From Stutzerimonas stutzeri (lineage in GTDB: Bacteria; Pseudomonadota; Gammaproteobacteria; Pseudomonadales; Pseudomonadaceae), in NCBI RefSeq assembly GCF_024448895.1, contig NZ_JAMOIC010000019.1:30892-94891 (forward strand): DNA of 64,000 nucleotides, written 5' to 3'. Both the position numbers and the translations under genes were made by a program. This document shows, piece by piece, positions 1-64,000 of this stretch (its first letter is position 1; the number at the start of each line of letters is the position of its first letter). The notes under the pieces were generated by a model, which was given only the letters and a program-made list of their open reading frames with translations, had not been told where the DNA came from and did not search any database.

Positions 1-715
1 GGCGGACGGGTGCGCGGCGCGGTTGTGTGGATTGCAATTCTGGCAGGACGCCCGCGGCGACAAGCGCCTGGTTGGACTCGGCGTAAAGCTGTTCGAGGTC
101 GCTGAGTACATAGCGCTCGAACAATTTGAGAATGATTAGCTTGACCTTGATCTCGACGCCTAGGGTGCTGCAGGCCTCGAGGAAATATTCACACAGCTGT
201 TGAGGCCCCAGCGGATTGCTCTTGTCGTCGAGCTTTCGGCTCACCAGCACATTCATGCGGGTGGTGAGATGGCTTAGCGGCTGACTGGCGCGGCTGATGA
301 CTTTGGCGACCATGGTATCGATCGCAACTGATTCTTCCAGTTCGTCGTTCTGCACCAGTGCAAGGCTTTCGAACGAGGCCTCCTGCTGTGCGGGCTTGCC
401 GATCTCGTACTGATTCAGTTTGGAAAAAGACTCGAATACCTGCTGCAGGAATCCGCGTTCGATCCCGCGGCGCTTCATCCGCAGGTCGCGCATGGCTTCG
501 AAAAATGCGTTCTGTTCCGCATTGCTTGTCGCGCGATCGGCAATCTCGAATAGAGAATCGTCGGCGTTGTCGAACAGGGTCTGTAGCGCCAGTCTCAGTT
601 GCTGGGCTGCTTTGTCGCGCACGCTGATGAGCGCGACAGGTAGTCTACCTGCCGGCGAGGTCTGCTTTTGCTCAGGGGTGGCCTTGAGGTGCACCACTTT
701 CGCATCGGTTCGCAT
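1..715 (-). CDS. DUF1631 family protein, C-terminus beyond left edge
   Basis: The minus strand reads open from an ATG at 715 to the window edge (about 238 residues seen). It starts MRTDAKVVHLKATPEQ and contains RMNVLVSRKLDD and KVKLIILKLFERYVLSDLEQ, which fit the N-terminal part of the DUF1631 family. That family is annotated next to nadC in P. aeruginosa. The start is supported by GGAGAG five bases upstream of the ATG. Function is unknown; the family is predicted cytosolic and helical. It is divergent from nadC. The C-terminal part is not visible, so intactness cannot be judged. Confidence 0.8.
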   Translation of the reverse strand, partial: MRTDAKVVHLKATPEQKQTSPAGRLPVALISVRDKAAQQLRLALQTLFDNADDSLFEIADRATSNAEQNAFFEAMRDLRMKRRGIERGFLQQVFESFSKLNQYEIGKPAQQEASFESLALVQNDELEESVAIDTMVAKVISRASQPLSHLTTRMNVLVSRKLDDKSNPLGPQQLCEYFLEACSTLGVEIKVKLIILKLFERYVLSDLEQLYAESNQALVAAGVLPELQSTQPRRAPVR

Positions 716-975
716 CGAGACTCTCCGGTCGCCTGTCATTCAAGCGCTCAACACCGTGTAGCATGCCGCTGATTATGCGCAGGGGCAACGGCTTGTAATT
801 CCATGGTTGGTTCGCCATTTCGGTGGCGCCAAATATGAGTTCATTATAGGCCGCTCGTTCATTAGCCTAGCGTGGATTTGTCTTGGACATGATGCAGCTC
901 ACACATACTCGCGTAATTCCTACAAGCGGTCGAAATGCAGGGGGCGCGGCTGTACGAGCAGCTTGTTCGCGCGCT

Positions 976-1004
976 TTGATGAAGGCCTTCCGAGGCTCTA
1001 TAAA
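976..1004 (+). promoter_or_regulatory. Candidate sigma-70 promoter of nadC
   Basis: TTGATG (976-981), a 17-base spacer, then TATAAA (999-1004). Transcription would start near 1011 and give a leader of about 36 bases before the nadC GTG. The rest of the 331-base gap between the DUF1631 gene and nadC shows no other feature I can name. Confidence 0.5.
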
Positions 1005-1046
1005 GGGTCAGCGCTTATACTCTGCCGAAATGAACGGGAGCCTTAC

Positions 1047-1895
1047 GTGAGCAACATCACCCTTGCGGATTTGTCCGCTGAAATTGAAACCAATGTACGC
1101 AAAGCGCTGGCTGAAGACGTCGGTTCGGGAGACATCACTGCACAATTGATCCCCGCCGAGCGGCTTGCACATGCTGCTGTCATCACTCGCGAGTCGGCGG
1201 TGATAAGCGGGACGGCATGGGTCGATGCGGTGTTTCGTCAGCTCGATTCCAGGGTTTCGGTGCATTGGCAGGTCGGGGACGGAGAGCAGGTCGAGGCTGA
1301 CCGTGTGCTATTTCATCTCGAGGGGCCGGCGCGGTCGCTGCTCAGTGGAGAGCGCGCAGCATTGAATTTCCTCCAAACCCTATCAGGGGTGGCGACCCGC
1401 TGCAGGCAATATGCGGACCTCGTTGAAGGCACCGGCGTACGGTTGCTCGATACTCGAAAGACGATTCCCGGGCTGCGTCTTGCACAGAAGTATGCGGTGA
1501 CGTGTGGTGGTTGCCATAACCATCGCATCGGGCTGTATGACGCCTTCCTAATAAAGGAGAACCATATCGCGGCATGCGGCGGGATTGCCGAGGCGGTCGA
1601 GGCTGCGCATCACATCGCGCCCGGCAAGCCGGTTGAGGTCGAAGTCGAGAACCTTGATGAGCTGGAGCAGGCACTTGCTGCCGGGGCCGATGTAGTCATG
1701 CTCGACGAACTGAGCCTCGAAGACATGCGCACAGCAGTCGCGGTGACCGCGGGAAGAGCAAAGCTGGAAGCATCTGGCGGGATCAGTGATGACACCCTGC
1801 GTGCCATCGCCGAGACTGGCGTCGACTACATTTCGATCGGCGCCCTGACCAAGCATGTTCGGGCAATTGACCTGTCGATGCGTCTGAAACAATAG
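1047..1895 (+). CDS. nadC: Nicotinate-nucleotide pyrophosphorylase (carboxylating)
   Basis: NadC converts quinolinate and PRPP to nicotinate mononucleotide, CO2 and pyrophosphate, the committed step of de novo NAD synthesis in the cytosol. The 282-residue protein has the family signatures [45 protein letters not shown] and EASGGI, in the expected order. The frame is open from 807, but the GTG at 1047 follows GGGAG by six bases and gives the usual family length; the upstream 80 codons match nothing. A DUF1631 gene lies divergently upstream, as in P. aeruginosa. Confidence 0.96.
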
Positions 1896-1905
1896 GGCAG
1901 AGAAA

Positions 1906-1927
1906 GGCGGCACCCAGGAGTGCCGCC
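1906..1927. terminator. Hairpin between convergent nadC and zapG
   Basis: GGCGGCAC and GTGCCGCC form a perfect 8-bp stem with a six-base loop, 11 bases after the nadC stop and 9 bases past the end of the opposing gene. There is no clear T-run on either side, so it is only a plausible shared terminator. Confidence 0.45.
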
Positions 1928-1935
1928 GTCGCGAT

Positions 1936-2367
1936 TCAGTGCCTGCTTTTCAGACCGAAATTCTCGTCCAGCGTACCGGGCACATCAGGACCTTTTGGCG
2001 CGTAGTCCTTTGGTGGTTCGGTGAAAGTCGGCGAAGTGAGGCGTTCCCGATGGCTGTGGGTTTCCTCGCTATGCAGGGCGGCGAGAAGACGCTGACGGGT
2101 TTGCTCGTCGAGGGCGAGCTTGTCGGCGCCTTCGGACAGGTGATCCTGCATGTCCTGGTAGCTGTTGGTCAGCTTGCGCAGCAGGCTGGCAGTGGTGTTG
2201 AAGTGCGTGACCACTTCGCTCTGGTAGGTATCGAGGCGCTCCTGCAGGTCATCCACCTGACGCTGTGTACTGTTCGGCGCGCTGTTACGTGCAATCAGGT
2301 AACCAATGACGATGCCGGCGATCACGCCGACGATCGGGAGCAACCAGGTCGCGAGGGTCTGTTCCAC
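1936..2367 (-). CDS. zapG: ZapG/YhcB-type membrane-anchored coiled-coil protein (DUF1043)
   Basis: This 143-residue protein has one N-terminal membrane helix (about residues 8-26, WLLPIVGVIAGIVIGYLIA), followed by a coiled coil beginning TQRQVDDLQERLDTYQSEV and a proline-rich tail. That is the layout of YhcB/ZapG, an inner-membrane protein linked in Enterobacteria to cell division and envelope synthesis. Its exact role is still debated. The GTG start is preceded by GAGGAAG. It is convergent with nadC and divergent from the hydrolase gene at 2615. Confidence 0.85.
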   Translation of the reverse strand: MEQTLATWLLPIVGVIAGIVIGYLIARNSAPNSTQRQVDDLQERLDTYQSEVVTHFNTTASLLRKLTNSYQDMQDHLSEGADKLALDEQTRQRLLAALHSEETHSHRERLTSPTFTEPPKDYAPKGPDVPGTLDENFGLKSRH

Positions 2368-2614
2368 GAGTACTTCCTCTATATAAAACGGCTGTGACGT
2401 ACAGCAGTGAAAAATCTTGCAGTGGCAGTCGCCTTGGGCGACCAGTCCGATCGGTTCACGACCGGCATCTTAGCTTCGCGCCGCCTGGGCGGTAGTCTTC
2501 CCACCGTCTGATACGTTAACGTCTCGTCCCTGCCCTGTATACCGCCACGCGAAGCGGCACTATTCGGCAGTTCAAGCAAGACGAGCCGATAAGCCCCAAG
2601 GTCACGGAGTTACT

Positions 2615-3244
2615 TTGTTGAAACGTGAAAGCCCCATATCCATCGAAGGCCCGGCCGGTGCGCTGGAAGGTCTGTATTTCGATCAGCCCGATGCACGTGG
2701 GCTGGCGCTGATCTGCCATCCCAATCCGGTCAAGGGCGGAACCATGCTCAACAAAGTGGTCTCGACCCTGCAGCGCACGGCGCGGGATGCAGGTTACGTC
2801 ACCCTTCGTTTCAATTTTCGCGGTGTTGGAGGCAGTGCTGGCAGCCATGACATGAACACTGGCGAAGTGGACGATGCCGAAGCTGCGCTGCGCTGGCTGC
2901 GTGCGCAATATCCGTCGCTACCGCTGACCTTGCTGGGCTTTTCGTTTGGCGGCTTTGTCGCTGCGGCGCTGGCCGGGCGCGTCGAAGCGCGTGGCGAGCC
3001 GCTGGAGCGGTTGTTCATGGTTGCGCCAGCCGTATCTCGCCTGACGGATTTGCCGCTGGCCGAAAGCTGTGCGCTTACCATCATCCAGCCGGACGATGAT
3101 GAAGTCATAGATCCGTCTTCGGTGCATGCCTTCTCCGCAGGGCTTCAGCGCTCTCACGAGCTGCTGAAAGTGGCAGAATGCAGCCACTTTTTCCACGGCA
3201 AGCTGGTGGAACTCAAAGAGCTGGTCACGCCGCGACTGGTTTAG
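2615..3244 (+). CDS. Small alpha/beta hydrolase (serine type)
   Basis: A 209-residue alpha/beta hydrolase. The oxyanion region is ICHPNPVKGGTM, the nucleophile elbow is GFSFGG, and a late Asp (PDDDEVIDP) and His (SHFFHG) complete a likely catalytic triad. Substrate is unknown; relatives are annotated as dienelactone hydrolase-like or S33-like. It starts at TTG; 2615 and 2618 are both possible after CGGAG at 2605. It precedes trpS with the same neighbours as PA4440-PA4438 of P. aeruginosa, suggesting an old conserved cluster. Confidence 0.85.
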   Translation: MLKRESPISIEGPAGALEGLYFDQPDARGLALICHPNPVKGGTMLNKVVSTLQRTARDAGYVTLRFNFRGVGGSAGSHDMNTGEVDDAEAALRWLRAQYPSLPLTLLGFSFGGFVAAALAGRVEARGEPLERLFMVAPAVSRLTDLPLAESCALTIIQPDDDEVIDPSSVHAFSAGLQRSHELLKVAECSHFFHGKLVELKELVTPRLV

Positions 3245-3336
3245 TGAATCGCTTGCGATACAGCGAGCCCCAGCATCGTCCTTTGCTTTTCCAAAGACCT
3301 GCTTGCTGTTTGCGCTGAATGAATCGAGATAACCGA

Positions 3337-4695
3337 ATGAAGACCCGAATCCTTACTGGCATCACCACCACTGGCACACCCCATCTGGGCAATTATGCAG
3401 GTGCTATTCGTCCCGCCATCGTGGCCAGTCGGGAAGCCGATGCCGACTCCTTCTATTTTCTCGCTGATTATCACGCCCTGATCAAATGCGACGATCCGCT
3501 GCGCATCCAGCAATCGCGTCTTGAAATCGCGGCCACTTGGCTGGCTTGTGGTCTCGACGCCGAGCGGGTGACGTTCTATCGCCAGTCGGACATCCCGGAA
3601 ATCCCTGAACTGACCTGGCTGCTGACCTGTGTTGCCGGCAAGGGCCTGCTCAACCGCGCGCATGCCTACAAGGCATCGGTGGACAAGAATGTGGAGCAGG
3701 GGGAGGACCCGGACGCCGGAATTACCATGGGGCTGTTCAGCTATCCGGTGCTGATGGCGGCGGACATTCTCATGTTCAATGCACACCGGGTGCCGGTCGG
3801 GCGCGATCAGATCCAGCATGTGGAAATGGCGCGCGACATCGCTCAGCGCTTCAATCACCTGTTCGGTAACGGCAAGGAGTTGTTCACCCTGCCGTCCGCC
3901 GTGATCGAGGAAAGCGTTGCGACTTTGCCCGGGCTCGACGGGCGCAAGATGTCGAAGAGCTACGACAACACCATCCCTTTGTTCGCCAGTGCCAAAGCGC
4001 TAAAGAGCACCATCGCGCGAATCGTCACCGACTCAAGGCTGCCCGGCGAGCCGAAAAATCCGGACGAATCTCATCTGTTCACCATTTATCAGGCGTTCGC
4101 TACTCCGGCACAGCTGAGCGAGTTCCGCAGCGAGCTGATCGATGGATTGGCTTGGGGCGAAGCCAAGCAGCGCTTGTTCGACCTGCTCGACAGCGAGCTG
4201 AGCGAGGCACGCGAGCGTTATCACGCATTGATGCAGCGGCCCGGTGAGCTGGAGGATATTCTGCAGGCCGGTGCCGCCAAAGCGCGCAGTGTCGCTACGC
4301 CCTTCCTTGGCGAACTGCGTGAGGCGGTCGGGCTGCGCAATTTCCGCAGTGAAGCTGCGAGCGTTGCTCCGGCGAAGAAGAAGGGCGGCAAGACTGCCCG
4401 TTTCGCCAGTTTCCGCGAGGACGACGGCAGCTTCCGTTTCCGTTTTTTCGCTGCCGACGGTGAAGAGCTGTTGCTGTCTCGGCCGTTCAGCGATCCGAAA
4501 GCCATCGGCGGCGTCAGCCAGCGCCTGATCGCTCAAGGTGTGGACGCCCTGGAACTCCGTGCTGACGAAGACTATCAATTTACCTTGTGGCTGGACGGCG
4601 ATTGCATTGCTGACAGCCCCGCCTATGCCGATGAGCAGGCGCTCGAAGCAGCCATGCTGCGTCTGCGCCAGGTAATGGCAACCCTTGCTGCGTAA
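3337..4695 (+). CDS. trpS: Tryptophan--tRNA ligase, long Pseudomonas form
   Basis: Class I aminoacyl-tRNA synthetase that charges tRNA-Trp in the cytosol. The HIGH-like motif is TPHLGNY (residues 14-20) and the KMSKS loop is at 204-208. At 452 residues it is about 110 longer than the common TrpS. The extra C-terminal part (from roughly residue 345, after a basic KKKGGK stretch) looks like a separate small domain and is typical of Pseudomonas TrpS. The ATG at 3337 was chosen over the ATG at 3319 because family members begin M[15 protein letters not shown]. Confidence 0.95.
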
Positions 4696-4851
4696 CGCAC
4701 GTGCCGGTTCCGCCGGATGCTGGCGGGTCGGCGCAGCCCTGCTGATACACGATCTCACCCGAGGCACCCGCGCTTGAACGATGTGAGTAAATTGCCAACC
4801 ACCGAGGGCACGGCTAAAGTGTCGGCCCCGTTTCACTACCCAGACCCCGCC

Positions 4852-5946
4852 ATGACCCCTCTTGAGCGCTATCAGGCAGACCTGAAACGTCCTGACTTTT
4901 TCCACGACGCAGCCCAGGAAACTGCCGTGCGTCATTTGCAGCGCCTTTACGACGATCTGGTTGCCGATGACCGCAGCAAGTCCGGGCTGCTTGGCAAATT
5001 CTTCGGCAAGAAGCACCCGGAACCTGTGAAAGGTCTGTATTTCTGGGGCGGCGTTGGCCGTGGCAAGACCTACCTGGTCGACACCTTCTTCGAAGCGCTG
5101 CCGTTCGAGAAGAAGACGCGCACCCACTTTCACCGTTTCATGAAGCGCGTTCACGAGGAAATGCGCACCCTCAAGGGTGAAAAGAATCCGCTGATCATCA
5201 TTGGCAAGCGATTCGCCGACGAGTCACGCGTGATCTGTTTCGACGAGTTTTTCGTATCGGACATTACCGACGCGATGATTCTGGCCACGCTGCTTGAGGA
5301 GTTGTTCAAGAACGGCGTGAGTCTGGTGGCGACTTCCAATATCGTGCCGGACGGTCTGTATAAGGATGGCCTGCAGCGGGCGCGCTTCCTTCCTGCGATC
5401 GAGTTGTTGAAGAAGCACACCGAGATCGTCAACGTCGACAGCGGTATCGACTATCGACTGCGCGCTCTTGAGCAAGCTGAACTCTTTCACTTCCCGCTCG
5501 ACGCCGAGGCAGAGCAGAGCCTGGAAAAGAGCTTCCGTAGCTTGCTGCCGGAGAAGTGCCGAGTTCAGGAAAACGAGCCCCTGATGATCGAGAACCGCAA
5601 GATCGTCGCGCGCAAGGTTGCCAGCGGCGTCGCTTGGTTCGAGTTCCGCGAGTTGTGCGACGGACCGCGCAGCCAGAACGACTATATCGAGCTGGGTAAG
5701 ATTTTCGATGCGGTTCTGGTCTCGAATATCGAGCGCATGGACGTCTCAAAGGACGACATGGCCCGCCGCTTTATCAACATGGTCGACGAATTCTACGACC
5801 GTAACGTCAAGCTGATCCTCTCGGCCGAGGTGGAACTCAAGGATCTTTACGCCGGCGGGCGTCTGGAGTTCGAATTCCAGCGCACCCTGAGTCGCTTGCT
5901 TGAAATGCAGTCACACGAGTACCTGTCACGCCCACACAAGCCCTGA
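4852..5946 (+). CDS. zapE: Cell division protein ZapE (AFG1-like ATPase)
   Basis: ZapE is a cytosolic P-loop ATPase that acts on the FtsZ ring during constriction, related to mitochondrial AFG1/LACE1. The 364-residue protein has Walker A GGVGRGKTYL (Lys about residue 72), Walker B VICFDEFFV and the sensor region VATSNIVPDGLY. The frame is open from 4717, but MTPLERYQADLKRPDFF is the conserved family start. No clear ribosome site precedes it. It follows trpS, as in P. aeruginosa. Confidence 0.92.
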   Translation: MTPLERYQADLKRPDFFHDAAQETAVRHLQRLYDDLVADDRSKSGLLGKFFGKKHPEPVKGLYFWGGVGRGKTYLVDTFFEALPFEKKTRTHFHRFMKRVHEEMRTLKGEKNPLIIIGKRFADESRVICFDEFFVSDITDAMILATLLEELFKNGVSLVATSNIVPDGLYKDGLQRARFLPAIELLKKHTEIVNVDSGIDYRLRALEQAELFHFPLDAEAEQSLEKSFRSLLPEKCRVQENEPLMIENRKIVARKVASGVAWFEFRELCDGPRSQNDYIELGKIFDAVLVSNIERMDVSKDDMARRFINMVDEFYDRNVKLILSAEVELKDLYAGGRLEFEFQRTLSRLLEMQSHEYLSRPHKP

Positions 5947-5963
5947 AGTCATCAGGGGTTGAA

Positions 5964-6003
5964 AACGGCAAGTCTGCGCTTCGGCGTGACTTGCCGTTTT
6001 TTT
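5964..6003 (+). terminator. Rho-independent terminator after zapE
   Basis: An 11-bp stem AACGGCAAGTC/GACTTGCCGTT is followed by seven T (5997-6003). It lies 18 bases after the zapE stop and just before the end of the convergent regulator, so it may serve both genes; the minus-strand T-run is shorter. Confidence 0.9.
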
Positions 6004-6004
6004 A

Positions 6005-6997
6005 TCACGCGCTCTTGTGCCGATACTGCTGGCGGTACTGATTGGGCGAAAGCTCGGTGTGCTGACGAAACAGGCGAGCAAAGAAGCTGGCGTCGTCATA
6101 GCCCACTTCATAGCTGATGGTCTTGATGCTCTTGCGCGTGGTCGATAGCAGCGTCTTCGCCGTTTCGATGCGCAATCGCTGCAGGTAGTGCAGCGGCTTG
6201 TCGCCCGTGGCGGTCTGAAACCGTCGCATGAAATTGCGAATGCTCATACCGTGGTCGCGCGCCACGTCCTCGAAGCGGAATTTCTCCGAGAAGTGTTCTT
6301 CCAGCCACTCCTGAATCTGCAGGACGCGGGTGTCCAGATGCAGTTTTTGTCCGCCGAACCCGATTCGGCCAGGGTTGTAGCTGCGACGGACCTCGAACAG
6401 GATATCCCGCGCCATTCCTTGAGCGATGTGCGGTCCGCAGAAGCGCTCCACCATATGAATGTAGAGGTCGCAGGCCGAGGTTGTACCGCCTGCGCAGTAC
6501 AGGTTATCGCTGTCGGTAAGGTGCTTTTCCTGGGTGAAGATCACTCGCGGAAATCGCTCGGCGAACTCGCGGGCGAAGCGCCAGTGCGTAGTGCCCTCAC
6601 GACCGTCGAGCAAGCCGGCTGCAGCCATCCAGAACGCACCGCTGGCCTCGCCGCAAATGGCGCTGCCGGCTGCATGACGCGCCTTCAACCAGGGCGACAC
6701 CTGTGGGTACTGCTTGCAGAGCGCATCAAAATCCCCCCAGAACGCCGGTAGGATCACCGCATCGGCGTCGTCCAGCGCACCGTCGACTTCGATGCGTGGA
6801 CCGCTGAAGGTGCTGACCGCGCGGCCGTCGGGACTCACAAGCATCGTCTCGAACGCAGGCGTAAGGTCCAGACCCAGCTGCTTGCCGTAGCGCAGGCTGG
6901 CCATGTGAAAGAAATCCTTTGCATGCAGCAGGGTGGATGCAAACACCCCATCGGTTGCCAGGATGCTGATGCGTTTCAAGGGCTGGGCGGTGAGCAT
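6005..6997 (-). CDS. GlxA-type regulator (DJ-1/PfpI domain plus AraC domain)
   Basis: A 330-residue two-domain regulator. Residues about 8-180 are a DJ-1/PfpI (class I glutamine amidotransferase-like) sensor domain with the nucleophile-elbow region ICGEASGAFW. Residues about 225-325 form an AraC-type double helix-turn-helix ending in VGYDDASFFARLFRQHTELS. Family members often control catabolism of small amines or amino acids. The target is unknown; the convergent zapE and divergent nfi give no clue. A paralogue lies at 48002-48991. Confidence 0.88.
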   Translation of the reverse strand: MLTAQPLKRISILATDGVFASTLLHAKDFFHMASLRYGKQLGLDLTPAFETMLVSPDGRAVSTFSGPRIEVDGALDDADAVILPAFWGDFDALCKQYPQVSPWLKARHAAGSAICGEASGAFWMAAAGLLDGREGTTHWRFAREFAERFPRVIFTQEKHLTDSDNLYCAGGTTSACDLYIHMVERFCGPHIAQGMARDILFEVRRSYNPGRIGFGGQKLHLDTRVLQIQEWLEEHFSEKFRFEDVARDHGMSIRNFMRRFQTATGDKPLHYLQRLRIETAKTLLSTTRKSIKTISYEVGYDDASFFARLFRQHTELSPNQYRQQYRHKSA

Positions 6998-7167
6998 GCG
7001 CTGTCTTCTGCCGGTTCCGGTTTATTTTTATAGGGGCGAAGCAGGGTAAATCTGCCGTGGTACGGCGGGAGCGTCTTATCTTTTCTGCTGGCTGTCCAGC
7101 CCTCATTGGTAGGTCGACGGCGGAACTGCACCTGCTCTTGCTCGTCTGATCGAGCAGAGGGGGCTCC

Positions 7168-7893
7168 ATGACTTCAGAAAAAAACCGGTTCCATTCGGCG
7201 CTCGGCGAGTGGGACGGCAACACCGCCGCTGCGAGGGAATTGCAGAAGCAGCTTGCTGACAAGGTCGTGCTGACCGATTACTTCGGGCCCTTGAAGCTGA
7301 TCGCGGGCGTCGATGTGGGCTTCGAGGACGGCGGAAAGATAACTCGTGCCGCCGTTGTCCTGCTCGATGCGCAGACGCTCGAGCCGCTGGCGCAAGCATT
7401 GGCGCGGATACCGACCTGTATGCCCTACATACCCGGGCTGCTGTCCTTTCGAGAACTGCCTGCCGTGCTGCAGGCTCTCGACTCGCTGGAGCAGATGCCG
7501 GATCTGATCTTCTCTGACGGGCACGGCATCGCGCATCCACGCGGCCTCGGCATTGCCGCGCACCTGGGCGTCATCACTGGTTTGCCGACCATAGGTGTGG
7601 CGAAGAAGATTCTCACCGGCCTGCATGAGCCACTCGGCGAGCGGCGCGGCGATCAGGTCGATCTGCTGAACAGGGGCGGCAAGGTCATTGGCACCGTGCT
7701 GCGCAGCAAGGAAAAGGTGCGGCCGCTGATCATTTCGCCCGGCAATCGCGTCAGTCTGGCGACCGCGCCGGAATTGGTGATGCGCTATGTCACCCGCTAC
7801 CGTCTGCCAGAACCTACGCGACTGGCCGACCGCCTGGCGTCGCGCCGCGATGAAAAGCGCGTCGGTGCCCAGCCCGCGCCGCGGCTGGAATAA
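7168..7893 (+). CDS. nfi: Endonuclease V (deoxyinosine repair)
   Basis: Endonuclease V cuts DNA one base 3' of deoxyinosine to start repair of deaminated adenine. The 241-residue protein shows the metal-binding acidic residues in family context: Asp49 in AGVDVGF, Glu96 in [10 protein letters not shown], Asp117 in FSDGHG, plus the GVAKK helix. The start follows GAGGGGGCTCC. ampD starts 74 bases downstream on the same strand, so the two may be cotranscribed. Confidence 0.95.
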
Positions 7894-7966
7894 ACCAGGC
7901 TGGCTTGCAGCAGCCCTCATGCAGGCGCTAGCCTGCAGACCCGCAGGTCACCCAGGTTTCGCCGCG

Positions 7967-8518
7967 ATGCAGTTGGATCATGCGACAGGCTGGTGTCGAG
8001 GCATTCGCCATTGCCCCTCGCCCAACTTCAATCAGCGCCCGGACGGCGAAATTTCGCTGCTTGTGATCCACAACATCAGCCTGCCACCGGGCTGCTTCGG
8101 GACGGGCAAGGTCCAGGAGTTTTTTCAGAACTGCCTGCCCACGGCTGAGCATCCTTTTTTCGAAGAGATTGCGAGCCTGCAATTGTCGGCACACTTTCTC
8201 ATCGAGCGTGACGGCGCCATCACCCAGTTCGTCTCCTGCATTGATCGAGCCTGGCATGCCGGTGTTTCGAGCTTCGACGGACGGGAAGGCTGCAATGATT
8301 TCTCCCTCGGTATAGAGCTGGAAGGTACTGACGAAACCCCGTTCAGCGAGGCCCAGTACGACAGCCTGATCAGCTTGTGTCATCTGCTGCAGCAGGCCTA
8401 TCCGGCAATCACCGCCGAGCGGGTCCGTGGTCACAGCGACATCGCACCTGGACGCAAGACGGATCCGGGCCCCGCTTTCGATTGGCAGCGCTTGCGCGCC
8501 GCCTCGATCATTGCCTGA
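7967..8518 (+). CDS. ampD: 1,6-anhydro-N-acetylmuramyl-L-alanine amidase AmpD
   Basis: AmpD is the cytosolic zinc amidase that removes the stem peptide from anhydromuropeptides during peptidoglycan recycling. Its loss raises AmpR-driven beta-lactamase in Pseudomonas. The 183-residue protein has the zinc ligands His35 (VIHN), His156 (GHSDIAPGRKTDPG) and Asp166, and Glu118. The frame is open from 7787, overlapping nfi, but family members start like MQLDHATGWCRGIRHCPSPN. ampE follows 23 bases later. Confidence 0.96.
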   Translation: MQLDHATGWCRGIRHCPSPNFNQRPDGEISLLVIHNISLPPGCFGTGKVQEFFQNCLPTAEHPFFEEIASLQLSAHFLIERDGAITQFVSCIDRAWHAGVSSFDGREGCNDFSLGIELEGTDETPFSEAQYDSLISLCHLLQQAYPAITAERVRGHSDIAPGRKTDPGPAFDWQRLRAASIIA

Positions 8519-8541
8519 GACAGTTCTGACAGGATTCGAAC

Positions 8542-9378
8542 ATGATTTTTCTCGTGGTACTTCTTGCCCTGATCATCGACAAACTCACCGGTTGGCGGCG
8601 GGTTGTTCAAGATGATGGCCCCTGGCTTCGCTTGCGCCACAAGGTCGAGAGCCGTGCATCGCTGGCGGCCAGCCCCTGGCTCGGCCTGATGCTGCTGGTG
8701 CTGATGCCGGTACTGCTGCTTGCCTTCCTCCTGACGGCGCTCGAGCCGCTGGCTTACGGCTGGCTGAGCCTGCCGCTGCATTTGCTGGTACTGCTTTACT
8801 GCCTGGGTCGCGGCCATGGAAAACGTGAGCTGGGGCCGTTTCGCGATGCGTGGCGCCGGGGCGATCATGAGGCGGCCGCACTGGTTGCCGAGCGGGATCT
8901 TGGGCTGAGTGCCGATGATGCGCCCGGCCTGTTGCGGGCTGTTGAAGCGCAGTTGCTCTGGCGCAGCCATCAGGGGTTCTTCGCGGTAATTTTCTGGTAT
9001 GTGCTGCTTGGGCCCGTTGCGGCGCTCGCGTATCGACTATTGGCGCTGACCCTCGAACGTGCCGAAAGCCAGGGTATACGCGAGCGTGCCGGGCAGCTCA
9101 AGCATGCGTTCGACTGGCTGCCGGTGCGGGTTCTGCTCGCCAGCTTCGGGCTGGTCGGCAACTTCGTCGCAGCCAATCGCGCCATGCTCAGCGACCTGCT
9201 GCACTGGAGCATTCCCGCGCGGCAGCTGCTGGCCGATGTCGGACCAATCGCCGCCGACCTTGGCGAAGCCTATGAGGGCGAGCAGGGCATTGCCAGGCTC
9301 GATGCGCTCGCGGCCCTGCTGGTGCGTGCCCGAATCCTCTGGTATGCCGCAATCGCGCTATGGGTGTTGTTGCTCTAG
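8542..9378 (+). CDS. ampE: AmpE inner-membrane protein
   Basis: AmpE is the membrane partner encoded with AmpD; its biochemical role is unsettled. The 278-residue protein has hydrophobic helices at about 2-12, 47-65, 73-90, 147-166 and 262-278, and a large soluble loop with the basic stretch CLGRGHGKRELGPFRDAW typical of the family. AGGA lies seven bases before the ATG. The ampD-ampE pair followed by a chemoreceptor matches the PA4522-PA4520 order. Confidence 0.92.
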   Translation: MIFLVVLLALIIDKLTGWRRVVQDDGPWLRLRHKVESRASLAASPWLGLMLLVLMPVLLLAFLLTALEPLAYGWLSLPLHLLVLLYCLGRGHGKRELGPFRDAWRRGDHEAAALVAERDLGLSADDAPGLLRAVEAQLLWRSHQGFFAVIFWYVLLGPVAALAYRLLALTLERAESQGIRERAGQLKHAFDWLPVRVLLASFGLVGNFVAANRAMLSDLLHWSIPARQLLADVGPIAADLGEAYEGEQGIARLDALAALLVRARILWYAAIALWVLLL

Positions 9379-9623
9379 TTACGCCTGCACCCTTCGGCGC
9401 CCCAGCGCTCCCGGTTTCTCGCCTTCTGTTCCCGCATAAGCATGGTGGATAGGGCTGGATCGGCGCGCCTTCTGTCGGTTGCCCAGCTGTCACTCTGCCA
9501 CTACCTTAAGTTACTCAAGGACCGACCGATATCCCGAATAGGTTTTCTCGCACCCTTCCCTGACGAGCCCTGCCTCGGCCCTTGATGGCCGCCGCAATAC
9601 AACAAGAAATTGGGAGACGTCTT

Positions 9624-11654
9624 TTGAAAAGTCTGTTGTATCCGGCTATCGCATTGATGAACCGCCTGAGTTTCGGCATGAAGTTCAGCCTCATCAGCAT
9701 TCTGTTCTTCGTCCCCATGCTGGCGACCAATTTCTTTCTGGTGCGTGAGTCCTATCAGGAGTTCGTCGGCACCCGTACCGAGCTGCGCAGTCTGGAGTTG
9801 CTCGGCACCGCCTTGCAGCTGCGCCGTGGAATCGAGGACTGGAAAGATCTGGTCGAAATCGAAGGCATCATCGGGCAGACCGGCGAAGTACAAGCGCTGG
9901 TTACCCGGCTGGCCAGTGCTGAACAAGCGCTCGCTGCCCTGATGCAAAGCCTGACGCCGGTCAGCGATCACCCCGAGCAGATCGCCGAATTCAACCTGCG
10001 TCGTGACGAACTGGACGCTGCCCTGCGTGAGGCTCAGTCACAGCAGTCGCTACAGACGAAAACCGCCATGGCGCGCGCCGTCCTGGGCAAGGCTCAGGTG
10101 ATGATCAAGCTGATCGCCAGCCAATCCGGGCTGAGTCAGGACATCCAACGCGATGTTCGGCTGCTCGCTGAGCTACTGACTTCCGTCACGCCGACGATCA
10201 CCGCTGTGCTCGGCGAAGGCCGCGCGATCGGTTCCTACACGTTCGGTCAGGGCTACCTGAATTCCGATGCCAGCAACAAGCTGGATGGCCTGCTGCTTGA
10301 ATTGGAAAAACAGCAGGCACAGTACGCCGCTCAACTTCAGGACGTACTTGGCAGCAGCCCGGCTGCGCAACGCCAACTCGAAAGCCAGGCCGCTGCCAGT
10401 CGCACGTCCCTGCAGGTGAGCAACGATATTTTCCAGGACCAGGTAATCATGGCCGAAGCGCTGGATCAGCCCTGGGAAGCCTTTTACGACCTGATCAGCG
10501 CTGAGATGGCGAAAACCTACGCGTTCAACGATGCCATCCTTGGTTTCCTCGACGAGGAGCTTGAGCAGCGCTTGGCGCAAAAGCAGCTGCTGATGATTTT
10601 GCTGCTCGCCGCCCTGGCGCTGATTTTCATACTCGTGGTCTATCTGTACAGCGCGTTCTACATGTCGACCCGTGCGTCTTTGCGCAGCCTTGGCGCCACC
10701 ATGGATCGAGTGGCGGCAGGTGACATGACGGCGCGTTTCAAGGTCCAGAGTCGTGACGAGCTGGGTGAGCTAGGGCAGGTTTTCAACGATACGGTGGCGA
10801 AGATCCGCGAGCTCATCGAGCGCGTCGGGCAGACGGTGGGGGAGGTCGAGCGTCAGGCTTCGCGCGTCGAAACCGTGTCAGGCGAGAGCAACCTGACCGT
10901 GTCCGAGCAGCGTGGGCAGATCGAGCAGGTCGCCACTGCGATGAACGAAATGTCGGCCACCGCGCAGGAAGTCGCCACCAGTGCCGAAGCCGCGGTGGGC
11001 AGCGCCCAGAGCGTCAACCAGGAAACTGTCAGCGGCCGTTCGCTGGTCGAAGCGCAGGTCAGCGGCATCGGGCGCCTTGCCGCGGAGATTGAACAGTCAG
11101 TCAATGTAATCAACCAGCTGGCCAGCGACAGCAAGGCGATCAGTCAGGTGCTCGACGTCATCAAAGGGGTGGCCGAACAGACCAATCTGCTGGCGCTCAA
11201 TGCCGCCATCGAGGCCGCGCGTGCCGGTGAGCAAGGACGTGGCTTCGCGGTGGTGGCCGACGAGGTGCGCAGCCTGGCAAAGCGCACCCAGCAGTCGACC
11301 GCGGAAATCGAGCAGATGATCGCCCGGCTTCAGGGGGGCGTCGGTGCGGCAGTCAAGACCATGCATTCCAGCCACTCAATGGCTGAAGAAACGGTCAGCC
11401 AGTCGGCGCAGGTTCAGCAAGCGCTGGAAAACATCCTGGAAGCGGTGGGCGTCATCGTCGATCAGAACCAGCAGATCGCTGCGGCTGCCGAGGAGCAGAC
11501 CGCCGTCGCCCACGATATCGATCGTAACATCGTCGCCATCAACGAAGCCGGACAGCGGACCGCCGAAGGCGCAGGCCACACCGAACAGGCGAGTCGAGAG
11601 CTCACCGAACTGGTTGGGCGCTTGCAGCAATTGATTGGAGCGTTTCGGGTTTAG
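9624..11654 (+). CDS. Methyl-accepting chemotaxis protein
   Basis: A 676-residue transmembrane chemoreceptor. Helix TM1 spans about residues 21-40, a long periplasmic sensor about 41-320, TM2 about 322-344, HAMP about 345-400 ([20 protein letters not shown]), and the cytoplasmic signalling domain has the conserved tip [18 protein letters not shown] near residue 517. The start is a TTG with GGGAGA six bases upstream, rather than the ATG at 9582. The ligand is unknown. It sits after ampE, as does PA4520. Confidence 0.93.
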
Positions 11655-11744
11655 GGCTTCTATTGCGCGCTCCGTCCATCGGCACTTTTGAACAGCGCAT
11701 CGCGGTCCCGGGTCTGCCGATCAGGCAAACCTGGGGAGCGCAAC

Positions 11745-12263
11745 ATGTCCAGCACCGCTAAGAAAACCGATCCGCAACTGTGGGACAAGGTCAAACAGGA
11801 AGTCATTGCCGGCGACAAAGGTGGCAAACCGGGCCAGTGGTCCGCGCGCAAGGCGCAATACGCCGTGCAGGAATACAAGAAGCGCGGCGGCGGTTACGCG
11901 GGCAGCAAAACAGCCGACAACCATTTGCGAGAATGGACCCAGGAGGACTGGGGCACCCAATCGGGTAAGCCGTCGGGCGAGACAGGTGAGCGCTACCTAC
12001 CCAAGCATGCTCGCGAGTCCCTCAGTGATGAAGAGTACGCCCGCACCACACGCAAGAAGCGCGCAGATTCCCGCCGCGGTCAGCAGCATTCGAAGCAACC
12101 GGCGGATGTCGCGCGCAAGGCTGGCCGCGAGCGCGAATCAGCGCTGAGCGGCCTGAACAAGCCTGAGTTGATGCGCCGCGCCGCCCAGCGGGGCATTCGT
12201 GGGCGCTCGAAGATGAAGAAGGATGAGCTGGTTGCGGCACTCAAGCGCGAGGGCGAGCAATGA
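11745..12263 (+). CDS. DUF5872 protein with Rho-N/SAP-like C-terminus
   Basis: A 172-residue, very basic protein. The N-terminal part (DPQLWDKVKQEVIAGDKGGK, then GQWSARKAQYAVQEYKKRGG) fits DUF5872. The last 40 residues (LNKPELMRRAAQRGIRGR then MKKDELVAALK) resemble the Rho termination factor N-terminal/SAP fold that binds nucleic acid. The middle is rich in Lys, Arg and Ser. GGGGAG lies six to seven bases before the ATG. Its stop overlaps the next start (ATGA). I infer a DNA- or RNA-binding role; function is unproven. Confidence 0.75.
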   Translation: MSSTAKKTDPQLWDKVKQEVIAGDKGGKPGQWSARKAQYAVQEYKKRGGGYAGSKTADNHLREWTQEDWGTQSGKPSGETGERYLPKHARESLSDEEYARTTRKKRADSRRGQQHSKQPADVARKAGRERESALSGLNKPELMRRAAQRGIRGRSKMKKDELVAALKREGEQ

Positions 12264-12628
12264 GCGAGCTCGATGAAAACTCGAAGCGAGACGTCCGCAC
12301 CGAATTCCACGAACTGATCAATATGGCGCCAGCCGAGCTGCGGCGATGGCTTGAGACTGAAACCAGTCGCAGCGTCGGTATGACTGCCGAGGGTGAGAAA
12401 GTGACCTCGCCAGGTGACGGCGAAGCGGTAGGGCACGCCATGGGTGAGCGCATCCTTGAACTCAAGGGGCTACGTCAGGCCGAACTGGGCGAAGACGAGT
12501 ACCGCGCCATGCGCAAGGTTATCGGCTATATCCGTCGGCATCTCGCGCAGCGGCCAGCAGCTGACGTTCGGGATAGTCGCTGGCGCCACTCGCTGATGAA
12601 TTGGGGGCACGATCCGCTGGAGGACTGA
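12260..12628 (+). CDS. DUF3140 protein
   Basis: A 122-residue protein overlapping the previous gene by four bases, so translationally coupled to it. The sequence FHELINMAPAELRRWLETET, then the late RWRHSLMNWGHDP, fits DUF3140, often labelled DNA-binding without experimental support. No signal peptide or membrane helix. Paired with the DUF5872 gene it suggests a two-protein nucleoid- or stress-related unit, which is inference. Confidence 0.75.
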   Translation: MSELDENSKRDVRTEFHELINMAPAELRRWLETETSRSVGMTAEGEKVTSPGDGEAVGHAMGERILELKGLRQAELGEDEYRAMRKVIGYIRRHLAQRPAADVRDSRWRHSLMNWGHDPLED

Positions 12629-12757
12629 TGTCTGCTGTGCGGTTCGAGGCTGCATGTCGCTAGCTATCTCGGCAGCATGGCGGTCTCACGTGATGATTGC
12701 TGCCGCTGCTGCTACGTTCCCTCGGCGGGTAGCATCACCACTGCGGTCAGCTGCAGC

Positions 12758-13537
12758 TCATTCCCAGTCAAACAGCTCGCGGCTGTTGCGATAGCTTGCT
12801 TCTGCCAGCTCTTCAGGGCTGATACCCCGGAGCTCGGCCAGTTGGCGGCAGATGTCGGGCAGGAATTCCGGGCTGTTGCGCTGGCCTGCATGGCTGTGGG
12901 GCGTGATATCCGGGGCATCGGTCTCCAGCACGATGCTTTCGAGCGGCAGTTGCTGCAGCACCCGATGCATTCGGTGCGCCTGTGGCCAGGTTCCAGCGCC
13001 ACCCAGGCCGAGCTTGTATCCCAGCTTGATGTACTCCCGCGCTTCCTCCCAACTCCCGCTGAAAGCGTGTGCAATCCCGGTGCGTTTGAGCTTGCAGCGC
13101 TTGAGCGTGGCGATCATCTGCGCATGCGCCCGGCGAACGTGGAGCAGCACCGGCAGTTCAAATTCGTTCGCCAATTCGAACTGTGCTTCGAGCAGCTGTT
13201 GCTGGCGTTCTTTGTCCAGATTCTCGATGTAGTAGTCGAGACCAATCTCACCGATGGCGCAGAGTTTTTCCTCGCCCGCCAGGCGCTGCAGCCAGTTGCG
13301 CAACGCGTCGATATGTTCCGGCCGGTGGTCCTGCAAAAACACAGGGTGCATGCCCAGCGCGGCGTAGACAGCCGGTTCGTTCTGCGCCATCTGCCAGACT
13401 CTGGCCCAGTTCGCCTGATGCACGCCCAGCACCAGAATCCGTTCCACACCGACAGCTTTGCACTGCTCGATCACCTCTTTGCGGTCGTGATCGAAAGGGT
13501 CGAAGTCCAGATGGGTATGGGTGTCGATCAGGCGCAC
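12758..13537 (-). CDS. TatD-family metal-dependent hydrolase
   Basis: A 259-residue TatD-type amidohydrolase-fold nuclease. Metal-binding motifs are in order: DTHTHLDF near the N-terminus, IGEIGLDYY (about residue 97), LHVRRAH, IAHAFSGS and the late ETDAPDI. TatD proteins are cytosolic 3'-5' exo/endo-DNases linked to DNA repair, though several paralogues exist per genome and the subtype is not certain here. GTG start after AGGAG. A small unknown gene lies upstream on the same strand. Confidence 0.92.
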   Translation of the reverse strand: MRLIDTHTHLDFDPFDHDRKEVIEQCKAVGVERILVLGVHQANWARVWQMAQNEPAVYAALGMHPVFLQDHRPEHIDALRNWLQRLAGEEKLCAIGEIGLDYYIENLDKERQQQLLEAQFELANEFELPVLLHVRRAHAQMIATLKRCKLKRTGIAHAFSGSWEEAREYIKLGYKLGLGGAGTWPQAHRMHRVLQQLPLESIVLETDAPDITPHSHAGQRNSPEFLPDICRQLAELRGISPEELAEASYRNSRELFDWE

Positions 13538-13577
13538 GTCCGGTTTCTCCTAGTCTGACGTGGTTAGGCTGCGGCAA

Positions 13578-13823
13578 TCACTGGCCTGAGTCTTCCTCGA
13601 TCTTGATATCGCTGACGCCGAGCTCGGCCATACGGCTGTCTTCGCTGGGGCGTACTGGAATTTCCCAGGGTGCATCGACCGCCGCGCGCGGTTCGCGTAC
13701 ATGATGCAGAAGAATTTCCAGCTCGGCTTGCTCCATGTCCGGCCGCTCGAAGGCGCTCAGGGTCAGGGAGGCCGGCTTGCCGTCGATCAGGTAGTGGATG
13801 CGATAACGCTTCAGTTCGGTCAT
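13578..13823 (-). CDS. Small conserved hypothetical protein
   Basis: An 81-residue acidic protein (TELKRYRIHYLIDGKPASLT... ends IKIEEDSGQ) with no signal peptide, helix or known motif. An earlier ATG at 13847 has AAGGA ten bases upstream; the ATG at 13823 begins the well-structured part, so the start is uncertain. It lies 40 bases upstream of the TatD gene on the same strand and 57 bases after ada. I do not recognise a function. Confidence 0.6.
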   Translation of the reverse strand: MTELKRYRIHYLIDGKPASLTLSAFERPDMEQAELEILLHHVREPRAAVDAPWEIPVRPSEDSRMAELGVSDIKIEEDSGQ

Positions 13824-13880
13824 GGGTGCTCGGTCCTTGGAATTCATGTGCTGTGAATCATGGGACCGTAGAAACTGCCG

Positions 13881-14918
13881 TCACGCTCCCGAATCGTCGC
13901 GCTCGGCTTCGAGCAACGCGGCTTTGCGTTCGATACCCCAGCGGTAGCCGGTCAGTGATTGATTGGCACCAACGACTCGATGGCAGGGCACCAGGAGTCC
14001 GACGGGATTGCTGGCACAGGCGCGAGCCACGGCGCGTGCATGACTGCCGAGACTCGCAGCGAGTTCGCCGTAACGGCGAGTTTCTCCCGGAGGAATATCC
14101 TGCAGCGCTTGCCATACCCGGTGCTGAAAGGCTGTCCCGCGCAGATCCAGCGGCAATTGTGCGGCCCGGCTGGGTTCTTCCAGCTGTGTGACGATCGAGC
14201 GTAGCCATTCGCCGAGCCCTGGCTGATCAGACCTCAGTTCCGCTGCCGCGAAGCGAAGCTGCAACTCATCGAGCAAGGGTTGCTCATCATCGCCGAAGAG
14301 GAGGGCGCAGATGCCTTTGTCGCTGGACGCGACCAACAGCAGGCCCAGCGGGCTCGGGCTGATGGCGTAGCGCAGAACTTCACCGGCGGCCCGGTGGCGT
14401 CGTTGCGCCGGGCTGAGAGCGGTGACGTTCTGATAGGCGCCACGGGTGCTGCCGTAGCCGGCATCCAACGCTGCGCCAAGTACCGATTCGGCGTGGGGGA
14501 GCGCCGTCTCCAAACGCTCGCGTCGCCGCGCTGCGGCCCAGGCGCGAGGCGTCAGGCCTGTGCGAGCCTTGAACGCGCGGGCCAGGTGCGATGACGACAG
14601 GCCGATCCGCTTGGCCAGCTGATCCAGCGTCATCGGCTCGGGGTTTTCATCGAGCAGACGACAGGCGGCGATCACCAGCGCATCGAGTTGCTCGGCGAGG
14701 CTCTGGCCGTGAGGTGAGCAGCGTCGGCACGCACGGAAACCGGCGGCTTCGGCCTCGTGGGTGTGCATGAAGAAGCTGACGCCTTCGCGCCTGGGGCGAC
14801 GTGCCGGGCAGCTGGGCCGACAGAAGATACGGGTCGAATGCACGGCAAATACGAAGCGGCCATCGAAGCCCGCATCGCGGTCGCAGAGCGCTTGCCAGCA
14901 GTGATCGAAATCGAGCAT
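13881..14918 (-). CDS. ada: Ada: AraC-type regulator and O6-alkylguanine-DNA methyltransferase
   Basis: Ada removes methyl groups from DNA phosphates and O6-methylguanine and, once methylated, activates the adaptive response. The 345-residue protein has the N-terminal zinc/acceptor cysteines Cys33, Cys37, Cys64 and Cys67 (FCRPSC, CRRC), a central AraC helix-turn-helix (LAKRIGLSSSHLARAFKA), and a C-terminal MGMT domain with the acceptor PCHRVV. GGGAG precedes the ATG at 14918; a longer frame starts at 14981 but adds unmatched residues. All key residues are present. Confidence 0.95.
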   Translation of the reverse strand: MLDFDHCWQALCDRDAGFDGRFVFAVHSTRIFCRPSCPARRPRREGVSFFMHTHEAEAAGFRACRRCSPHGQSLAEQLDALVIAACRLLDENPEPMTLDQLAKRIGLSSSHLARAFKARTGLTPRAWAAARRRERLETALPHAESVLGAALDAGYGSTRGAYQNVTALSPAQRRHRAAGEVLRYAISPSPLGLLLVASSDKGICALLFGDDEQPLLDELQLRFAAAELRSDQPGLGEWLRSIVTQLEEPSRAAQLPLDLRGTAFQHRVWQALQDIPPGETRRYGELAASLGSHARAVARACASNPVGLLVPCHRVVGANQSLTGYRWGIERKAALLEAERDDSGA

Positions 14919-15076
14919 TGCAGTGCTCCCTGGGTGAGTGATTCCGATTGTCCGCCCTGGCTGGCTGCGATGCCAATCCACAGTACGCTTTCAAACTTGC
15001 GAGCGAGCATGGAAGCCCGCTGGCGATTCCCGTAACCTGCAGATATGCATAGCCAAGAAGGGTCTGTAAGCCGCTG

Positions 15077-15967
15077 ATGAAAACGCCAAAACGACTCGAG
15101 CCGTTAGTCGAGGATGGGCTGATCGACGAAGTGCTGCGCCCGCTTATGAGCGGCAAGGAAGCAGCGGTCTATGTGGTGCGCTGCGGGGATGAGCTGCGTT
15201 GCGCCAAAGTCTACAAGGAGGCCAATAACCGTAGTTTCCGCCAGGCTGTGAAATATCAAGAAGGCCGCAAGGTGCGAAGCAGCCGCGATGCCCGCGCCAT
15301 GGCCAAGGGCTCCAAGCACGGACGCAAGGAAAAGGAGGAGAACTGGCAGAACGCCGAGGTGGCGGCACTTTTCCGCCTCGCGGAAGCAGGTGTTCGCGTA
15401 CCCAAGCCGTACGACTTCCTCGACGGCGTGCTGCTGATGGAAATGATATCGGGCGAGGACGGCGATGCCGCGCCACGACTCAATGACGTCGATCTGCACC
15501 CGGACGACGCGCGCGAGTTTCACGCCTTCATGATCAGTGAAGTGGTGAAGATGCTCTGCGCCGGCCTGGTGCATGGCGACTTGTCCGAATTTAACGTACT
15601 GCTTGACGAGCACGGTCCGGTGATCATCGACCTGCCGCAGGCGGTGGATGCTGCCGGCAACAACCATGCTTTCGAAATGCTTGAGCGCGACGTTGGCAAC
15701 ATGTCGGCATACTTTGGGCAGTTCGCGCCGGAGCTGAAATTCACCCGTTACGCCAAGGAGATGTGGGCGCTTTACGAAGACGGCAAGCTGACCCCAGATT
15801 CTGAGCTGACAGGCGAGTTCGCCGAGCCGGAAGACGCTGCCGATCTGGATGCCGTCATGCGAGAGATCAAGGCCACCCTTGCCGAGCAGGAACGCAAGGA
15901 AGCCTTGCGCAATGCGACGGATGAGCCCAGCGACGAACCCCCCCCGCCGCCCTGGATGCGTAACTGA
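15077..15967 (+). CDS. RIO1-type protein kinase
   Basis: A 296-residue atypical serine kinase of the RIO family, cytosolic. Seen are the ATP-site Lys in RCAKVYKEANN, the catalytic loop VHGDLSEFNVLL, and the metal-binding IIDLPQAVD. The C-terminus adds an acidic stretch and a run of prolines before WMRN. RIO proteins in archaea and eukaryotes act in ribosome maturation; the bacterial role is poorly known. A homologue exists in P. aeruginosa (PA4780-like). It is divergent from ada. Confidence 0.9.
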   Translation: MKTPKRLEPLVEDGLIDEVLRPLMSGKEAAVYVVRCGDELRCAKVYKEANNRSFRQAVKYQEGRKVRSSRDARAMAKGSKHGRKEKEENWQNAEVAALFRLAEAGVRVPKPYDFLDGVLLMEMISGEDGDAAPRLNDVDLHPDDAREFHAFMISEVVKMLCAGLVHGDLSEFNVLLDEHGPVIIDLPQAVDAAGNNHAFEMLERDVGNMSAYFGQFAPELKFTRYAKEMWALYEDGKLTPDSELTGEFAEPEDAADLDAVMREIKATLAEQERKEALRNATDEPSDEPPPPPWMRN

Positions 15968-16087
15968 GCAGCGCCTGGCGGGGCTTGATCGCTTGATCTC
16001 AGGCACTGAGGGACGCTACTCGGGCGTCCCACCTTGGAGCGATCACGGTTCAGTGTCTGCGTGATGCTATCTGTTTATGATCGTCGG

Positions 16088-16336
16088 GATCGCCAGCAAG
16101 CTGGCTCCTACAGAGCGAAGGCGTTCCGGGCGCTAAGGTTCCAAGGCTGGTCGGCGGTCCGCTTTTTCGTAGGAGCGAGCTTGCTCGCGATCATCGCCCG
16201 GCGTTCCCCCGGATGCTCGCTGCCTGTACCGGTCCTGATCGCCAGCAAGCTAGCTCCTACAGAGCGAACGCGTTCCGGGCGCTGAGGTTCGCAAGATTGG
16301 TCCGCTTTTCGTAGGAGCGAGCTTGCTCGCGATCAT
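16088..16336. repeat. REP pair duplicated (BIME-like)
   Basis: Four Pseudomonas REP palindromes in alternating orientation: 16088-16112, 16168-16194, 16237-16261 and 16310-16336. Forward copies read GATCGCCAGCAAGCT, reverse ones CGTAGGAGCGAGCTTGCTCG. The two pairs, with their internal spacer (GTTCCGGGCGCT shared), are near-copies of each other, so one REP doublet of about 100 bp was duplicated. The block fills the 388-base gap between the convergent RIO kinase and efflux operon. Confidence 0.9.
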
Positions 16337-16355
16337 CAGAGAGGCGGTCGCAGAA

Positions 16356-17858
16356 TTACTGCTCCGGCTGCTCCGGCTGCTCCGGCGCTTCGCTCGTGTT
16401 GTCTGAATCCGACACCGCGCTCGGCTTCATCTCCCAGCCACCACCCAATGCCACGAACAAAGCCACCTGAGACGTTGCCAGGGCGGTTCGTCCCTGCAAC
16501 GTCTGCTGGCGTGCCTGTAGCGAACCGCGCTGGGCGTCGAGCACCTCGTTGAGATTCGCCTCGCCCAGTCGATAGCTCTTCTGCGCCAGCTCATAGGCGT
16601 ATTCGCGATGGCGCAGGGTGTTGCTCAGCGAATTCAGGCGGCGTTGCTGCCCATCCATGCGAACCAGTGAACGCTCGACTTCCTCCATCGCTTCGGCCAG
16701 CGCTTGCTGAAAGCCTATGTAAGCGCTTTCACCCTCTACATCAGCCAAATCGATGGCCGCACCGCGTCGCCGATAGTCGAGGAAGGGCATACCAAAGGTT
16801 GCACCCAGACGCGCGAAGTTCGAGGCGGTGGAGAAGGCATCGCCCAGTGCCAGCCCGGACCGTCCGACCGCAGCCTGCACCGCCAGGGTCGGGAAGAGGT
16901 CACGGCGGGCGGCCAGCGATTGCAGTTGTGCCGCCTGCAGCTGTGCCGCTTCGGCGATCAAATCCGGGCGTCTGCGCAATAGGTCCAGCGGTTGCCCAGG
17001 CGGGATGGGTTTATCTGCAAGCGGCACCTTTGCTGAAGCCAAAAGCTGGCGCGCGGTGCTGCCTGGCGGCTCGGCGAGCAGCGTATCAAGTGCCAGGCGC
17101 GCCTCGGCCAGGTTGATATCCAGCTCATCCAGGTCCGCTTCCAGGGAGGCGCGTTCGGCGGCACTCGCTTCTACGTCCAGACGGGTGACTTCACCGGCCT
17201 CAAACAATTTGCCGGCGATTCGTTCCAGGTCGGTTGCCAGCTCGATGCCCTCGACCAGCAGCGCACGCTGTCCTTCCAGCGCGCGCAATTGCATGTAGCC
17301 CTGGGCTGCATTGGAAGCGACTGCAAGACGAGCCGCGATGGCCTGAGCCTGGGCCGAGCGGATCTGCTGCCGCGCACTGTCCGTCCGGGCGCGAGTGGCG
17401 CCAAAAATGTCCAGCTCCCAGCTGGCCTGCAGCGCCAGTTCCCAATTGTCGAAGGTGATCACATCCTCGTCCGGAACGAACTCGCCGATGGGGCTGTTGG
17501 GGTCCGGCTCGTTGTTGTTTTCGATCCACTGACGGCTGGCCGATCCTGGTAGATCGAAGGTCGGGAACAGCCCGGCGCGCGCCTGACGCAGCTGCGACCG
17601 CGCGATATCGACCCGCAGCATGGCCAGGCGTATGTCTCGATTGTTCTTCAAGGCCTGGCGCACCAGGCGGGTCAGCGCCGGATCGTCGAACTGCTGCCAC
17701 CAGTCGGCGAGCGCGTCGGCATCGGCGGGCTGTTGGCGCACGGCGTGAAACCAGGATTCGGGCACGTCCGGTGCGGGTCGCTCCGGCACGCTGGAGCAAG
17801 CGCCGAGCGCCAGCGCCATGGCCCAGACCAGTGGCGTGCGAGGCAATCGGCTAGGCAT
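16356..17858 (-). CDS. Outer-membrane factor lipoprotein of RND efflux system (NodT/OprM type)
   Basis: The 500-residue outer-membrane channel partner of the RND pump encoded just upstream. It has a lipoprotein signal ending LALGACSS (lipid on the Cys), and two TolC-type repeats with typical segments such as DIRLAMLRVDIARSQLRQAR and RRDLFPTLAVQAAVG. The C-terminus ends in a short PEQ repeat. Its start overlaps the pump stop by one base, so it is the last gene of a three-gene operon (adaptor, pump, channel). Confidence 0.93.
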   Translation of the reverse strand: MPSRLPRTPLVWAMALALGACSSVPERPAPDVPESWFHAVRQQPADADALADWWQQFDDPALTRLVRQALKNNRDIRLAMLRVDIARSQLRQARAGLFPTFDLPGSASRQWIENNNEPDPNSPIGEFVPDEDVITFDNWELALQASWELDIFGATRARTDSARQQIRSAQAQAIAARLAVASNAAQGYMQLRALEGQRALLVEGIELATDLERIAGKLFEAGEVTRLDVEASAAERASLEADLDELDINLAEARLALDTLLAEPPGSTARQLLASAKVPLADKPIPPGQPLDLLRRRPDLIAEAAQLQAAQLQSLAARRDLFPTLAVQAAVGRSGLALGDAFSTASNFARLGATFGMPFLDYRRRGAAIDLADVEGESAYIGFQQALAEAMEEVERSLVRMDGQQRRLNSLSNTLRHREYAYELAQKSYRLGEANLNEVLDAQRGSLQARQQTLQGRTALATSQVALFVALGGGWEMKPSAVSDSDNTSEAPEQPEQPEQ

Positions 17859-20800
17859 CAGGTTTCCTCCGGTTTGACGCGCATGAACAACAGGTACAGG
17901 CAGGGCACCGCCAGCAGGGTGAGCAGGGTGGCGAAGCCCAGTCCGCCCATAATGGTGACGGCCATATTGGCAAAGAAGGGGTCGAACAGCAGCGGCACCA
18001 TGCCCAGCACCGTGGTGCCGGCTGCCATCATTACCGGCCGCAGGCGCGAAGCCGATGCCTCGACGATGGCGGTCAGACGGGGCACTTCATCCTCGATCTG
18101 CCGGTCGATCTCATCCACCAGCACCACGGCGTTCTTGATCAGCATGCCGGTCAGGCTGAGCAGGCCGAGCAGCGCCATGAAGCCGAATGGCTGCCCGGTA
18201 ACCAGCAACCCGAGGGTGACGCCGCACAGCGCCATCGGCACCACCAGCCAGATCATCAATGGCTGGCGAACCTTGGCGAACAGCAGCACCGTGACCAGCA
18301 CCATCGCCAGGTACGGAACCGCCAGCGTGCTGGCCAGTGCCTGCTGGGCATCCGATGACTGTTCATGATCACCGCCCCATTCCAGCGAATAGCCGGTGGG
18401 CAGTTCGATGCCCTCGATCAGCGGGCGAATGCGCCCGAACGCGTCGTTGGTGTTCTCCCCGTCACGCGGTTCTGCACGCACGGCGATGGTCCGTTCGCGA
18501 CCGTAACGACGAATCATCGACTCCTCGGTGGTTGCCTCGATGCCATCGGCCACCTGAGCCAGCGGCACGTAGCGGCTGCTCGCCGGGCTCCAGATCAGCC
18601 GTTGCATCAGATCGCCCGGTTCGACGCGGTCCTCCGGCGTGGCACGCAGCAGGATCGGGATCAATTCGTCCCGCTCGCGGAAAACGCTTACCTGCTCGCC
18701 TTCGCTGGCGACCGAAAGCGCTTGCGAGACCTGCTGCCGGGTCAGGCCGGCGTCGGCCAGGCGGTCGAGTGCCAGTTGCGGGCGCAACACGGGAATCGGA
18801 TCGCGCCAATCATCGCGGATGTTGAAGACGTTGCCCTGCTCGTGAAGGATTCTCTGACCTTCGGCGGACAGCCTGCGTAACTCTTCAGGATCCGGGCCAC
18901 TGACGCGAGCTTCGAGCTTGGCTTCGGCATTCGGGCCGAACATGAATTGCGCTGCGGCCACGTCGGCCGAAGGGTAACGGCCCGGCAGGGTCTGGTTGAC
19001 CTCGTGCACCAGCCCGGCGATGACATCGGGCTCCTCGGTGCGTACTAGAAAGTGCATGAGCGCAGGGTTGGGCTGCTCCGGCGCATAGGTGAGCATGAAG
19101 CGGGACGCGCCCGAGCCGACGAAGGTCGACACATCGCTGACACCGTCGAGCTGTTTCAGGTAGCCCTCGACATCTTCGGCGGTGCGGCTGGTTTCGCGAA
19201 TATGCGTGCCCTGCGGCAGGAACAGGTTCACGTAGAAAATCGGCGTGCTCGATGGCGGAAAGAAGCTCTGTGGCACGCGGCTGAAACCCAGCACGCTGAG
19301 CACCGTGAGCACCACCAGAATGCCCAACGTCAGCCATGGATGGGCGAGCACCGAGCCGGCCATACGGCGGTAGCGGTTGTAGATCGGCCCGCTGTAGGCC
19401 TCGTCCGCATCGCCCCCGTCATTATTGTTGTCGCGGTCACCTTTGCGTTCCAGCAGGTAGTAGCCGAACAGCGGCACCACAAGCAGTGCCAGCAACCAGC
19501 TCAGCAGCAGCGAGGTGGCGATGACAAAGAACAGCGAAAACAGGAACTCGCCCGTTGTGTCCTGCGACAGGCCGATTCCGGCAAAGGCGAGAATGCCAAT
19601 GACGGTCGCGCCCAGCAGCGACCATTGGGTCTGCTGCAGGGTCTTGCGCGAGGCTTCGAGGATGCTTTTGCCGCGTTGCTTCTCGATCAGCATGCCGTCG
19701 CAGACCACCACCGCGTTATCCACCAGCATGCCCATGGCGATGATCAGCGCGCCGAGGGAAATGCGCTCCAGCTCGATTCCGGCCAGCCACATCACCAGCA
19801 ATGTGCCGAGCACGGTGAGGAACAGCACGGCGCCGATGATGACACCGGCCCGCACGCCCATCGCCAGACAGAGCACGCCAACGACAATGGCTACCGAAAG
19901 AAATACGTTGAGCGCGAAGCTGTTGACCGATTCGTTGACGATGCTGTGCTGCTGATAGAGCGGGTGCAGCTCGGCGCCGAGCGGCATCAAGTGCTGCATG
20001 GACTCCAGCTTCGCCTCGACGCTGCGCCCCACCTCGACGATGTTGCTGCCCGAAATCCCGCTGATCCCCAAGGTCAATGCCGGCTCGCCGTTATGTCGAA
20101 TGATCTGGCGAGGGCGCTCGGCATAGTCGCGTTTGAGCGTGGCGATCGATCCCAGGTCCACGCTTTGCGGACCCTGGCCAACCGGCAAGGCGCGCAGGGC
20201 GTCCAGCGAGTCGAAAGCGCCGGTCGGGCGGATATGCACAAAGAACTCGCCGGCCCTTACGCCGCCGGATTCCACCGCGGCATCGGCATCGGCCAGCGCG
20301 GCGACCAGCTCCTGCGGTGACAAGCGCAAGGCCGCCAGACGCGCCTGATCGACCTCGACAAGAATCCGCTCTTCGCGCACCCCGGCGATTTCCACCTGGC
20401 CGACGCCCTCGGCGGTGATCAGGCCGCGGCGCAGGTCCTTGGCAACTTCGTGCAGCTCCTTGAGTGTCAGCCCATCCCCGGTGAGCGCAAAGAAAATCCC
20501 GTAGACATCGCCGAAATCGTCGTTCACCAAGGGCGGGTCAAGCCCCGGCGGCAGCTTCTGCTGGGCGTCGCCAACCTTGTTGCGCAGCTGATCCCAGATC
20601 TGATCGAGTTGCTCGCCGGAGTAGCGGTCCTGGATTTCCACACGCATCTCGGCCAAACCGCTCATCGAGCGCGAACGGATTTCCTTGACCTCGGAAAGCT
20701 CCTGAATGGCGCTTTCCAGCGGCTCGGTGACCTCCTGCTCGACCTCGAGTGCGGTCGCGCCGGGATACTGCACCGTGACGATGGCTTCCTTGATGGTGAA

Positions 20801-20917
20801 TTCGGGATCTTCCAGGCGGCCCATTTCGAAGAAGGCGAGGGTGCCCCCAATCAGGCAGATCAGAACCAGAACCCAGATGTTGACCGGCTTGCCGATGGCG
20901 TAACGAGCTAAATCCAT
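17858..20917 (-). CDS. RND efflux pump, AcrB/TriC-like permease
   Basis: The 1019-residue inner-membrane proton-driven pump. It starts MDLARYAIGKPVNIWVLV and has the two RND halves with big periplasmic loops and 12 expected helices. The TM4 region reads GMLVDNAVVVCDGM, with one Asp where AcrB has an Asp pair, as in TriC-like members. Between the halves is an unusual hydrophilic linker DRDNNNDGGDADEA. Substrates cannot be read from sequence. Adaptor is four bases upstream, channel directly downstream. Confidence 0.93.
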   Translation of the reverse strand: MDLARYAIGKPVNIWVLVLICLIGGTLAFFEMGRLEDPEFTIKEAIVTVQYPGATALEVEQEVTEPLESAIQELSEVKEIRSRSMSGLAEMRVEIQDRYSGEQLDQIWDQLRNKVGDAQQKLPPGLDPPLVNDDFGDVYGIFFALTGDGLTLKELHEVAKDLRRGLITAEGVGQVEIAGVREERILVEVDQARLAALRLSPQELVAALADADAAVESGGVRAGEFFVHIRPTGAFDSLDALRALPVGQGPQSVDLGSIATLKRDYAERPRQIIRHNGEPALTLGISGISGSNIVEVGRSVEAKLESMQHLMPLGAELHPLYQQHSIVNESVNSFALNVFLSVAIVVGVLCLAMGVRAGVIIGAVLFLTVLGTLLVMWLAGIELERISLGALIIAMGMLVDNAVVVCDGMLIEKQRGKSILEASRKTLQQTQWSLLGATVIGILAFAGIGLSQDTTGEFLFSLFFVIATSLLLSWLLALLVVPLFGYYLLERKGDRDNNNDGGDADEAYSGPIYNRYRRMAGSVLAHPWLTLGILVVLTVLSVLGFSRVPQSFFPPSSTPIFYVNLFLPQGTHIRETSRTAEDVEGYLKQLDGVSDVSTFVGSGASRFMLTYAPEQPNPALMHFLVRTEEPDVIAGLVHEVNQTLPGRYPSADVAAAQFMFGPNAEAKLEARVSGPDPEELRRLSAEGQRILHEQGNVFNIRDDWRDPIPVLRPQLALDRLADAGLTRQQVSQALSVASEGEQVSVFRERDELIPILLRATPEDRVEPGDLMQRLIWSPASSRYVPLAQVADGIEATTEESMIRRYGRERTIAVRAEPRDGENTNDAFGRIRPLIEGIELPTGYSLEWGGDHEQSSDAQQALASTLAVPYLAMVLVTVLLFAKVRQPLMIWLVVPMALCGVTLGLLVTGQPFGFMALLGLLSLTGMLIKNAVVLVDEIDRQIEDEVPRLTAIVEASASRLRPVMMAAGTTVLGMVPLLFDPFFANMAVTIMGGLGFATLLTLLAVPCLYLLFMRVKPEET

Positions 20918-20921
20918 CCGC

Positions 20922-22010
20922 TTATTTCCGCCGTTCGGCTTTGATCGGTTGGTCTTCCGAGAGCTTGCTGCCGCCGGCTACCACCACGAGCATGTCCTCA
21001 TTCAGCTCTCCGCTGACCACAGCATGATCGTCCTCGATTCGCTCGAGCTGCAGATCGTGACGCTTGGCCTGGCCATCGACTGCCAGCCACAGGTAATGGC
21101 TGCCATTGGGTGCTGTCTGCACGGCATTGAGCGGCAGGCGAAAGCGCGGCTGCGTATCGTCCCGGGGAGCGGAGGGGCGCTGCAGATGCACGCGCATGGC
21201 CATACCCGGCAGCAGGTTGTAGTCGGTCGGCTGTTCGCCGCGCAGGGTCAGGCGGTAGGTGCGCGAGCCCTCGCGCGGTTGGGTGCTGTGCTCTTTGTAG
21301 GTCAACGGCAGTTCCAGGTCGCCGATGATCAGCTCGCCTCTGGCCTGCAAGGTGTCGTTAAGTGGAATGCTCAACGCCGCGGTTTCGGGCAGGTCGACCG
21401 TAACCTCGATGTGCTGGTTGTTCTGCAATTCGATAACGGGCGACCCCGTGGCGACCACCATGTCCGGCTCGACCAACCGCCGCGCAACCACGCCATCGAA
21501 CGGCGAGGTCAGGGTGCTGTGTTTGATGTCGCGAAGCGCGCTGTCACGGGCTACGCGCGCCGCCACTACGTTGGCTTGCAACGGTTCGATGGCAGCCGGA
21601 GCGAGGATGCCTTCGGCCAGCAGCGCGCGTTTGCGCGTCAGATCCGCTTCCAGTTGGCGCAACCGTGCGTCGGCCTCACGCTTTTGCAGCTCGTAGTCGG
21701 TGCGGTCGAGTTTGGCCACCGCCTGCCCTTTCTTCACTGGCGACCCCTCGTCGACGAGGATGCGTTCGACCCGTCCTGGTACCTGAAAGGCCAGCTGCGT
21801 GGTGGTCACGCTTTCGACCACGCCTGAAAACCGCAGCGCCTCCGGGCCCTTGTCGATGCGCTGTAGCGGCTCGACGAAGGCCACGCGCGGCGGCACAGGT
21901 GCCGGCTCTTCGTCATCTGCACAGCCTGCTAAGGCGAGCAAGAGGCAGAGCGATCCAGTCATGCAAAAGAGGTTGAACGGGACTCGAGGCGTTCGCTGAA
22001 GCGGCGGCAT
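20922..22010 (-). CDS. RND periplasmic adaptor lipoprotein
   Basis: A 362-residue membrane-fusion protein linking the pump to the outer-membrane channel. The signal peptide ends LLALAGCADD (lipobox). It has a split lipoyl/barrel-sandwich motif (FQVPGRVERILVDEGSPVKK, and later TSPFDGVVARRLVEPDMVV) and a helical hairpin between. It is the first gene of the operon; AGGAG lies five bases upstream of the ATG. No regulator gene is adjacent, so control is not evident here. Confidence 0.92.
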   Translation of the reverse strand: MPPLQRTPRVPFNLFCMTGSLCLLLALAGCADDEEPAPVPPRVAFVEPLQRIDKGPEALRFSGVVESVTTTQLAFQVPGRVERILVDEGSPVKKGQAVAKLDRTDYELQKREADARLRQLEADLTRKRALLAEGILAPAAIEPLQANVVAARVARDSALRDIKHSTLTSPFDGVVARRLVEPDMVVATGSPVIELQNNQHIEVTVDLPETAALSIPLNDTLQARGELIIGDLELPLTYKEHSTQPREGSRTYRLTLRGEQPTDYNLLPGMAMRVHLQRPSAPRDDTQPRFRLPLNAVQTAPNGSHYLWLAVDGQAKRHDLQLERIEDDHAVVSGELNEDMLVVVAGGSKLSEDQPIKAERRK

Positions 22011-22226
22011 CCATACTCCTGGGTGTTAGGAACGAGCAGGGCGTTGCAGCGTCCAAGCGCTACGATAGATTCAGTAGAGCCCCGCTCTGGCCCGGGAGTT
22101 CGCCTTGTTTTGATGTGACCCGCTGGTCAGCCGGTTTTGCCTGCGTCACTGGAGGCAAGGTCTATCTGTCGCCGATTGGGCGTATCATTGCCCGGCGTTC
22201 AAAAGTCAGTGCAGGAGAAAGTCGCA

Positions 22227-22694
22227 ATGCAAGGTCAGCCACAGGTCATCGAATATCTCAAAGAGCTGCTGCGTGGGGAGCTGGCGGCGCGCGATCAGTA
22301 CTTCCTGCACTCGCGGATGTACGCCGATTGGGGCTTCACCAAGCTCTACGAGCGGATCAACCATGAGATGGAAGAGGAAACCCAGCACGCCGACGCGCTG
22401 CTCAAACGTATCCTGTTCCTCGAAGGCACCCCGGACATGACCCCCGATGCGATGCATCCCGGCCAAACCGTACCGGAGATGCTGCGTAGTGATCTGGCGT
22501 TGGAGTACAAAGTGCGCGAAGCCTTGGCCAAGGGCATCACCCTGGCCGAGCAGCACAACGACTACCAGACCCGCGACATCCTTGCGCTGCAACTGATGGA
22601 CACCGAAGAAGATCACGCCTACTGGCTCGAGCAGCAGCTCGGCATGATCGACCGCATCGGCTTGCAGAACTACCTGCAGACGCAGGCAGGCTGA
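22227..22694 (+). CDS. ftnA: Ferritin FtnA (bacterioferritin-like iron store)
   Basis: A 155-residue four-helix ferritin that oxidises and stores iron in the cytosol as a 24-mer. The ferroxidase ligands are Glu18, Glu51, His54, Glu93, Glu127 and His130. Residue 52, the haem-binding Met of true bacterioferritins, is Thr here (METHEEETQH context is HEMEEETQH, Met at 48), which fits the FtnA type of P. aeruginosa. The ATG follows AGGAGAAAGTCGCA; the longer frame from 22137 lacks support. The 216 bases upstream show no operator I can assign. Confidence 0.9.
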
Positions 22695-22713
22695 TCACCG
22701 CAGCCGATGCACC

Positions 22714-22747
22714 ACGAAGCCAGGCGCGATGCCTGGCTTCGTCGTTT
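22714..22747 (+). terminator. Terminator between ftnA and chemoreceptor
   Basis: A perfect 12-bp stem ACGAAGCCAGGC/GCCTGGCTTCGT with a five-base loop, followed on the plus strand by CGTTT. It lies between two convergent genes and can serve both. Confidence 0.75.
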
Positions 22748-22755
22748 CAGGCAGG

Positions 22756-24678
22756 TCAGATGCGGAAGCGGCTGACCATCGTCTGCAGCTGACTGCCCAG
22801 ACGTGCAAGCTCTACGCTCGACGCGGCCGTTTCATCGCTGGCCGCGGCAGTCCTCTCCGACACATCGCGCACGTTCACCACGCTCCGGCTGATCTCTTCT
22901 GCTACGGCGCTCTGCTCTTCGGCGGCCGTGGCGATCTGCTGGTTCATGGCCTGGATGTTCGACACCGTGCTGGTGATGCGCGCCAATGATGTGCCGGCGC
23001 GGCGGGTCAACTCGACACTGCTTTCGGTGAGGGTGCGACTGTTCTGCATGATCGCTGACACCTGTTGCGTGCCGCCTTGCAGTGCCGTGACCAATCCTTC
23101 GATTTCCTCGGTGGATTTCTGTGTGCGTTGCGCCAGGCCGCGCACTTCGTCGGCGACCACGGCAAACCCGCGTCCGGCTTCACCTGCGCGTGCTGCTTCG
23201 ATTGCAGCGTTAAGCGCCAGCAGGTTGGTCTGCTCGGCCACGGCGCGGATCACGTTCATCACGCTGCCAATCTTGTCGCTGTCGCTCTGCAGGGCGGTCA
23301 TCGCCTCAGAGGAACGGATGACTTCACTGGCCATGCGCTCAATCTGCTCCACCACTTCGGCTACAACCCGATCACCCTCACGTGCTTCGTGATCGGCCTC
23401 GGTGGCTGCCTGCGCGGCCTGTTCGGCGTTGCGTGCAACCTCTTGAACGGTGGCCGACATTTCATGCATGGCGGTCGCGACCTGATCGGTTTCTTCCTTC
23501 TGGCTGTTGACCCCGGCACTTGTCTGAGCGGTGACAGCCGATAGTTCTTCGGCTGCGCTGCTGATCTGGCTCACACCGTCGCGTATGCCGCCGATCAGCT
23601 CGCGCAAGGTGGTACCCATCTGCTGGATGCCTTGCTGCAGGACGCCCAACTCGTCGCTGCGGGTGATCTTTGCAGTGGCAGTCAGATCGCCCGAAGCAAT
23701 GCGTTCGACATCCGCCATGGTAGTGCGTAGCGGGAAAATGATCTGGCGGGTGATCAACCACGCTGCAAGCACCCCGAGCAGCAGTGCCAGCGCTGTGCTG
23801 ACGACGAGCCTGTTGCGCGCTTCACCGCTTTCGATGTCCAGGCGGTTTAGCTGGAAGTCGTACAACTCATCGCTGAGGCGCACGATTTCCTTTTGCTGGT
23901 CGGTCATTTCCTGGCGTGCCTTTGCAATCGCCTGGGTGGCGCTGACCAGGTTTCCGATTGCTGCGCGGTATTCACCCAGCACGGTGCGGATCTGGCCAAC
24001 GGCGTCGCGGTTGCTCAGATCGATCACGCCACGGTTTTGCTCCAGTGTTGCCACGGCGGCATCGAGCTGGCTGTAGACGTCTTGTATTTTCTCAGCGCTC
24101 GACGAAGCCATGTAGATGCGCAGTAGGTACTGAGCCTGCTTGATCTCATCGCGGATATCGGTAATCGCGCGAAGCTGCTCGAAGCGCTGGTCTTCGTACT
24201 CGGGGAGCCGCAGTACGCGGGCATGGACTGCGCTGGTCAGTTCGCTCAGGCGTGCGGCTGCACTGTCGATTGTTTGCTGCGATCCGTTCGCCAGCACGTA
24301 GCTCTGACGCATGTTGTTCAGCGAGTGCTGGTATTGCTCGTTGTAGCCGGCCTGCTCCTTGAGCATTGCCACGTTCACGGGGTTTTTGAACGTATTGAGC
24401 AGTTTTGTCTGCTGGGCCAGGTAGATCCCCAAATTCTTGTCCAGGCGCTCGGTGGACTCGGTGTCGCCGTTTGCCAGCATGAATTGCAGGCGCGCGATGC
24501 GCAGGTCAGTCAGCGTGTCGTTGAGATGCGATATCTCAGTCATCCAGCTGCTGCGTTGAATTACGCTGCCCAGGCTGCCCCAGCCATTCCAGGCTACAAC
24601 CAGAGTAAGAACCAGGACAGCGCCAAAGCCCAGGGCGAGCTTCCTGCTGACGCCAATATTTCCAAACCAGCTATTCAT
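22756..24678 (-). CDS. Methyl-accepting chemotaxis protein with HBM-like sensor
   Basis: A 640-residue chemoreceptor. TM1 is about residues 11-31, TM2 about 288-308. The roughly 255-residue all-helical periplasmic part resembles the helical bimodular (HBM) domain of McpS-like receptors for organic acids. HAMP follows ([15 protein letters not shown]), then the signalling domain with tip [18 protein letters not shown] near residue 478. Its neighbour is malate:quinone oxidoreductase, which would suit an organic-acid receptor, but that link is inference only. Confidence 0.92.
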
Positions 24679-24854
24679 TCAAATACCACTTGCGAGAGAC
24701 GATCAGAGAAACTGCGACGGACCGTCGACAGCTGCGGTGCGCCGCGTTTTCGGCACGAAAAATCCAGACATTAGCGCGTTATTAATATGGCGCCACAAAT
24801 ACGACAAATGGTTGTCGAGGTCAGTCCGACGTTGAGCTCGCGGCAGCAAGTCAC

Positions 24855-24880
24855 AAAAAAACCCGCCGCAGCGGGTTTTT
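24855..24880 (-). terminator. Rho-independent terminator after mqo
   Basis: AAAAACCCGC CGCA GCGGGTTTTT: a GC stem extended by A/T pairs, giving a T-run on the minus strand 14 bases after the mqo stop. Confidence 0.9.
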
Positions 24881-24893
24881 CCGATCGATTGCG

Positions 24894-26474
24894 TCAGTCA
24901 GTCACTAGCTCTTCGTTGCTGCCGGTCGAGGCAGCCAGCTGCAACTGCTCGCTGGTCATGGCTCGCACCCGCTCAGTGAGTGCCGGGTCGTCGTTCAGGG
25001 CGCGGCCGTATGCCGGGAACATGTCCTTGAGCTTCGCTTGCCACTCAGGCGACTCGACCTGCGCCTTGAAGGTGGTTTTCAGCAAGGTGAGCATGATGGG
25101 CGCAGCGGTAGACGCTCCAGGCGAGGCCCCGAGCAGGGCCGCAATGGAGCCATCCGAAGCGCTGACAATTTCAGTACCGAACTGCAGCACGCCGCCTTTT
25201 TCCGGATCGTCCTTGATAATCTGAACACGCTGGCCTGCGGTGATCAGCTCCCAATCATTGGCATCGGCCTCAGGGAAGTAATCCTTCAGCTCAGCGATAC
25301 GGTCTTCCTGGCTGAGCATCAGCTGGCCGATCAGGTACTGGCTCAGATCCAGGTTATCCAGGCCGGCCTGAACCATTGGCACGGCGTTGTCAGTGCTCAA
25401 AGAGCCGGGAAGGTCCATCAGCGATCCGTTCTTCAGGAACTTGCTCGAGAAAGTGGCGAACGGGCCGAACAGCAATACCCGCTCACCATCAATTACGCGC
25501 GTATCCAGATGCGGCACGGACATTGGGGGCGAACCGACCGATGCGAGACCGTAGACCTTGGCCTGATGCTGCGCGACAACCTCGGGGTTGCGTGTCATCA
25601 GGAACTGGCCACCCACGGGAAAGCCTGCGTAGCCCTTGGCTTCGGGAATGTCGGCCATCTGCAACAGCTTCAGCGCGCCGCCGCCAGCGCCGATGAAGAC
25701 AAAGCGCGCCTTGACGCTGGTCTCGGTCCCGCCGTCAGCGAGATTGGCGGAGACGACGGTCCAGGTGCCGTCATCGTTACGCACGATGTCGCGCACTTCA
25801 TGCTGGAGCTGCAGTTTGACCTGCTCGCTTTTGCCCAGAGCGTTGAACAACTGACGGGTGATCTCGCCGAAGTTCACATCGGTGCCGATCGGCATGCGGG
25901 TGGCTGCGACCTGCTGGGCGTCGCTGCGCCCGTTCATCACCAGCGGAACCCACTCGGCGATCTGCTGTGGCTGCTCGGAGTATTCCATGCCCTTGAATAG
26001 CGGGCTCTGTTGCAGCGCAGCGTGGCGCTTGCGAAGGAAGTCGATATTGTCTTCGCCCCAGACAAAGCTCATGTGCGGGACGGCATTGATGAATCGGCGC
26101 GGCTCCTGAAGCACGCCGCGCTCCACCTGATGAGCCCAGAACTGTTTGGAGACTTCGAACGACTCGGCAATGCTCACGGCCTTGCTGATGTCGATGCTGC
26201 CGTCGGCTTTCTCCGGCGTGTAGTTGAGCTCGCAGAAGGCGGAGTGCCCGGTGCCGGCGTTGTTCCAGGCATTGGAGCTTTCGTCGGCCACGCTCGGCAG
26301 ACGCTCATGGACTTCCATGGTCCAGCTCGGCTCCAGTTCGTGCAGATAGGTCGCCAGGGTGGCGCTCATGATGCCGCCGCCAATCAGCAGGGCATCCACG
26401 GTCTTTTCGGGTTCATTGGGTTTGGAGCAAGCGACCAGTGCGAAGCACGTAAGCGCCAGGGTCAATTTCTTCAT
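24894..26474 (-). CDS. mqo: Malate:quinone oxidoreductase
   Basis: Mqo is an FAD enzyme of the TCA cycle that oxidises malate to oxaloacetate and passes electrons to quinone at the inner membrane. The 526-residue protein has the FAD dinucleotide site [16 protein letters not shown], then [13 protein letters not shown], and the late [11 protein letters not shown]. The N-terminus [19 protein letters not shown] looks like a lipoprotein signal with Cys16, which is unusual for Mqo. The frame is open 67 codons further upstream, without matches. The 293-base gap to cueR shows nothing else. Confidence 0.93.
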
Positions 26475-26767
26475 CAGGGTTCTGTTTTGCCTGGTAAGGG
26501 TTAAGCGGGGCAGCGCGTGTCGTTCAAAGGAATGGCTCGCCGCCCGCGAGGGCAGCTGATTCGGATCCGAGGGAAGACAAGCGCATACGGGTAGGCCGGA
26601 GGCCTGGAGGCAAGGCGGCTGCGGTGATGCCCGACTTAAGCGGCAAGCGACCGGTTGCGGGCATGCCGCGACCACCTCCTTGCGAGGGGCGCGGAGTTTA
26701 TTAGGGAGCTAAGCATATGGCAACGCCAAACACTGGCTGCTTGGTTTGGCCCCCGGATGCCTGCCTC

Positions 26768-27181
26768 CTATTTGTCCCGTGCTCCGTTACGACAGCCAGA
26801 CTCCAAATCCTTAAGGATCGGGCAATCCGGTCGGTCGTTCCCTTGGCAGGTATCGACCAACTGCTGCAGGGTGTCGCGCAGCCCTACAAGCTCTTCGATT
26901 TTCTGGTTCAGTGCGTCAATATGCGCGCCGGCAAGCGCCTTCACGTCCGCGCTGGCGCGTTGGCGGTCCTGCCAGAGGGTGAGCAATTTGCTCACTTCAT
27001 CCAGGGAAAAGCCCATGTCGCGAGACGGCTTGATGAAGGCGAGTCGGTGCAGATCCTCTTCGCCATAGTGGCGATAGCCGTTGGCGCTGCGGCCGGCGGG
27101 GGAGATCAGGTCGATGGACTCGTAATAGCGAATCATCTTCGCCGAGAGGCCACTTTTCTTGGCTGCTTGACCGATGTTCAT
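26768..27181 (-). CDS. cueR: Copper-responsive MerR-family regulator CueR
   Basis: CueR senses cytosolic Cu(I) and activates copA-type promoters with a 19-base spacer. The 137-residue protein has the MerR helix-turn-helix (NIGQAAKKSGLSAKMIRYYE), a dimer helix and the metal loop with Cys112 and Cys120 (CQGNDRPDC), at the same positions as E. coli CueR. It follows copA on the same strand after about 107 bases. Two promoters of the expected type lie at 29703-29794. Confidence 0.95.
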   Translation of the reverse strand: MNIGQAAKKSGLSAKMIRYYESIDLISPAGRSANGYRHYGEEDLHRLAFIKPSRDMGFSLDEVSKLLTLWQDRQRASADVKALAGAHIDALNQKIEELVGLRDTLQQLVDTCQGNDRPDCPILKDLESGCRNGARDK

Positions 27182-27288
27182 ACGGGCTCCGCGCGTATTG
27201 AGTGCTGGTGGGCGATGTCGGTGGGTATCGCTGCGCTCAACCGCATCCTACGCAATGAGCGGCGAGCGGTGAGCGTCCGCATCGGTCG

Positions 27289-29670
27289 TCATTCCTCCGG
27301 TTTCCAGCGTTTGAGCAGCAGGGCGTTGCTGACGACGCTGACGCTGGACAACGCCATCGCTGCACCCGCTACCACCGGGCTGAGAAAGCCGAAAGCGGCG
27401 AGCGGAATGCCCACCAGGTTGTAGATGAATGCCCAGAACAGGTTCTGCTGGATCTTGCGATAGGTCCGGCGGCTGATCTCCAGCGCCGCCGGCACCAAGC
27501 GTGGGTCGCCACGCATCAGGGTAATGCCGGCCGCATGCATTGCTACGTCAGTACCACCGCCCATGGCGATGCCAACGTCGGCTGCCGCGAGGGCTGGTGC
27601 ATCGTTGATGCCGTCGCCGACCATGGCGACTACGGCGCCGCCTTTCTTCAACTGCGCAACGACCGCAGCCTTATCCGCCGGCAGGACCTCCGCGTGCACG
27701 CTGTCGATATGCAGCGCTTCGGCAACCACGCGGGCGCTGCCGCGGTTATCCCCGGTGATCAGGTGGCTGCGGACGTGTCGAGCATTCAGCGCGGCTACCG
27801 CCTCGGCGGCACCTTCTTTGAGGCTGTCGCCAAAGGCGAACAAGCCAAGAACCCGCGTTTGCGGGGCCGTTTCGATCAGCCAGGACAGGGTGCGACCTTC
27901 GGCTTCCCACGCTTGCGCTTTATCAGCCAACCCGGCCGGCTGCAGGCCGTTGTCATCGAGCAGACGTCGATTGCCCAGCGCCAGCGAGCGGCCCTCCAGA
28001 TCACCGGCGATGCCGCGACCAGTCAGTGACTGGCTACGCTCCACGTCGCCCACCGTCAGCCCTGCTTCCTCGCAGCGATCGAGCACCGCGCGAGCCAGCG
28101 GATGTTCGCTGCCGCGTTGCAGCGCCCCGGCCTCTCGCAACAGTTCGGCCTCATCGCCCTCGACCGCGTGCAGATGAACGATGCGGGGCTTGCCGGAAGT
28201 CAGCGTGCCGGTCTTGTCGAAGGCAACCGCGGTCACGGCGTGGGCAACCTCCAGCGCTTCGGCATCCTTGATCAGGATGCCGTGCTGTGCAGCGACACCC
28301 GTGCCAGCCATTATTGCTGCAGGCGTTGCGAGGCCAAGGGCGCAAGGGCAGGCGATGACCAGGACCGACACGGCATTGAGCAGCGCAACTTCCGCCGATG
28401 CGCCTGCGAGCAGCCACCCCGCAAGGGTCAGTAGGGCGATGACCAGCACTGCCGGGACGAATACCTGGCTGACCTTGTCTACCAGCTTCTGAATTGGCGC
28501 CTTGGCCGCCTGTGCGTCTTCGACCAGACGGATGATGCGCGCCAGCACCGTTTCGCCACCCAATGCAGTGGTGCGTACCAGCAGCCGGCCTTCGCCGTTG
28601 ATTGCGCCACCGGTGACGCGATCCCCCTGCGCCTTGGCCACCGGAAGGCTTTCGCCGCTGATCAGCGCTTCGTCGGCTTGGCTTTCTCCCTCGACGACTT
28701 CGCCGTCTACCGGGAAGCGTTCGCCGGGCTTTACCGTTACCAGGTCGTTCAGCTGCAGGGCGGCAATAGCGACTTCCTCTTCACGGCCATCAACGACCCG
28801 CACCGCGCGATCCGGTCGCAAAGCCTCAAGCGCGCGGATAGCCGCGCTGGTCTGGCGCTTGGCACGACTTTCAAGGTACTTGCCCAGCAGGACGAGGGCG
28901 ATCACCACTGCGGACGCTTCGAAATACAGATGCGGCATCTGGCCAGCCTCTGCGGCCCACCATTGGTAGAGGCTCAGGCCGTAACCGGCGCTGGTCCCGA
29001 TCGCGACCAGCAGATCCATGTTGCCGGCACCGGCGCGTACGGCTTTCCAGCCAGCGACATAAAAACGCGCGCCAAGAATGAACTGCACGGGGGTGGCGAG
29101 CAGAAACTGCGCCCACGCAGGCAGCATCCAGTGCTGGCCGAACAGGTCACCGAACATCGGCAGAACCAGCGGCGCGGCCAGCAGCAGTGCGGCTATCACT
29201 GCCCATCGCTCGCGACGCAGGCGTGTTTCAGTACGGTCGGCAGTGGGTGGACTATCGTCTGCGGGCTGAGCCTTGTAACCCGCCGCTTCGACCGCCTGCA
29301 CCAGAACCTCCGGGTCGACCACGCCCATCACTTCGACACGCGCCCGCTCGCTGGCGAGATTCACCGAGGCGCTGCTCACGCCCGACACCTTGCGCAGCGC
29401 TCGCTCGACGCGACCGACACAGCTGGCACAGGTCATTCCTTCGATTAGCAGTTCGGTGCTCTGAGTCGGGACCCCGTAGCCGGCTTTTTCAACGGCCTGC
29501 ACCAGACCGGCGAGATCGGCATCCTGGGCCTCTATCCGGACCTGTTCAGCTGCCAGGTTCACCGCGGCGCTGTCGACGCCCGGCACTTTCATCAGGGCGC
29601 GCTCGACTCGCCCGGCACAACTGGCGCAGGTCATACCGGTGATTGGCAGGGTATAGGTGGCGCTGGCCAT
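27289..29670 (-). CDS. copA: Cu(I)-exporting P-type ATPase CopA
   Basis: A 793-residue inner-membrane ATPase that pumps Cu(I) out of the cytosol. It has two N-terminal heavy-metal domains (MTCASC with Cys15/18 and Cys81/84), the membrane CPC motif in [11 protein letters not shown] (about residue 441), the phosphorylation site DKTGTL (about 483) and the hinge [12 protein letters not shown] (about 685). The divergent copZ chaperone and downstream cueR complete the copper module. Confidence 0.97.
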
Positions 29671-29702
29671 GGGTTGGCTCCGGATTCGGTCTGATGTCGT
29701 CG

Positions 29703-29733
29703 ATGCTCAACCTTCACCCAATGGTAAGGTCAA
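29703..29733 (-). promoter_or_regulatory. CueR-type promoter of copA
   Basis: On the minus strand: TTGACC (29733-29728), a 19-base spacer, then GAGCAT (29708-29703). The spacer carries the inverted repeat ACCTT/AAGGT at CueR spacing. The overlong 19-base spacer is the mark of MerR-family activated promoters. Confidence 0.85.
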
Positions 29734-29763
29734 GTCGAGCAACAACGCGTCGCGGCAGGTCCA

Positions 29764-29794
29764 TTGACCTTAACACCGTGGCAAGGTCGAGCAT
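29764..29794 (+). promoter_or_regulatory. CueR-type promoter of copZ
   Basis: TTGACC (29764-29769), a 19-base spacer, then GAGCAT (29789-29794). ACCTT (67-71) and AAGGT (83-87) form the CueR dyad. Same -35, spacing and -10 as the copA promoter facing the other way. Confidence 0.85.
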
Positions 29795-29824
29795 CGTGCC
29801 GGTGGTTTTTAACAGGAGAGAGTA

Positions 29825-30016
29825 ATGCAGACGTTCAACGTAGAAGGCATGACCTGCGCCCATTGCGAGCGCGCCGTTATTCAGGCAATTCAGGCCCGCG
29901 ACGGGGATGCGCGAGTTGAAGTGGACCTGGGCGCCGGCGTGGTACGGGTCGAGAGCCGCCTAGACACTGCCGCGGTACGCGAGGCGATCGAAGAGGAGGG
30001 CTATCAGGTTCGATAG
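29825..30016 (+). CDS. copZ: Copper chaperone CopZ
   Basis: A 63-residue single heavy-metal-associated domain with the Cu(I) site MTCAHC (Cys11, Cys14). It carries copper in the cytosol to CopA and buffers free Cu(I). AGGAGAG lies just upstream. It is divergent from copA under its own CueR-type promoter. Confidence 0.95.
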   Translation: MQTFNVEGMTCAHCERAVIQAIQARDGDARVEVDLGAGVVRVESRLDTAAVREAIEEEGYQVR

Positions 30017-30049
30017 CTGTGCAAGCGACAGCAGGCGCTGCCGCAGCGG

Positions 30050-30679
30050 TCATTGGGTAGCGGAGCTTTCCCAATCCTTGACCAGACCCCGGAACACCGG
30101 ATCGATGAGTGCGGCGCAGTCCTTTTCAGGATCGAACAGCGTCGAATCGCGGGTCCAGTCGCTGAACAATCCGACGATCAGCGCATGCAAGGTGAGCGCA
30201 GCGAGGCGCGGTGTCACGCCCGGCTGAAGGCTGTCGGAAGCGCTCGCCAGCAGCTTTTCACAAAGGTCGATGAACAGATTGATGAAGGCATGATGACGCT
30301 CTTCGGCCTCGCGCAGTTCGTCGGTGAATTCACAGCGATGCAGAAGGATGGTCATGACACGGCGCTTTTGCTCGTCGCGGCCCAGCGCGCTGATACCTTC
30401 GATGCAGAGGTCGTAGAGGGTGCGCATCGGTTGTTGCTGGGTACAGCTGGTGAGCCGCTCGGTCATCTGCTCGGGCGGCAGCCGTACCTGATTGAGCATT
30501 TCGTGAAACAGGTGTGCCTTGTTCTGGAAATGCCAGTACACGGCACCGCGCGTCACGCCGGCGTCGCGGGCAATCTGGTCGAGGCTGGTATGTGCCACAC
30601 CCTTGTCGAGAAACAGCCGCTCCGCCGAGGCGAGCAGGGCTATACGGGTTTTTTCGGCGTCTTCTTTGGTTCTTCGCAT
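30050..30679 (-). CDS. TetR-family repressor, TtgR/AcrR-like
   Basis: A 209-residue TetR-family regulator starting MRRTKEDAEKTRIALLASAE with the helix-turn-helix LDQIARDAGVTRGAVYWHFQ. It resembles TtgR (same N-terminal MxRRTKE, AGVTRGAxYWHF, HRCEFTDEL region), a repressor of multidrug efflux. Here it faces a Bcr/CflA transporter, not an RND operon. A TtgR-like operator lies 93 bases upstream. The longer frame to 30721 is not supported. Confidence 0.9.
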   Translation of the reverse strand: MRRTKEDAEKTRIALLASAERLFLDKGVAHTSLDQIARDAGVTRGAVYWHFQNKAHLFHEMLNQVRLPPEQMTERLTSCTQQQPMRTLYDLCIEGISALGRDEQKRRVMTILLHRCEFTDELREAEERHHAFINLFIDLCEKLLASASDSLQPGVTPRLAALTLHALIVGLFSDWTRDSTLFDPEKDCAALIDPVFRGLVKDWESSATQ

Positions 30680-30771
30680 GATTGAGCTACGGCAGCCTCG
30701 CGCTGCAATGGAGAGGCCCATTTCGGGCAGGCGATGCGGAGTTCGTCCATCAACATCTGCAACTTTGGGTG

Positions 30772-30795
30772 TTTACAATCGTCTGTGTATGTAAC
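30772..30795. promoter_or_regulatory. TtgR-like operator
   Basis: TTTACAA (30772-30778), ten bases, then ATGTAAC (30789-30795). To my knowledge this matches the two half-sites and ten-base spacing of the TtgR operator in P. putida. It lies in the gap between the TetR gene and the MFS gene, so it could control both. Confidence 0.6.
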
Positions 30796-30886
30796 AGCAT
30801 CTCAGCTCCTCTGTAAACGTTTCGATCTCAGCCGCAGCTTTGCCGCGGTTGATGCCTCGGCTATTTCCGCTCCGCGAGTTTTACCC

Positions 30887-32083
30887 ATGCCCTTTCCGAT
30901 CATCTTGATTCTCGGCGCGCTCAGCGCGTTTGGCCCGTTGGCCATTGACTTCTATTTGCCGGCCTTTCCGACCATGGCGCGCGCCTTCGGAACGGACGTC
31001 GAGCACGTGCAGCTGTCATTGGCTGCCTATTTCGTAGGGCTGGCTTTGGGTCAGCTGTTCTATGGGCCGTTGGCGGATCGCTATGGTCGTCGCTGGCCAC
31101 TGCTGGCGGGCGTTACGCTGTTTACCCTGGCTTCGATGGCGTGCGCCTTTGCACCCTCGCTGGATTGGCTGATCGCGGCGCGCTTCGTCCAGGCGCTGGG
31201 CGGTTGCGCGGGTATGGTGATCACGCGAGCAGTGGTGCGTGACAGCTGCGATCCGGTGCAGGGTGCGAAGGTCTTCTCACAGCTGATGCTGGTCATGGGG
31301 CTGGCGCCGATCCTGGCCCCGCTAGGTGGCGGCTTATTGCTCAACGCGTTTGGCTGGCAGGCGATCTTCGTTTCACTGACAGCTTTCAGTGCGCTGTGCG
31401 GAATTGCAGTCGCGCTACGGCTGCCTGAAACACTACCGGCCGATGCGCCTCGGCATCCATTGAGCGGCACGCTGAGGCGCTACATTGACTTGTTCCGCGA
31501 CCGCGAATTCATCGCGTTCGCCCTTGCCGGTGGCGTGGCCATGGCCGGCATGTTCGCCTATGTCGCTGGCTCGCCTTTCGTCTTCATCGAGTTGTACGGA
31601 ATCCCGGCCGAACACTATGGCTGGTTGTTCGGCAGCAACGCGGCGGGTTTCATCATCGTTTCGCAGATCAACGCACGGCTGCTGCGCCTGCGCGGTCCGG
31701 GTTTCTGGCTGCGGCGCTTCGTCTGGTACTACTTTGCCTGCGGCGCTGCGCTGCTGGTGATGGCGTTGAGCAAGCCGGATGCACTCTGGCCGCTGTTGAT
31801 CCCACTATTCGCCGGCCTCGCGAGCCTGGGCAGCATTCTGCCCAACGCCACTGCTTGTGCCATGGCCCAGCAGGGCAAGCAGGCTGGCCTGGCATCGGCG
31901 CTGATGGGCAGCTTGCAGTTCTGCGTGGCAGCCGTGGCGTCGGCCACAGTCGGCTGGTTGCACAACGGCACGGCGGTGCCGATGGCGCTGGTGATCTGCG
32001 TCTGCGCGCTGCTGGCCGGTTGCCTGGCCTGGTACACGGGGCAGCTTGCCGCTTCTCAGCGTCGGGAGCAGACCGCCTCGTGA
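30887..32083 (+). CDS. Bcr/CflA-type MFS drug exporter
   Basis: A 398-residue 12-helix MFS transporter of the DHA1 Bcr/CflA group. Markers are LGALSAFGPLAIDFYLPAFP at the start, the loop 2-3 motif GPLADRYGRRWPLL, and RFVQALGGCAGMVITRAVVR in helix 5. Such pumps export bicyclomycin, chloramphenicol or similar compounds; the substrate is unknown here. A longer frame begins at 30734 but would run through the operator. A TetR repressor is encoded divergently. Confidence 0.9.
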   Translation: MPFPIILILGALSAFGPLAIDFYLPAFPTMARAFGTDVEHVQLSLAAYFVGLALGQLFYGPLADRYGRRWPLLAGVTLFTLASMACAFAPSLDWLIAARFVQALGGCAGMVITRAVVRDSCDPVQGAKVFSQLMLVMGLAPILAPLGGGLLLNAFGWQAIFVSLTAFSALCGIAVALRLPETLPADAPRHPLSGTLRRYIDLFRDREFIAFALAGGVAMAGMFAYVAGSPFVFIELYGIPAEHYGWLFGSNAAGFIIVSQINARLLRLRGPGFWLRRFVWYYFACGAALLVMALSKPDALWPLLIPLFAGLASLGSILPNATACAMAQQGKQAGLASALMGSLQFCVAAVASATVGWLHNGTAVPMALVICVCALLAGCLAWYTGQLAASQRREQTAS

Positions 32084-32093
32084 TGAGGCGGTC
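32071..32093. terminator. Hairpin at the MFS stop codon
   Basis: GACCGCCTC GTGAT GAGGCGGTC, a perfect 9-bp stem with a five-base loop overlapping the MFS stop, between two convergent genes. No T-run follows, so a terminator role is only likely. Confidence 0.45.
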
Positions 32094-32104
32094 GGCCCGG
32101 CCGG

Positions 32105-33118
32105 TCAGAACCCTTCCAGAACGATCTTGCCCTTGGCCTTGCCGCTTTCGATGAAGGCATGAGCGCGGCGCAGGTTTTCGGCGTTGATGGTTCCGTAGTG
32201 CTCGCCCAGCGTGGTCTTGAGTACGCCGCTGTCGATCAGTTCGGCCACTCGGTTGAGCAGCCGGTGCTGCTCGATCATGTCCGGCGTCTGATACAGCGAG
32301 CGCGTGTACATGAGTTCCCAGTGCAGAGAGAGGCTTTTGCGCTTGAGCAGGCTGATGTCGAGGCTCTCTGGGTCATCGATCAATGCCATGCGGCCTTGGG
32401 GCCGCAGCGCTTCTACGATCTGTGCCAAGTGCACATCGGTATGGGTCAGGCTGGCGACATGGGTTACATCAGTGATGCCGGCACGCTGCAGTTCTTCGGC
32501 AAGCGGCTGGCTGTGATCGATCACCTCGTGAGCGCCCAGCTCACCAACCCAGGCCTGCGTTTCGCTGCGCGAAGCGGTGCCGATCACCTTCAGTCCAGTG
32601 AGCTGACGCGCCAGCTGGACGAGGATTGAGCCAACGCCACCTGCGGCACCGACGACCAGCAGTCGCTGATCGAGGTCTTCAGTCCCTTCACTGATCTGCA
32701 AGCGCTCGAACAGCAGTTCCCAGGCAGTGATAGAGGTCAGCGGTAGCGCTGCTGCGGCCGCGAAGCCTAGCGTCGCCGGCTTGCGCCCGACAATGCGCTC
32801 ATCCACCAGATGCAGCTCGCTGTTGGCGCCTGGCCGGTCCAGCGCGCCGGCGTAGAACACTTCGTCCCCGGCCTTGAACAGCGTTACTTCACTGCCAACT
32901 GCACGCACCACGCCCGCTGCGTCCCAGCCGAGCACCTGGTGCTCGCCGGCTTCGGGCTGTACGCGCTTACGTATCTTGGTGTCCACCGGGTTCACCGAGA
33001 TGGCGCGTACTTCCACCAGCAGGTCGCGCGGGCCGGGAGTAGGGTCTGGCAGTTCGATGTCGAGTAGCGAGTGCTGGTCGGCAATGGGTAATGACTGTCT
33101 GTAGCCGATGGCTTTCAT
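32105..33118 (-). CDS. Zinc-type alcohol dehydrogenase-like quinone/enone oxidoreductase
   Basis: A 337-residue medium-chain dehydrogenase/reductase. It has the GroES-like start (MKAIGYRQSLPI, ISVNPVDTKIRK), the catalytic-core WDAAGVV, and the NADPH site VVGAAGGVGSILVQLAR. Structural zinc cysteines are absent, as in the quinone-oxidoreductase branch named zinc-binding alcohol dehydrogenase family. It reduces unknown enones or quinones. The ATG at 33118 follows AAGGAGACCATC. The LysR gene is divergent and probably controls it. Confidence 0.88.
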   Translation of the reverse strand: MKAIGYRQSLPIADQHSLLDIELPDPTPGPRDLLVEVRAISVNPVDTKIRKRVQPEAGEHQVLGWDAAGVVRAVGSEVTLFKAGDEVFYAGALDRPGANSELHLVDERIVGRKPATLGFAAAAALPLTSITAWELLFERLQISEGTEDLDQRLLVVGAAGGVGSILVQLARQLTGLKVIGTASRSETQAWVGELGAHEVIDHSQPLAEELQRAGITDVTHVASLTHTDVHLAQIVEALRPQGRMALIDDPESLDISLLKRKSLSLHWELMYTRSLYQTPDMIEQHRLLNRVAELIDSGVLKTTLGEHYGTINAENLRRAHAFIESGKAKGKIVLEGF

Positions 33119-33223
33119 GATGGTCTCCTTCATGGATGAACGTTGAGTGCCGCCATGTTCGGCTTTCGGGTTGCGAAGAAAAACCGCATATTGCGCAGAG
33201 GCTCTTTCAACGGATTATTGAAA

Positions 33224-34153
33224 ATGCTGCGCACCGATGATCTGCAGGTATTCGTACTGACAGCCGAACTCGGCAGCTTGTCTGCGGCAGCTCGGCGGCT
33301 GGAGTTGTCTCCGGCAGTAGCGAGCGCGGCGCTAAAACGGCTGGAAGCGCAACTGGGGTGCCGACTGCTGGTGCGTTCGACTCGCAGCCTCAGGCTGACG
33401 GGGGAGGGCGAGCAGTATCTGCCGCATGCGCGCGCGGCATTGCAGAGTCTGGTTGCGGGCCAGCAGCTGCTTGCTGGTGGGAAAGCGAGCATCAGTGGTC
33501 CGCTGCAGCTATCGGCGCCGTCGGATTTCGGCCGCAATGTGCTGTTGCACTGGCTGGACGAGTTCCAGCTGCAGCATCCGCTGTTGAGCGTTCGTCTATT
33601 ACTGGCTGATCGCAACGCTGACCTGTTTCGACAGCCGGTGGACATCGCGCTGCGTTACGGGCAACCGGAGGACTCCAGTCTTGTGGCGCTCCCCGTGGCG
33701 GCGGCCAATCGACGCGTGCTCTGCGCGGCGCCCAGCTACTTGGCTACGCATGGCGCGCCTCGTTCGCTCGGGGAGTTAAGTGGACATAACTGCCTGCGCT
33801 TCATGCTGACGGGACGGGTGCATGAGCGCTGGTGCTTTCATGACGGCCGCCGCGAGTTGCAGCAATCGGTGACGGGCGACCGCATCAGCGATGACGCCGA
33901 TGTGGTGCGGCGTTGGGCACTGGCTGGGCGGGGCGTGGTGTACAAATCCTGGCTGGATGTCGCGCAGGACGTGAAGGCCGGCCGCCTGATCGTCCTGCTG
34001 CCCGAGTTGTCAGGCGAGGCGGCGCCGCTGAATCTGATCTGCGCTCATCGCGCGCACCTGGGTGAAACGCTGCGATTGCTTCGTGAACATCTCGTCGTGC
34101 GTTGCCAGGCGCTGCTCGAGCATGCGCCTTTCGGCGACGGTGTGCGCCGCTGA
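33224..34153 (+). CDS. LysR-family transcriptional regulator
   Basis: A 309-residue LysR regulator: winged helix-turn-helix at the N-terminus (LGSLSAAARRLELSPAVASA) and a periplasmic-binding-like effector domain from about residue 90. The true start is MLRTDDLQVFV at 33224. The divergent dehydrogenase, 105 bases away, is the likely target by the usual LysR arrangement; the inducer is unknown. Confidence 0.9.
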   Translation: MLRTDDLQVFVLTAELGSLSAAARRLELSPAVASAALKRLEAQLGCRLLVRSTRSLRLTGEGEQYLPHARAALQSLVAGQQLLAGGKASISGPLQLSAPSDFGRNVLLHWLDEFQLQHPLLSVRLLLADRNADLFRQPVDIALRYGQPEDSSLVALPVAAANRRVLCAAPSYLATHGAPRSLGELSGHNCLRFMLTGRVHERWCFHDGRRELQQSVTGDRISDDADVVRRWALAGRGVVYKSWLDVAQDVKAGRLIVLLPELSGEAAPLNLICAHRAHLGETLRLLREHLVVRCQALLEHAPFGDGVRR

Positions 34154-34166
34154 CGGGCCCGCAGGG

Positions 34167-35231
<1,065 letters not shown>

Positions 35232-35303
35232 CTACACTGTGCAAAAAACGAGCACAGCGCGGCAAGCCAGGCCTCACGGGCTCAGTACCCGTTGACCCAA
35301 AGG

Positions 35304-35523
35304 TTATCCACAGCATTGTCCACTCCATCTGCGGATAAAACGCCTAGTGGTATGGGAGCTGCTGCATTACCTAATAATTTTCGGTTTACTTCTAAAAACG
35401 CTTGAGAATCAGAGGGCTATTCAGCCATACAGGCTAGCTTTGGACTTTTGGTTAAAGATTGACCGGCAGGCGTTGAGGCGCGTCGTGGATGGGGTCGCCG
35501 CATTGATCCCATTGTTATCCACA
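35304..35523. other. Intergenic region with DnaA boxes
   Basis: The 516-base gap between adenine deaminase and the lipoprotein gene holds no convincing gene. It carries two perfect DnaA boxes TTATCCACA on the plus strand (35304-35312 and 35515-35523), a one-mismatch box on the other strand (35330-35338, TGCGGATAA), and AT-rich sequence between them (around 35365-35400). Confidence 0.6.
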
Positions 35524-35560
35524 GTCTCATACACACATATGGTGGAAAACCTGGCGGCAT

Positions 35561-35596
35561 AAAAAAACCACGCTTGCTTGAGACAGGCGTGGCTTT
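35561..35596 (-). terminator. Terminator of the small lipoprotein gene
   Basis: On the minus strand CCACGC, a loop, GCGTGG and then seven T (35567-35561). It lies about 40 bases beyond the lipoprotein stop. Confidence 0.8.
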
Positions 35597-35633
35597 AAGA
35601 GTTTATGCTCGGTTCAGCACACTCGATTGCAAA

Positions 35634-35912
35634 TCAATTTTGAGGAGCGGGTGCGCGTGGCTCAACTGGCTCCCCGACATCCGGCTCATCGTCGTCCGGC
35701 ATCGTCACGTCCACATCTGGGACCGTGACCGTCTTCTCTTTGGTGCCGACGTCTACTTCAGGCGCATCCACGTCGTACTCGGGCATGTTGCCACCCTCTA
35801 CTTCGACGTCAGGAAGCGAGCCCTCCTCAGTTTTCTCGACCTCGCAGCCAGCCATGCCCAACGTCGTGAGCAGCACCGCACCAGGGATCAGCCATCTGTA
35901 TTTGCTTTTCAT
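35634..35912 (-). CDS. Small acidic lipoprotein with PxVDV repeats
   Basis: A 92-residue predicted lipoprotein: signal MKSKYRWLIPGAVLLTTLG with lipobox MAGC, then a very acidic, low-complexity mature part with repeated units like PDVEVEG, PEYDVDAPEVDVGT and VPDVDVTMP. GAGGAG lies upstream of the ATG at 35912. Similar repeat lipoproteins are common in Pseudomonas; function unknown. It has its own terminator, so it is likely a single-gene unit. Confidence 0.85.
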   Translation of the reverse strand: MKSKYRWLIPGAVLLTTLGMAGCEVEKTEEGSLPDVEVEGGNMPEYDVDAPEVDVGTKEKTVTVPDVDVTMPDDDEPDVGEPVEPRAPAPQN

Positions 35913-36047
35913 CAATCAACTCCTCATTGCTGCGGAATTTGTATTTCGGCACGTCAGCTCGACTGCGCCGGGGCACACGCGTTAGCTAGATGTGCCTGCC
36001 CCACGGCAAGTGCCGCTGTAATAAGGACTGCACTGGAAACGCGCAGT

Positions 36048-36647
36048 TCACCCAGCGGCCACATCCAATGGATTCAGCACGATACGGCCGCGACTGATGT
36101 CGGCAACCAAGAGCTGCAGGCGCGGCTGTTGCTCTTTCGGTAATGCCAGCTGCAGCTCGGCGCCTTCGGCATCGAACGTTTCGCTTTCAATTAACGCCTC
36201 GAATTCATGCAGGCGCGCCTTGAGCAGCGCCAGCTCGGCGAAGCGGCAGTGCAAACTGCAGCGAACCCGGGCCACCAGTTCGATGCGTTCACCCGCCTGC
36301 AGGCATTTGGCTGCGGAGCCGCCATAGGCGCGGGCGAGGCCGCCGGTGCCGAGCTGAATCCCGCCGAACCAGCGAATCACGACCACCACTACCTGATCGC
36401 AGTCCTGGCCTTCGATAGCCGTCAGCATAGGCCGGCCGGCCGTTCCGCCGGGTTCGCCGTCGTCGCTGAACCGATACTGATCGCCAATTTTCCACGCCCA
36501 GCAGTTATGCGTCGCGCTGGGGTCACTAACGGCCTGGATGAAGACCTGCGCCTCGTCGGGACTGGCAATCGGCGCAGCTTTGGCGAGAAAGCGGCTCTTG
36601 CGGATGGTTTCCTGATATTCGCAAGGTTCGGCTAGGGTGGACGTCAT
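36048..36647 (-). CDS. yigZ: YigZ/IMPACT family protein (UPF0029)
   Basis: A 199-residue cytosolic protein. The N-terminal UPF0029 domain carries SRFLAKAAPIASPDEA, THNCWAWKIG, FSDDGEPGGTAGRP and RWFGGIQLGTGGLARAY; a C-terminal domain (DUF1949-like) follows. The family relates to eukaryotic IMPACT, a translation-control factor; the bacterial role is unproven. The ATG at 36647 gives the usual length; the frame is open to 36716. Confidence 0.9.
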   Translation of the reverse strand: MTSTLAEPCEYQETIRKSRFLAKAAPIASPDEAQVFIQAVSDPSATHNCWAWKIGDQYRFSDDGEPGGTAGRPMLTAIEGQDCDQVVVVVIRWFGGIQLGTGGLARAYGGSAAKCLQAGERIELVARVRCSLHCRFAELALLKARLHEFEALIESETFDAEGAELQLALPKEQQPRLQLLVADISRGRIVLNPLDVAAG

Positions 36648-36821
36648 GAGCGAGTCGAAGATTGGTGGCTGGGCTCGACAGTGTAACGGCGGCCAGTCCA
36701 TGCGAGGCGGTGACATGGCCGCTGAGTCGATCCGGATGAACTTTGGGCAGCAATGACTGCACGAAATTGGAGTTGGGCCGACAAGTGCTCAGCACTTCAC
36801 CGATTCGAAACGGAGGATCCA

Positions 36822-37151
36822 ATGCTCAATTCCAAATACGAGGCATGCATCAAGGCCTGCTCAAACTGCGCCATTGTCTGTGAAACTTGTGCGGCATCCT
36901 GCCTGCGCGAAGATGACGTGAAGATGATGTCCAGCTGCATCGAACTGGATCGCGACTGCGCCGATCTATGCGCGTTGGCTGCGGTGCTGATGACCCGCGA
37001 CAGCACCCTTTCCCGAGAGATGTGCCGTATCTGCGCCGAAGCTTGTCGCGCCTGCGCCGAAGAGTGCGGCAAACATCAGATGGACCACTGTCAGGCTTGT
37101 GCCGAAGCCTGCCGCAAGTGTGCCGAAGAGTGCGAGAAGATGGCTGCCTGA
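36822..37151 (+). CDS. Four-helix-bundle copper-binding protein (DUF326/Csp type)
   Basis: A 109-residue protein with 19 cysteines, nearly all in CxxxC or CxxC steps along helices (Cys9, 13, 16, 20, 23, 27, 39, 46, 50, 68, 71, 75, 78, 82, 90, 93, 97, 100, 104). This is the pattern of copper-storage four-helix bundles that line the core with Cys and bind many Cu(I). No signal peptide, so cytosolic like Csp3. GGAGG precedes the ATG. No CueR-type promoter is evident. Confidence 0.9.
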   Translation: MLNSKYEACIKACSNCAIVCETCAASCLREDDVKMMSSCIELDRDCADLCALAAVLMTRDSTLSREMCRICAEACRACAEECGKHQMDHCQACAEACRKCAEECEKMAA

Positions 37152-37178
37152 CTGATCAGTGCGACAGTCGGCGCGTTT

Positions 37179-37826
37179 TCAAGCAAGCCAGTCCAGCGTC
37201 AGGATCAGCCGTTTGGCAGCCGGACTGGCGGACGGCGAGCGGTGGATGATTCCCGCGCCTTCATTCCCTTGCCACTTCTCGCCTTTGAACAGCGCGACGT
37301 CGCCAACACTGAGCTGCTCGATACTGGCGCCGTCGGCTGGTTCGGCGGCGGGTACGCCGACCCGCTGACGAGACATGCCGCCCTCACTCAACCATTCACT
37401 GCCTGCACCCGCATAGGTTGTGATCAACCGCAGCGGAACGTGGTCGACGTGGAAACGCGGACACATTGGTTTATCCAGTACACGCAGCCGCAGCCCGATG
37501 CGCTTTGCCTCCAGCAGGCAAGCGAAAGCACCGACCAGCCAGCCCACATCGGCGATAAATCCGGCATGGCCAGCGATGTCGCGATAGGCCGCCGCCAAGG
37601 ATGTTATGGGCACAGCACCATTGGCATCTGGCTCGATGGTCAGCGATTCGGCCAATGGCGCGTCCAGCGCCAACAGTGTCTGAGCGAAGTCGGAAATATG
37701 CGAGGGCAACTGGCGCTGCCATACCGAAAGGTTGACCCCGTCGAGCAGCGCGTCGCAGAGCACGGCAGGGGTGTCGCCGAATACCTGCCGCGGTGACGCG
37801 CTGAGCATCTGCCGCGCCAGCATCAT
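37179..37826 (-). CDS. DUF1826 protein of the zinc-starvation operon
   Basis: A 215-residue cytosolic protein of the DUF1826 family. It has conserved Asp/His clusters ([34 protein letters not shown]) that resemble a 2OG-oxygenase-like or metal-binding fold. AGGAGG precedes tandem ATGs. It overlaps the zigA stop by four bases (ATGA), so it is translated with it. The same pair occurs in P. aeruginosa (PA5535-PA5534). Function is not known. Confidence 0.85.
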
Positions 37827-39025
37827 GCGACCTCCTGGTGCCAAGGTCCGAAAGGGTCTGGCAGCTGCAACCAATGGTCCTGGCCGAGGTTCAATTCCAG
37901 GTCGCTAAGCAAGCAGGCGTCGAGGTCGGCGCGCAGCTGGGTGAAGTCGATGTTCTGGCCGATGAAGACCAACTCTTGCCGGCAGTCGCCGCAGTCTTCG
38001 TCCCATTTCTGGCGGATCGCCGCGCGTGATTCCTCGTCGTCTGGCCATTGCGCGTCGGGGGTGTAACGCCACCAGCGCCCGGCGTAGTCGTAGCGCATCA
38101 AACCGCCGGCCTGAGACCAGCTGCCGGCTTCCTGCGGGCGGCTCGCCAGCCAGAAATAGCCCTTCGAACGCAGCAGACGGCCATTGGTCCATTCGCGATC
38201 AAGGAAGTCGTGAAAGCGCTGCGGGTGGAACGGCCGGCGCGCCAGGTAGGCGCTCGATGCGATGCCGTACGCCTGGGTTTCCGGGACGTGCTCGCCGCGC
38301 ATTTCCTTGAGCCAGCCCGGCGCCTCGGAGGCGCGCTCGAAATCGAAGCGGCCGGTGTCGAGGATCTTCGCCAGCGGCACCTGGCCCATGCTCATGGGGA
38401 TGATGTCCGCCTGGGTGTTCAAGCGACCAAGTATGGCGATGAGCTCCTGGCGCTCGGCGCTGGAGATCAGATCGATCTTGCTGATGAGGATCACGTCGGC
38501 GAACTCCACCTGTTCGATCAGCAGTTCGGTGATTGAGCGTTCGTCGTCCTCGCCCAGGGATTCCCCGCGGCTCTCCAGGCTTTCTGCTTCATGAAAGTCG
38601 CGCAGAAAATTCACCCCATCGACCACCGTCACCATGGTGTCCAGTCGGGCCAGATCCGCCAGGCTTTGACCTTGTTCGTCGCGGAAGGTGAAGGTTTCTG
38701 CGACCGGTAACGGCTCGGAGATCCCGGTGGACTCGATCAGCAGGTAATCGAAGCGACCTTCTCGGGCCAGTTTGCCGACCTCGATCAGCAGGTCCTCGCG
38801 CAGGGTGCAGCAGATGCAGCCATTGCTCAGTTCCACGAGCTTTTCTTCGGCGCGGTTGAGACTGACGTCGCGCTGGACCTCGGCGCCGTCGATGTTGATC
38901 TCGCTCATGTCGTTGACGATGACCGCCACGCGGAGACCTTCGCGATTCTTCAGGATGTGATTGAGCAGCGTGCTCTTGCCGGCGCCTAGAAAGCCGGACA
39001 GCACGGTAACGGGGAGGCGGTTCAT
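37823..39025 (-). CDS. zigA: COG0523 GTPase, ZigA-type zinc metallochaperone
   Basis: A 400-residue G3E-family GTPase. P-loop [10 protein letters not shown] (residues 10-19), the metal motif GCICC (69-73), Walker B-like [10 protein letters not shown] and ISKID. The C-terminal CobW domain has RRPFHPQRF. Such proteins are thought to deliver zinc to target enzymes when zinc is scarce. It sits between dksA2 and the DUF1826 gene under a Zur box. Confidence 0.92.
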
Positions 39026-39034
39026 GGCGGTCTC

Positions 39035-39439
39035 TCAGGCGGTTCGTTGGTGGCGTTCAAGCGCTTCCTGGCGCTCTTTGGCTTCGATGCACAGCGTCGT
39101 GGTCGGACGCAACAGCAGCCGTTTCAGGCCGATGGGATCACCCGTCTCGGCACACCAGCCGTATTCGCCCCGGGCCAGGCTATCGAGGGAGTCATCGATC
39201 TTGTCGAGCAGCTTCTTCTCCCGTTCCAGCAGCCTCAGCTGCCATTGGCGTTGCTCTTCGGCAGTACTGACATCGGATGGGTCGCTGCTCGGTTCCTGCT
39301 CGCGCAGCTGCTGAAATTCTTCGGCGATTCGCGTCTGCAGCTCGGTACGTTGGCGCAGCAGCAGGTCGCGGAAAAAGGATTGCTGAGCCTCATTCATGTA
39401 GGCATCGGCGGGTTGGGCGAGGAGTTCTGCTTCGGTCAT
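39035..39439 (-). CDS. dksA2: DksA2, zinc-independent DksA paralogue
   Basis: A 134-residue RNA-polymerase secondary-channel protein that works with ppGpp. In place of the four zinc cysteines of DksA it has Cys96-x2-Thr99 and Cys117-x2-Ala120, the CxxT/CxxA pattern of DksA2, which works without zinc. It has a long coiled coil (about 25-90). First gene of the dksA2-zigA-DUF1826 operon; a Zur box lies 32 bases upstream. Confidence 0.94.
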   Translation of the reverse strand: MTEAELLAQPADAYMNEAQQSFFRDLLLRQRTELQTRIAEEFQQLREQEPSSDPSDVSTAEEQRQWQLRLLEREKKLLDKIDDSLDSLARGEYGWCAETGDPIGLKRLLLRPTTTLCIEAKERQEALERHQRTA

Positions 39440-39470
39440 CGGGTGTCGCCAAGTAAGCTTCTGTTCGATA

Positions 39471-39483
39471 GTTATAACATAAC
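39471..39483. promoter_or_regulatory. Zur operator upstream of dksA2
   Basis: GTTATAACATAAC matches the Zur consensus core GTTATANNATAAC exactly. Zur with zinc would repress the operon and release it when zinc is short, as expected for these genes. Confidence 0.85.
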
Positions 39484-39615
39484 GTTTTCGATTGGCGCGA
39501 GAGAGTTTGGGTTCAGTGTTCGGTGGTGCGGAAGATACGGGCGGTTTAGGAGCGGACGTTATTGCATTGACGGCATTTCAGTTGGCTTAGCGCGTGCCGT
39601 GGGATCTGGAGAACT

Positions 39616-39740
39616 GAAGCCCACCCTACGGGTACGGTCTGGGCTTAGCGTGGGAGTGGTGCTGCTGTGTGGCCTGATGCAGCACCCACCGGGGAATCCT
39701 CTACCGCCTGCGTTTGTAGGGTGGGCTTTAGCCCACCGCG
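39616..39740. repeat. REP-like inverted pair
   Basis: GAAGCCCACCCTACG at 39616-39630 and its inverse TAGGGTGGGCTTTAGCCCACC at 39717-39737 (itself an 8-bp hairpin). Together with the Zur box this fills the 353-base gap between dksA2 and rutF; no gene is seen there. Confidence 0.75.
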
Positions 39741-39792
39741 TCCATCGCTGGCGGCCGCGTCGAGGCCCGTCCGATGATGCGCTGCCCTCTGC

Positions 39793-40320
39793 TCAGCTCA
39801 CGGTTGGCAGTCCGTGGTAGTTGCGACCGAAGTAGACCAGGGCATCAGCGCTGTCGCGTCGGTACACGGCGACGACTTCGCAATAGAGGATGTCGTGGGT
39901 GCCGACGCTGGCGCTGTGGCTGATGCGGCAATCGAACGAGACCGTTGCGCCGTCGAGCAGCGGTGAACCGGTCACGCTGGTGCTCCACTGCGCCGCGGCG
40001 AAACGCTCGGCCATGGGCGTCTTGCCGCCGAACAGGTTGGACAGGTCGCGTTGCCCGCTGGCAAGGGTGTTCACGCACAGCTGAGCGTTGGCGGTCACGA
40101 TCGGATGCGCCGAAGCGGTGCGGTTCAGGCAGACCAGCAACGTAGGCGGGTCATCTGTCACGCTGCACACCGCCGTGGCAGTAAAGCCGGCACGGCCACC
40201 GGGGCCATCGGTAGTGATCACGTTCACGGCCGCGGCCAGACGGGCCATGGCATCGCGGTAGTCCTGCTTGATTACCGGCGGAGCCATCTCAGGAGTGGTG
40301 TCGAGTTGAGCCAGTTGCAT
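39793..40320 (-). CDS. rutF: RutF flavin reductase
   Basis: A 175-residue short-chain flavin reductase that supplies reduced FMN to the RutA monooxygenase. Markers are [40 protein letters not shown] and the late YCEVVAVYR. It is the last gene of the rut operon. The start [12 protein letters not shown] at 40320 lies 13 bases after rutE; the longer frame is not supported. Confidence 0.93.
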
Positions 40321-40333
40321 GGGCGGTTCTCCA

Positions 40334-40924
40334 TCAGGCAAGGACGCAAGCCCGTTCGAAAGGCAGGCGTGGCAGGCGGTCGCGCAACGCGCTCGCGTCG
40401 CCGTGGCCAAGGTTGATCAAGAGGTTGGATTTCCAGCTCGTTCCGCTGAAGAAGGCTTCATCCAGCGTCTTGGCATCAAAGCCGGACATCGGGCCGCAAT
40501 CGAGGCCCAGGGCGCGTGCGGCGAGGATCAGATAGCCGGCCTGCATGGAGCTGTTGCGCAGGGCGTTTTCGGTGATCAGCGCAGGCTGGCCGGCGTACCA
40601 GCTGCGCGCGTCGGCGAAGGGGAACAGCTCGGGCAGGGTCTCCGGGAAGTCCTCGTCATAAGCGACGATGACCGTGACAGGTGCGCTCATGGTCTTGTCC
40701 AGGTTGCCTTTGGACAGGCAGGGCGCGAGCTTCTGCTTGCCCTCGGGCGTGCGTACGAAGACGAAGCGCCCCGGGCAGCTGTTGACTGCCGTCGGGCCAA
40801 GGCTGACCTGCGCGTAGAGTTTCTCCAGCAGCGCATCCGGCACTGGCCTGTCCAGCCAGGTGCTGTGGGTGCGCCCCTCGCTGAACAGTGCGGCGAGGGC
40901 CTGCGAATCGATAGGTGTGGACAT
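40334..40924 (-). CDS. rutE: RutE malonic semialdehyde reductase
   Basis: A 196-residue nitroreductase-fold enzyme that reduces malonic semialdehyde to 3-hydroxypropionate at the end of the Rut pathway. Seen are the FMN-site [40 protein letters not shown] and [10 protein letters not shown]. Operon position between rutD and rutF is as in E. coli. Confidence 0.94.
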
Positions 40925-40936
40925 AGGTTGGTTTCC

Positions 40937-41737
40937 TCAGGCTGCCGCGGCCTGGCATTGCTCGGCCAGGTAGTCCAGCAGGACTCGGTTGAAGGGTTCG
41001 CTGTCGCTGACGCTCGACGCATGGCCGCCGTATTCCAGCAGCTGCAGCCGCGCGTTGGGCAACACCTGCGCCATGTGCTGCGAGCGATTCCAGGGCACCA
41101 GCATGTCGTCGCGGTTGGCGATCAGCAGGGTTGGCGTCCTGATGGATGCAAGCTCGGCTTCGATATCAAAGGCCAGTAGCGCACCGATCCGCCGCAGCAG
41201 ATTGGCCGTTGGCGGGAAGTGCGCCAAGGCATGGGCATCGTCACGGGCGAGCTTTTCGCTGTTGGCGGCGATCCAGTCCGGCGGGTAGAGGAACAGCGAT
41301 TGCGCCTGTACATAGGCCGCCGGGCCGCTATCACGCAGCAGGTTCTGTCGCACCGCGAAACAGCGCACGCTGTGCGGGTTCGGGCTACTCCAGGCATTGA
41401 TCAACACTTGGCTCTGCAGCATTTGCGGGCGCAAGAGCGCCAGCTGCAGGCCGACCAATCCGCCCAGCGCATGGCCGACGAAATGACACCGGCGAATCCG
41501 CAGGCTGTCGAGCAGTTCCAGCAGTTCGACCGCCATGGACTCAATGGAATAGCCATCCGGCAGATGTGCCGGGCTCTTGTTGGTGCCCAACTGATCGTAG
41601 ATCAGCACTCGGTACTGTTGTGTGAGGACCGGCAGCTGCGGCGACCAGAACGCCCCGGCGCCGCCGAGGCCAGAACTCATCACCAGTGTCGGGGCGTCGG
41701 CTTCGAGGCGACCGTGGATTTCGTAATGCATGTGCAT
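40937..41737 (-). CDS. rutD: RutD aminoacrylate hydrolase
   Basis: A 266-residue alpha/beta hydrolase that speeds hydrolysis of aminoacrylate to malonic semialdehyde. It starts MHMHYEIHGR, then VMSSGLGGAGAFWSPQL, the nucleophile-elbow region FVGHALGGLVGLQLAL (Ala replaces Ser at the elbow) and a late GGHASS. The elbow reads GHALGG, as expected of RutD-like members that lack a classical Ser. Start at 41737 follows a purine-rich GGAGGG. Confidence 0.92.
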   Translation of the reverse strand: MHMHYEIHGRLEADAPTLVMSSGLGGAGAFWSPQLPVLTQQYRVLIYDQLGTNKSPAHLPDGYSIESMAVELLELLDSLRIRRCHFVGHALGGLVGLQLALLRPQMLQSQVLINAWSSPNPHSVRCFAVRQNLLRDSGPAAYVQAQSLFLYPPDWIAANSEKLARDDAHALAHFPPTANLLRRIGALLAFDIEAELASIRTPTLLIANRDDMLVPWNRSQHMAQVLPNARLQLLEYGGHASSVSDSEPFNRVLLDYLAEQCQAAAA

Positions 41738-41763
41738 CCCTCCGCGAGGATCAGGTGACGCCG

Positions 41764-42955
<1,192 letters not shown>

Positions 42956-42956
<1 letters not shown>

Positions 42957-44044
42957 CAGGCGGACTCCTTCAGCGGCTCGATGTGGCGACGGCTCTGCAT
43001 CAAGGGCTGGATCTTCTGGCCGAAGGCCTCGATGCCCTGGAGGAAATCATCGAAGGTCAGCATCACGCCCTGCATGCCGGGCACGGTGGCGATCTCGTCG
43101 AGCATCCTGGCCACGTTGGCGTAGGAGCCGACGAGGGTGCCCATGTTGATGTTCACCGCCGAGGTCGGGTCGGCCATCTGCCGCACGTTGGTGTCGCCGC
43201 CGGACGTCTTGTCCGCTGCGCCCTGCTCGCCGAGCCAGGCGATAGCCTCCTGATCGGCGCCGGCCTTGTAGTGCTCCCACTTGGCGCGGGCGGCTTCATC
43301 CGTTTCATCGGCGATGACCATGAACAGCACGCAGGAAGTCACGCTGCGACCGGTCTTTTCGGTGGCCTTGAGCAGCCGCTCGGTGGCGGGCGCAAAGGCG
43401 GTCGGGGTGTTCACGCCCTTGCCAAAGCAGAAGTTGTAATCGGCGTACTGCGCGGAGAAGGCCATACCCGCATCTGAAGAGCCCGCGCAGATGATCTTCA
43501 TGTCCGCTTGCGGCTTGGGGCTGACGCGGCAGTCTTCCATCTGGAAGTGCTCGCCCTTGAAATCGCTACGCCCGGTTTCCCAAAGATCACGCAGCACCTG
43601 GGCGTACTCGCCGAGATACTGGTAACGCGTGCCGAAGAATTCATCGCCCGGCCACATGCCCATCTGGCTGTATTCGGGCTTTTGCCAGCCGGTCACCAGA
43701 TTCACACCGAAGCGGCCATTGGAGATCGAGTCGATGGTTGAGGCCATGCGCGCGACGATGGCGGGCGGCAAGGTGAGGGTGGCGGCGGTCGCGAACAGCT
43801 GGATCTTGCTGGTCACAGCGGCCAGGCCGGCCATGAGCGTGAAGGATTCCAGGTTGTGCTCCCAGAACTCCGTCTTACCGCCAAAGCCACGCAGCTTGAT
43901 CATCGACAGCGCGAAGTCGAAGCCGTAGCCCTCGGCCTTCTGCACGATGGCCTTGTTGAGTTCGAAGCTCGGCATGTACTGCGGCGCGTTTTCGGAAATG
44001 AGCCAGCCGTTGTTGCCGATCGGAATGAAAACACCAACATCCAT
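42956..44044 (-). CDS. rutA: RutA pyrimidine monooxygenase
   Basis: A 362-residue bacterial-luciferase-type FMN monooxygenase that opens the uracil ring between N3 and C4, giving ureidoacrylate. Markers are [37 protein letters not shown] and the late [10 protein letters not shown]. First gene of the operon; the ATG at 44044 follows GAGGTGCTTCCC. A RutR palindrome lies about 140 bases upstream. Confidence 0.96.
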
Positions 44045-44184
44045 GGGAAGCACCTCTGTACGCAATGGCTAGAAAGCGCTGCTCGAGCGTGTCGGGCAGG
44101 GTCGGTCAAGCTTTTGCAGGATGCAGGCCAGATCTGGAATTAGCCGTACTATCAATTACTTGAGGGGTAAATGATGAAGCGGGT

Positions 44185-44198
44185 GGACCAAATGGTCC
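44185..44198. promoter_or_regulatory. RutR operator between rutA and rutR
   Basis: GGACCA AA TGGTCC: perfect six-base arms around two bases, agreeing with ACCANNTGGT, the core of the E. coli RutR site. It lies in the 295-base gap between divergent rutA and rutR; nothing else is evident in that gap. Confidence 0.8.
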
Positions 44199-44339
44199 GA
44201 ATCAGAGCACTTGGTTTGTGCGTGGGTTGGGTCTGGCGCGCAAAAATTGAGCAGCGGTGCGGTCGACTGTCGTCCTTCGTGCGTGTGTGTGGTGTCGCGC
44301 GCTACAGTAGCGACCCGTTTGACCCCGACCGGTAATGCA

Positions 44340-45050
44340 GTGACAGACCAGACCCCCACACCCCCACGCCGGCGCCTCACCGCCAGCAAGACTGCCAAGC
44401 TGAAGGGCGCGACGCGCGAGCCCAGCGCCAGCGCAGTCGACCGCCGTACGCGGATGGTCGAAAGCAAGCGGACCAGCATCATCGATGCAGCCCTTGGCCT
44501 CTTTTCCCGCTTCGGCTTGTACGGCACCAGCCTCGATCAGATCGCCACCCAGGCAGACGTCTCCAAAACCAACCTGCTGTACTACTTCGGCAGCAAGGAG
44601 GAGCTGTACCTCAGCGTCCTGCGGCAGCTGCTCGAGGTCTGGCTACGGCCGTTGCAGACGTTCTCCGCCGAGCAGGACCCGGTCGAGGCGATCAAGGACT
44701 ACCTGCGCGCCAAGCTTGAACTCTCGCGGGACCACCCCGCCGAATCGCGGCTGTTCTGCATGGAGATCATGCAGGGCGCGCCGCTGATGCTGAGCGAGTT
44801 GGAACAGCCTTTGCGTGAGCTGGTGGAGAACAAGGTCGCGGTCATCCAGGCCTGGATCGATGCCGGCAAGCTGGCGCCGGTCGAGCCGCACCACCTGATC
44901 TTCTCGCTCTGGGCCACCACCCAGCACTACGCCGACTTCCGCGTGCAGATCGAAGCCGTGGCCGGCCGCACACTTGATGACCCGGCATTTTTTGAAGAAG
45001 CGCTGCAGAGCCTGCAGTCACTGATACTCGACGGGGTTCGACCGCGCTGA
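44340..45050 (+). CDS. rutR: RutR, pyrimidine-responsive TetR-family regulator
   Basis: A 236-residue TetR regulator that represses rut genes and is released by uracil or thymine. Helix-turn-helix LDQIATQADVSKTNLLYYFG; later SRLFCMEIMQGAPLM and FSLWATTQHYADF agree with RutR. GTG start at 44340; no strong ribosome site, and an upstream extension to 44211 is open but unlikely. The N-terminal 35 residues are basic and longer than in E. coli RutR. Confidence 0.94.
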   Translation: MTDQTPTPPRRRLTASKTAKLKGATREPSASAVDRRTRMVESKRTSIIDAALGLFSRFGLYGTSLDQIATQADVSKTNLLYYFGSKEELYLSVLRQLLEVWLRPLQTFSAEQDPVEAIKDYLRAKLELSRDHPAESRLFCMEIMQGAPLMLSELEQPLRELVENKVAVIQAWIDAGKLAPVEPHHLIFSLWATTQHYADFRVQIEAVAGRTLDDPAFFEEALQSLQSLILDGVRPR

Positions 45051-45203
45051 GCATGCTTTCAGGGACGGTGCCTATCAAGAATCACGCTCCGCGCTGAGCG
45101 CGCAATGTATTCGGTCGGCTGACGAATCATATTTAGACCTTCGGGCGGCAGGGCAGCGCATCCACTATCATCCATCGGCTTTTAACGTGTCGGATAGGAC
45201 AAG

Positions 45204-45584
45204 ATGGCGATGCACAAAGGCAGCTGCTTATGCGGCGCCGTTTCATATGAGCTGAAGTCTGATCCCAAGGCTGTTACGCATTGCCATTGCGCCATGTGCC
45301 AAAAGCAGCACGGTGCAGCGTTCGCTACTTACGGCAGTGTGCCGAGAGCCGACCTGACGTACCTCGCGGGCGAGGAACTGCTCGCGCGTTACAACTCGTC
45401 AGCGAGCATCACCAGAACGTTCTGTAGCCGTTGCGGCTCCAGCATCGAGTGGACGGGTAGCGACCAGTTTGCCGATTGGGTTTCGATCACGCTGGCAACG
45501 CTCGATACGCCTTTCCGGCCTAAAAGCGTTAAAACCGTTCATCTTGAGTCAAGGGCATGCTGGCTGGATGGGTCAGATCCGTAA
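45204..45584 (+). CDS. GFA-family zinc protein (glutathione-dependent formaldehyde-activating-like)
   Basis: A 126-residue GFA/CENP-V domain protein. Zinc cysteines are GSCLCGAVSYE, HCHCAMCQKQHGAAF and FCSRCGSS. Such proteins are called formaldehyde-activating-like, but most members have unknown substrates. It starts at 45204 or two codons later. A second GFA gene lies at 54820, only moderately similar. Confidence 0.88.
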   Translation: MAMHKGSCLCGAVSYELKSDPKAVTHCHCAMCQKQHGAAFATYGSVPRADLTYLAGEELLARYNSSASITRTFCSRCGSSIEWTGSDQFADWVSITLATLDTPFRPKSVKTVHLESRACWLDGSDP

Positions 45585-45701
45585 CTCTATGGGTTAGTAC
45601 TGCTGGACGTTCTGGTTAATGCCTGTGGCGCAGATATCTTTGTCCCGCGAGACCTAAGTGCGGCTCATGCCTAGTGACTCAATTCGTTAAGGAGCTTTTC
45701 A

Positions 45702-46091
45702 GTGTTCACAGTCAAAGCCACCCAGCATGTGCTTGCCGTGAATGACCTGGAACAAACCGAGCGGTACTTTCTCGACTTGCTCGGCTTTTCCCTACGATTC
45801 CGTGTCGAGGGCTGGTCATTCATCAGCCTTGGAGACTTTCACGTGATGCTCGGGCACTGCCCGGACGAAGTGCCTGCCCGTGATACCCATGAGCACTCCT
45901 ATTTCGCATACGTTTACTGCGAAGGTATCGACGAGCTTTACGCCGGCTACCAGCAGCGCGGAGCCGTCATTTTCCAGCTGGTATCGGACAAGCCATGGGG
46001 CATGCGCGAGTTTGGTGTAGCGACCCCCGAGGGGCACCGGATGATGTTCGGAGAGGATGTTGGCAATAGGGGCGTTGAGAACGGCGGGTGA
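45702..46091 (+). CDS. VOC-superfamily protein (bleomycin-resistance-like)
   Basis: A 129-residue vicinal-oxygen-chelate fold protein with paired beta-alpha-beta-beta-beta units: ATQHVLAVNDLEQTERYFLD and the second unit ending MREFGVATPEGHRMMFGED. The family includes bleomycin-binding proteins and glyoxalases; the substrate is not clear. GTG start with AAGGAG seven bases upstream. Confidence 0.85.
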   Translation: MFTVKATQHVLAVNDLEQTERYFLDLLGFSLRFRVEGWSFISLGDFHVMLGHCPDEVPARDTHEHSYFAYVYCEGIDELYAGYQQRGAVIFQLVSDKPWGMREFGVATPEGHRMMFGEDVGNRGVENGG

Positions 46092-46277
46092 GCCACTTCG
46101 TAATGGCCAACTGCGTTGGGACTAACGATGGTTACGTCGCCGTCGGCCAATCCGCTGCATGGGGCACTCGTGGGGAGTTGCGGGCGGAGATGGATGTGGA
46201 CGGGGAGGGCTTGGTTGTTTTGGACACCGATCTCGGTACTTCTAGCGTGCACGGGCTCCGGTGAGGCGTGGCGCAAA

Positions 46278-46784
46278 GCAGGCGAACAAGTTCGCCTCTA
46301 CAGGGTTGATACGGTCGCTTACGATCAGCAGCCCCGCGATGCGTCTGTAGGGGCGAATCTATTCGCCCAGGGAGCCCGAGCCCCCGTCGTCCCACCGGCG
46401 ATGCCGATGCGAACCGCAGGCGAACAAGTTCGCCTCTACATGGTTGGTACGGGCGCTTACGATCAGCGGCCCGTGCGATGCGTCTGTAGGGGCGAATTCA
46501 TTCGCCCAGGGCGCCCGAGCACCCGTCGTCCCACCGGCGATGTCGATGCGAACAGCAGGCGAACAGTTCGCCCCTACAGGGTTGATACGGTCGCTTACGA
46601 TCAGCAGCCCCGCGATGCGGCTGTAGGGGCGAATTTATTCGCCCAGGGAGCCTGAGCACCCGTCGTCCCGCCTGCGATGTCGATGCGAACAGCAGGCGAA
46701 CAAGGTCGCCCCTATAGGTGTTGATACGGTCGCTTACGACCGGCGGCCCGCGCGAGGGGCTGTAGGGGCGAATTTATTCGCCAG
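46278..46784. repeat. Four tandem ~138-bp units with REP palindromes
   Basis: GCAGGCGAACAAG-type starts recur at 46278, 46416, 46555 and 46692 (spacings 138, 139, 137). Each unit holds one palindrome GGCGAACAAGTTCGCC (or variant) and one inverted TGTAGGGGCGAATTTATTCG. Several open frames run through this block only because of the repeats; no gene is supported here. It fills the 724-base gap between the VOC gene and the MFS gene. Confidence 0.92.
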
Positions 46785-46815
46785 AGCGTCCTGAATGCCC
46801 GGCACGCCACTCGTA

Positions 46816-47907
46816 TCAAACCACCTGCTTCTGCCGATACCCCTGCGCAATCTGTACCAGCACCACCAGCGTCACGATGGGCAGTAGCCCGATATTCACC
46901 GCTGCCCATCCGGCCTGGGCGATCAGCGCGCCGGAGGCGAAGGACATCACTGCGGCGACGCTGCCGTTGCTCAATTCCATCAAGCCCTGCGCCCGAGCCC
47001 GTTCTTCCGGCACATGTCCTTGGCCGAGTTGTGTGGTGCCGGCCACCAGCATCAGGTTCCAGCCGATGCCGAGCAGGCAGCTGCTGAGCAAGAAGTGCCA
47101 GTGACTGACGCCGAGCAGCGCGACCACTGCGCTGGCGATCAGCAGACCGCCACCAGCGCAGGCCACGATGCGGCTGCCCAACCGGTCCACCAGCGGCCCG
47201 GCGACGAATGCCGGCAGGAACATGCCGAGCATGTGCCACTGAATCACCTGGCCGCTTGCATGCAGGCTCAGGCCCTCGCCGTGCATCGCCAGCGGGGTTG
47301 CGTTCATCACCAGAATCATCAGCCCGTGTCCGGCGGCTGTGGTCAGCACGGCGGCGCGCACGGTGGGCCGCGCAAGCAGCTCCCGCCACGAAACGTCTGA
47401 AGGTGGCGACGGGATTGCGGCTGCCGTGATCGGCGACTGCAGTCCCGCCAGCACCACGACGCCCAATGCTGCAAGCACGCCGCCGCCGATCACGCAGGCC
47501 GTGGCGCGGCCCTTGAAGGCATCGCCCACGGCTTCCATGGCGGCAAAGCGGTAGTACATGGCCGAGGCCTGATACGCCCCGATAGGCAGAGCGCCGAGAC
47601 AGAGCAGGGTAAAACTGTCCAGCCAGAGCGAGAGCGCGCTGATAAGCCCGCCCATCACCCCGGCCAGTGCGCCTATAAGAAAGCCCAATCGACGGCCGCG
47701 CCTTTGCATGAGCCAGGCGATGGGTTGCAAAGCGAGCAAGCCGCCCAGCATCAGCAAGGCGAGCGGCAGCGTGGCCAGACCGGCTGACGGAGCCAGACGC
47801 AGGCCGACGATGGAGGTGAAGATGATGCCGGTCATCGAGCACGACCAGAACAGTGCCTGAGCGATGAACAAGCGCAAAACCTGAGAGTTGCTGAACAGAA
47901 GATGCAT
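46816..47907 (-). CDS. MFS transporter
   Basis: A 363-residue major-facilitator protein with about 11-12 helices. Typical segments are LMQRRGRRLGFLIGALAGVM (loop 2-3 motif A region) and a second-half equivalent PLVDRLGSRIV. Substrate unknown. MHLLFSNSQVLRLFIAQ is the preferred start over a GTG at 47940. The next gene upstream on the same strand is a GlxA-type regulator, 94 bases away, which may control it. Confidence 0.85.
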   Translation of the reverse strand: MHLLFSNSQVLRLFIAQALFWSCSMTGIIFTSIVGLRLAPSAGLATLPLALLMLGGLLALQPIAWLMQRRGRRLGFLIGALAGVMGGLISALSLWLDSFTLLCLGALPIGAYQASAMYYRFAAMEAVGDAFKGRATACVIGGGVLAALGVVVLAGLQSPITAAAIPSPPSDVSWRELLARPTVRAAVLTTAAGHGLMILVMNATPLAMHGEGLSLHASGQVIQWHMLGMFLPAFVAGPLVDRLGSRIVACAGGGLLIASAVVALLGVSHWHFLLSSCLLGIGWNLMLVAGTTQLGQGHVPEERARAQGLMELSNGSVAAVMSFASGALIAQAGWAAVNIGLLPIVTLVVLVQIAQGYRQKQVV

Positions 47908-48001
47908 GGGGGCGGTCCCGTGTCGTGAGAATGCAGGCACAGCAGCTCGGGCCAGATGCCGGCTCTGTTGTGATCGAAAAAGGCGGGTGTTCGGTCGGGC
48001 T

Positions 48002-48991
48002 TCAGCCGAAGCGCTGGAAGAAGTCCCGCGGGCTGACCGACAGATGCTTCTGGAAGCTGCGCCGCAGATTTTCCGGATGGACGAAACCGGTCAGCCGCGC
48101 CACCGTCGAAATCGACGCCTGCGCATCCAGCAACAGATTGCGCGCAGCCTCCAACCGCACCCGCTCGATGTATTGTCCCGGTCCCATGCCCGTCTCCTGA
48201 CTGAACAGGCGGCAAAGGGTACGAGGCGTCATATGCGCCTGCGCGGCCAGGGCGTCGATGGAGAGATCATCGCTCAGATGGCCAGGGATCCACTCGAGCA
48301 GGGCGGCAAGACGGGCAACGGTGCCGGTGGGCGCGGCGAGCATCGGGCTGAACTGGGATTGTCCGCCGGGCCGGCGCAGGAACATCACCAGCCGTTGCGC
48401 AACCGAAAGCGCCAACGCGCGGCCCAGATCAGCCTCGACCAGCGCCAAGGCAAGGTCGATACCAGCGGTGACGCCCGCCGAGCTGAACAGATGCGCGGCC
48501 TCGGGTACGGCCGGGTCGAAGGTGTGCAGCCGGTCGCCCTGCACCTCGATAGCACTGTACTCACTCAAGGCGGCGAGGTCCGCCCAATGTGTTGTCGCTT
48601 TGCGGCCATCGAACAGACCGGCCTCGGCCAGGATCAGCGCACCGGAGCATACCGAGCCCAGCCTTCTGAGCCGGGGTTCGGCGTACCGGAGCCAGTCGAG
48701 CAGCGGTTCATTGCGCTTCTGAACCTCCACGCCTGCGCCGCCGGGCACCAGCAACGTGTCCAGCGCGGCCGGATCGATACTGGACCACTGCGCATCGGCA
48801 ACCACCTGCAACCCGGCAGAGGTTGCGACCGGCCCCGCCTCTTCACCAATCAGCAGCAAGCTGTAGTGAGCCGGCAATCCCTGCCGCTGTCGCTCGACGT
48901 TGGCTGAGGCGAACACCTGCATCGGCCCAGTGACATCGAGGCTCATGACATTCGGGTAGACCAGGCAGACGATGGTGCGGATGGCGTCCAT
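48002..48991 (-). CDS. GlxA-type regulator (DJ-1/PfpI plus AraC domains)
   Basis: A 329-residue regulator with an N-terminal DJ-1/PfpI domain (elbow SVCSGALILAEAG) and C-terminal AraC double helix-turn-helix (LAAQAHMTPRTLCRLFSQET, VARLTGFVHPENLRRSF). Same architecture as the 6005-6997 gene but diverged. It lies in line upstream of the MFS transporter gene. Confidence 0.9.
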   Translation of the reverse strand: MDAIRTIVCLVYPNVMSLDVTGPMQVFASANVERQRQGLPAHYSLLLIGEEAGPVATSAGLQVVADAQWSSIDPAALDTLLVPGGAGVEVQKRNEPLLDWLRYAEPRLRRLGSVCSGALILAEAGLFDGRKATTHWADLAALSEYSAIEVQGDRLHTFDPAVPEAAHLFSSAGVTAGIDLALALVEADLGRALALSVAQRLVMFLRRPGGQSQFSPMLAAPTGTVARLAALLEWIPGHLSDDLSIDALAAQAHMTPRTLCRLFSQETGMGPGQYIERVRLEAARNLLLDAQASISTVARLTGFVHPENLRRSFQKHLSVSPRDFFQRFG

Positions 48992-49097
48992 GGAGCACCT
49001 CTTGAAGAAGATGCGTGCAGTCTGTGGCGGGGAGGGTTGTGTCGCAATGACAAGCTGCCCACGGATCTTGCCAAACGGGGACGCGCGCTCGTGCCGG

Positions 49098-49901
49098 TTA
49101 TCTCTGCGCAGCTTTGGCTCGCAGCCGATACTGCCCAGGTGTCATGCCGACCACAGTTTTGAAGTCGTGAATGAAGTGGGCCTGATCGCTGTAACCGCAG
49201 GCCAGCGCGGTATCCAGCAGCCCCTCGCCGGCGCGCAGCTCGCGGCGGACCAGTGCAACGCGCTGAATGCGGCTGAACTGCTTGGGCGTCAGCCCCACCT
49301 GATAGCGGAACAGGCGCTCCAGTTGACGCTGGCCCAGGGGGACGGATTGCAGCACGTCGGTCAGGCGGGCCCGGCCCTCGCTGGTGGCAATCCGCTCCAG
49401 CAATTGCTGCACGGGCGAACGCCGTGGCGGTGCGTCCTTCAGACAGGCGAGCAAATGCTGCTCGATCAATGCCTGCTGAGCCGGTCGGTCCAGTTCGGCG
49501 AGCTGATCAATCAGTCCCGCAATGGCCGGGCGGGGGCCGTCGGCGCCATGGAAACCTGAAAGCTCGTCCAGGCCCACACCCATGAAGACTGCGCCCATGC
49601 CGGGCCGGAAGCGCACACCCATCAGCTTCACCCGACCAGCCAGTTGCAGGCGCGCACTGGAAAGCTGTGGGCCTGCAACCAGCGCCCGCGGGCTGCGGCT
49701 GTCGCCGTCGAAAACCTGGGGGTCGGCGAAGTTGAAAATGAGCCCACTGCCGCCGTCCGGATGTAACAACTGCTCGTCGAAGCCGTTGCTGAGGCTGCCT
49801 TCCAGCCACCAGAAGCGCTGGACATGCGCCGCGAGCACAGGGCTCGGTGGGCAAGCCATGAAGCCCTGGAGATGCGGCAGGCGTTCGTGCAGTAAGGACA
49901 T
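49098..49901 (-). CDS. AraC-family regulator (DUF6597-type N-terminus)
   Basis: A 267-residue protein with an N-terminal sensor of the type in GPSP..QRFWWLEG regulators (VQRFWWLEG, HPDGGSGLIFNFADP, GVRFRPGMGAVFMGV) and an AraC DNA-binding domain (LGQRQLERLFRYQVGLTPKQ, ALACGYSDQAHFIHDFKTVV). Divergent from the AhpD-like gene at 49996, its likely target; spacing is 94 bases. Confidence 0.9.
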   Translation of the reverse strand: MSLLHERLPHLQGFMACPPSPVLAAHVQRFWWLEGSLSNGFDEQLLHPDGGSGLIFNFADPQVFDGDSRSPRALVAGPQLSSARLQLAGRVKLMGVRFRPGMGAVFMGVGLDELSGFHGADGPRPAIAGLIDQLAELDRPAQQALIEQHLLACLKDAPPRRSPVQQLLERIATSEGRARLTDVLQSVPLGQRQLERLFRYQVGLTPKQFSRIQRVALVRRELRAGEGLLDTALACGYSDQAHFIHDFKTVVGMTPGQYRLRAKAAQR

Positions 49902-49995
49902 GGGGGCGCGGCGTCCGAAGATGTCGAAAATCTACAATAGCCCAGCTCGGCGGCTGCGTAGCCTTGGCTCCACATCAAACAGAGGAGTGACCACC

Positions 49996-50454
49996 ATGCG
50001 CATGAACTACCAAGCCGCTGCCCCGGAAGTGATCAAGGCAATGATGGGGCTGGAAACCTATCTGGCTCGTCAGAGCCGTAGCGAAGACGGCGTCGACAAG
50101 TCGCTAATGGAGCTTGTGAAGATTCGTGTCTCGCAGATCAATCAATGCGCGTTCTGCATCGACATGCACACCAAGGATGCCCGTGCCGGAGGGGAAACCG
50201 AGCAGCGCATCTACGCCCTGAGCGCCTGGCGCGAGACGCCTTTCTTCAATGATCGCGAGCGTGCTGCGCTGGCCTGGGCTGAGGCCAACACGCTGCTGCC
50301 CCAAGGCATTTCGCAGCTGCTGTTCGAAGAGGTGCGCGAACACTTTTCCGAGGCCCAGCTCACCAATCTGACCCTGGCCATCGCCACCATCAACGCCTGG
50401 AACCGCTTCGGCGTGTCCTTCGCACCCGTGCCGGGCAGCTATCAGCCGGCGTAA
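49996..50454 (+). CDS. AhpD/carboxymuconolactone-decarboxylase family protein
   Basis: A 152-residue all-helical CMD-domain protein. The redox motif CAFCIDMH (Cys-x2-Cys with nearby His) matches the AhpD active site, so it is probably a peroxidase or disulfide-linked reductase rather than a decarboxylase. AGAGGAGTGACCACC precedes the ATG. It pairs with the divergent AraC regulator. Confidence 0.88.
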   Translation: MRMNYQAAAPEVIKAMMGLETYLARQSRSEDGVDKSLMELVKIRVSQINQCAFCIDMHTKDARAGGETEQRIYALSAWRETPFFNDRERAALAWAEANTLLPQGISQLLFEEVREHFSEAQLTNLTLAIATINAWNRFGVSFAPVPGSYQPA

Positions 50455-50528
50455 GCCGGGCGGCCTCGGCTCAAGCCCTGCTGCTTGCGGGACCGCGATG
50501 ATCCGTTTTTGATAACCGACTGCGATGC

Positions 50529-51002
50529 TCAGGGTGCGAGGTCCTGGTTGCTCATGGCGCAAAAGCTGTGCGCTTGCTTGGCAGGAGAGAGCGCACGCAG
50601 TTGGCTCATGCACTGTGCCTGGCTTGGCGTTCGCTGCGCGCTGAGCATCGCATCTTCGCCTACGCCGATCAGGTACGACCGGTTGTAGCGCGGGCCGTCC
50701 CGCCACACGCTGAACGCCAGGTCGCTAAGGGCGCAGCGGTACTGCATGTGGCCGGAGAAACCCTTGAATCGGTCGCTGCGGAAGATGTGATGGTATTTCT
50801 GCCAGTCACGCGCGCGCTGGCCCTCGCGTACCGCTTCGCGGCAGCTTTCCAGTTCGGTGATGTCTGGTTCGTGCAGGAACAGGCTTTGCGCCAGACTCGA
50901 GCCATCCAGCTGCATCGTGGCCACCAGATACACCCGCTGTTCGGCCGCGTGCGCTGGTAGTGCGAGCAGCAAACCTAGCGCCAACATCCCTGTTCTGATC
51001 AA
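50529..51002 (-). CDS. Predicted periplasmic protein of unknown function
   Basis: A 157-residue protein with a cleavable signal (LALGLLLALPAHA, cut after AHA). The mature part has four cysteines that could form disulfides (ELESCREAV, QYRCALSDL, QAQCMSQLR, SFCAMS). The TTG at 51002, after AGGAG, is preferred to an open upstream frame reaching 51101. No recognised domain. Confidence 0.75.
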   Translation of the reverse strand: MIRTGMLALGLLLALPAHAAEQRVYLVATMQLDGSSLAQSLFLHEPDITELESCREAVREGQRARDWQKYHHIFRSDRFKGFSGHMQYRCALSDLAFSVWRDGPRYNRSYLIGVGEDAMLSAQRTPSQAQCMSQLRALSPAKQAHSFCAMSNQDLAP

Positions 51003-51252
51003 TTTTCGATGCTCCTGAAGCGGGTCGTCTGTCGAGGAGTCGCACCCTAGCCGAGGCTGGGCACAGGAACAAGCGCGGAGCGGTCCAGCCGGGGATGGCA
51101 TGAACTCCCTTGCCAGATGCGGTCGAAATCACTGAGTCCGGCGCGTACGCCCACGGAGGACATGAAATGTTGCAAGCCCATCGCGGCATCCGGCTAACGT
51201 TTGGCGGCTTTGCTGTAAATTGGCCTGCCATTAGCAACGAAACCTCCCTTAC

Positions 51253-52278
51253 ATGACCCTCCTGATAGCGTTCGCTGTCTTATCTATCCTCGTTTCATTC
51301 ATCTGTTCGATCCTCGAAGCCGCACTGCTCTCGCTGACGCCGAGCTTCATTGCACACCAGAAGGACTCCCGCCCGAAGCTGTACGAGCGGCTGAAAGAAC
51401 TGAAAGACAAGGTCGACCAACCCCTCGCGGCCATCCTGACGTTGAATACCGTCGCACATACCGTTGGCGCGACCGGTGTCGGTGCGCAGGTCACCGTGGT
51501 GTTCGGCAACGGCTATGTCGGTATCGCCTCGGCGGTGATGACGGTGCTGATCCTGGTGCTTTCGGAAATCCTACCCAAGACCATCGGTGCGCGTTACTGG
51601 CGCACGCTCGCGCCGTACCTGCCGCCTCTATTGAACGGCATGATCCTGGTGCTGAAACCCTTCATCTACCTGTCCGACATGATCATGCGGCTGGTTGGCG
51701 GCAAGGAGCCAGAGCACGACATCCGTCAGGAGATCAAGGCGCTGACGGTGCTTGGCCGCGAGAACAAGAGCCTCGACGAGGACGAGCAGCGCGTCATCAG
51801 GAACATTCTCGACCTGCACGAGATCAAGGTCCGTGACGTGATGACGCCGCGCACGGTGTGCGACTACACGTCACCGGAAACCAGCATCGGTGCGTTCAAG
51901 GAGCAGGTCGCCGACAGCCAGTTCTCGCGCTATCCAGTGATCGGCGACAACGAAAACCCGCGAGGTGTCGTGTTCCGTTATGACGCCCTGTCAGCGACCG
52001 AAGACGAAGCGCCGGTCTCGACGATCATGAAACCGATGAAAGTCGCGCCGGAAATGACCAGCGTCGAAAACCTCATGACCCAGCTGCTGCGCGAGCGCCA
52101 GCACATGTGCCTGGTCTATGACGAGTTCGGTAGCTGGCGCGGCCTGGTGACGCTGGAAGACATCATGGAAACCATCATCGGCCAGCCGATCATGGACGAA
52201 ACGGACGACATCCCGAACATGCGCCGCTTCGCCAAGCGCCGCTGGGATCACCGCATCAAGCGAGTTCGCGAGAGCTGA
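51253..52278 (+). CDS. CNNM/HlyC-CorC family membrane protein (DUF21 plus CBS)
   Basis: A 341-residue protein: DUF21 membrane domain (about residues 1-145; SEILPKTIGARYW), then paired CBS domains (VRDVMTPRTVCDY and MTQLLRERQHMCLVYDEFGS). The family includes CorC/MgpA-type magnesium exporters. The C-terminal transporter-associated domain of CorC is absent; it ends in a short basic tail. The ATG at 51253 follows an unclear ribosome site. Confidence 0.88.
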   Translation: MTLLIAFAVLSILVSFICSILEAALLSLTPSFIAHQKDSRPKLYERLKELKDKVDQPLAAILTLNTVAHTVGATGVGAQVTVVFGNGYVGIASAVMTVLILVLSEILPKTIGARYWRTLAPYLPPLLNGMILVLKPFIYLSDMIMRLVGGKEPEHDIRQEIKALTVLGRENKSLDEDEQRVIRNILDLHEIKVRDVMTPRTVCDYTSPETSIGAFKEQVADSQFSRYPVIGDNENPRGVVFRYDALSATEDEAPVSTIMKPMKVAPEMTSVENLMTQLLRERQHMCLVYDEFGSWRGLVTLEDIMETIIGQPIMDETDDIPNMRRFAKRRWDHRIKRVRES

Positions 52279-52335
52279 TCGCACCACCCTGCATTGATGT
52301 AGGCGATAGCACGAGTGAATTCGATTGACCCATGC

Positions 52336-52369
52336 TTCGTAGGGCGAACACGCTCGCCCTACGAATTTT
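52336..52369. terminator. Strong hairpin between convergent genes
   Basis: TTCGTAGGGCGA and TCGCCCTACGAA form a perfect 12-bp stem with a six-base loop, followed by TTTT on the plus strand. It also resembles the REP family in the window. Confidence 0.75.
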
Positions 52370-52393
52370 CTGGAACCCCTGTCGCCGGCAGTC

Positions 52394-54619
52394 TCAGCGC
52401 TTTACCGTCCCGAGCCGCATGAAGCGCGTTTCGCCGCTGGCATCTTCCACGCCGTCGTTATCGGTGACGACGAACAGGCGCCCCTGTTTATCGACCGCCG
52501 CGCCTTCGACCTTGTCCAGCACCCAACCGCCAGTGCTCTTCAGATCAGGTAGCAGATCACGCTCCAGCGTCTTGCTCACCAGGGGGAAGCTTTGGCCCTC
52601 GGCAGCGGGTTGCAGGCCGTTCAGGTCGATGCGATACAGGCGTTTGATCTGCGCGGCGGGGCCCTGCTGGTTGTCGCGTTCGATCACCAGGAACTGGCCA
52701 TTACCTATAGAGGTGAGCTCGGACAAGCCGACCCAGGCGTCCTCGGCCGCCGCGTTGAGCGGGTAGTGCACGAAGCCCCATTCACCGTTGCCCGGGTTGA
52801 ACACGCCGATGCGCGCCCGCCCGGCGGGGTCGTTCTTCCATTCGCGCTGGAAGGCTACGTAGACGCGCGTGCTCGCGCCTTCGCCAACTACCGAAACGCC
52901 TTCGAATCCATTGCTGGTGCGCTGCGCCGCCACGTTTTCCGGCAACCCAAACTCGGCCAGCACTTCGCCCAAGGCGTTGGTGCGGATCAGTAGATTCGGC
53001 TTGGCTTTGCCGTTGCCTTCGGAGGCCAACCAGAAGTCGCCATTGCTGGCCTGAGCAATGCCTTCCAGATCGTAGTCGACGGTCTTGCCAGCCTTGCTCA
53101 GCTCGATCTGGCGGTCGATCAGTGCCGGTGTCTGGCTGGTGTCGACGCTGAAGATCCGCGACGCCTTGTAGTAACTGTCCGGCACCGCATAGAGGCGGTC
53201 GGACTGGCTGCGGTCCGCGACCAGACCGCTCAGCGCGCCCCAGGAGATCAGGTCGCGATCAGTGGAGCGGATCTCCGGGTAAGGTGCGGTCTTGGCACCG
53301 TACTGATAGATCGAAAGGGTCGAGCGATAGCCGTCCTCGGCCGAATCTTCCTCGCTACTGACCACCAGCAGATTACGCGCCGGAATCGGCAGAATGCCCT
53401 CCGGCCCCATGCCCGTTGGTAGCAACTGATGTATCACTGGCGCCCATGGGTGGGCGACGTCATACACCGCCACGGCATTGCCGCGCTCACTGCCCACGAA
53501 CAGGAAGTCCTGCTTACGAAAGCTGGCCGACGCGATGCCTTCCGGCTCAATGCCCTTGTTCTCCGAACGGTTCTCCGGGTAATGGCCGGCACGGATAAAG
53601 GCGTGCTCCATCGACACGCCGGCGTCATGCCAAACCTTGCCGTTGTAGTCGAACAACGTGAAACCGCGGCTGCCGCCTTCCGCGCCCTCGGCATCCTCGT
53701 AGTCGCCCTCGTTGGCAGTCGCCAGCAGCGGGCCGACCCACGCGATCGAATCCGGCTCGCGGCGCTTGCCAGTAAGCACACCGATCGGCTGGATGCGGTC
53801 GTTCTCGTCTACGTCCACACCTTCCAGATCGACCTGGCCGGCACTGAAATGGCGCAACACACGGCCGCGACGCAGGTCGACCAGCACGATGTGGTTGTTT
53901 TCCTGCAGCGTGACGGCGGCTACGTCCTGGTCGTTGATGCTGACGTATTCCGGCTCCGGATCGCCTGGAGCGACCTCGGCCAGGCCGGTCAGGTCGACGT
54001 CGCGCGTGCTCCAGCGCGACGGCTGACCTTTGAGGTCGACGATACGCAGAAATCCGGCCGGCAGCTGCGGAATCAACCCGTCGTTGAGGTCTTCGTCCCG
54101 CTCGTTCTCGATGGCGACCGCGGCATAGCGGCCCCTGGGGCTGATGGCGATGGAATCCGGTTGACCGCCCATAGGCAGCGTGGCGACGCGTTTGGGTTGC
54201 GCGGGGTTGCGAATATCGAACACTGCCAGCACGCCGTCGGGCTGGGCAAAACTAAGCGAAGTATTCACCGCGACCAGCGCAAAGTGATGGTGTACGGCAA
54301 CCGAGGTCGGCTCGCCTTCGAGCTGTACGAATCCGGCTGGTTGCGGGTTTTTCGGGTCCTGAATGTCGACCAAGCCGATGCGCTCGCCCGGGCTGTCGGT
54401 GTAGATCAGCGTGCGGCCGTCGCGGCTGACGGCGGTGATCTCAGCGACGGTCTGGCGGGAAACGTCTTCGTCCGCGCCCAGGTTGCGGTACACAGGAAAG
54501 GTCGCAACCCGCTCGAAATATTCCGCACGCGACTGCCCGGCCTGGGCGGCCAGTGGCAGCAGGGCCAAGGTCAACGCGGTCGATAGCGCAGTGCGGGTCA
54601 GGCGGGTCGGTGTTCTCAT
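52394..54619 (-). CDS. Exported beta-propeller/phytase-like protein
   Basis: A 741-residue protein with a signal peptide (TALTLALLPLAAQA). The first part has propeller-like repeats (GLVDIQDPKNPQPAGFVQLE, VFDIRNPAQPKRVATLP). The C-terminal third fits the esterase-like activity of phytase domain (PF13449), with YDLEGIAQASNGDFWLASEG and FEGVSV. Location is probably periplasmic. Real activity is unknown. The longer frame to 54655 adds 12 residues ahead of the signal. Confidence 0.83.
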   Translation of the reverse strand: MRTPTRLTRTALSTALTLALLPLAAQAGQSRAEYFERVATFPVYRNLGADEDVSRQTVAEITAVSRDGRTLIYTDSPGERIGLVDIQDPKNPQPAGFVQLEGEPTSVAVHHHFALVAVNTSLSFAQPDGVLAVFDIRNPAQPKRVATLPMGGQPDSIAISPRGRYAAVAIENERDEDLNDGLIPQLPAGFLRIVDLKGQPSRWSTRDVDLTGLAEVAPGDPEPEYVSINDQDVAAVTLQENNHIVLVDLRRGRVLRHFSAGQVDLEGVDVDENDRIQPIGVLTGKRREPDSIAWVGPLLATANEGDYEDAEGAEGGSRGFTLFDYNGKVWHDAGVSMEHAFIRAGHYPENRSENKGIEPEGIASASFRKQDFLFVGSERGNAVAVYDVAHPWAPVIHQLLPTGMGPEGILPIPARNLLVVSSEEDSAEDGYRSTLSIYQYGAKTAPYPEIRSTDRDLISWGALSGLVADRSQSDRLYAVPDSYYKASRIFSVDTSQTPALIDRQIELSKAGKTVDYDLEGIAQASNGDFWLASEGNGKAKPNLLIRTNALGEVLAEFGLPENVAAQRTSNGFEGVSVVGEGASTRVYVAFQREWKNDPAGRARIGVFNPGNGEWGFVHYPLNAAAEDAWVGLSELTSIGNGQFLVIERDNQQGPAAQIKRLYRIDLNGLQPAAEGQSFPLVSKTLERDLLPDLKSTGGWVLDKVEGAAVDKQGRLFVVTDNDGVEDASGETRFMRLGTVKR

Positions 54620-54819
54620 GCGAGCCTCGGCTTTTTGTGATTTGGATTTAGCCAAAACACGCTAGGCTGGCTTTGTTACGAGGGTGTGACGAGGTAGTCA
54701 GCGGCTGCTGGAAATGACGCGCGCTGCGGTTTTCACCAGAACTGAAATGGTGAGCGTCAGGGTGGGGAGCACCTCTTGCCATCACCTGCGGCAGAGTCAC
54801 CTATTTTAAGGAAGCGGAT

Positions 54820-55218
54820 ATGAAGCAATCAGGCAGCTGCCTCTGTGGCGGAATTCGATACGAGATAAATGGCCCCCTTACGAATGTTTTGAACTGCCAT
54901 TGCTCGATGTGCCGCAAGCTGCATGCGTCTGCTTTCAGGACGCGCGCCAAGGTGCGCTCGGCCGACTGGAAAACTCTCGTTGGCGAAGAGTTGATCAAGT
55001 TCTATGAGTCGTCGCCCGGTGAGTACAAAGGGTTTTGCTCGAACTGCGGTTCCAGCCTGTACACCAAATTCGACGCCAATCCCGAGGTGTATGGTTTCCC
55101 ACTCGGAACACTCGACACCGACCCGGGCGTCGAAGCCCAGCGGCATGTGTATGTCGATAGCAAAGCGCCGTGGTTTCAGATTACGGATGATTTGCCGCAG
55201 CATGCCGAGTATGACTGA
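54820..55218 (+). CDS. GFA-family zinc protein, second copy
   Basis: A 132-residue GFA-domain protein with the zinc-binding cysteines GSCLCGGIRYE, NCHCSMCRKLHASAF and FCSNCGSSLY. Shares the fold and the Cys pattern with 45204-45584 but differs clearly elsewhere. It is a single gene between the divergent phytase-like gene and the sugar-dehydrogenase cluster. Confidence 0.88.
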   Translation: MKQSGSCLCGGIRYEINGPLTNVLNCHCSMCRKLHASAFRTRAKVRSADWKTLVGEELIKFYESSPGEYKGFCSNCGSSLYTKFDANPEVYGFPLGTLDTDPGVEAQRHVYVDSKAPWFQITDDLPQHAEYD

Positions 55219-55386
55219 GGCTGGCTGGACGGGCTTTAGGGGGGCGGCGGGCTCAAAACCATCTTGGGAAGGGGATGCCCGCGACCGGTAGTGACTGCCC
55301 GAAAAGTGCAAGATGCTCGACAGGCGCCGGCTCAGCTGCAAGCCACGGCAAACCGCGGCTCGCAGTCAGTCTTTCGGGAAAGCAGA

Positions 55387-56511
55387 TTACTTCGGCCGCA
55401 GCTCCAGCAACCGCCCGCTGTCTCCATCTTCAAGCACCCAGATGCTGCCGTCCGGGCCCTGTTCGACTTCGCGGATGCGTGCGCCCATGTCGTAGCGGGC
55501 GGCTTCGCTGGCTTCTTCGCCATCGAGCGTGATGCGTACCAGTCCTCTGGCTGAAAGCCCGCCAACGAAGGCGTTGCCTTTCCAGTCGGCGAATTGGTCG
55601 CCGCTGTAGATCATGAGGCCGGCAGGGGAGATCACGGGTGTCCAGGTGATCTTGGGCGCGATGAATTCGGGGCGCGTGTCGTGATCGGGGATGGGTTTGC
55701 CCCCGTAGTGGTCTCCGTTGGAAACTTCCGGGTAGCCGTAGTTGCCAGCTTTTTCGATCAGGTTGAGTTCGTCGCCACCTTCCGGGCCCATCTCCTGTTC
55801 CCACAAACGACCCTGCGCGTCGAAAGCGATGCCAAGCGGGTTGCGTTGGCCGAGCGACCAGATCTGCGCCGTCACGCCGCCCTGGTCGGCAAAGGGGTTG
55901 TCGTCGGGAACGCTGCCATCGTCGTTCAGGCGCAGGATCTTGCCCATGGTGCTTTCCATGTCCTGCGCGGGCGTGAACTTCTGGCGGTCACCGGAAGAAA
56001 TCCACAGCTTGCCGTCCGGTCCAATTGCGAGACGGTGGCCGTAGTGGCCGCCGCCGGAAACCTTGGGCGTCTGCCGCCATATCACCTGCACGTCCGACAA
56101 CGAGCCGCCGTCCGCGCCCAGATCCAGAGTGGCGCGAACGACCGCAGCGCCTCTGTCGCCACCATCGCCTTTCTCGGCATAGCTGAGGTAGATGCGCTTG
56201 TTCTGTGCGAAGTCCGGATGAGCAATCACGTCGCCGAGGCCACCCTGGCCGCCGTAGGCAACATCCGGGACGCCCTCGATATCATGGCTCTGGCCGGTTT
56301 TGACATCGACATGCTTGAGCGCACCACGCTTCTCAGTGACGAGTGCGGTGCCGTCCGGGAGAAAAGTCATGGCCCAGGGTTCGGAGAACGTTGCCCGCGG
56401 CGTGGCGCTAAATGGCCACTGGTCCTGTTTGATCGCCTCGGCTGCGGTGGCAGCGAGCGAGGCGAAACCAAGGGCAATCGTACCGGCGACCTGCAGGGGA
56501 ACACGCTTCAT
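55387..56511 (-). CDS. PQQ-dependent aldose sugar dehydrogenase-like, exported
   Basis: A 374-residue periplasmic protein of the soluble glucose/sorbosone dehydrogenase family. Signal peptide (VAGTIALGFASLAATAAEA), then six-bladed propeller motifs: FSEPWAMTFLPDGTALVTEK, GLGDVIAHPDF, YSGDQF and IREVEQGPDGSIWVLEDG. It resembles Asd/YliI-type enzymes that need PQQ and Ca2+. Natural substrate unknown. The ATG at 56511 after AGGAGAGG is preferred to one at 56517. Confidence 0.88.
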   Translation of the reverse strand: MKRVPLQVAGTIALGFASLAATAAEAIKQDQWPFSATPRATFSEPWAMTFLPDGTALVTEKRGALKHVDVKTGQSHDIEGVPDVAYGGQGGLGDVIAHPDFAQNKRIYLSYAEKGDGGDRGAAVVRATLDLGADGGSLSDVQVIWRQTPKVSGGGHYGHRLAIGPDGKLWISSGDRQKFTPAQDMESTMGKILRLNDDGSVPDDNPFADQGGVTAQIWSLGQRNPLGIAFDAQGRLWEQEMGPEGGDELNLIEKAGNYGYPEVSNGDHYGGKPIPDHDTRPEFIAPKITWTPVISPAGLMIYSGDQFADWKGNAFVGGLSARGLVRITLDGEEASEAARYDMGARIREVEQGPDGSIWVLEDGDSGRLLELRPK

Positions 56512-56593
56512 GACCATCCTCTCCTCGAAAGTTGGAGCTCAACGTTACTGCGCAAGGCGCGCTCAGTTGAGCCTGGATTTGTTACGCGACGCG

Positions 56594-56995
56594 TCAGGGC
56601 AGCGCTCCGGGTGCCGCTTCGTATAACTCCAGCGGCAGCTTGTCGGGATCTGCAAAGAAGGTGAATCGACGCCCGGTGTACTCGTCCACCCGAATCGGCT
56701 CGACTTCGACACCCTTGGCTTCCAGCCACGCCTTGCTTGCCTCGACGTCATCCACGGCGAATGCCAGATGTCGCAAGCCCTGCGCCTCTGGCCGGGATGG
56801 TCTTGAGGGTGCGTCAGGAAACGAAAAAAGCTCGACCTGCCCACCGTCAGGTAAGGCGAGATCGAGCTTGTAGGATTGGCGTGCCTCGCGGTAATGCTCG
56901 GCAATGACGGCGAGTCCCAGCGTCTCGGTGTAGAAGCGCTTCGAGACGGCATAGTCGGAACAGATGATCGCAGCGTGATGGATGGCTCGTAGCAT
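56594..56995 (-). CDS. VOC-superfamily protein (GloA2/YaeR-like)
   Basis: A 133-residue glyoxalase-fold protein: LRAIHHAAIICSDYAVSKRF, YTETLGLAV, GLRHLAFAVDDVE and FFADPDKLPLELYE give the two beta-alpha-beta-beta-beta units with a metal-binding His and Glu. Resembles YaeR-type members; substrate unknown. Its start is 83 bases upstream of the sugar dehydrogenase gene, on the same strand. Confidence 0.85.
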   Translation of the reverse strand: MLRAIHHAAIICSDYAVSKRFYTETLGLAVIAEHYREARQSYKLDLALPDGGQVELFSFPDAPSRPSRPEAQGLRHLAFAVDDVEASKAWLEAKGVEVEPIRVDEYTGRRFTFFADPDKLPLELYEAAPGALP

Positions 56996-57119
56996 GGCTA
57001 TATCCGCTAACTCAGTACGCCCCTGACCCTCACACACGAACCTCGTTCCGAGCGCGGCAGGGCTGCTATGTCAGCCCGATGCCGTCGACCGAGGCGGCCG
57101 CGGCATCGGCTTGCGCTGG

Positions 57120-58415
57120 CTACTGGTTACGGGTCACTCGCCAGACCACATTGGCAAGATCGTCCGCCACAATCACCGCGCCTTTCGGGTCGACGGTCAC
57201 CCCAACAGGCCGGCCACGGGTCTTGCCCTCATCGGTGCGAAAGCCCGTCACGAAATCAACCGGCTCGCCCGAAGGTCGCCCATTACTGAACGGTACGAAG
57301 ACCACCTTGTAGCCCGACGGATCCTCACGGTTCCAGCTTCCGTGCTCACCGACGAACGCGCCGTCGGCAAACTGCTCGCCCATTTCCGGTATGGAAAAGT
57401 CCACTCCAAGGGCGGCAACGTGCGCGCCTAGCGCATAGTCCGGCGTAATCGCTGCGTCGACCTTGTCCGGATCCTGTGGACGCACCCGGTCATCGACGTT
57501 CTGGCCCCAGTAGCTGTAAGGCCAGCCGTAAAAGCCGCCCTCCTTAACCGATGTCAGGTAATCCGGTACCAGGTCTTCACCCAGTTCGTCCCGCTCATTC
57601 ACCACCGCCCACAACTCATCGGAACCCGGCTGAATGGTCAATGCGGTCGGGTTGCGCAGGCCGGTCGCGTAGGGCTTGTGAGCGCCCGTCTCGGCATTGA
57701 TCTGCCAGACCACGGCGCGATCAACTTCAGCCGCCATCCCACGCTCAGTGATGTTGCTGTTGGAACCGATGCCGACGTAGAGGTACTGGCCATCCGGGCT
57801 GATGGTCATCGCCTTGGTCCAGTGGTGGTTGATCTCCGAAGGCAGGTCGGTGACCTTGACCGGCTCACCGCTGGCCTCCGTCTGGCCCTCTTCATAATCG
57901 AACCGCACCAGCGCGTCCTGATTGGCGACATACAGATTGCCCTCGTGGAAGGCCAGGCCGTACGGCGCGTTGAGATCGTCGGCGAATACCGTCTGCACCT
58001 CGTAGGTGCCATCACCATCGGCGTCTCGCAGCAAGGTCAGGCGGTCACCACCTTTGACCGAGGTAACGCCTTTCGACTTGATATAACCGGCGATCACGTC
58101 CTTCGGCTTGAGCTTTGGCGCGTTACCGCCTTTACCTTCGGCCACGAGGATGTCGCCGTTGGGCAACACCAACGTCTGGCGTGGAATCTTCAGGTCAGTG
58201 GCAATCGCCGTGACTGTGAAGTTATCCGGAACCGTCGGAACCGCGTCACCCCAGGGCGACGGCTCGGCGATCTTCATGCTGGGCAGCAGCCCGCGTTCAG
58301 GCTCCGGCAGCTTGGGATTGGCGCCATACAGCTGCGCCGAATCCTCGTCGTCACTGCCGCAGGCCGCCAGGAAAATCGACATCGTCAGAACGGAGAGAGC
58401 GCTCGAATGCTTCAT
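57120..58415 (-). CDS. PQQ-type sorbosone/sugar dehydrogenase lipoprotein
   Basis: A 431-residue lipoprotein (signal SVLTMSIFLAACGSDDED, lipid on the Cys) of the sorbosone dehydrogenase-like propeller family. Motifs: TDLKIPRQTLVLPNGDILVA, NAPYGLAFHEGNLYVANQ, NPTALTIQPGSDELWAVVNE, FVGEHGSWNREDPSGYKVVF. Overlaps the DUF2231 gene by four bases (ATGA), so they form an operon that may carry electrons from the enzyme to the membrane. Confidence 0.9.
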   Translation of the reverse strand: MKHSSALSVLTMSIFLAACGSDDEDSAQLYGANPKLPEPERGLLPSMKIAEPSPWGDAVPTVPDNFTVTAIATDLKIPRQTLVLPNGDILVAEGKGGNAPKLKPKDVIAGYIKSKGVTSVKGGDRLTLLRDADGDGTYEVQTVFADDLNAPYGLAFHEGNLYVANQDALVRFDYEEGQTEASGEPVKVTDLPSEINHHWTKAMTISPDGQYLYVGIGSNSNITERGMAAEVDRAVVWQINAETGAHKPYATGLRNPTALTIQPGSDELWAVVNERDELGEDLVPDYLTSVKEGGFYGWPYSYWGQNVDDRVRPQDPDKVDAAITPDYALGAHVAALGVDFSIPEMGEQFADGAFVGEHGSWNREDPSGYKVVFVPFSNGRPSGEPVDFVTGFRTDEGKTRGRPVGVTVDPKGAVIVADDLANVVWRVTRNQ

Positions 58416-58861
58416 GCTTCACCTCCATCACGCAGGTTGCTAAGGCCGATCCACGTCGCGGCACAGGCGAGCACCGCAACGATCACTGACAGCACCAGCC
58501 CGGTAGGCATGATTGCCCAGGCATCCTTGGCGTGCTGCAGCGCATTAATGAAACCCAGCACCCAGGTCGCGGCAAGCAGCAGGAAATAAACTAGCGGTCG
58601 GCCCGTCTTGTGCCTGGCCCGGATCAGATTGACCAGGGCGAACACGATGGCCAACCCGCAGAAGACCAGCCCCCCGGCGATCAGCCAGGACGAGAAATCG
58701 CTCCACTGAATCTCATAGCTGCGGAAATAAGCGATATCCGTCAAAAGGGCGCCGAGAAACAGCGGGACGGTGCCGGCAAGCAAGGTCGCATGCAGCGGGT
58801 TCGGAACGTGTCGGGAGATGCTGTGTGTCGTGTGCTGAGTGTTGTGGGTAATAACGGTCAC
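58412..58861 (-). CDS. DUF2231 membrane protein
   Basis: A 149-residue protein with four membrane helices (about residues 22-45, 58-80, 88-108, 117-140) and the DUF2231 start HVPNPLHATLLAGTVPLFLG. The family often lies beside haem or PQQ proteins, and has been proposed as a membrane redox partner. It is the first gene of the two-gene operon with the lipoprotein sugar dehydrogenase. The 180 bases between this gene and the RidA gene show nothing clear. Confidence 0.85.
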   Translation of the reverse strand: MTVITHNTQHTTHSISRHVPNPLHATLLAGTVPLFLGALLTDIAYFRSYEIQWSDFSSWLIAGGLVFCGLAIVFALVNLIRARHKTGRPLVYFLLLAATWVLGFINALQHAKDAWAIMPTGLVLSVIVAVLACAATWIGLSNLRDGGEA

Positions 58862-59041
58862 GAAGGCTTCCTCATCGCTGACACAACCCAGGCCTGACGC
58901 GTTGCGCGGATGCGCTGGCTACCCGGGTCGCTCTGACTGTGCTTAAAAGGGGATCGTGCCGTTGCGGTGTTAGTTCACTCGGATCGACGAGCCGGAGTGT
59001 TGTTAATGGACTGATTGGCAGCAAGCAATGCCGTTTGTGAT

Positions 59042-59437
59042 TCAGCGTTGATCGGTCGAATAGGCGGTTAAATTCATGGTCATGAGCGCCCCCGACTTTG
59101 GCAGGTCTGCCACGCAAATCACGGTGCGGGCCGGCCGATGTGTACCGAATGCCTCTGCATATGCGCGGTTCATTTCGGCAAAGTCTTCGACATGTTTCAG
59201 GTAAACATGGACGTGCATCACCTCGCTGAGCGAGGACCCGATCCCCGTTAACATCGTTCTGAAGTTACCCACGATCTGTTTCGCTTGGCTGTATGCGTCG
59301 GGTCCAGCCAACAGCGAAGTAATTGGATCAACGCCGGGCGTGCCTGAGATGCTGATAAACGGACCAACTCTGGCGATGTGGCTGTAGGGGCCGATGGGCT
59401 CAAACATCCCCGATGGTGTGAGGGTTTCAATTTGCAT
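59042..59437 (-). CDS. RidA-family protein (YjgF/YER057c)
   Basis: A 131-residue RidA-fold protein: GPYSHIARVGPFISISGTPG, YSQAKQIVGNFRTML, YLKHVEDFAEMNRAYAEAFG and the late Arg in PARTVICVADLPK, which in active RidA binds the imine substrate. Canonical RidA members hydrolyse reactive 2-aminoacrylate; a role of this copy is not known. Start ATG at 59437 gives the family length; the open frame runs to 59539. Codon use is slightly lower-GC than the left side. No attC flanks it, so it lies outside the recognisable cassettes. Confidence 0.87.
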   Translation of the reverse strand: MQIETLTPSGMFEPIGPYSHIARVGPFISISGTPGVDPITSLLAGPDAYSQAKQIVGNFRTMLTGIGSSLSEVMHVHVYLKHVEDFAEMNRAYAEAFGTHRPARTVICVADLPKSGALMTMNLTAYSTDQR

Positions 59438-59535
59438 GGGCGACTTATCCGATTGGTTGTTAGTGACAGGCGATTCGATGAGAAGAGTACGGAGACAGGT
59501 TTTCAGTAGATCGGAGGGAACGATGAAATGGGCCG

Positions 59536-60051
59536 TCACGCACCAGGGTTCAGGTTCAGCATCATCGGCTGCACCATAAGCGCCGAACCGCTCCTCAGCT
59601 CTTCTTGTTGTCCCACCGCGGTAAAGCCATAGGCGCTATAGAGGCGGAATGCGGCGTCATTGGTTGTTGTTACCGCGAGGCGCATGTGGGTACAGCGTCT
59701 CCCTACAGCCCATGACGTAATCTCCTTTAGTAGCAACTTCCCTACACCTTTACCCCTTACTGTCGGCGAAACCCACATTTGATAAACGTGGGCTGTTGAC
59801 GAAGCCTGCGCATCTACTAAGCCCCAAGCGAGGCCCACGGCCTCGCCATTCGTTGTGGCAACCAGTGGCAACGCCTTAATGTCACGCACTTCCAGATCTA
59901 ATCGAGACTTCCATTCGGTATCCGACATTGCCGCTTCTTGCTCCAATGTGGAGCCATACGAGTCGGGTGCGTCTTTAAGTGCCTGCAGCCTGATGGATTT
60001 ATATAGCTGCCAGCGGTCAGGGGTTAACGTTGTGATCTCGAAGTTGCTCAT
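59536..60051 (-). CDS. GNAT-family N-acetyltransferase
   Basis: A 171-residue acetyltransferase: TPDRWQLYKSIRLQALKDAP, then the acetyl-CoA motif VSPTVRGKGVGKLLLKEITSW and FRLYSAYGFTAVG. Substrate unknown. It begins right after the degraded attC of the next gene, so it may be an old cassette gene, but no R''-type box follows its stop. It ends upstream of the RidA gene. Confidence 0.85.
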   Translation of the reverse strand: MSNFEITTLTPDRWQLYKSIRLQALKDAPDSYGSTLEQEAAMSDTEWKSRLDLEVRDIKALPLVATTNGEAVGLAWGLVDAQASSTAHVYQMWVSPTVRGKGVGKLLLKEITSWAVGRRCTHMRLAVTTTNDAAFRLYSAYGFTAVGQQEELRSGSALMVQPMMLNLNPGA

Positions 60052-60091
60052 GGGTAAGGCCTTGATCTATTCACGTGAGCAGCGGCGCTCT

Positions 60092-60120
60092 AGACGTTCC
60101 AACGAAGCAGATGGTTAGGT
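60092..60120 (-). repeat. Degraded attC of the first GNAT cassette
   Basis: On the minus strand ACCTAAC (60120-60114) is a good R'' box and contains the TAA stop of the 60115-60618 gene. Beyond it CTTCGTTGGAACGTCTAGAGC (near 60092) looks like a broken L'/R' half. The central stem is missing, so it probably no longer recombines. Confidence 0.5.
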
Positions 60121-60618
60121 CGCGCTGCGATACCTGAACTCCCACAGCTCGCTTCCATCAATCTCGATACTCTTTGAAGCACCATCTAATTCAAATCCCG
60201 CCTTCTCATAAAACCGCCTGGCCCGCTGATTCTCTTCAAGCACCCAAAGGCTGACGGAGCTGTACCCTTTGCGCCCTAAATGCAGGATCGCATCGGTCAA
60301 TAACGTCCTGCCCGTCCCTTGGCCCCAGTGGGATTGATCGACGTATATCGCATAGACCTCACCGGCTTCTTTGTCGTCATTGTCTCGGCTTGGGCCAAAT
60401 GAGGTCCATCCTGCGATTGATCCGTTTGCTAGCACCGCGACTCGTGCTTCTTCGTTGGGATCAGACAGTTTGTTTGCCCAGCTTTTTGCACGCTCTTCTT
60501 TATCCAGGCGGGCCAGATAGCTGCTCGGAACAATCTCCGCATAAGCGATGCGCCACGTTTCTACGTGAATTCGGGCGATTTCTGATGCGTCTGATATTTC
60601 TGCCCTACGTATGTTCAT
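60115..60618 (-). CDS. GNAT-family N-acetyltransferase in an integron cassette
   Basis: A 167-residue acetyltransferase: RRAEISDASEIARIHVETWR, GEVYAIYVDQSHWGQGTGRT (acetyl-CoA loop) and RARRFYEKAGFELDG. The substrate is unknown. Its stop lies in the R'' box ACCTAAC, and its start is ten bases inside the R' box GTTAGGC (minus strand, 60634-60628). These two boxes are complementary except for one base, as in one cassette. It is the outermost cassette with clear ends. Confidence 0.88.
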   Translation of the reverse strand: MNIRRAEISDASEIARIHVETWRIAYAEIVPSSYLARLDKEERAKSWANKLSDPNEEARVAVLANGSIAGWTSFGPSRDNDDKEAGEVYAIYVDQSHWGQGTGRTLLTDAILHLGRKGYSSVSLWVLEENQRARRFYEKAGFELDGASKSIEIDGSELWEFRYRSAT

Positions 60619-60627
60619 ATCTGTGCA

Positions 60628-60646
60628 GCCTAACGTTTGGTTAAGG
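60628..60646 (-). repeat. Half attC (L'-R' side) fused to IS remnant
   Basis: GCCTAACGTTTGGTTAAGG equals the first 19 bases of the full attC sites at 63262 and (after three bases) 61942, but then runs into IS sequence at 60647. So the L'-R' arm survives and the rest of the site is lost. Confidence 0.88.
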
Positions 60647-61120
60647 AGCCCGTACCAGCGACCGAATTGAGCGCTGGCACGCTGAAGATGAGTCGCACTC
60701 TAGCTCGACGAAGTCAGCGGCATTGGTCTGCTGACGGCAAGTGCTTTGAAGACCGCCGTAGGCAAACCCGAGCGCTCCGCCAGTGGCCGGCACCTGAGCG
60801 CCTGGCTGGGCATGACGCCCAACGAATACAGCAGTGGCGAGCGGCGACGACTGGGGCGGATCAGCTGCAAGGGCAACGTCTACGTGCGCACCTTGCTGAT
60901 CCACGGCGGGAGAGCCGCGCTGCTGGCAGCTAAACGCTGCAAGGCCCGAACGCCTGAAAGGCTGACTCAACTACAGCGTTGGGCCTTGGATACAGCTGAC
61001 CGCATCGGACATAACAAAGCGGCCGTGGCGCTGGCGAATGAGCTGGTAAGCATATGCCGGGCGGTGCGGTGCCATGAGCGCAGGTTCAGTGAAAACTGGC
61101 ACAGCACAAAGCCCGCCTGA
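60647..61120 (+). pseudogene. IS110/IS1111-family transposase, 5'-truncated and frameshifted
   Basis: Only the C-terminal domain remains: LDEVSGIGLLTASALKTAVG (helix-hairpin-helix of the IS116/IS110/IS902 domain), GRHLSAWLGMTPNEYSSG, GRISCKGNVYVRTLLIHGGR and a C-terminus near 61120. Upstream, RIERWHAEDE in another frame (60663-60692) continues the protein, so a frameshift and a stop at 60701 separate the parts. The N-terminal DEDD catalytic domain is gone, so it cannot be active. Longest intact frame: 60704-61120. Confidence 0.9.
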
Positions 61121-61361
61121 CGGCAGGGTTAATAATGAAGTGATGGTTCTAGTGGTTGTGGTGAGAAGCGAGACTGTCGGAACAGGCGAGTCCTGCAGCA
61201 GAGCAAGGCCGATAACAATGACGATCTTCGTGATCGCTTGATCGCTTGGCCTCTGCTGCGCGAACTACAGAATGGCCAAGGCAGTGCCCAGAACAGGCCG
61301 GATATACGAATGCAACCGCGATGACGACAGGATTGAAAGAAAGCTACTCCTCACTGCTTGT

Positions 61362-61374
61362 GGGGAGAGTCCAT
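61362..61374 (-). repeat. IS terminal inverted repeat (right end)
   Basis: ATGGACTCTCCCC on the minus strand. Identical 13 bases point the other way at 63988-64000. Confidence 0.85.
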
Positions 61375-61384
61375 ATACCATTTG

Positions 61385-61924
61385 TTATGCTTGCTTCGAT
61401 AAAAGACTCGATATTTTTGATGTTATTGAATCTGAGATTTTTTCAATTATTTCAGTTGTCGGACTGATAACCACTGAGGGCGAACTTGCCTCTTGGCTAA
61501 AGAGTGCACTGATTAATTGCTCTGAGGCAGACTCCTTAGATATTGCTTGAGCTTTCTGTATGAAAAACAGATGATCTTCAATGGTGGAAGATCTATTTAT
61601 GTGGTGTTTTAAGAGCGCGGCCACAGCAAATAAAAATATAATTAAACCGCTGAGCATTACATAGCCAAGATTGTTTTCGGTAGCAATTTTTATTATGTCT
61701 GGCGATGAGTCTTTGCTCGTTAGACCTATTTCAATTCCTGCGCTTTGTGCTGCCAATACATAGCTGCCTGCCTTGTCCAGTAGCTGTATTAGATACCCGC
61801 CAAATATTAAGCCACCTACAAGGGTAAATATGGCAACCAAAAGAAGAGTCATAAAAAATAGACTCGCTTTCCTCCGATGGTAACTCAATGACGACTTAAG
61901 CTCTCCCTCAATTTCAGTGAACAA
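61385..61924 (-). CDS. Cassette gene: two-helix membrane protein, unknown
   Basis: A 179-residue protein with two membrane helices (about residues 17-40 and 81-103 of this start), a roughly 40-residue loop between and a Ser-rich C-terminal tail (SSPSVVISPTTEIIEKISDS). No known domain. An ATG at 61945 lies inside the core site, but AAGGAG eight bases before the TTG at 61924 makes that the better start. The stop TAA lies in the R'' box GCATAAC. Base composition is AT-richer than the chromosome, typical of a captured cassette. Confidence 0.75.
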   Translation of the reverse strand: MFTEIEGELKSSLSYHRRKASLFFMTLLLVAIFTLVGGLIFGGYLIQLLDKAGSYVLAAQSAGIEIGLTSKDSSPDIIKIATENNLGYVMLSGLIIFLFAVAALLKHHINRSSTIEDHLFFIQKAQAISKESASEQLISALFSQEASSPSVVISPTTEIIEKISDSITSKISSLLSKQA

Positions 61925-61941
61925 CGCGAATACTCCTTGAT

Positions 61942-62017
61942 GCATAACGTTTGGTTAAGGGGCGGGCTTTAGCCCGTCCCAGTGAGCGAAGCGAACGATT
62001 TGAACAACTAGTTAGAC
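61942..62017 (-). repeat. attC site A (76 bp)
   Basis: R' box GTTATGC (61948-61942, minus) at one end and GTTAGAC/GTCTAAC (62011-62017) at the other. The centre GGCGGGCTTTAGCCCGTCC is a strong palindrome, flanked by TTAACC and TTCAAATCG, the L' and L'' regions. Orientation (TTCAAATCG near R'', TTAACCAAACG near R') places it downstream of the ankyrin-type gene. Confidence 0.9.
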
Positions 62018-62035
62018 TAGGTTATCCCTAGAGGG

Positions 62036-63139
62036 TCAGTGTAGGGCTTCGCAAACCATCCAGTCCGAGATATTGCCCCACAAGACCATGCCCTTATCCA
62101 CGTGCATACCATCCACGTTCAAGCTTGTGATGTGCTTTGGAAAAAAACCGGCCACGGAGACTTTTACTTTCTGAGGAGTAACCTGCTCAACGAACCCAAA
62201 GGCTCCAATATTGCCGTCGCTAAAGCACACTTTCATCCCTGGATTACGGCTAATATTTTTTTGCTCGTCGAGTGCAATATAAGTAAGTCCCGCCCTCTCA
62301 AAGCTTTCTTTGGCCCGAGCCTCCATAACACGAATTTTTGCGTTCGTTCTGTTGTTGATCGCTACGACAAGCATGGCATGTGTATCAAGGCGTTTTTTTA
62401 AGACATCTCGAAGCCCGCATTTGGAGTCTTTATTGCCTTTTTCCTCGCATGAAGATGAGATTTGCTCAATAGTACCCACTTCCTCTTGGGATATTTCGTA
62501 CCCATTCTTAAGAATCAAATCCAAGCTTTGACTATCGCGCTCATCACCACTTAAGAGATGGTGATAAAGCCGTGTTTCCCCATCAGGGGATTTTTGCATG
62601 TCGACACCAGACTCAATAAGCAACTTGAGCTGGTATGCATTTTTATTCGAGTAGGCAATATAGAAAGGAGACGTATACGCCGGTCCACTATATGACCGAT
62701 TTTCGACTACGCTCCGGGGCCATGCTTTGTTGACGTCAGCGCCCTGTTCGATAGCTACTCTAGCCAGTGCAAGATTATTAACTTTCAGCGCCCGTGCCAG
62801 CATCAGGCTTTTATCACTTGGTACCATATATGAGCGATATTTCTCTTTCTGTTGTGAGAATGTTGGGTTCGTAGTTAATGAGCCCAGATTGAATGGCAGG
62901 CAATAGAAAGAAATTTCACTTATTAAAGTGGCGTTATCGCACAGCTGGGCGACAGCCTTGTAGTCTGTATATATTACACTGGTAATTAGGCCGTTCTCCC
63001 TATTTATTTTTCTTTCTCCAGCTAGCCGCTGAAGATCTCTATACGACATTTCCGTATAGTTGGGGCCGGTTGGCGTTGATGCACACCCAGCCACCAAAGC
63101 AAGATTAACCGTAAGGATCGCCAAAGAAATATAGCGCAC
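62036..63139 (-). CDS. Cassette gene: ankyrin-like lipoprotein, unknown
   Basis: A 367-residue predicted lipoprotein. Signal RYISLAILTVNLALVAGCAS ends in a lipobox (LVAGC). Two or three ankyrin-like units follow (ALKVNNLALARVAIEQGADV, AYSNKNAYQLKLLIESGVDM, LDLILKNGYEI), then a C-terminal part with KVCFSDGNIGAFGFVEQVTP and paired cysteines. AAGGAG lies five bases before the GTG at 63139, and the signal begins exactly there; a TTG start at 63166 is unlikely. No homologue I can name. AT-rich. Confidence 0.78.
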   Translation of the reverse strand: MRYISLAILTVNLALVAGCASTPTGPNYTEMSYRDLQRLAGERKINRENGLITSVIYTDYKAVAQLCDNATLISEISFYCLPFNLGSLTTNPTFSQQKEKYRSYMVPSDKSLMLARALKVNNLALARVAIEQGADVNKAWPRSVVENRSYSGPAYTSPFYIAYSNKNAYQLKLLIESGVDMQKSPDGETRLYHHLLSGDERDSQSLDLILKNGYEISQEEVGTIEQISSSCEEKGNKDSKCGLRDVLKKRLDTHAMLVVAINNRTNAKIRVMEARAKESFERAGLTYIALDEQKNISRNPGMKVCFSDGNIGAFGFVEQVTPQKVKVSVAGFFPKHITSLNVDGMHVDKGMVLWGNISDWMVCEALH

Positions 63140-63184
63140 GACAGCTCCTTTGTTTGTGTCAACCAAAAATAATAATTAGCAAGT

Positions 63185-63253
63185 TTATGATAAATTCAGC
63201 CATTCTGTAGAGTCGCTATCTGTTGTTCGCCTTAATGTGATTGTGTTGCTCAT
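63185..63253 (-). CDS. 22-residue open frame in the leader of the ankyrin cassette
   Basis: MSNTITLRRTTDSDSTEWLN plus LS, then TAA, starting nine bases inside the cassette. It has no ribosome site. It resembles the start of a GNAT or AAC-type acetyltransferase (TLRRTTDSD), so it may be a remnant of a lost gene or just chance. Confidence 0.25.
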   Translation of the reverse strand: MSNTITLRRTTDSDSTEWLNLS

Positions 63254-63261
63254 GGTGATAG

Positions 63262-63338
63262 GCCTAACGTTTGGTTAAGGGGCGGGCTTTTAGCCCGTCC
63301 CAGTGAGCGAAGTGAACGATTTGAACCAGCTGTTAGAC
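63262..63338 (-). repeat. attC site B (77 bp)
   Basis: GCCTAAC (63262-63268) and GTTAGAC (63332-63338) end boxes, same palindromic centre GGGCTTTTAGCCC and same arms as site A, one base longer in the loop. It lies downstream of the TonB-C-like gene. Confidence 0.93.
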
Positions 63339-63348
63339 CTATGCGCTA

Positions 63349-63897
63349 CTAGTTGCCGGATTGCATAAGTGGGCCAGATTTGAATTTAAGTTTGTGAAAT
63401 TTGAAGTATTTATTATAGTCGACTTCGCTAAGATCTTTTACTTCACTGAATATGCCAATGCTGCGTATTGCCAAAATTGCTGCTTTATCAAATTGATAAT
63501 CCCCGCTAGTCTGGGCTATTTCAATTGATGAAATTTTACCGTCTGCGCTCATTTGAACGTCAAGGATAAGTTGCGCTTCAGGCCTTAAGTCTTTCGGTGT
63601 TGTGAAGTTATTAAATATTTTGGTTGTGTAAAGTGCAAACAAGTCTGCTGGGTCTTTGGTGTTTAAAGTTTGCGTTTGCTGGTAGGTGACAGCTTCGGAT
63701 AAAAGCTCTCTAAGGGCGCGTTGCTTCTTAGACTCTGTCGGTTCAGCTGGAATTGAGTTCTGAGGCGAAATTTCCTGTACTTGAACAGGCGTACTAACTG
63801 CTCTTTCATTCCGATTGGTATTTACAACTGTTTCTGTGGAATTGCAGCCTGACAGCAATGAGTAAGAAACAATTAGAGCTATTACGCATAGTTTCAT
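63349..63897 (-). CDS. Cassette gene: lipoprotein with TonB/TolA-C-like domain
   Basis: A 182-residue predicted lipoprotein: LCVIALIVSYSLLSGCNS gives a lipobox (LSGC). A polar linker (about 20-75) precedes a C-terminal domain with LILDVQMSADGKISSIEIAQ and FDKAAILAIRSIG, which matches the beta-alpha-beta pattern of TonB C-terminal/TolA C-terminal domains. Unlike TonB it has a lipid anchor and no TM box, so its role differs. The cassette ends in R'/R'' boxes that are exactly complementary (GTTAGAC/GTCTAAC). Confidence 0.78.
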   Translation of the reverse strand: MKLCVIALIVSYSLLSGCNSTETVVNTNRNERAVSTPVQVQEISPQNSIPAEPTESKKQRALRELLSEAVTYQQTQTLNTKDPADLFALYTTKIFNNFTTPKDLRPEAQLILDVQMSADGKISSIEIAQTSGDYQFDKAAILAIRSIGIFSEVKDLSEVDYNKYFKFHKLKFKSGPLMQSGN

Positions 63898-63917
63898 TAC
63901 ACAAATTCCAAGGTTGA

Positions 63918-63987
63918 GTCTAACGTTTGGTTAAGGGGCGGGCTTTAGCCCGTCCCAGTGAGCGAAGTGAACGATTTGAAGGCTGTA
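63918..63987 (-). repeat. attC site C, interrupted by an IS end
   Basis: GTCTAAC (63918-63924), then the same arm, centre and TTCAAATCG region as sites A and B up to about 63980, where the sequence departs (GGCTGTA) and enters IS terminal sequence at 63988. The R'' box of this site must lie beyond the IS, off the window. Confidence 0.88.
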
Positions 63988-64000
63988 ATGGACTCTCCCC
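63988..64000 (+). mobile_element. Left end of a second IS1111-attC-type element
   Basis: ATGGACTCTCCCC at the window edge equals the inverted end of the remnant at 61362-61374. It is placed in the L'' arm of attC C, and the transposase should read rightwards, outside the window. Confidence 0.75.

What the first reader, a model, noticed from the sequence alone, without database searches (positions are those of the whole stretch)
60114..64000. Distal end of a chromosomal integron with a homogeneous attC family
Sites A (61942-62017), B (63262-63338) and C (63918-63987) share the same arms and a palindromic centre and differ at only a few bases outside the spacer next to R''. All cassette genes read leftwards and all attC face the same way. 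A half site (60628-60646) and a degraded site (60092-60120) continue the series. Homogeneous attC is typical of chromosomal (sedentary) integrons, not mobile resistance ones. I infer intI and attI lie to the right of 64000.
Basis: partly seen in the sequence, partly recalled or inferred. Interest (0 to 1): 0.85.

Follow-up and report, generated by a model that had tools for sequence, protein, structure and literature searches.

The report
Distal end of Pseudomonas-type chromosomal integron
The right end of the window is the far tail of a long-settled gene-capture array (a chromosomal integron) whose integrase lies on another contig; it is of a well-known kind, with the added detail that a mobile element which targets these very recombination sites has hit the array more than once.

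Summary
attC sites A and B are exact. Site C is cut: after ...GATTTGAA, 20 bases of an insertion-sequence end follow and the contig stops, so 64000 is a contig end. The "half site" is an attC split by a 5'-truncated IS1111-type remnant; the "degraded site" 60092-60120 is not supported. The integrase is a full-length IntI on contig C45, next to a sharply bounded attI. A relative joins the two outer flanks across 17 bp with no integron between, so the window flank and the C45 flank bound one locus. The genome has 23 attC matches: 20 on C19, C45 and C53, and 3 on C18, a separate integrase-less array at another chromosomal site. attC pairing is supported by compensatory changes. It is a new member of a known kind: a sedentary Pseudomonas/Stutzerimonas integron with IS1111-attC elements. 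Extra: relatives keep integrase-less attC arrays at recurrent chromosomal sites, as already reported for Xanthomonas.

The parts
55387..56517 (-). sugar-dehydrogenase-like gene (PQQ type by my reading; no family search run on it), conserved chromosomal flank on the distal side of the integron
   Evidence: Orthologue 3.8-10.1 kb from intI or an intI fragment on the same contig in G049, G023, G027, G032, G012
57120..58415 (-). second sugar-dehydrogenase-like flank gene (name by my reading); conserved flank similarity ends at 58992
   Evidence: blastn to relatives; in G004 window 58992 joins C45 7931 across 17 bp
59042..59539 (-). Rid-family (RidA-like) gene inside the segment that is missing in G004
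   Evidence: TIGR00004 80.0 bits, below its curated cut-off 106.25; partial homologue at the distal end in G055
59536..60051 (-). GNAT acetyltransferase gene, perhaps an old cassette gene without a recognisable attC
   Evidence: PF00583 64.9 bits
60092..60120 (+). claimed degraded attC; not supported, only an R''-like GGTTAGG end
   Evidence: no R2 match at E<=0.5; no fold above shuffles
60115..60618 (-). GNAT acetyltransferase cassette gene
   Evidence: PF00583 68.7 bits
60628..60670 (+). left part of an attC (GCCTAACGTTTGGTTAAGG...GAATTGA), joined to an IS remnant; junction shared with relative G055
60671..61378 (+). 5'-truncated IS1111-family (IS1111-attC type) remnant: C-terminal transposase (60746-61120) and downstream non-coding region to the right end GGGGAGAGTCCATATAC
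   Evidence: PF02371 55.4 bits; NF033542 87.0 bits, below its cut-off 140; 82.1% to an ISPa21-family IS; NCR alignment
61379..61390 (+). right (R'') part of the IS-split attC: CATTTGTTATGC
61385..61945 (-). cassette gene, membrane protein-like by my reading, no family match
61942..62017 (+). attC site A (+ strand is the structured bottom strand)
   Evidence: R2 95.8 bits; fold z -2.44
62036..63166 (-). cassette gene, lipoprotein-like by my reading, no family match
63262..63338 (+). attC site B
   Evidence: R2 95.3 bits; fold z -2.96
63349..63897 (-). cassette gene with TonB/TolA C-terminal domain, lipoprotein-like by my reading
   Evidence: PF13103 29.7 bits; TIGR01352 28.7 bits
63918..63980 (+). 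attC site C, left part only (R'' end missing)
   Evidence: R2 72.7 bits for 63918-63991; sequence
63981..64000 (+). left end of an IS1111-attC element inserted in site C; contig C19 ends here
   Evidence: same 20 bases bar the last at the start of C18; same end in the full-length element of G033; contig length 94891

Best explanation
The window ends in the distal (oldest) part of a sedentary chromosomal integron of the Pseudomonas/Stutzerimonas type. IntI, encoded on contig C45, recombines folded bottom strands of attC sites (the + strand here) at attI; new cassettes enter next to intI and older ones, with genes reading away from it, end up towards the window side. At the distal side an IS1111-attC element has inserted between ...TTTGAA and the R'' arm of attC sites (60.6 kb remnant, site C, and one site on C18). 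Shown: sites, IntI, attI boundary, flanks, empty junction, IS ends. Inferred: that IntI is active, the contig order C19-(IS)-C53-C45, the age order of cassettes, and that the IS blocks recombination at the sites it hits.
For: IntI of 321 aa, TIGR02249 496.8 bits (cut-off 265), aligned over residues 8-321 with the solved IntI4 chain 2a3v_A. 23 attC matches in the genome (which prints 20 of them; the other three are taken), on C19, C45, C53 and C18. The named structure is kept in 95.0% of cells with 8 double-sided changes, 0 of 500 shuffles reaching either value, slid versions 26-56%. Variable-to-conserved switch at (C)TAAC|TATAATTAGACACC or a close variant upstream of intI in the 13 of 14 aligned sequences that reach it, own included. 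Empty junction in G004. Distal attC/IS junction shared with G055.
Against: The contigs are not joined by assembly; C53 could belong to the main array or to the C18 array. In G012 and G033 the integron lies on the other side of the second flank gene, so its position is not wholly fixed. Two measures are not above shuffles: pairs with double changes (2; 245 of 500) and further pair types (7; 185 of 500). No LexA box upstream of intI in any of 14 sequences at <= 1 substitution. attC of this type also occur on plasmids. G004 may have lost an integron rather than never had one.
Confidence: 0.93

Rival explanations
1. The window's array is an integrase-less attC cluster (CALIN) and C45's intI belongs to a different array.
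For: Such a cluster does exist in this genome on C18 and in relatives at other sites; C19 and C45 are separate contigs.
Against: In five relatives the window's flank gene and intI bracket one array on one contig, and G004 joins window 58992 to C45 7931.
Confidence: 0.05
2. A mobile integron or cassette island acquired recently on a plasmid or transposon.
For: attC of the same type on 81 of 72,556 plasmid records, 50 of them 95-99% identical over the aligned part.
Confidence: 0.02
3. Ordinary palindromic repeats (REP-like) scattered by chance.
For: The centre is a strong palindrome.
Against: The 20 printed matches and the three lie on four contigs, one orientation per contig, mostly spaced by single genes, next to intI and attI. 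Only 150 of 1718 first-look candidates were scored in that scan, so weak scattered copies could have been missed.
Confidence: 0.005

Closest known systems
Chromosomal integrons of Pseudomonas (P. stutzeri, P. alcaligenes, P. mendocina); recalled as Vaisvila 2001 and Holmes 2003, not read here; strains named in a legend of PMC3108266 (passage seen)
   Same: IntI 88% to three Stutzerimonas stutzeri strains; same attC family in 13 of 80 IntI loci at >= 60 bits, all 13 Pseudomonas/Stutzerimonas; same divergent layout
   Different: Nothing basic found; cassette content is its own: none of the six window proteins tested has a full-length relative at E <= 1e-8 in the loci held
IS1111-attC group of insertion sequences (Tetu and Holmes 2008, Post and Hall 2009: recalled, and seen only as references in PMC11187229 and PMC12444791; ISPst6, ISKpn4, ISPa21)
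   Same: IS110/IS1111 transposase C-terminus, subterminal inverted repeats, downstream non-coding region, insertion at one end of attC (passages of PMC11187229)
   Different: Window copy is a truncated remnant; no complete element was found in this assembly
CALIN, clusters of attC lacking integrase, with recurrent positions in Xanthomonas (PMC12444791, passages seen)
   Same: C18 array and relatives' arrays lie away from intI at recurrent sites
   Different: Different genus and sites

Membership tests
Chromosomal (sedentary) integron | full-length integron integrase with the IntI-specific region | tested here: met
   TIGR02249 496.8 bits, profile 1-315 of 315, residues 7-321 of the protein; alignment to 2a3v_A
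Chromosomal (sedentary) integron | attI next to intI | tested here: met
   sharp cassette/conserved boundary at C45 4386-4390 shared with relatives; recombination itself not tested
Chromosomal (sedentary) integron | array of similar attC, same orientation, with single-gene cassettes | tested here: met
   two C45 cassettes have no convincing gene
Chromosomal (sedentary) integron | stable chromosomal position, not on a mobile element | tested here: met
   conserved flanks and empty junction; position shifted past one gene in G012 and G033
Chromosomal (sedentary) integron | foldable bottom strand with an extrahelical base | tested here: met
   named structure with an unpaired G inside the L box: 94.3% of L-box cells paired, U-A to C-G double change in 3 sites; single-site minimum folds and the RNAalifold consensus do not show this exact structure
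Chromosomal (sedentary) integron | integrase-dependent cassette excision and insertion | not testable with these tools
   needs a recombination assay
IS1111-attC insertion sequence | subterminal inverted repeats and IS110/IS1111 transposase | tested here: met
   ends GGCTGTAATGGACTCTCCC and GGGGAGAGTCCATATAC; PF02371; only the right end and the C-terminal part in the window remnant
IS1111-attC insertion sequence | insertion at one position in attC | tested here: met
   the 3 left ends found (window 63981, C18, G033 L160 8241) all follow TTTGAA; the 4 aligned chromosomal right ends precede an attC R'' remnant. The plasmid ISPa21-type copy L191 is not followed by such an arm
IS1111-attC insertion sequence | guide (seekRNA) segments matching the target | tested here: inconclusive
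   longest matches 8 and 9 nt in G033, shuffles as long in 0.39 and 0.094 of 500, both together 0.058; window remnant 6 and 9 nt (1.0, 0.114); ISPa21-type copy 6 and 8 nt (0.998, 0.36)
CALIN (for the C18 array) | at least two attC and no intI nearby | tested here: met
   3 matches on C18 at E <= 4.2e-7, one of them cut by the IS end; no IntI match in the first 18 kb of C18 and no PF00589 match on C18

The most novel reading that the evidence does not exclude
In this genus the integron is a multi-site system: one intI locus plus integrase-less satellite attC arrays held at a few recurrent chromosomal sites and served in trans by IntI, while attC-targeting, RNA-guided IS elements cap attC sites and freeze the distal blocks into vertical inheritance.
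Probability: 0.2. Interest if true: 0.55.

Novelty: new member of a known kind. Interest (0 to 1): 0.3.

Why it matters
It adds one well-bounded chromosomal integron with both flanks, attI, an empty junction and an IS insertion shared with a sister species. If the satellite arrays are really served by IntI in trans, integrons in this genus would be dispersed systems, and the IS insertions would give natural 'stop' marks to measure how cassettes age.

Tried and rejected
Own-genome search for the complete IS: only the window remnant matches PF02371, and the right-end pattern occurs once. That pattern does not fit the left ends on C19 and C18, which I saw only later, so says nothing about them. 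Guide RNA of the IS against attC: not above shuffles. LexA control of intI: no box in the roughly 170 bases upstream (G055 holds only 109). A REP-type repeat reading: set aside on the distribution. RNAalifold's own consensus misses the R and L boxes, so I named the structure by hand from attC anatomy as recalled; a structure named from the same sequences favours itself. A first model R1 was built and not used. The RNA-family library and structure prediction were not run. Literature: Stutzerimonas + integron + attC gave 0 papers; 'chromosomal integron' + 'Pseudomonas stutzeri' + 'gene cassette' gave 10, of which I opened only PMC3108266; further listings. I saw passages only of PMC11187229, PMC12444791 and PMC3108266; everything else by name is recalled. 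I make no claim that any part is absent from print.

Full report
Observation. The stretch 59500-64000 was read directly. Cassette genes lie on the minus strand. An attC model R2, built from 20 sites of this genome (2 window, 9 C45, 8 C53, 1 C18) with a hand-named structure, finds three window sites: 61942-62017, 63262-63338 and 63918-63991, at 95.8, 95.3 and 72.7 bits. A and B helped to build the model; C did not. No other window match appears at E <= 0.5 in the 389,021 bases searched. The 20 sites are 0.86 identical on average (range 0.685-1.0); 17 are standard and 3 carry GATTAAG in the left arm. I did not measure a mobile-integron array for comparison.

Structure. On the + strand, which is the bottom strand relative to cassette reading, the R boxes, the L boxes with an unpaired G, and a central hairpin pair in 95.0% of cells; 8 cells have changes on both sides and the covariation score is 0.102, none of 500 shuffles reaching any of these three, and slid versions pair in 26-56%. 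The number of pairs with double changes (2) and of further pair types (7) is not above shuffles. Sites A and B fold as single DNA strands better than shuffles on the + strand (z -2.44, -2.96) and less so on the other (z -1.45, -2.13). The minimum folds of the single sites and the RNAalifold consensus do not show the named structure exactly. The claimed degraded site 60092-60120 does not fold above shuffles and is not found by the model.

The right end. The window's last base is the last base of contig C19 (94891). Site C runs to ...GATTTGAA and then changes to GGCTGTAATGGACTCTCCCC. The first 19 of these 20 bases also stand at the start of C18, next to the same attC position. In relative G033 a full-length element starts with that end after GATTTGAA, carries an open frame of 354 codons, and finishes with GGGGAGAGTCCATATAC before GCAATGTTAGGCC. 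So an IS most likely sits in site C and broke the assembly. C53 begins with CATTTGTTAG, the bases expected just after such an element.

The half site. From about 60671 to 61378 lies a 5'-truncated copy of the same element: PF02371 on 60746-61120, 82.1% to an ISPa21-family IS on a plasmid, 89% and 87% to copies in G055 and G033. Its right end is followed by CATTTGTTATGC, the missing arm of the attC whose left part is at 60628-60670. G055 has the same stretch at the distal end of its own array: window 60565-60712, which spans the start of the cassette gene, the attC left part and the junction, is 81% identical over 149 bases to L156 5726-5874. This insertion and truncation therefore most likely predate the split of the two species. 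A complication: G055 has a second attC joined to the IS at about the same internal IS position (L156 near 6668), so that breakpoint may recur, and I cannot explain it. The downstream non-coding region is kept, but its matches to attC are not above shuffles.

The integrase. PF00589 finds 19 matches in the genome; one, on C45, is a 321-aa integron integrase (TIGR02249, 496.8 bits against a cut-off of 265), collinear with IntI4 of known structure, 2a3v. Upstream of it 14 sequences were aligned; in the 13 that reach that far, own included, variable cassette sequence gives way to a conserved block at CTAAC (ATAAC in two), followed by TATAATTAGACACC in 9 and a close variant in 4: the attI boundary. 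G055 starts too late. No LexA box (CTGT-N8-ACAG, one substitution allowed) was found in any of the 14.

One locus. 34 of 56 genomes of the genus, own included, have an IntI match at E <= 1e-60. The window's flank gene 55387-56517 has an orthologue of 78% identity or more in 12 relatives; in 5 of them (G049, G023, G027, G032, G012) it lies 3.8-10.1 kb from an intI or intI fragment on the same contig, beyond the cassettes. In five others intI is on another contig, and in G004 and G053 no IntI match was found. In G004, which also has no attC match, sequence matching window 58992 is followed after 17 bp by sequence matching C45 7931. This may be a never-occupied site or a clean loss. In G012 and G033 the integron lies on the other side of the second flank gene, which I cannot explain.

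A second array. R2 gives 23 matches in the genome at E <= 0.01. That call prints 20 of them (C45 9, C53 8, C19 2, C18 1) and scored 150 of 1718 first-look candidates, so the count is a lower bound; the other three are, site C on C19 and two more on C18. C18 is not part of the intI locus: its inner part matches G055 C21 and G012 at 3.79 Mb, each with an attC array at the same edge. Of 38 genomes with a match to the edge gene, 18 are 64% identical or more; I looked at 17 of these (G022, a fragmentary genome, was dropped, and the 20 at 52% or less were not looked at). Three carry the array (own, G055, G012); the other 14 fetched stretches hold no attC match.

Another recurrent site. It lies between a PAS-domain kinase-like gene and a pnuC-like gene (names by my reading). 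Of 38 genomes with a match to the pnuC-like protein, I looked at the 16 at 83% identity or more, plus G024, taken because of its attC. Of these 17, six have attC between the two genes (G049, G046, G037, G012, G027, G053), G024 has them next to the kinase-like gene only, G039 and G047 have them 9.5-10 kb from the pnuC-like gene with no kinase-like match in the stretch, and eight, the own genome among them, have none in the fetched stretch. The site was first noticed because of its attC, so the fraction is not a frequency. No IntI match was found in the nine second-site loci. CALINs at conserved loci are in print for Xanthomonas (PMC12444791, passage).

Mobility. On plasmids the best IntI match is 60.6% identical (capped at 5000 records), but attC like site A occur in 81 of 72,556 records, 30 of them over at least 80% of the site. 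Cassettes of this type thus seem to travel; the platform does not seem to. In 80 loci with IntI relatives, R2 reaches 60 bits in 13, all Pseudomonas or Stutzerimonas; some of the others hold too little DNA beside intI to judge.

Cassette content. Of the 20 cassette or array genes of C45, C53 and C18 scanned, 6 match Pfam: a GNAT, a barstar-like protein, DUF4145, a deaminase, YcxB and NUDIX. Of the five window genes scanned that lie between 59536 and 63897, two are GNATs, one has a TonB C-terminal domain and two have no match.

Verdict. An ordinary but well-bounded chromosomal integron of a known lineage.

Noticed in passing
L161 (contig C18) 1-2055: Integrase-less attC array at a second chromosomal site, shared with G055 and G012, ending at the contig edge in the same IS end as the window's site C.
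   Followed up: partly
L145 7871-13661, L190, L147, L152, L181, L186; also L150: A further recurrent attC-array site between a PAS-kinase-like and a pnuC-like gene in relatives; no attC in the own genome's pnuC stretch (L178).
   Followed up: partly
L028 4501-4519: Palindrome TGTATAAGGGAGTTATACA over the ribosome-binding region of intI, kept with at most small changes in 12 of 14 sequences aligned (not in L043, L044), where no LexA box is found; possible operator or RNA hairpin.
   Followed up: no
L028 1816-2132 and 2607-2921: Two related cassettes without a convincing gene; the second is identical over 315 bases to a cassette in G049, to which the first is 83.6% identical, i.e. recent exchange or strong conservation.
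   Followed up: no
L156 5726-5874 and near 6668; window 60671: Different attC sites are joined to the IS at about the same internal IS position (..CGCTGGCA..), as if the truncation point recurs.
   Followed up: no
L153 and L160 versus window 57121-58992: The second flank gene lies on the intI side of the integron in G012 and G033 but on the cassette side here.
   Followed up: no
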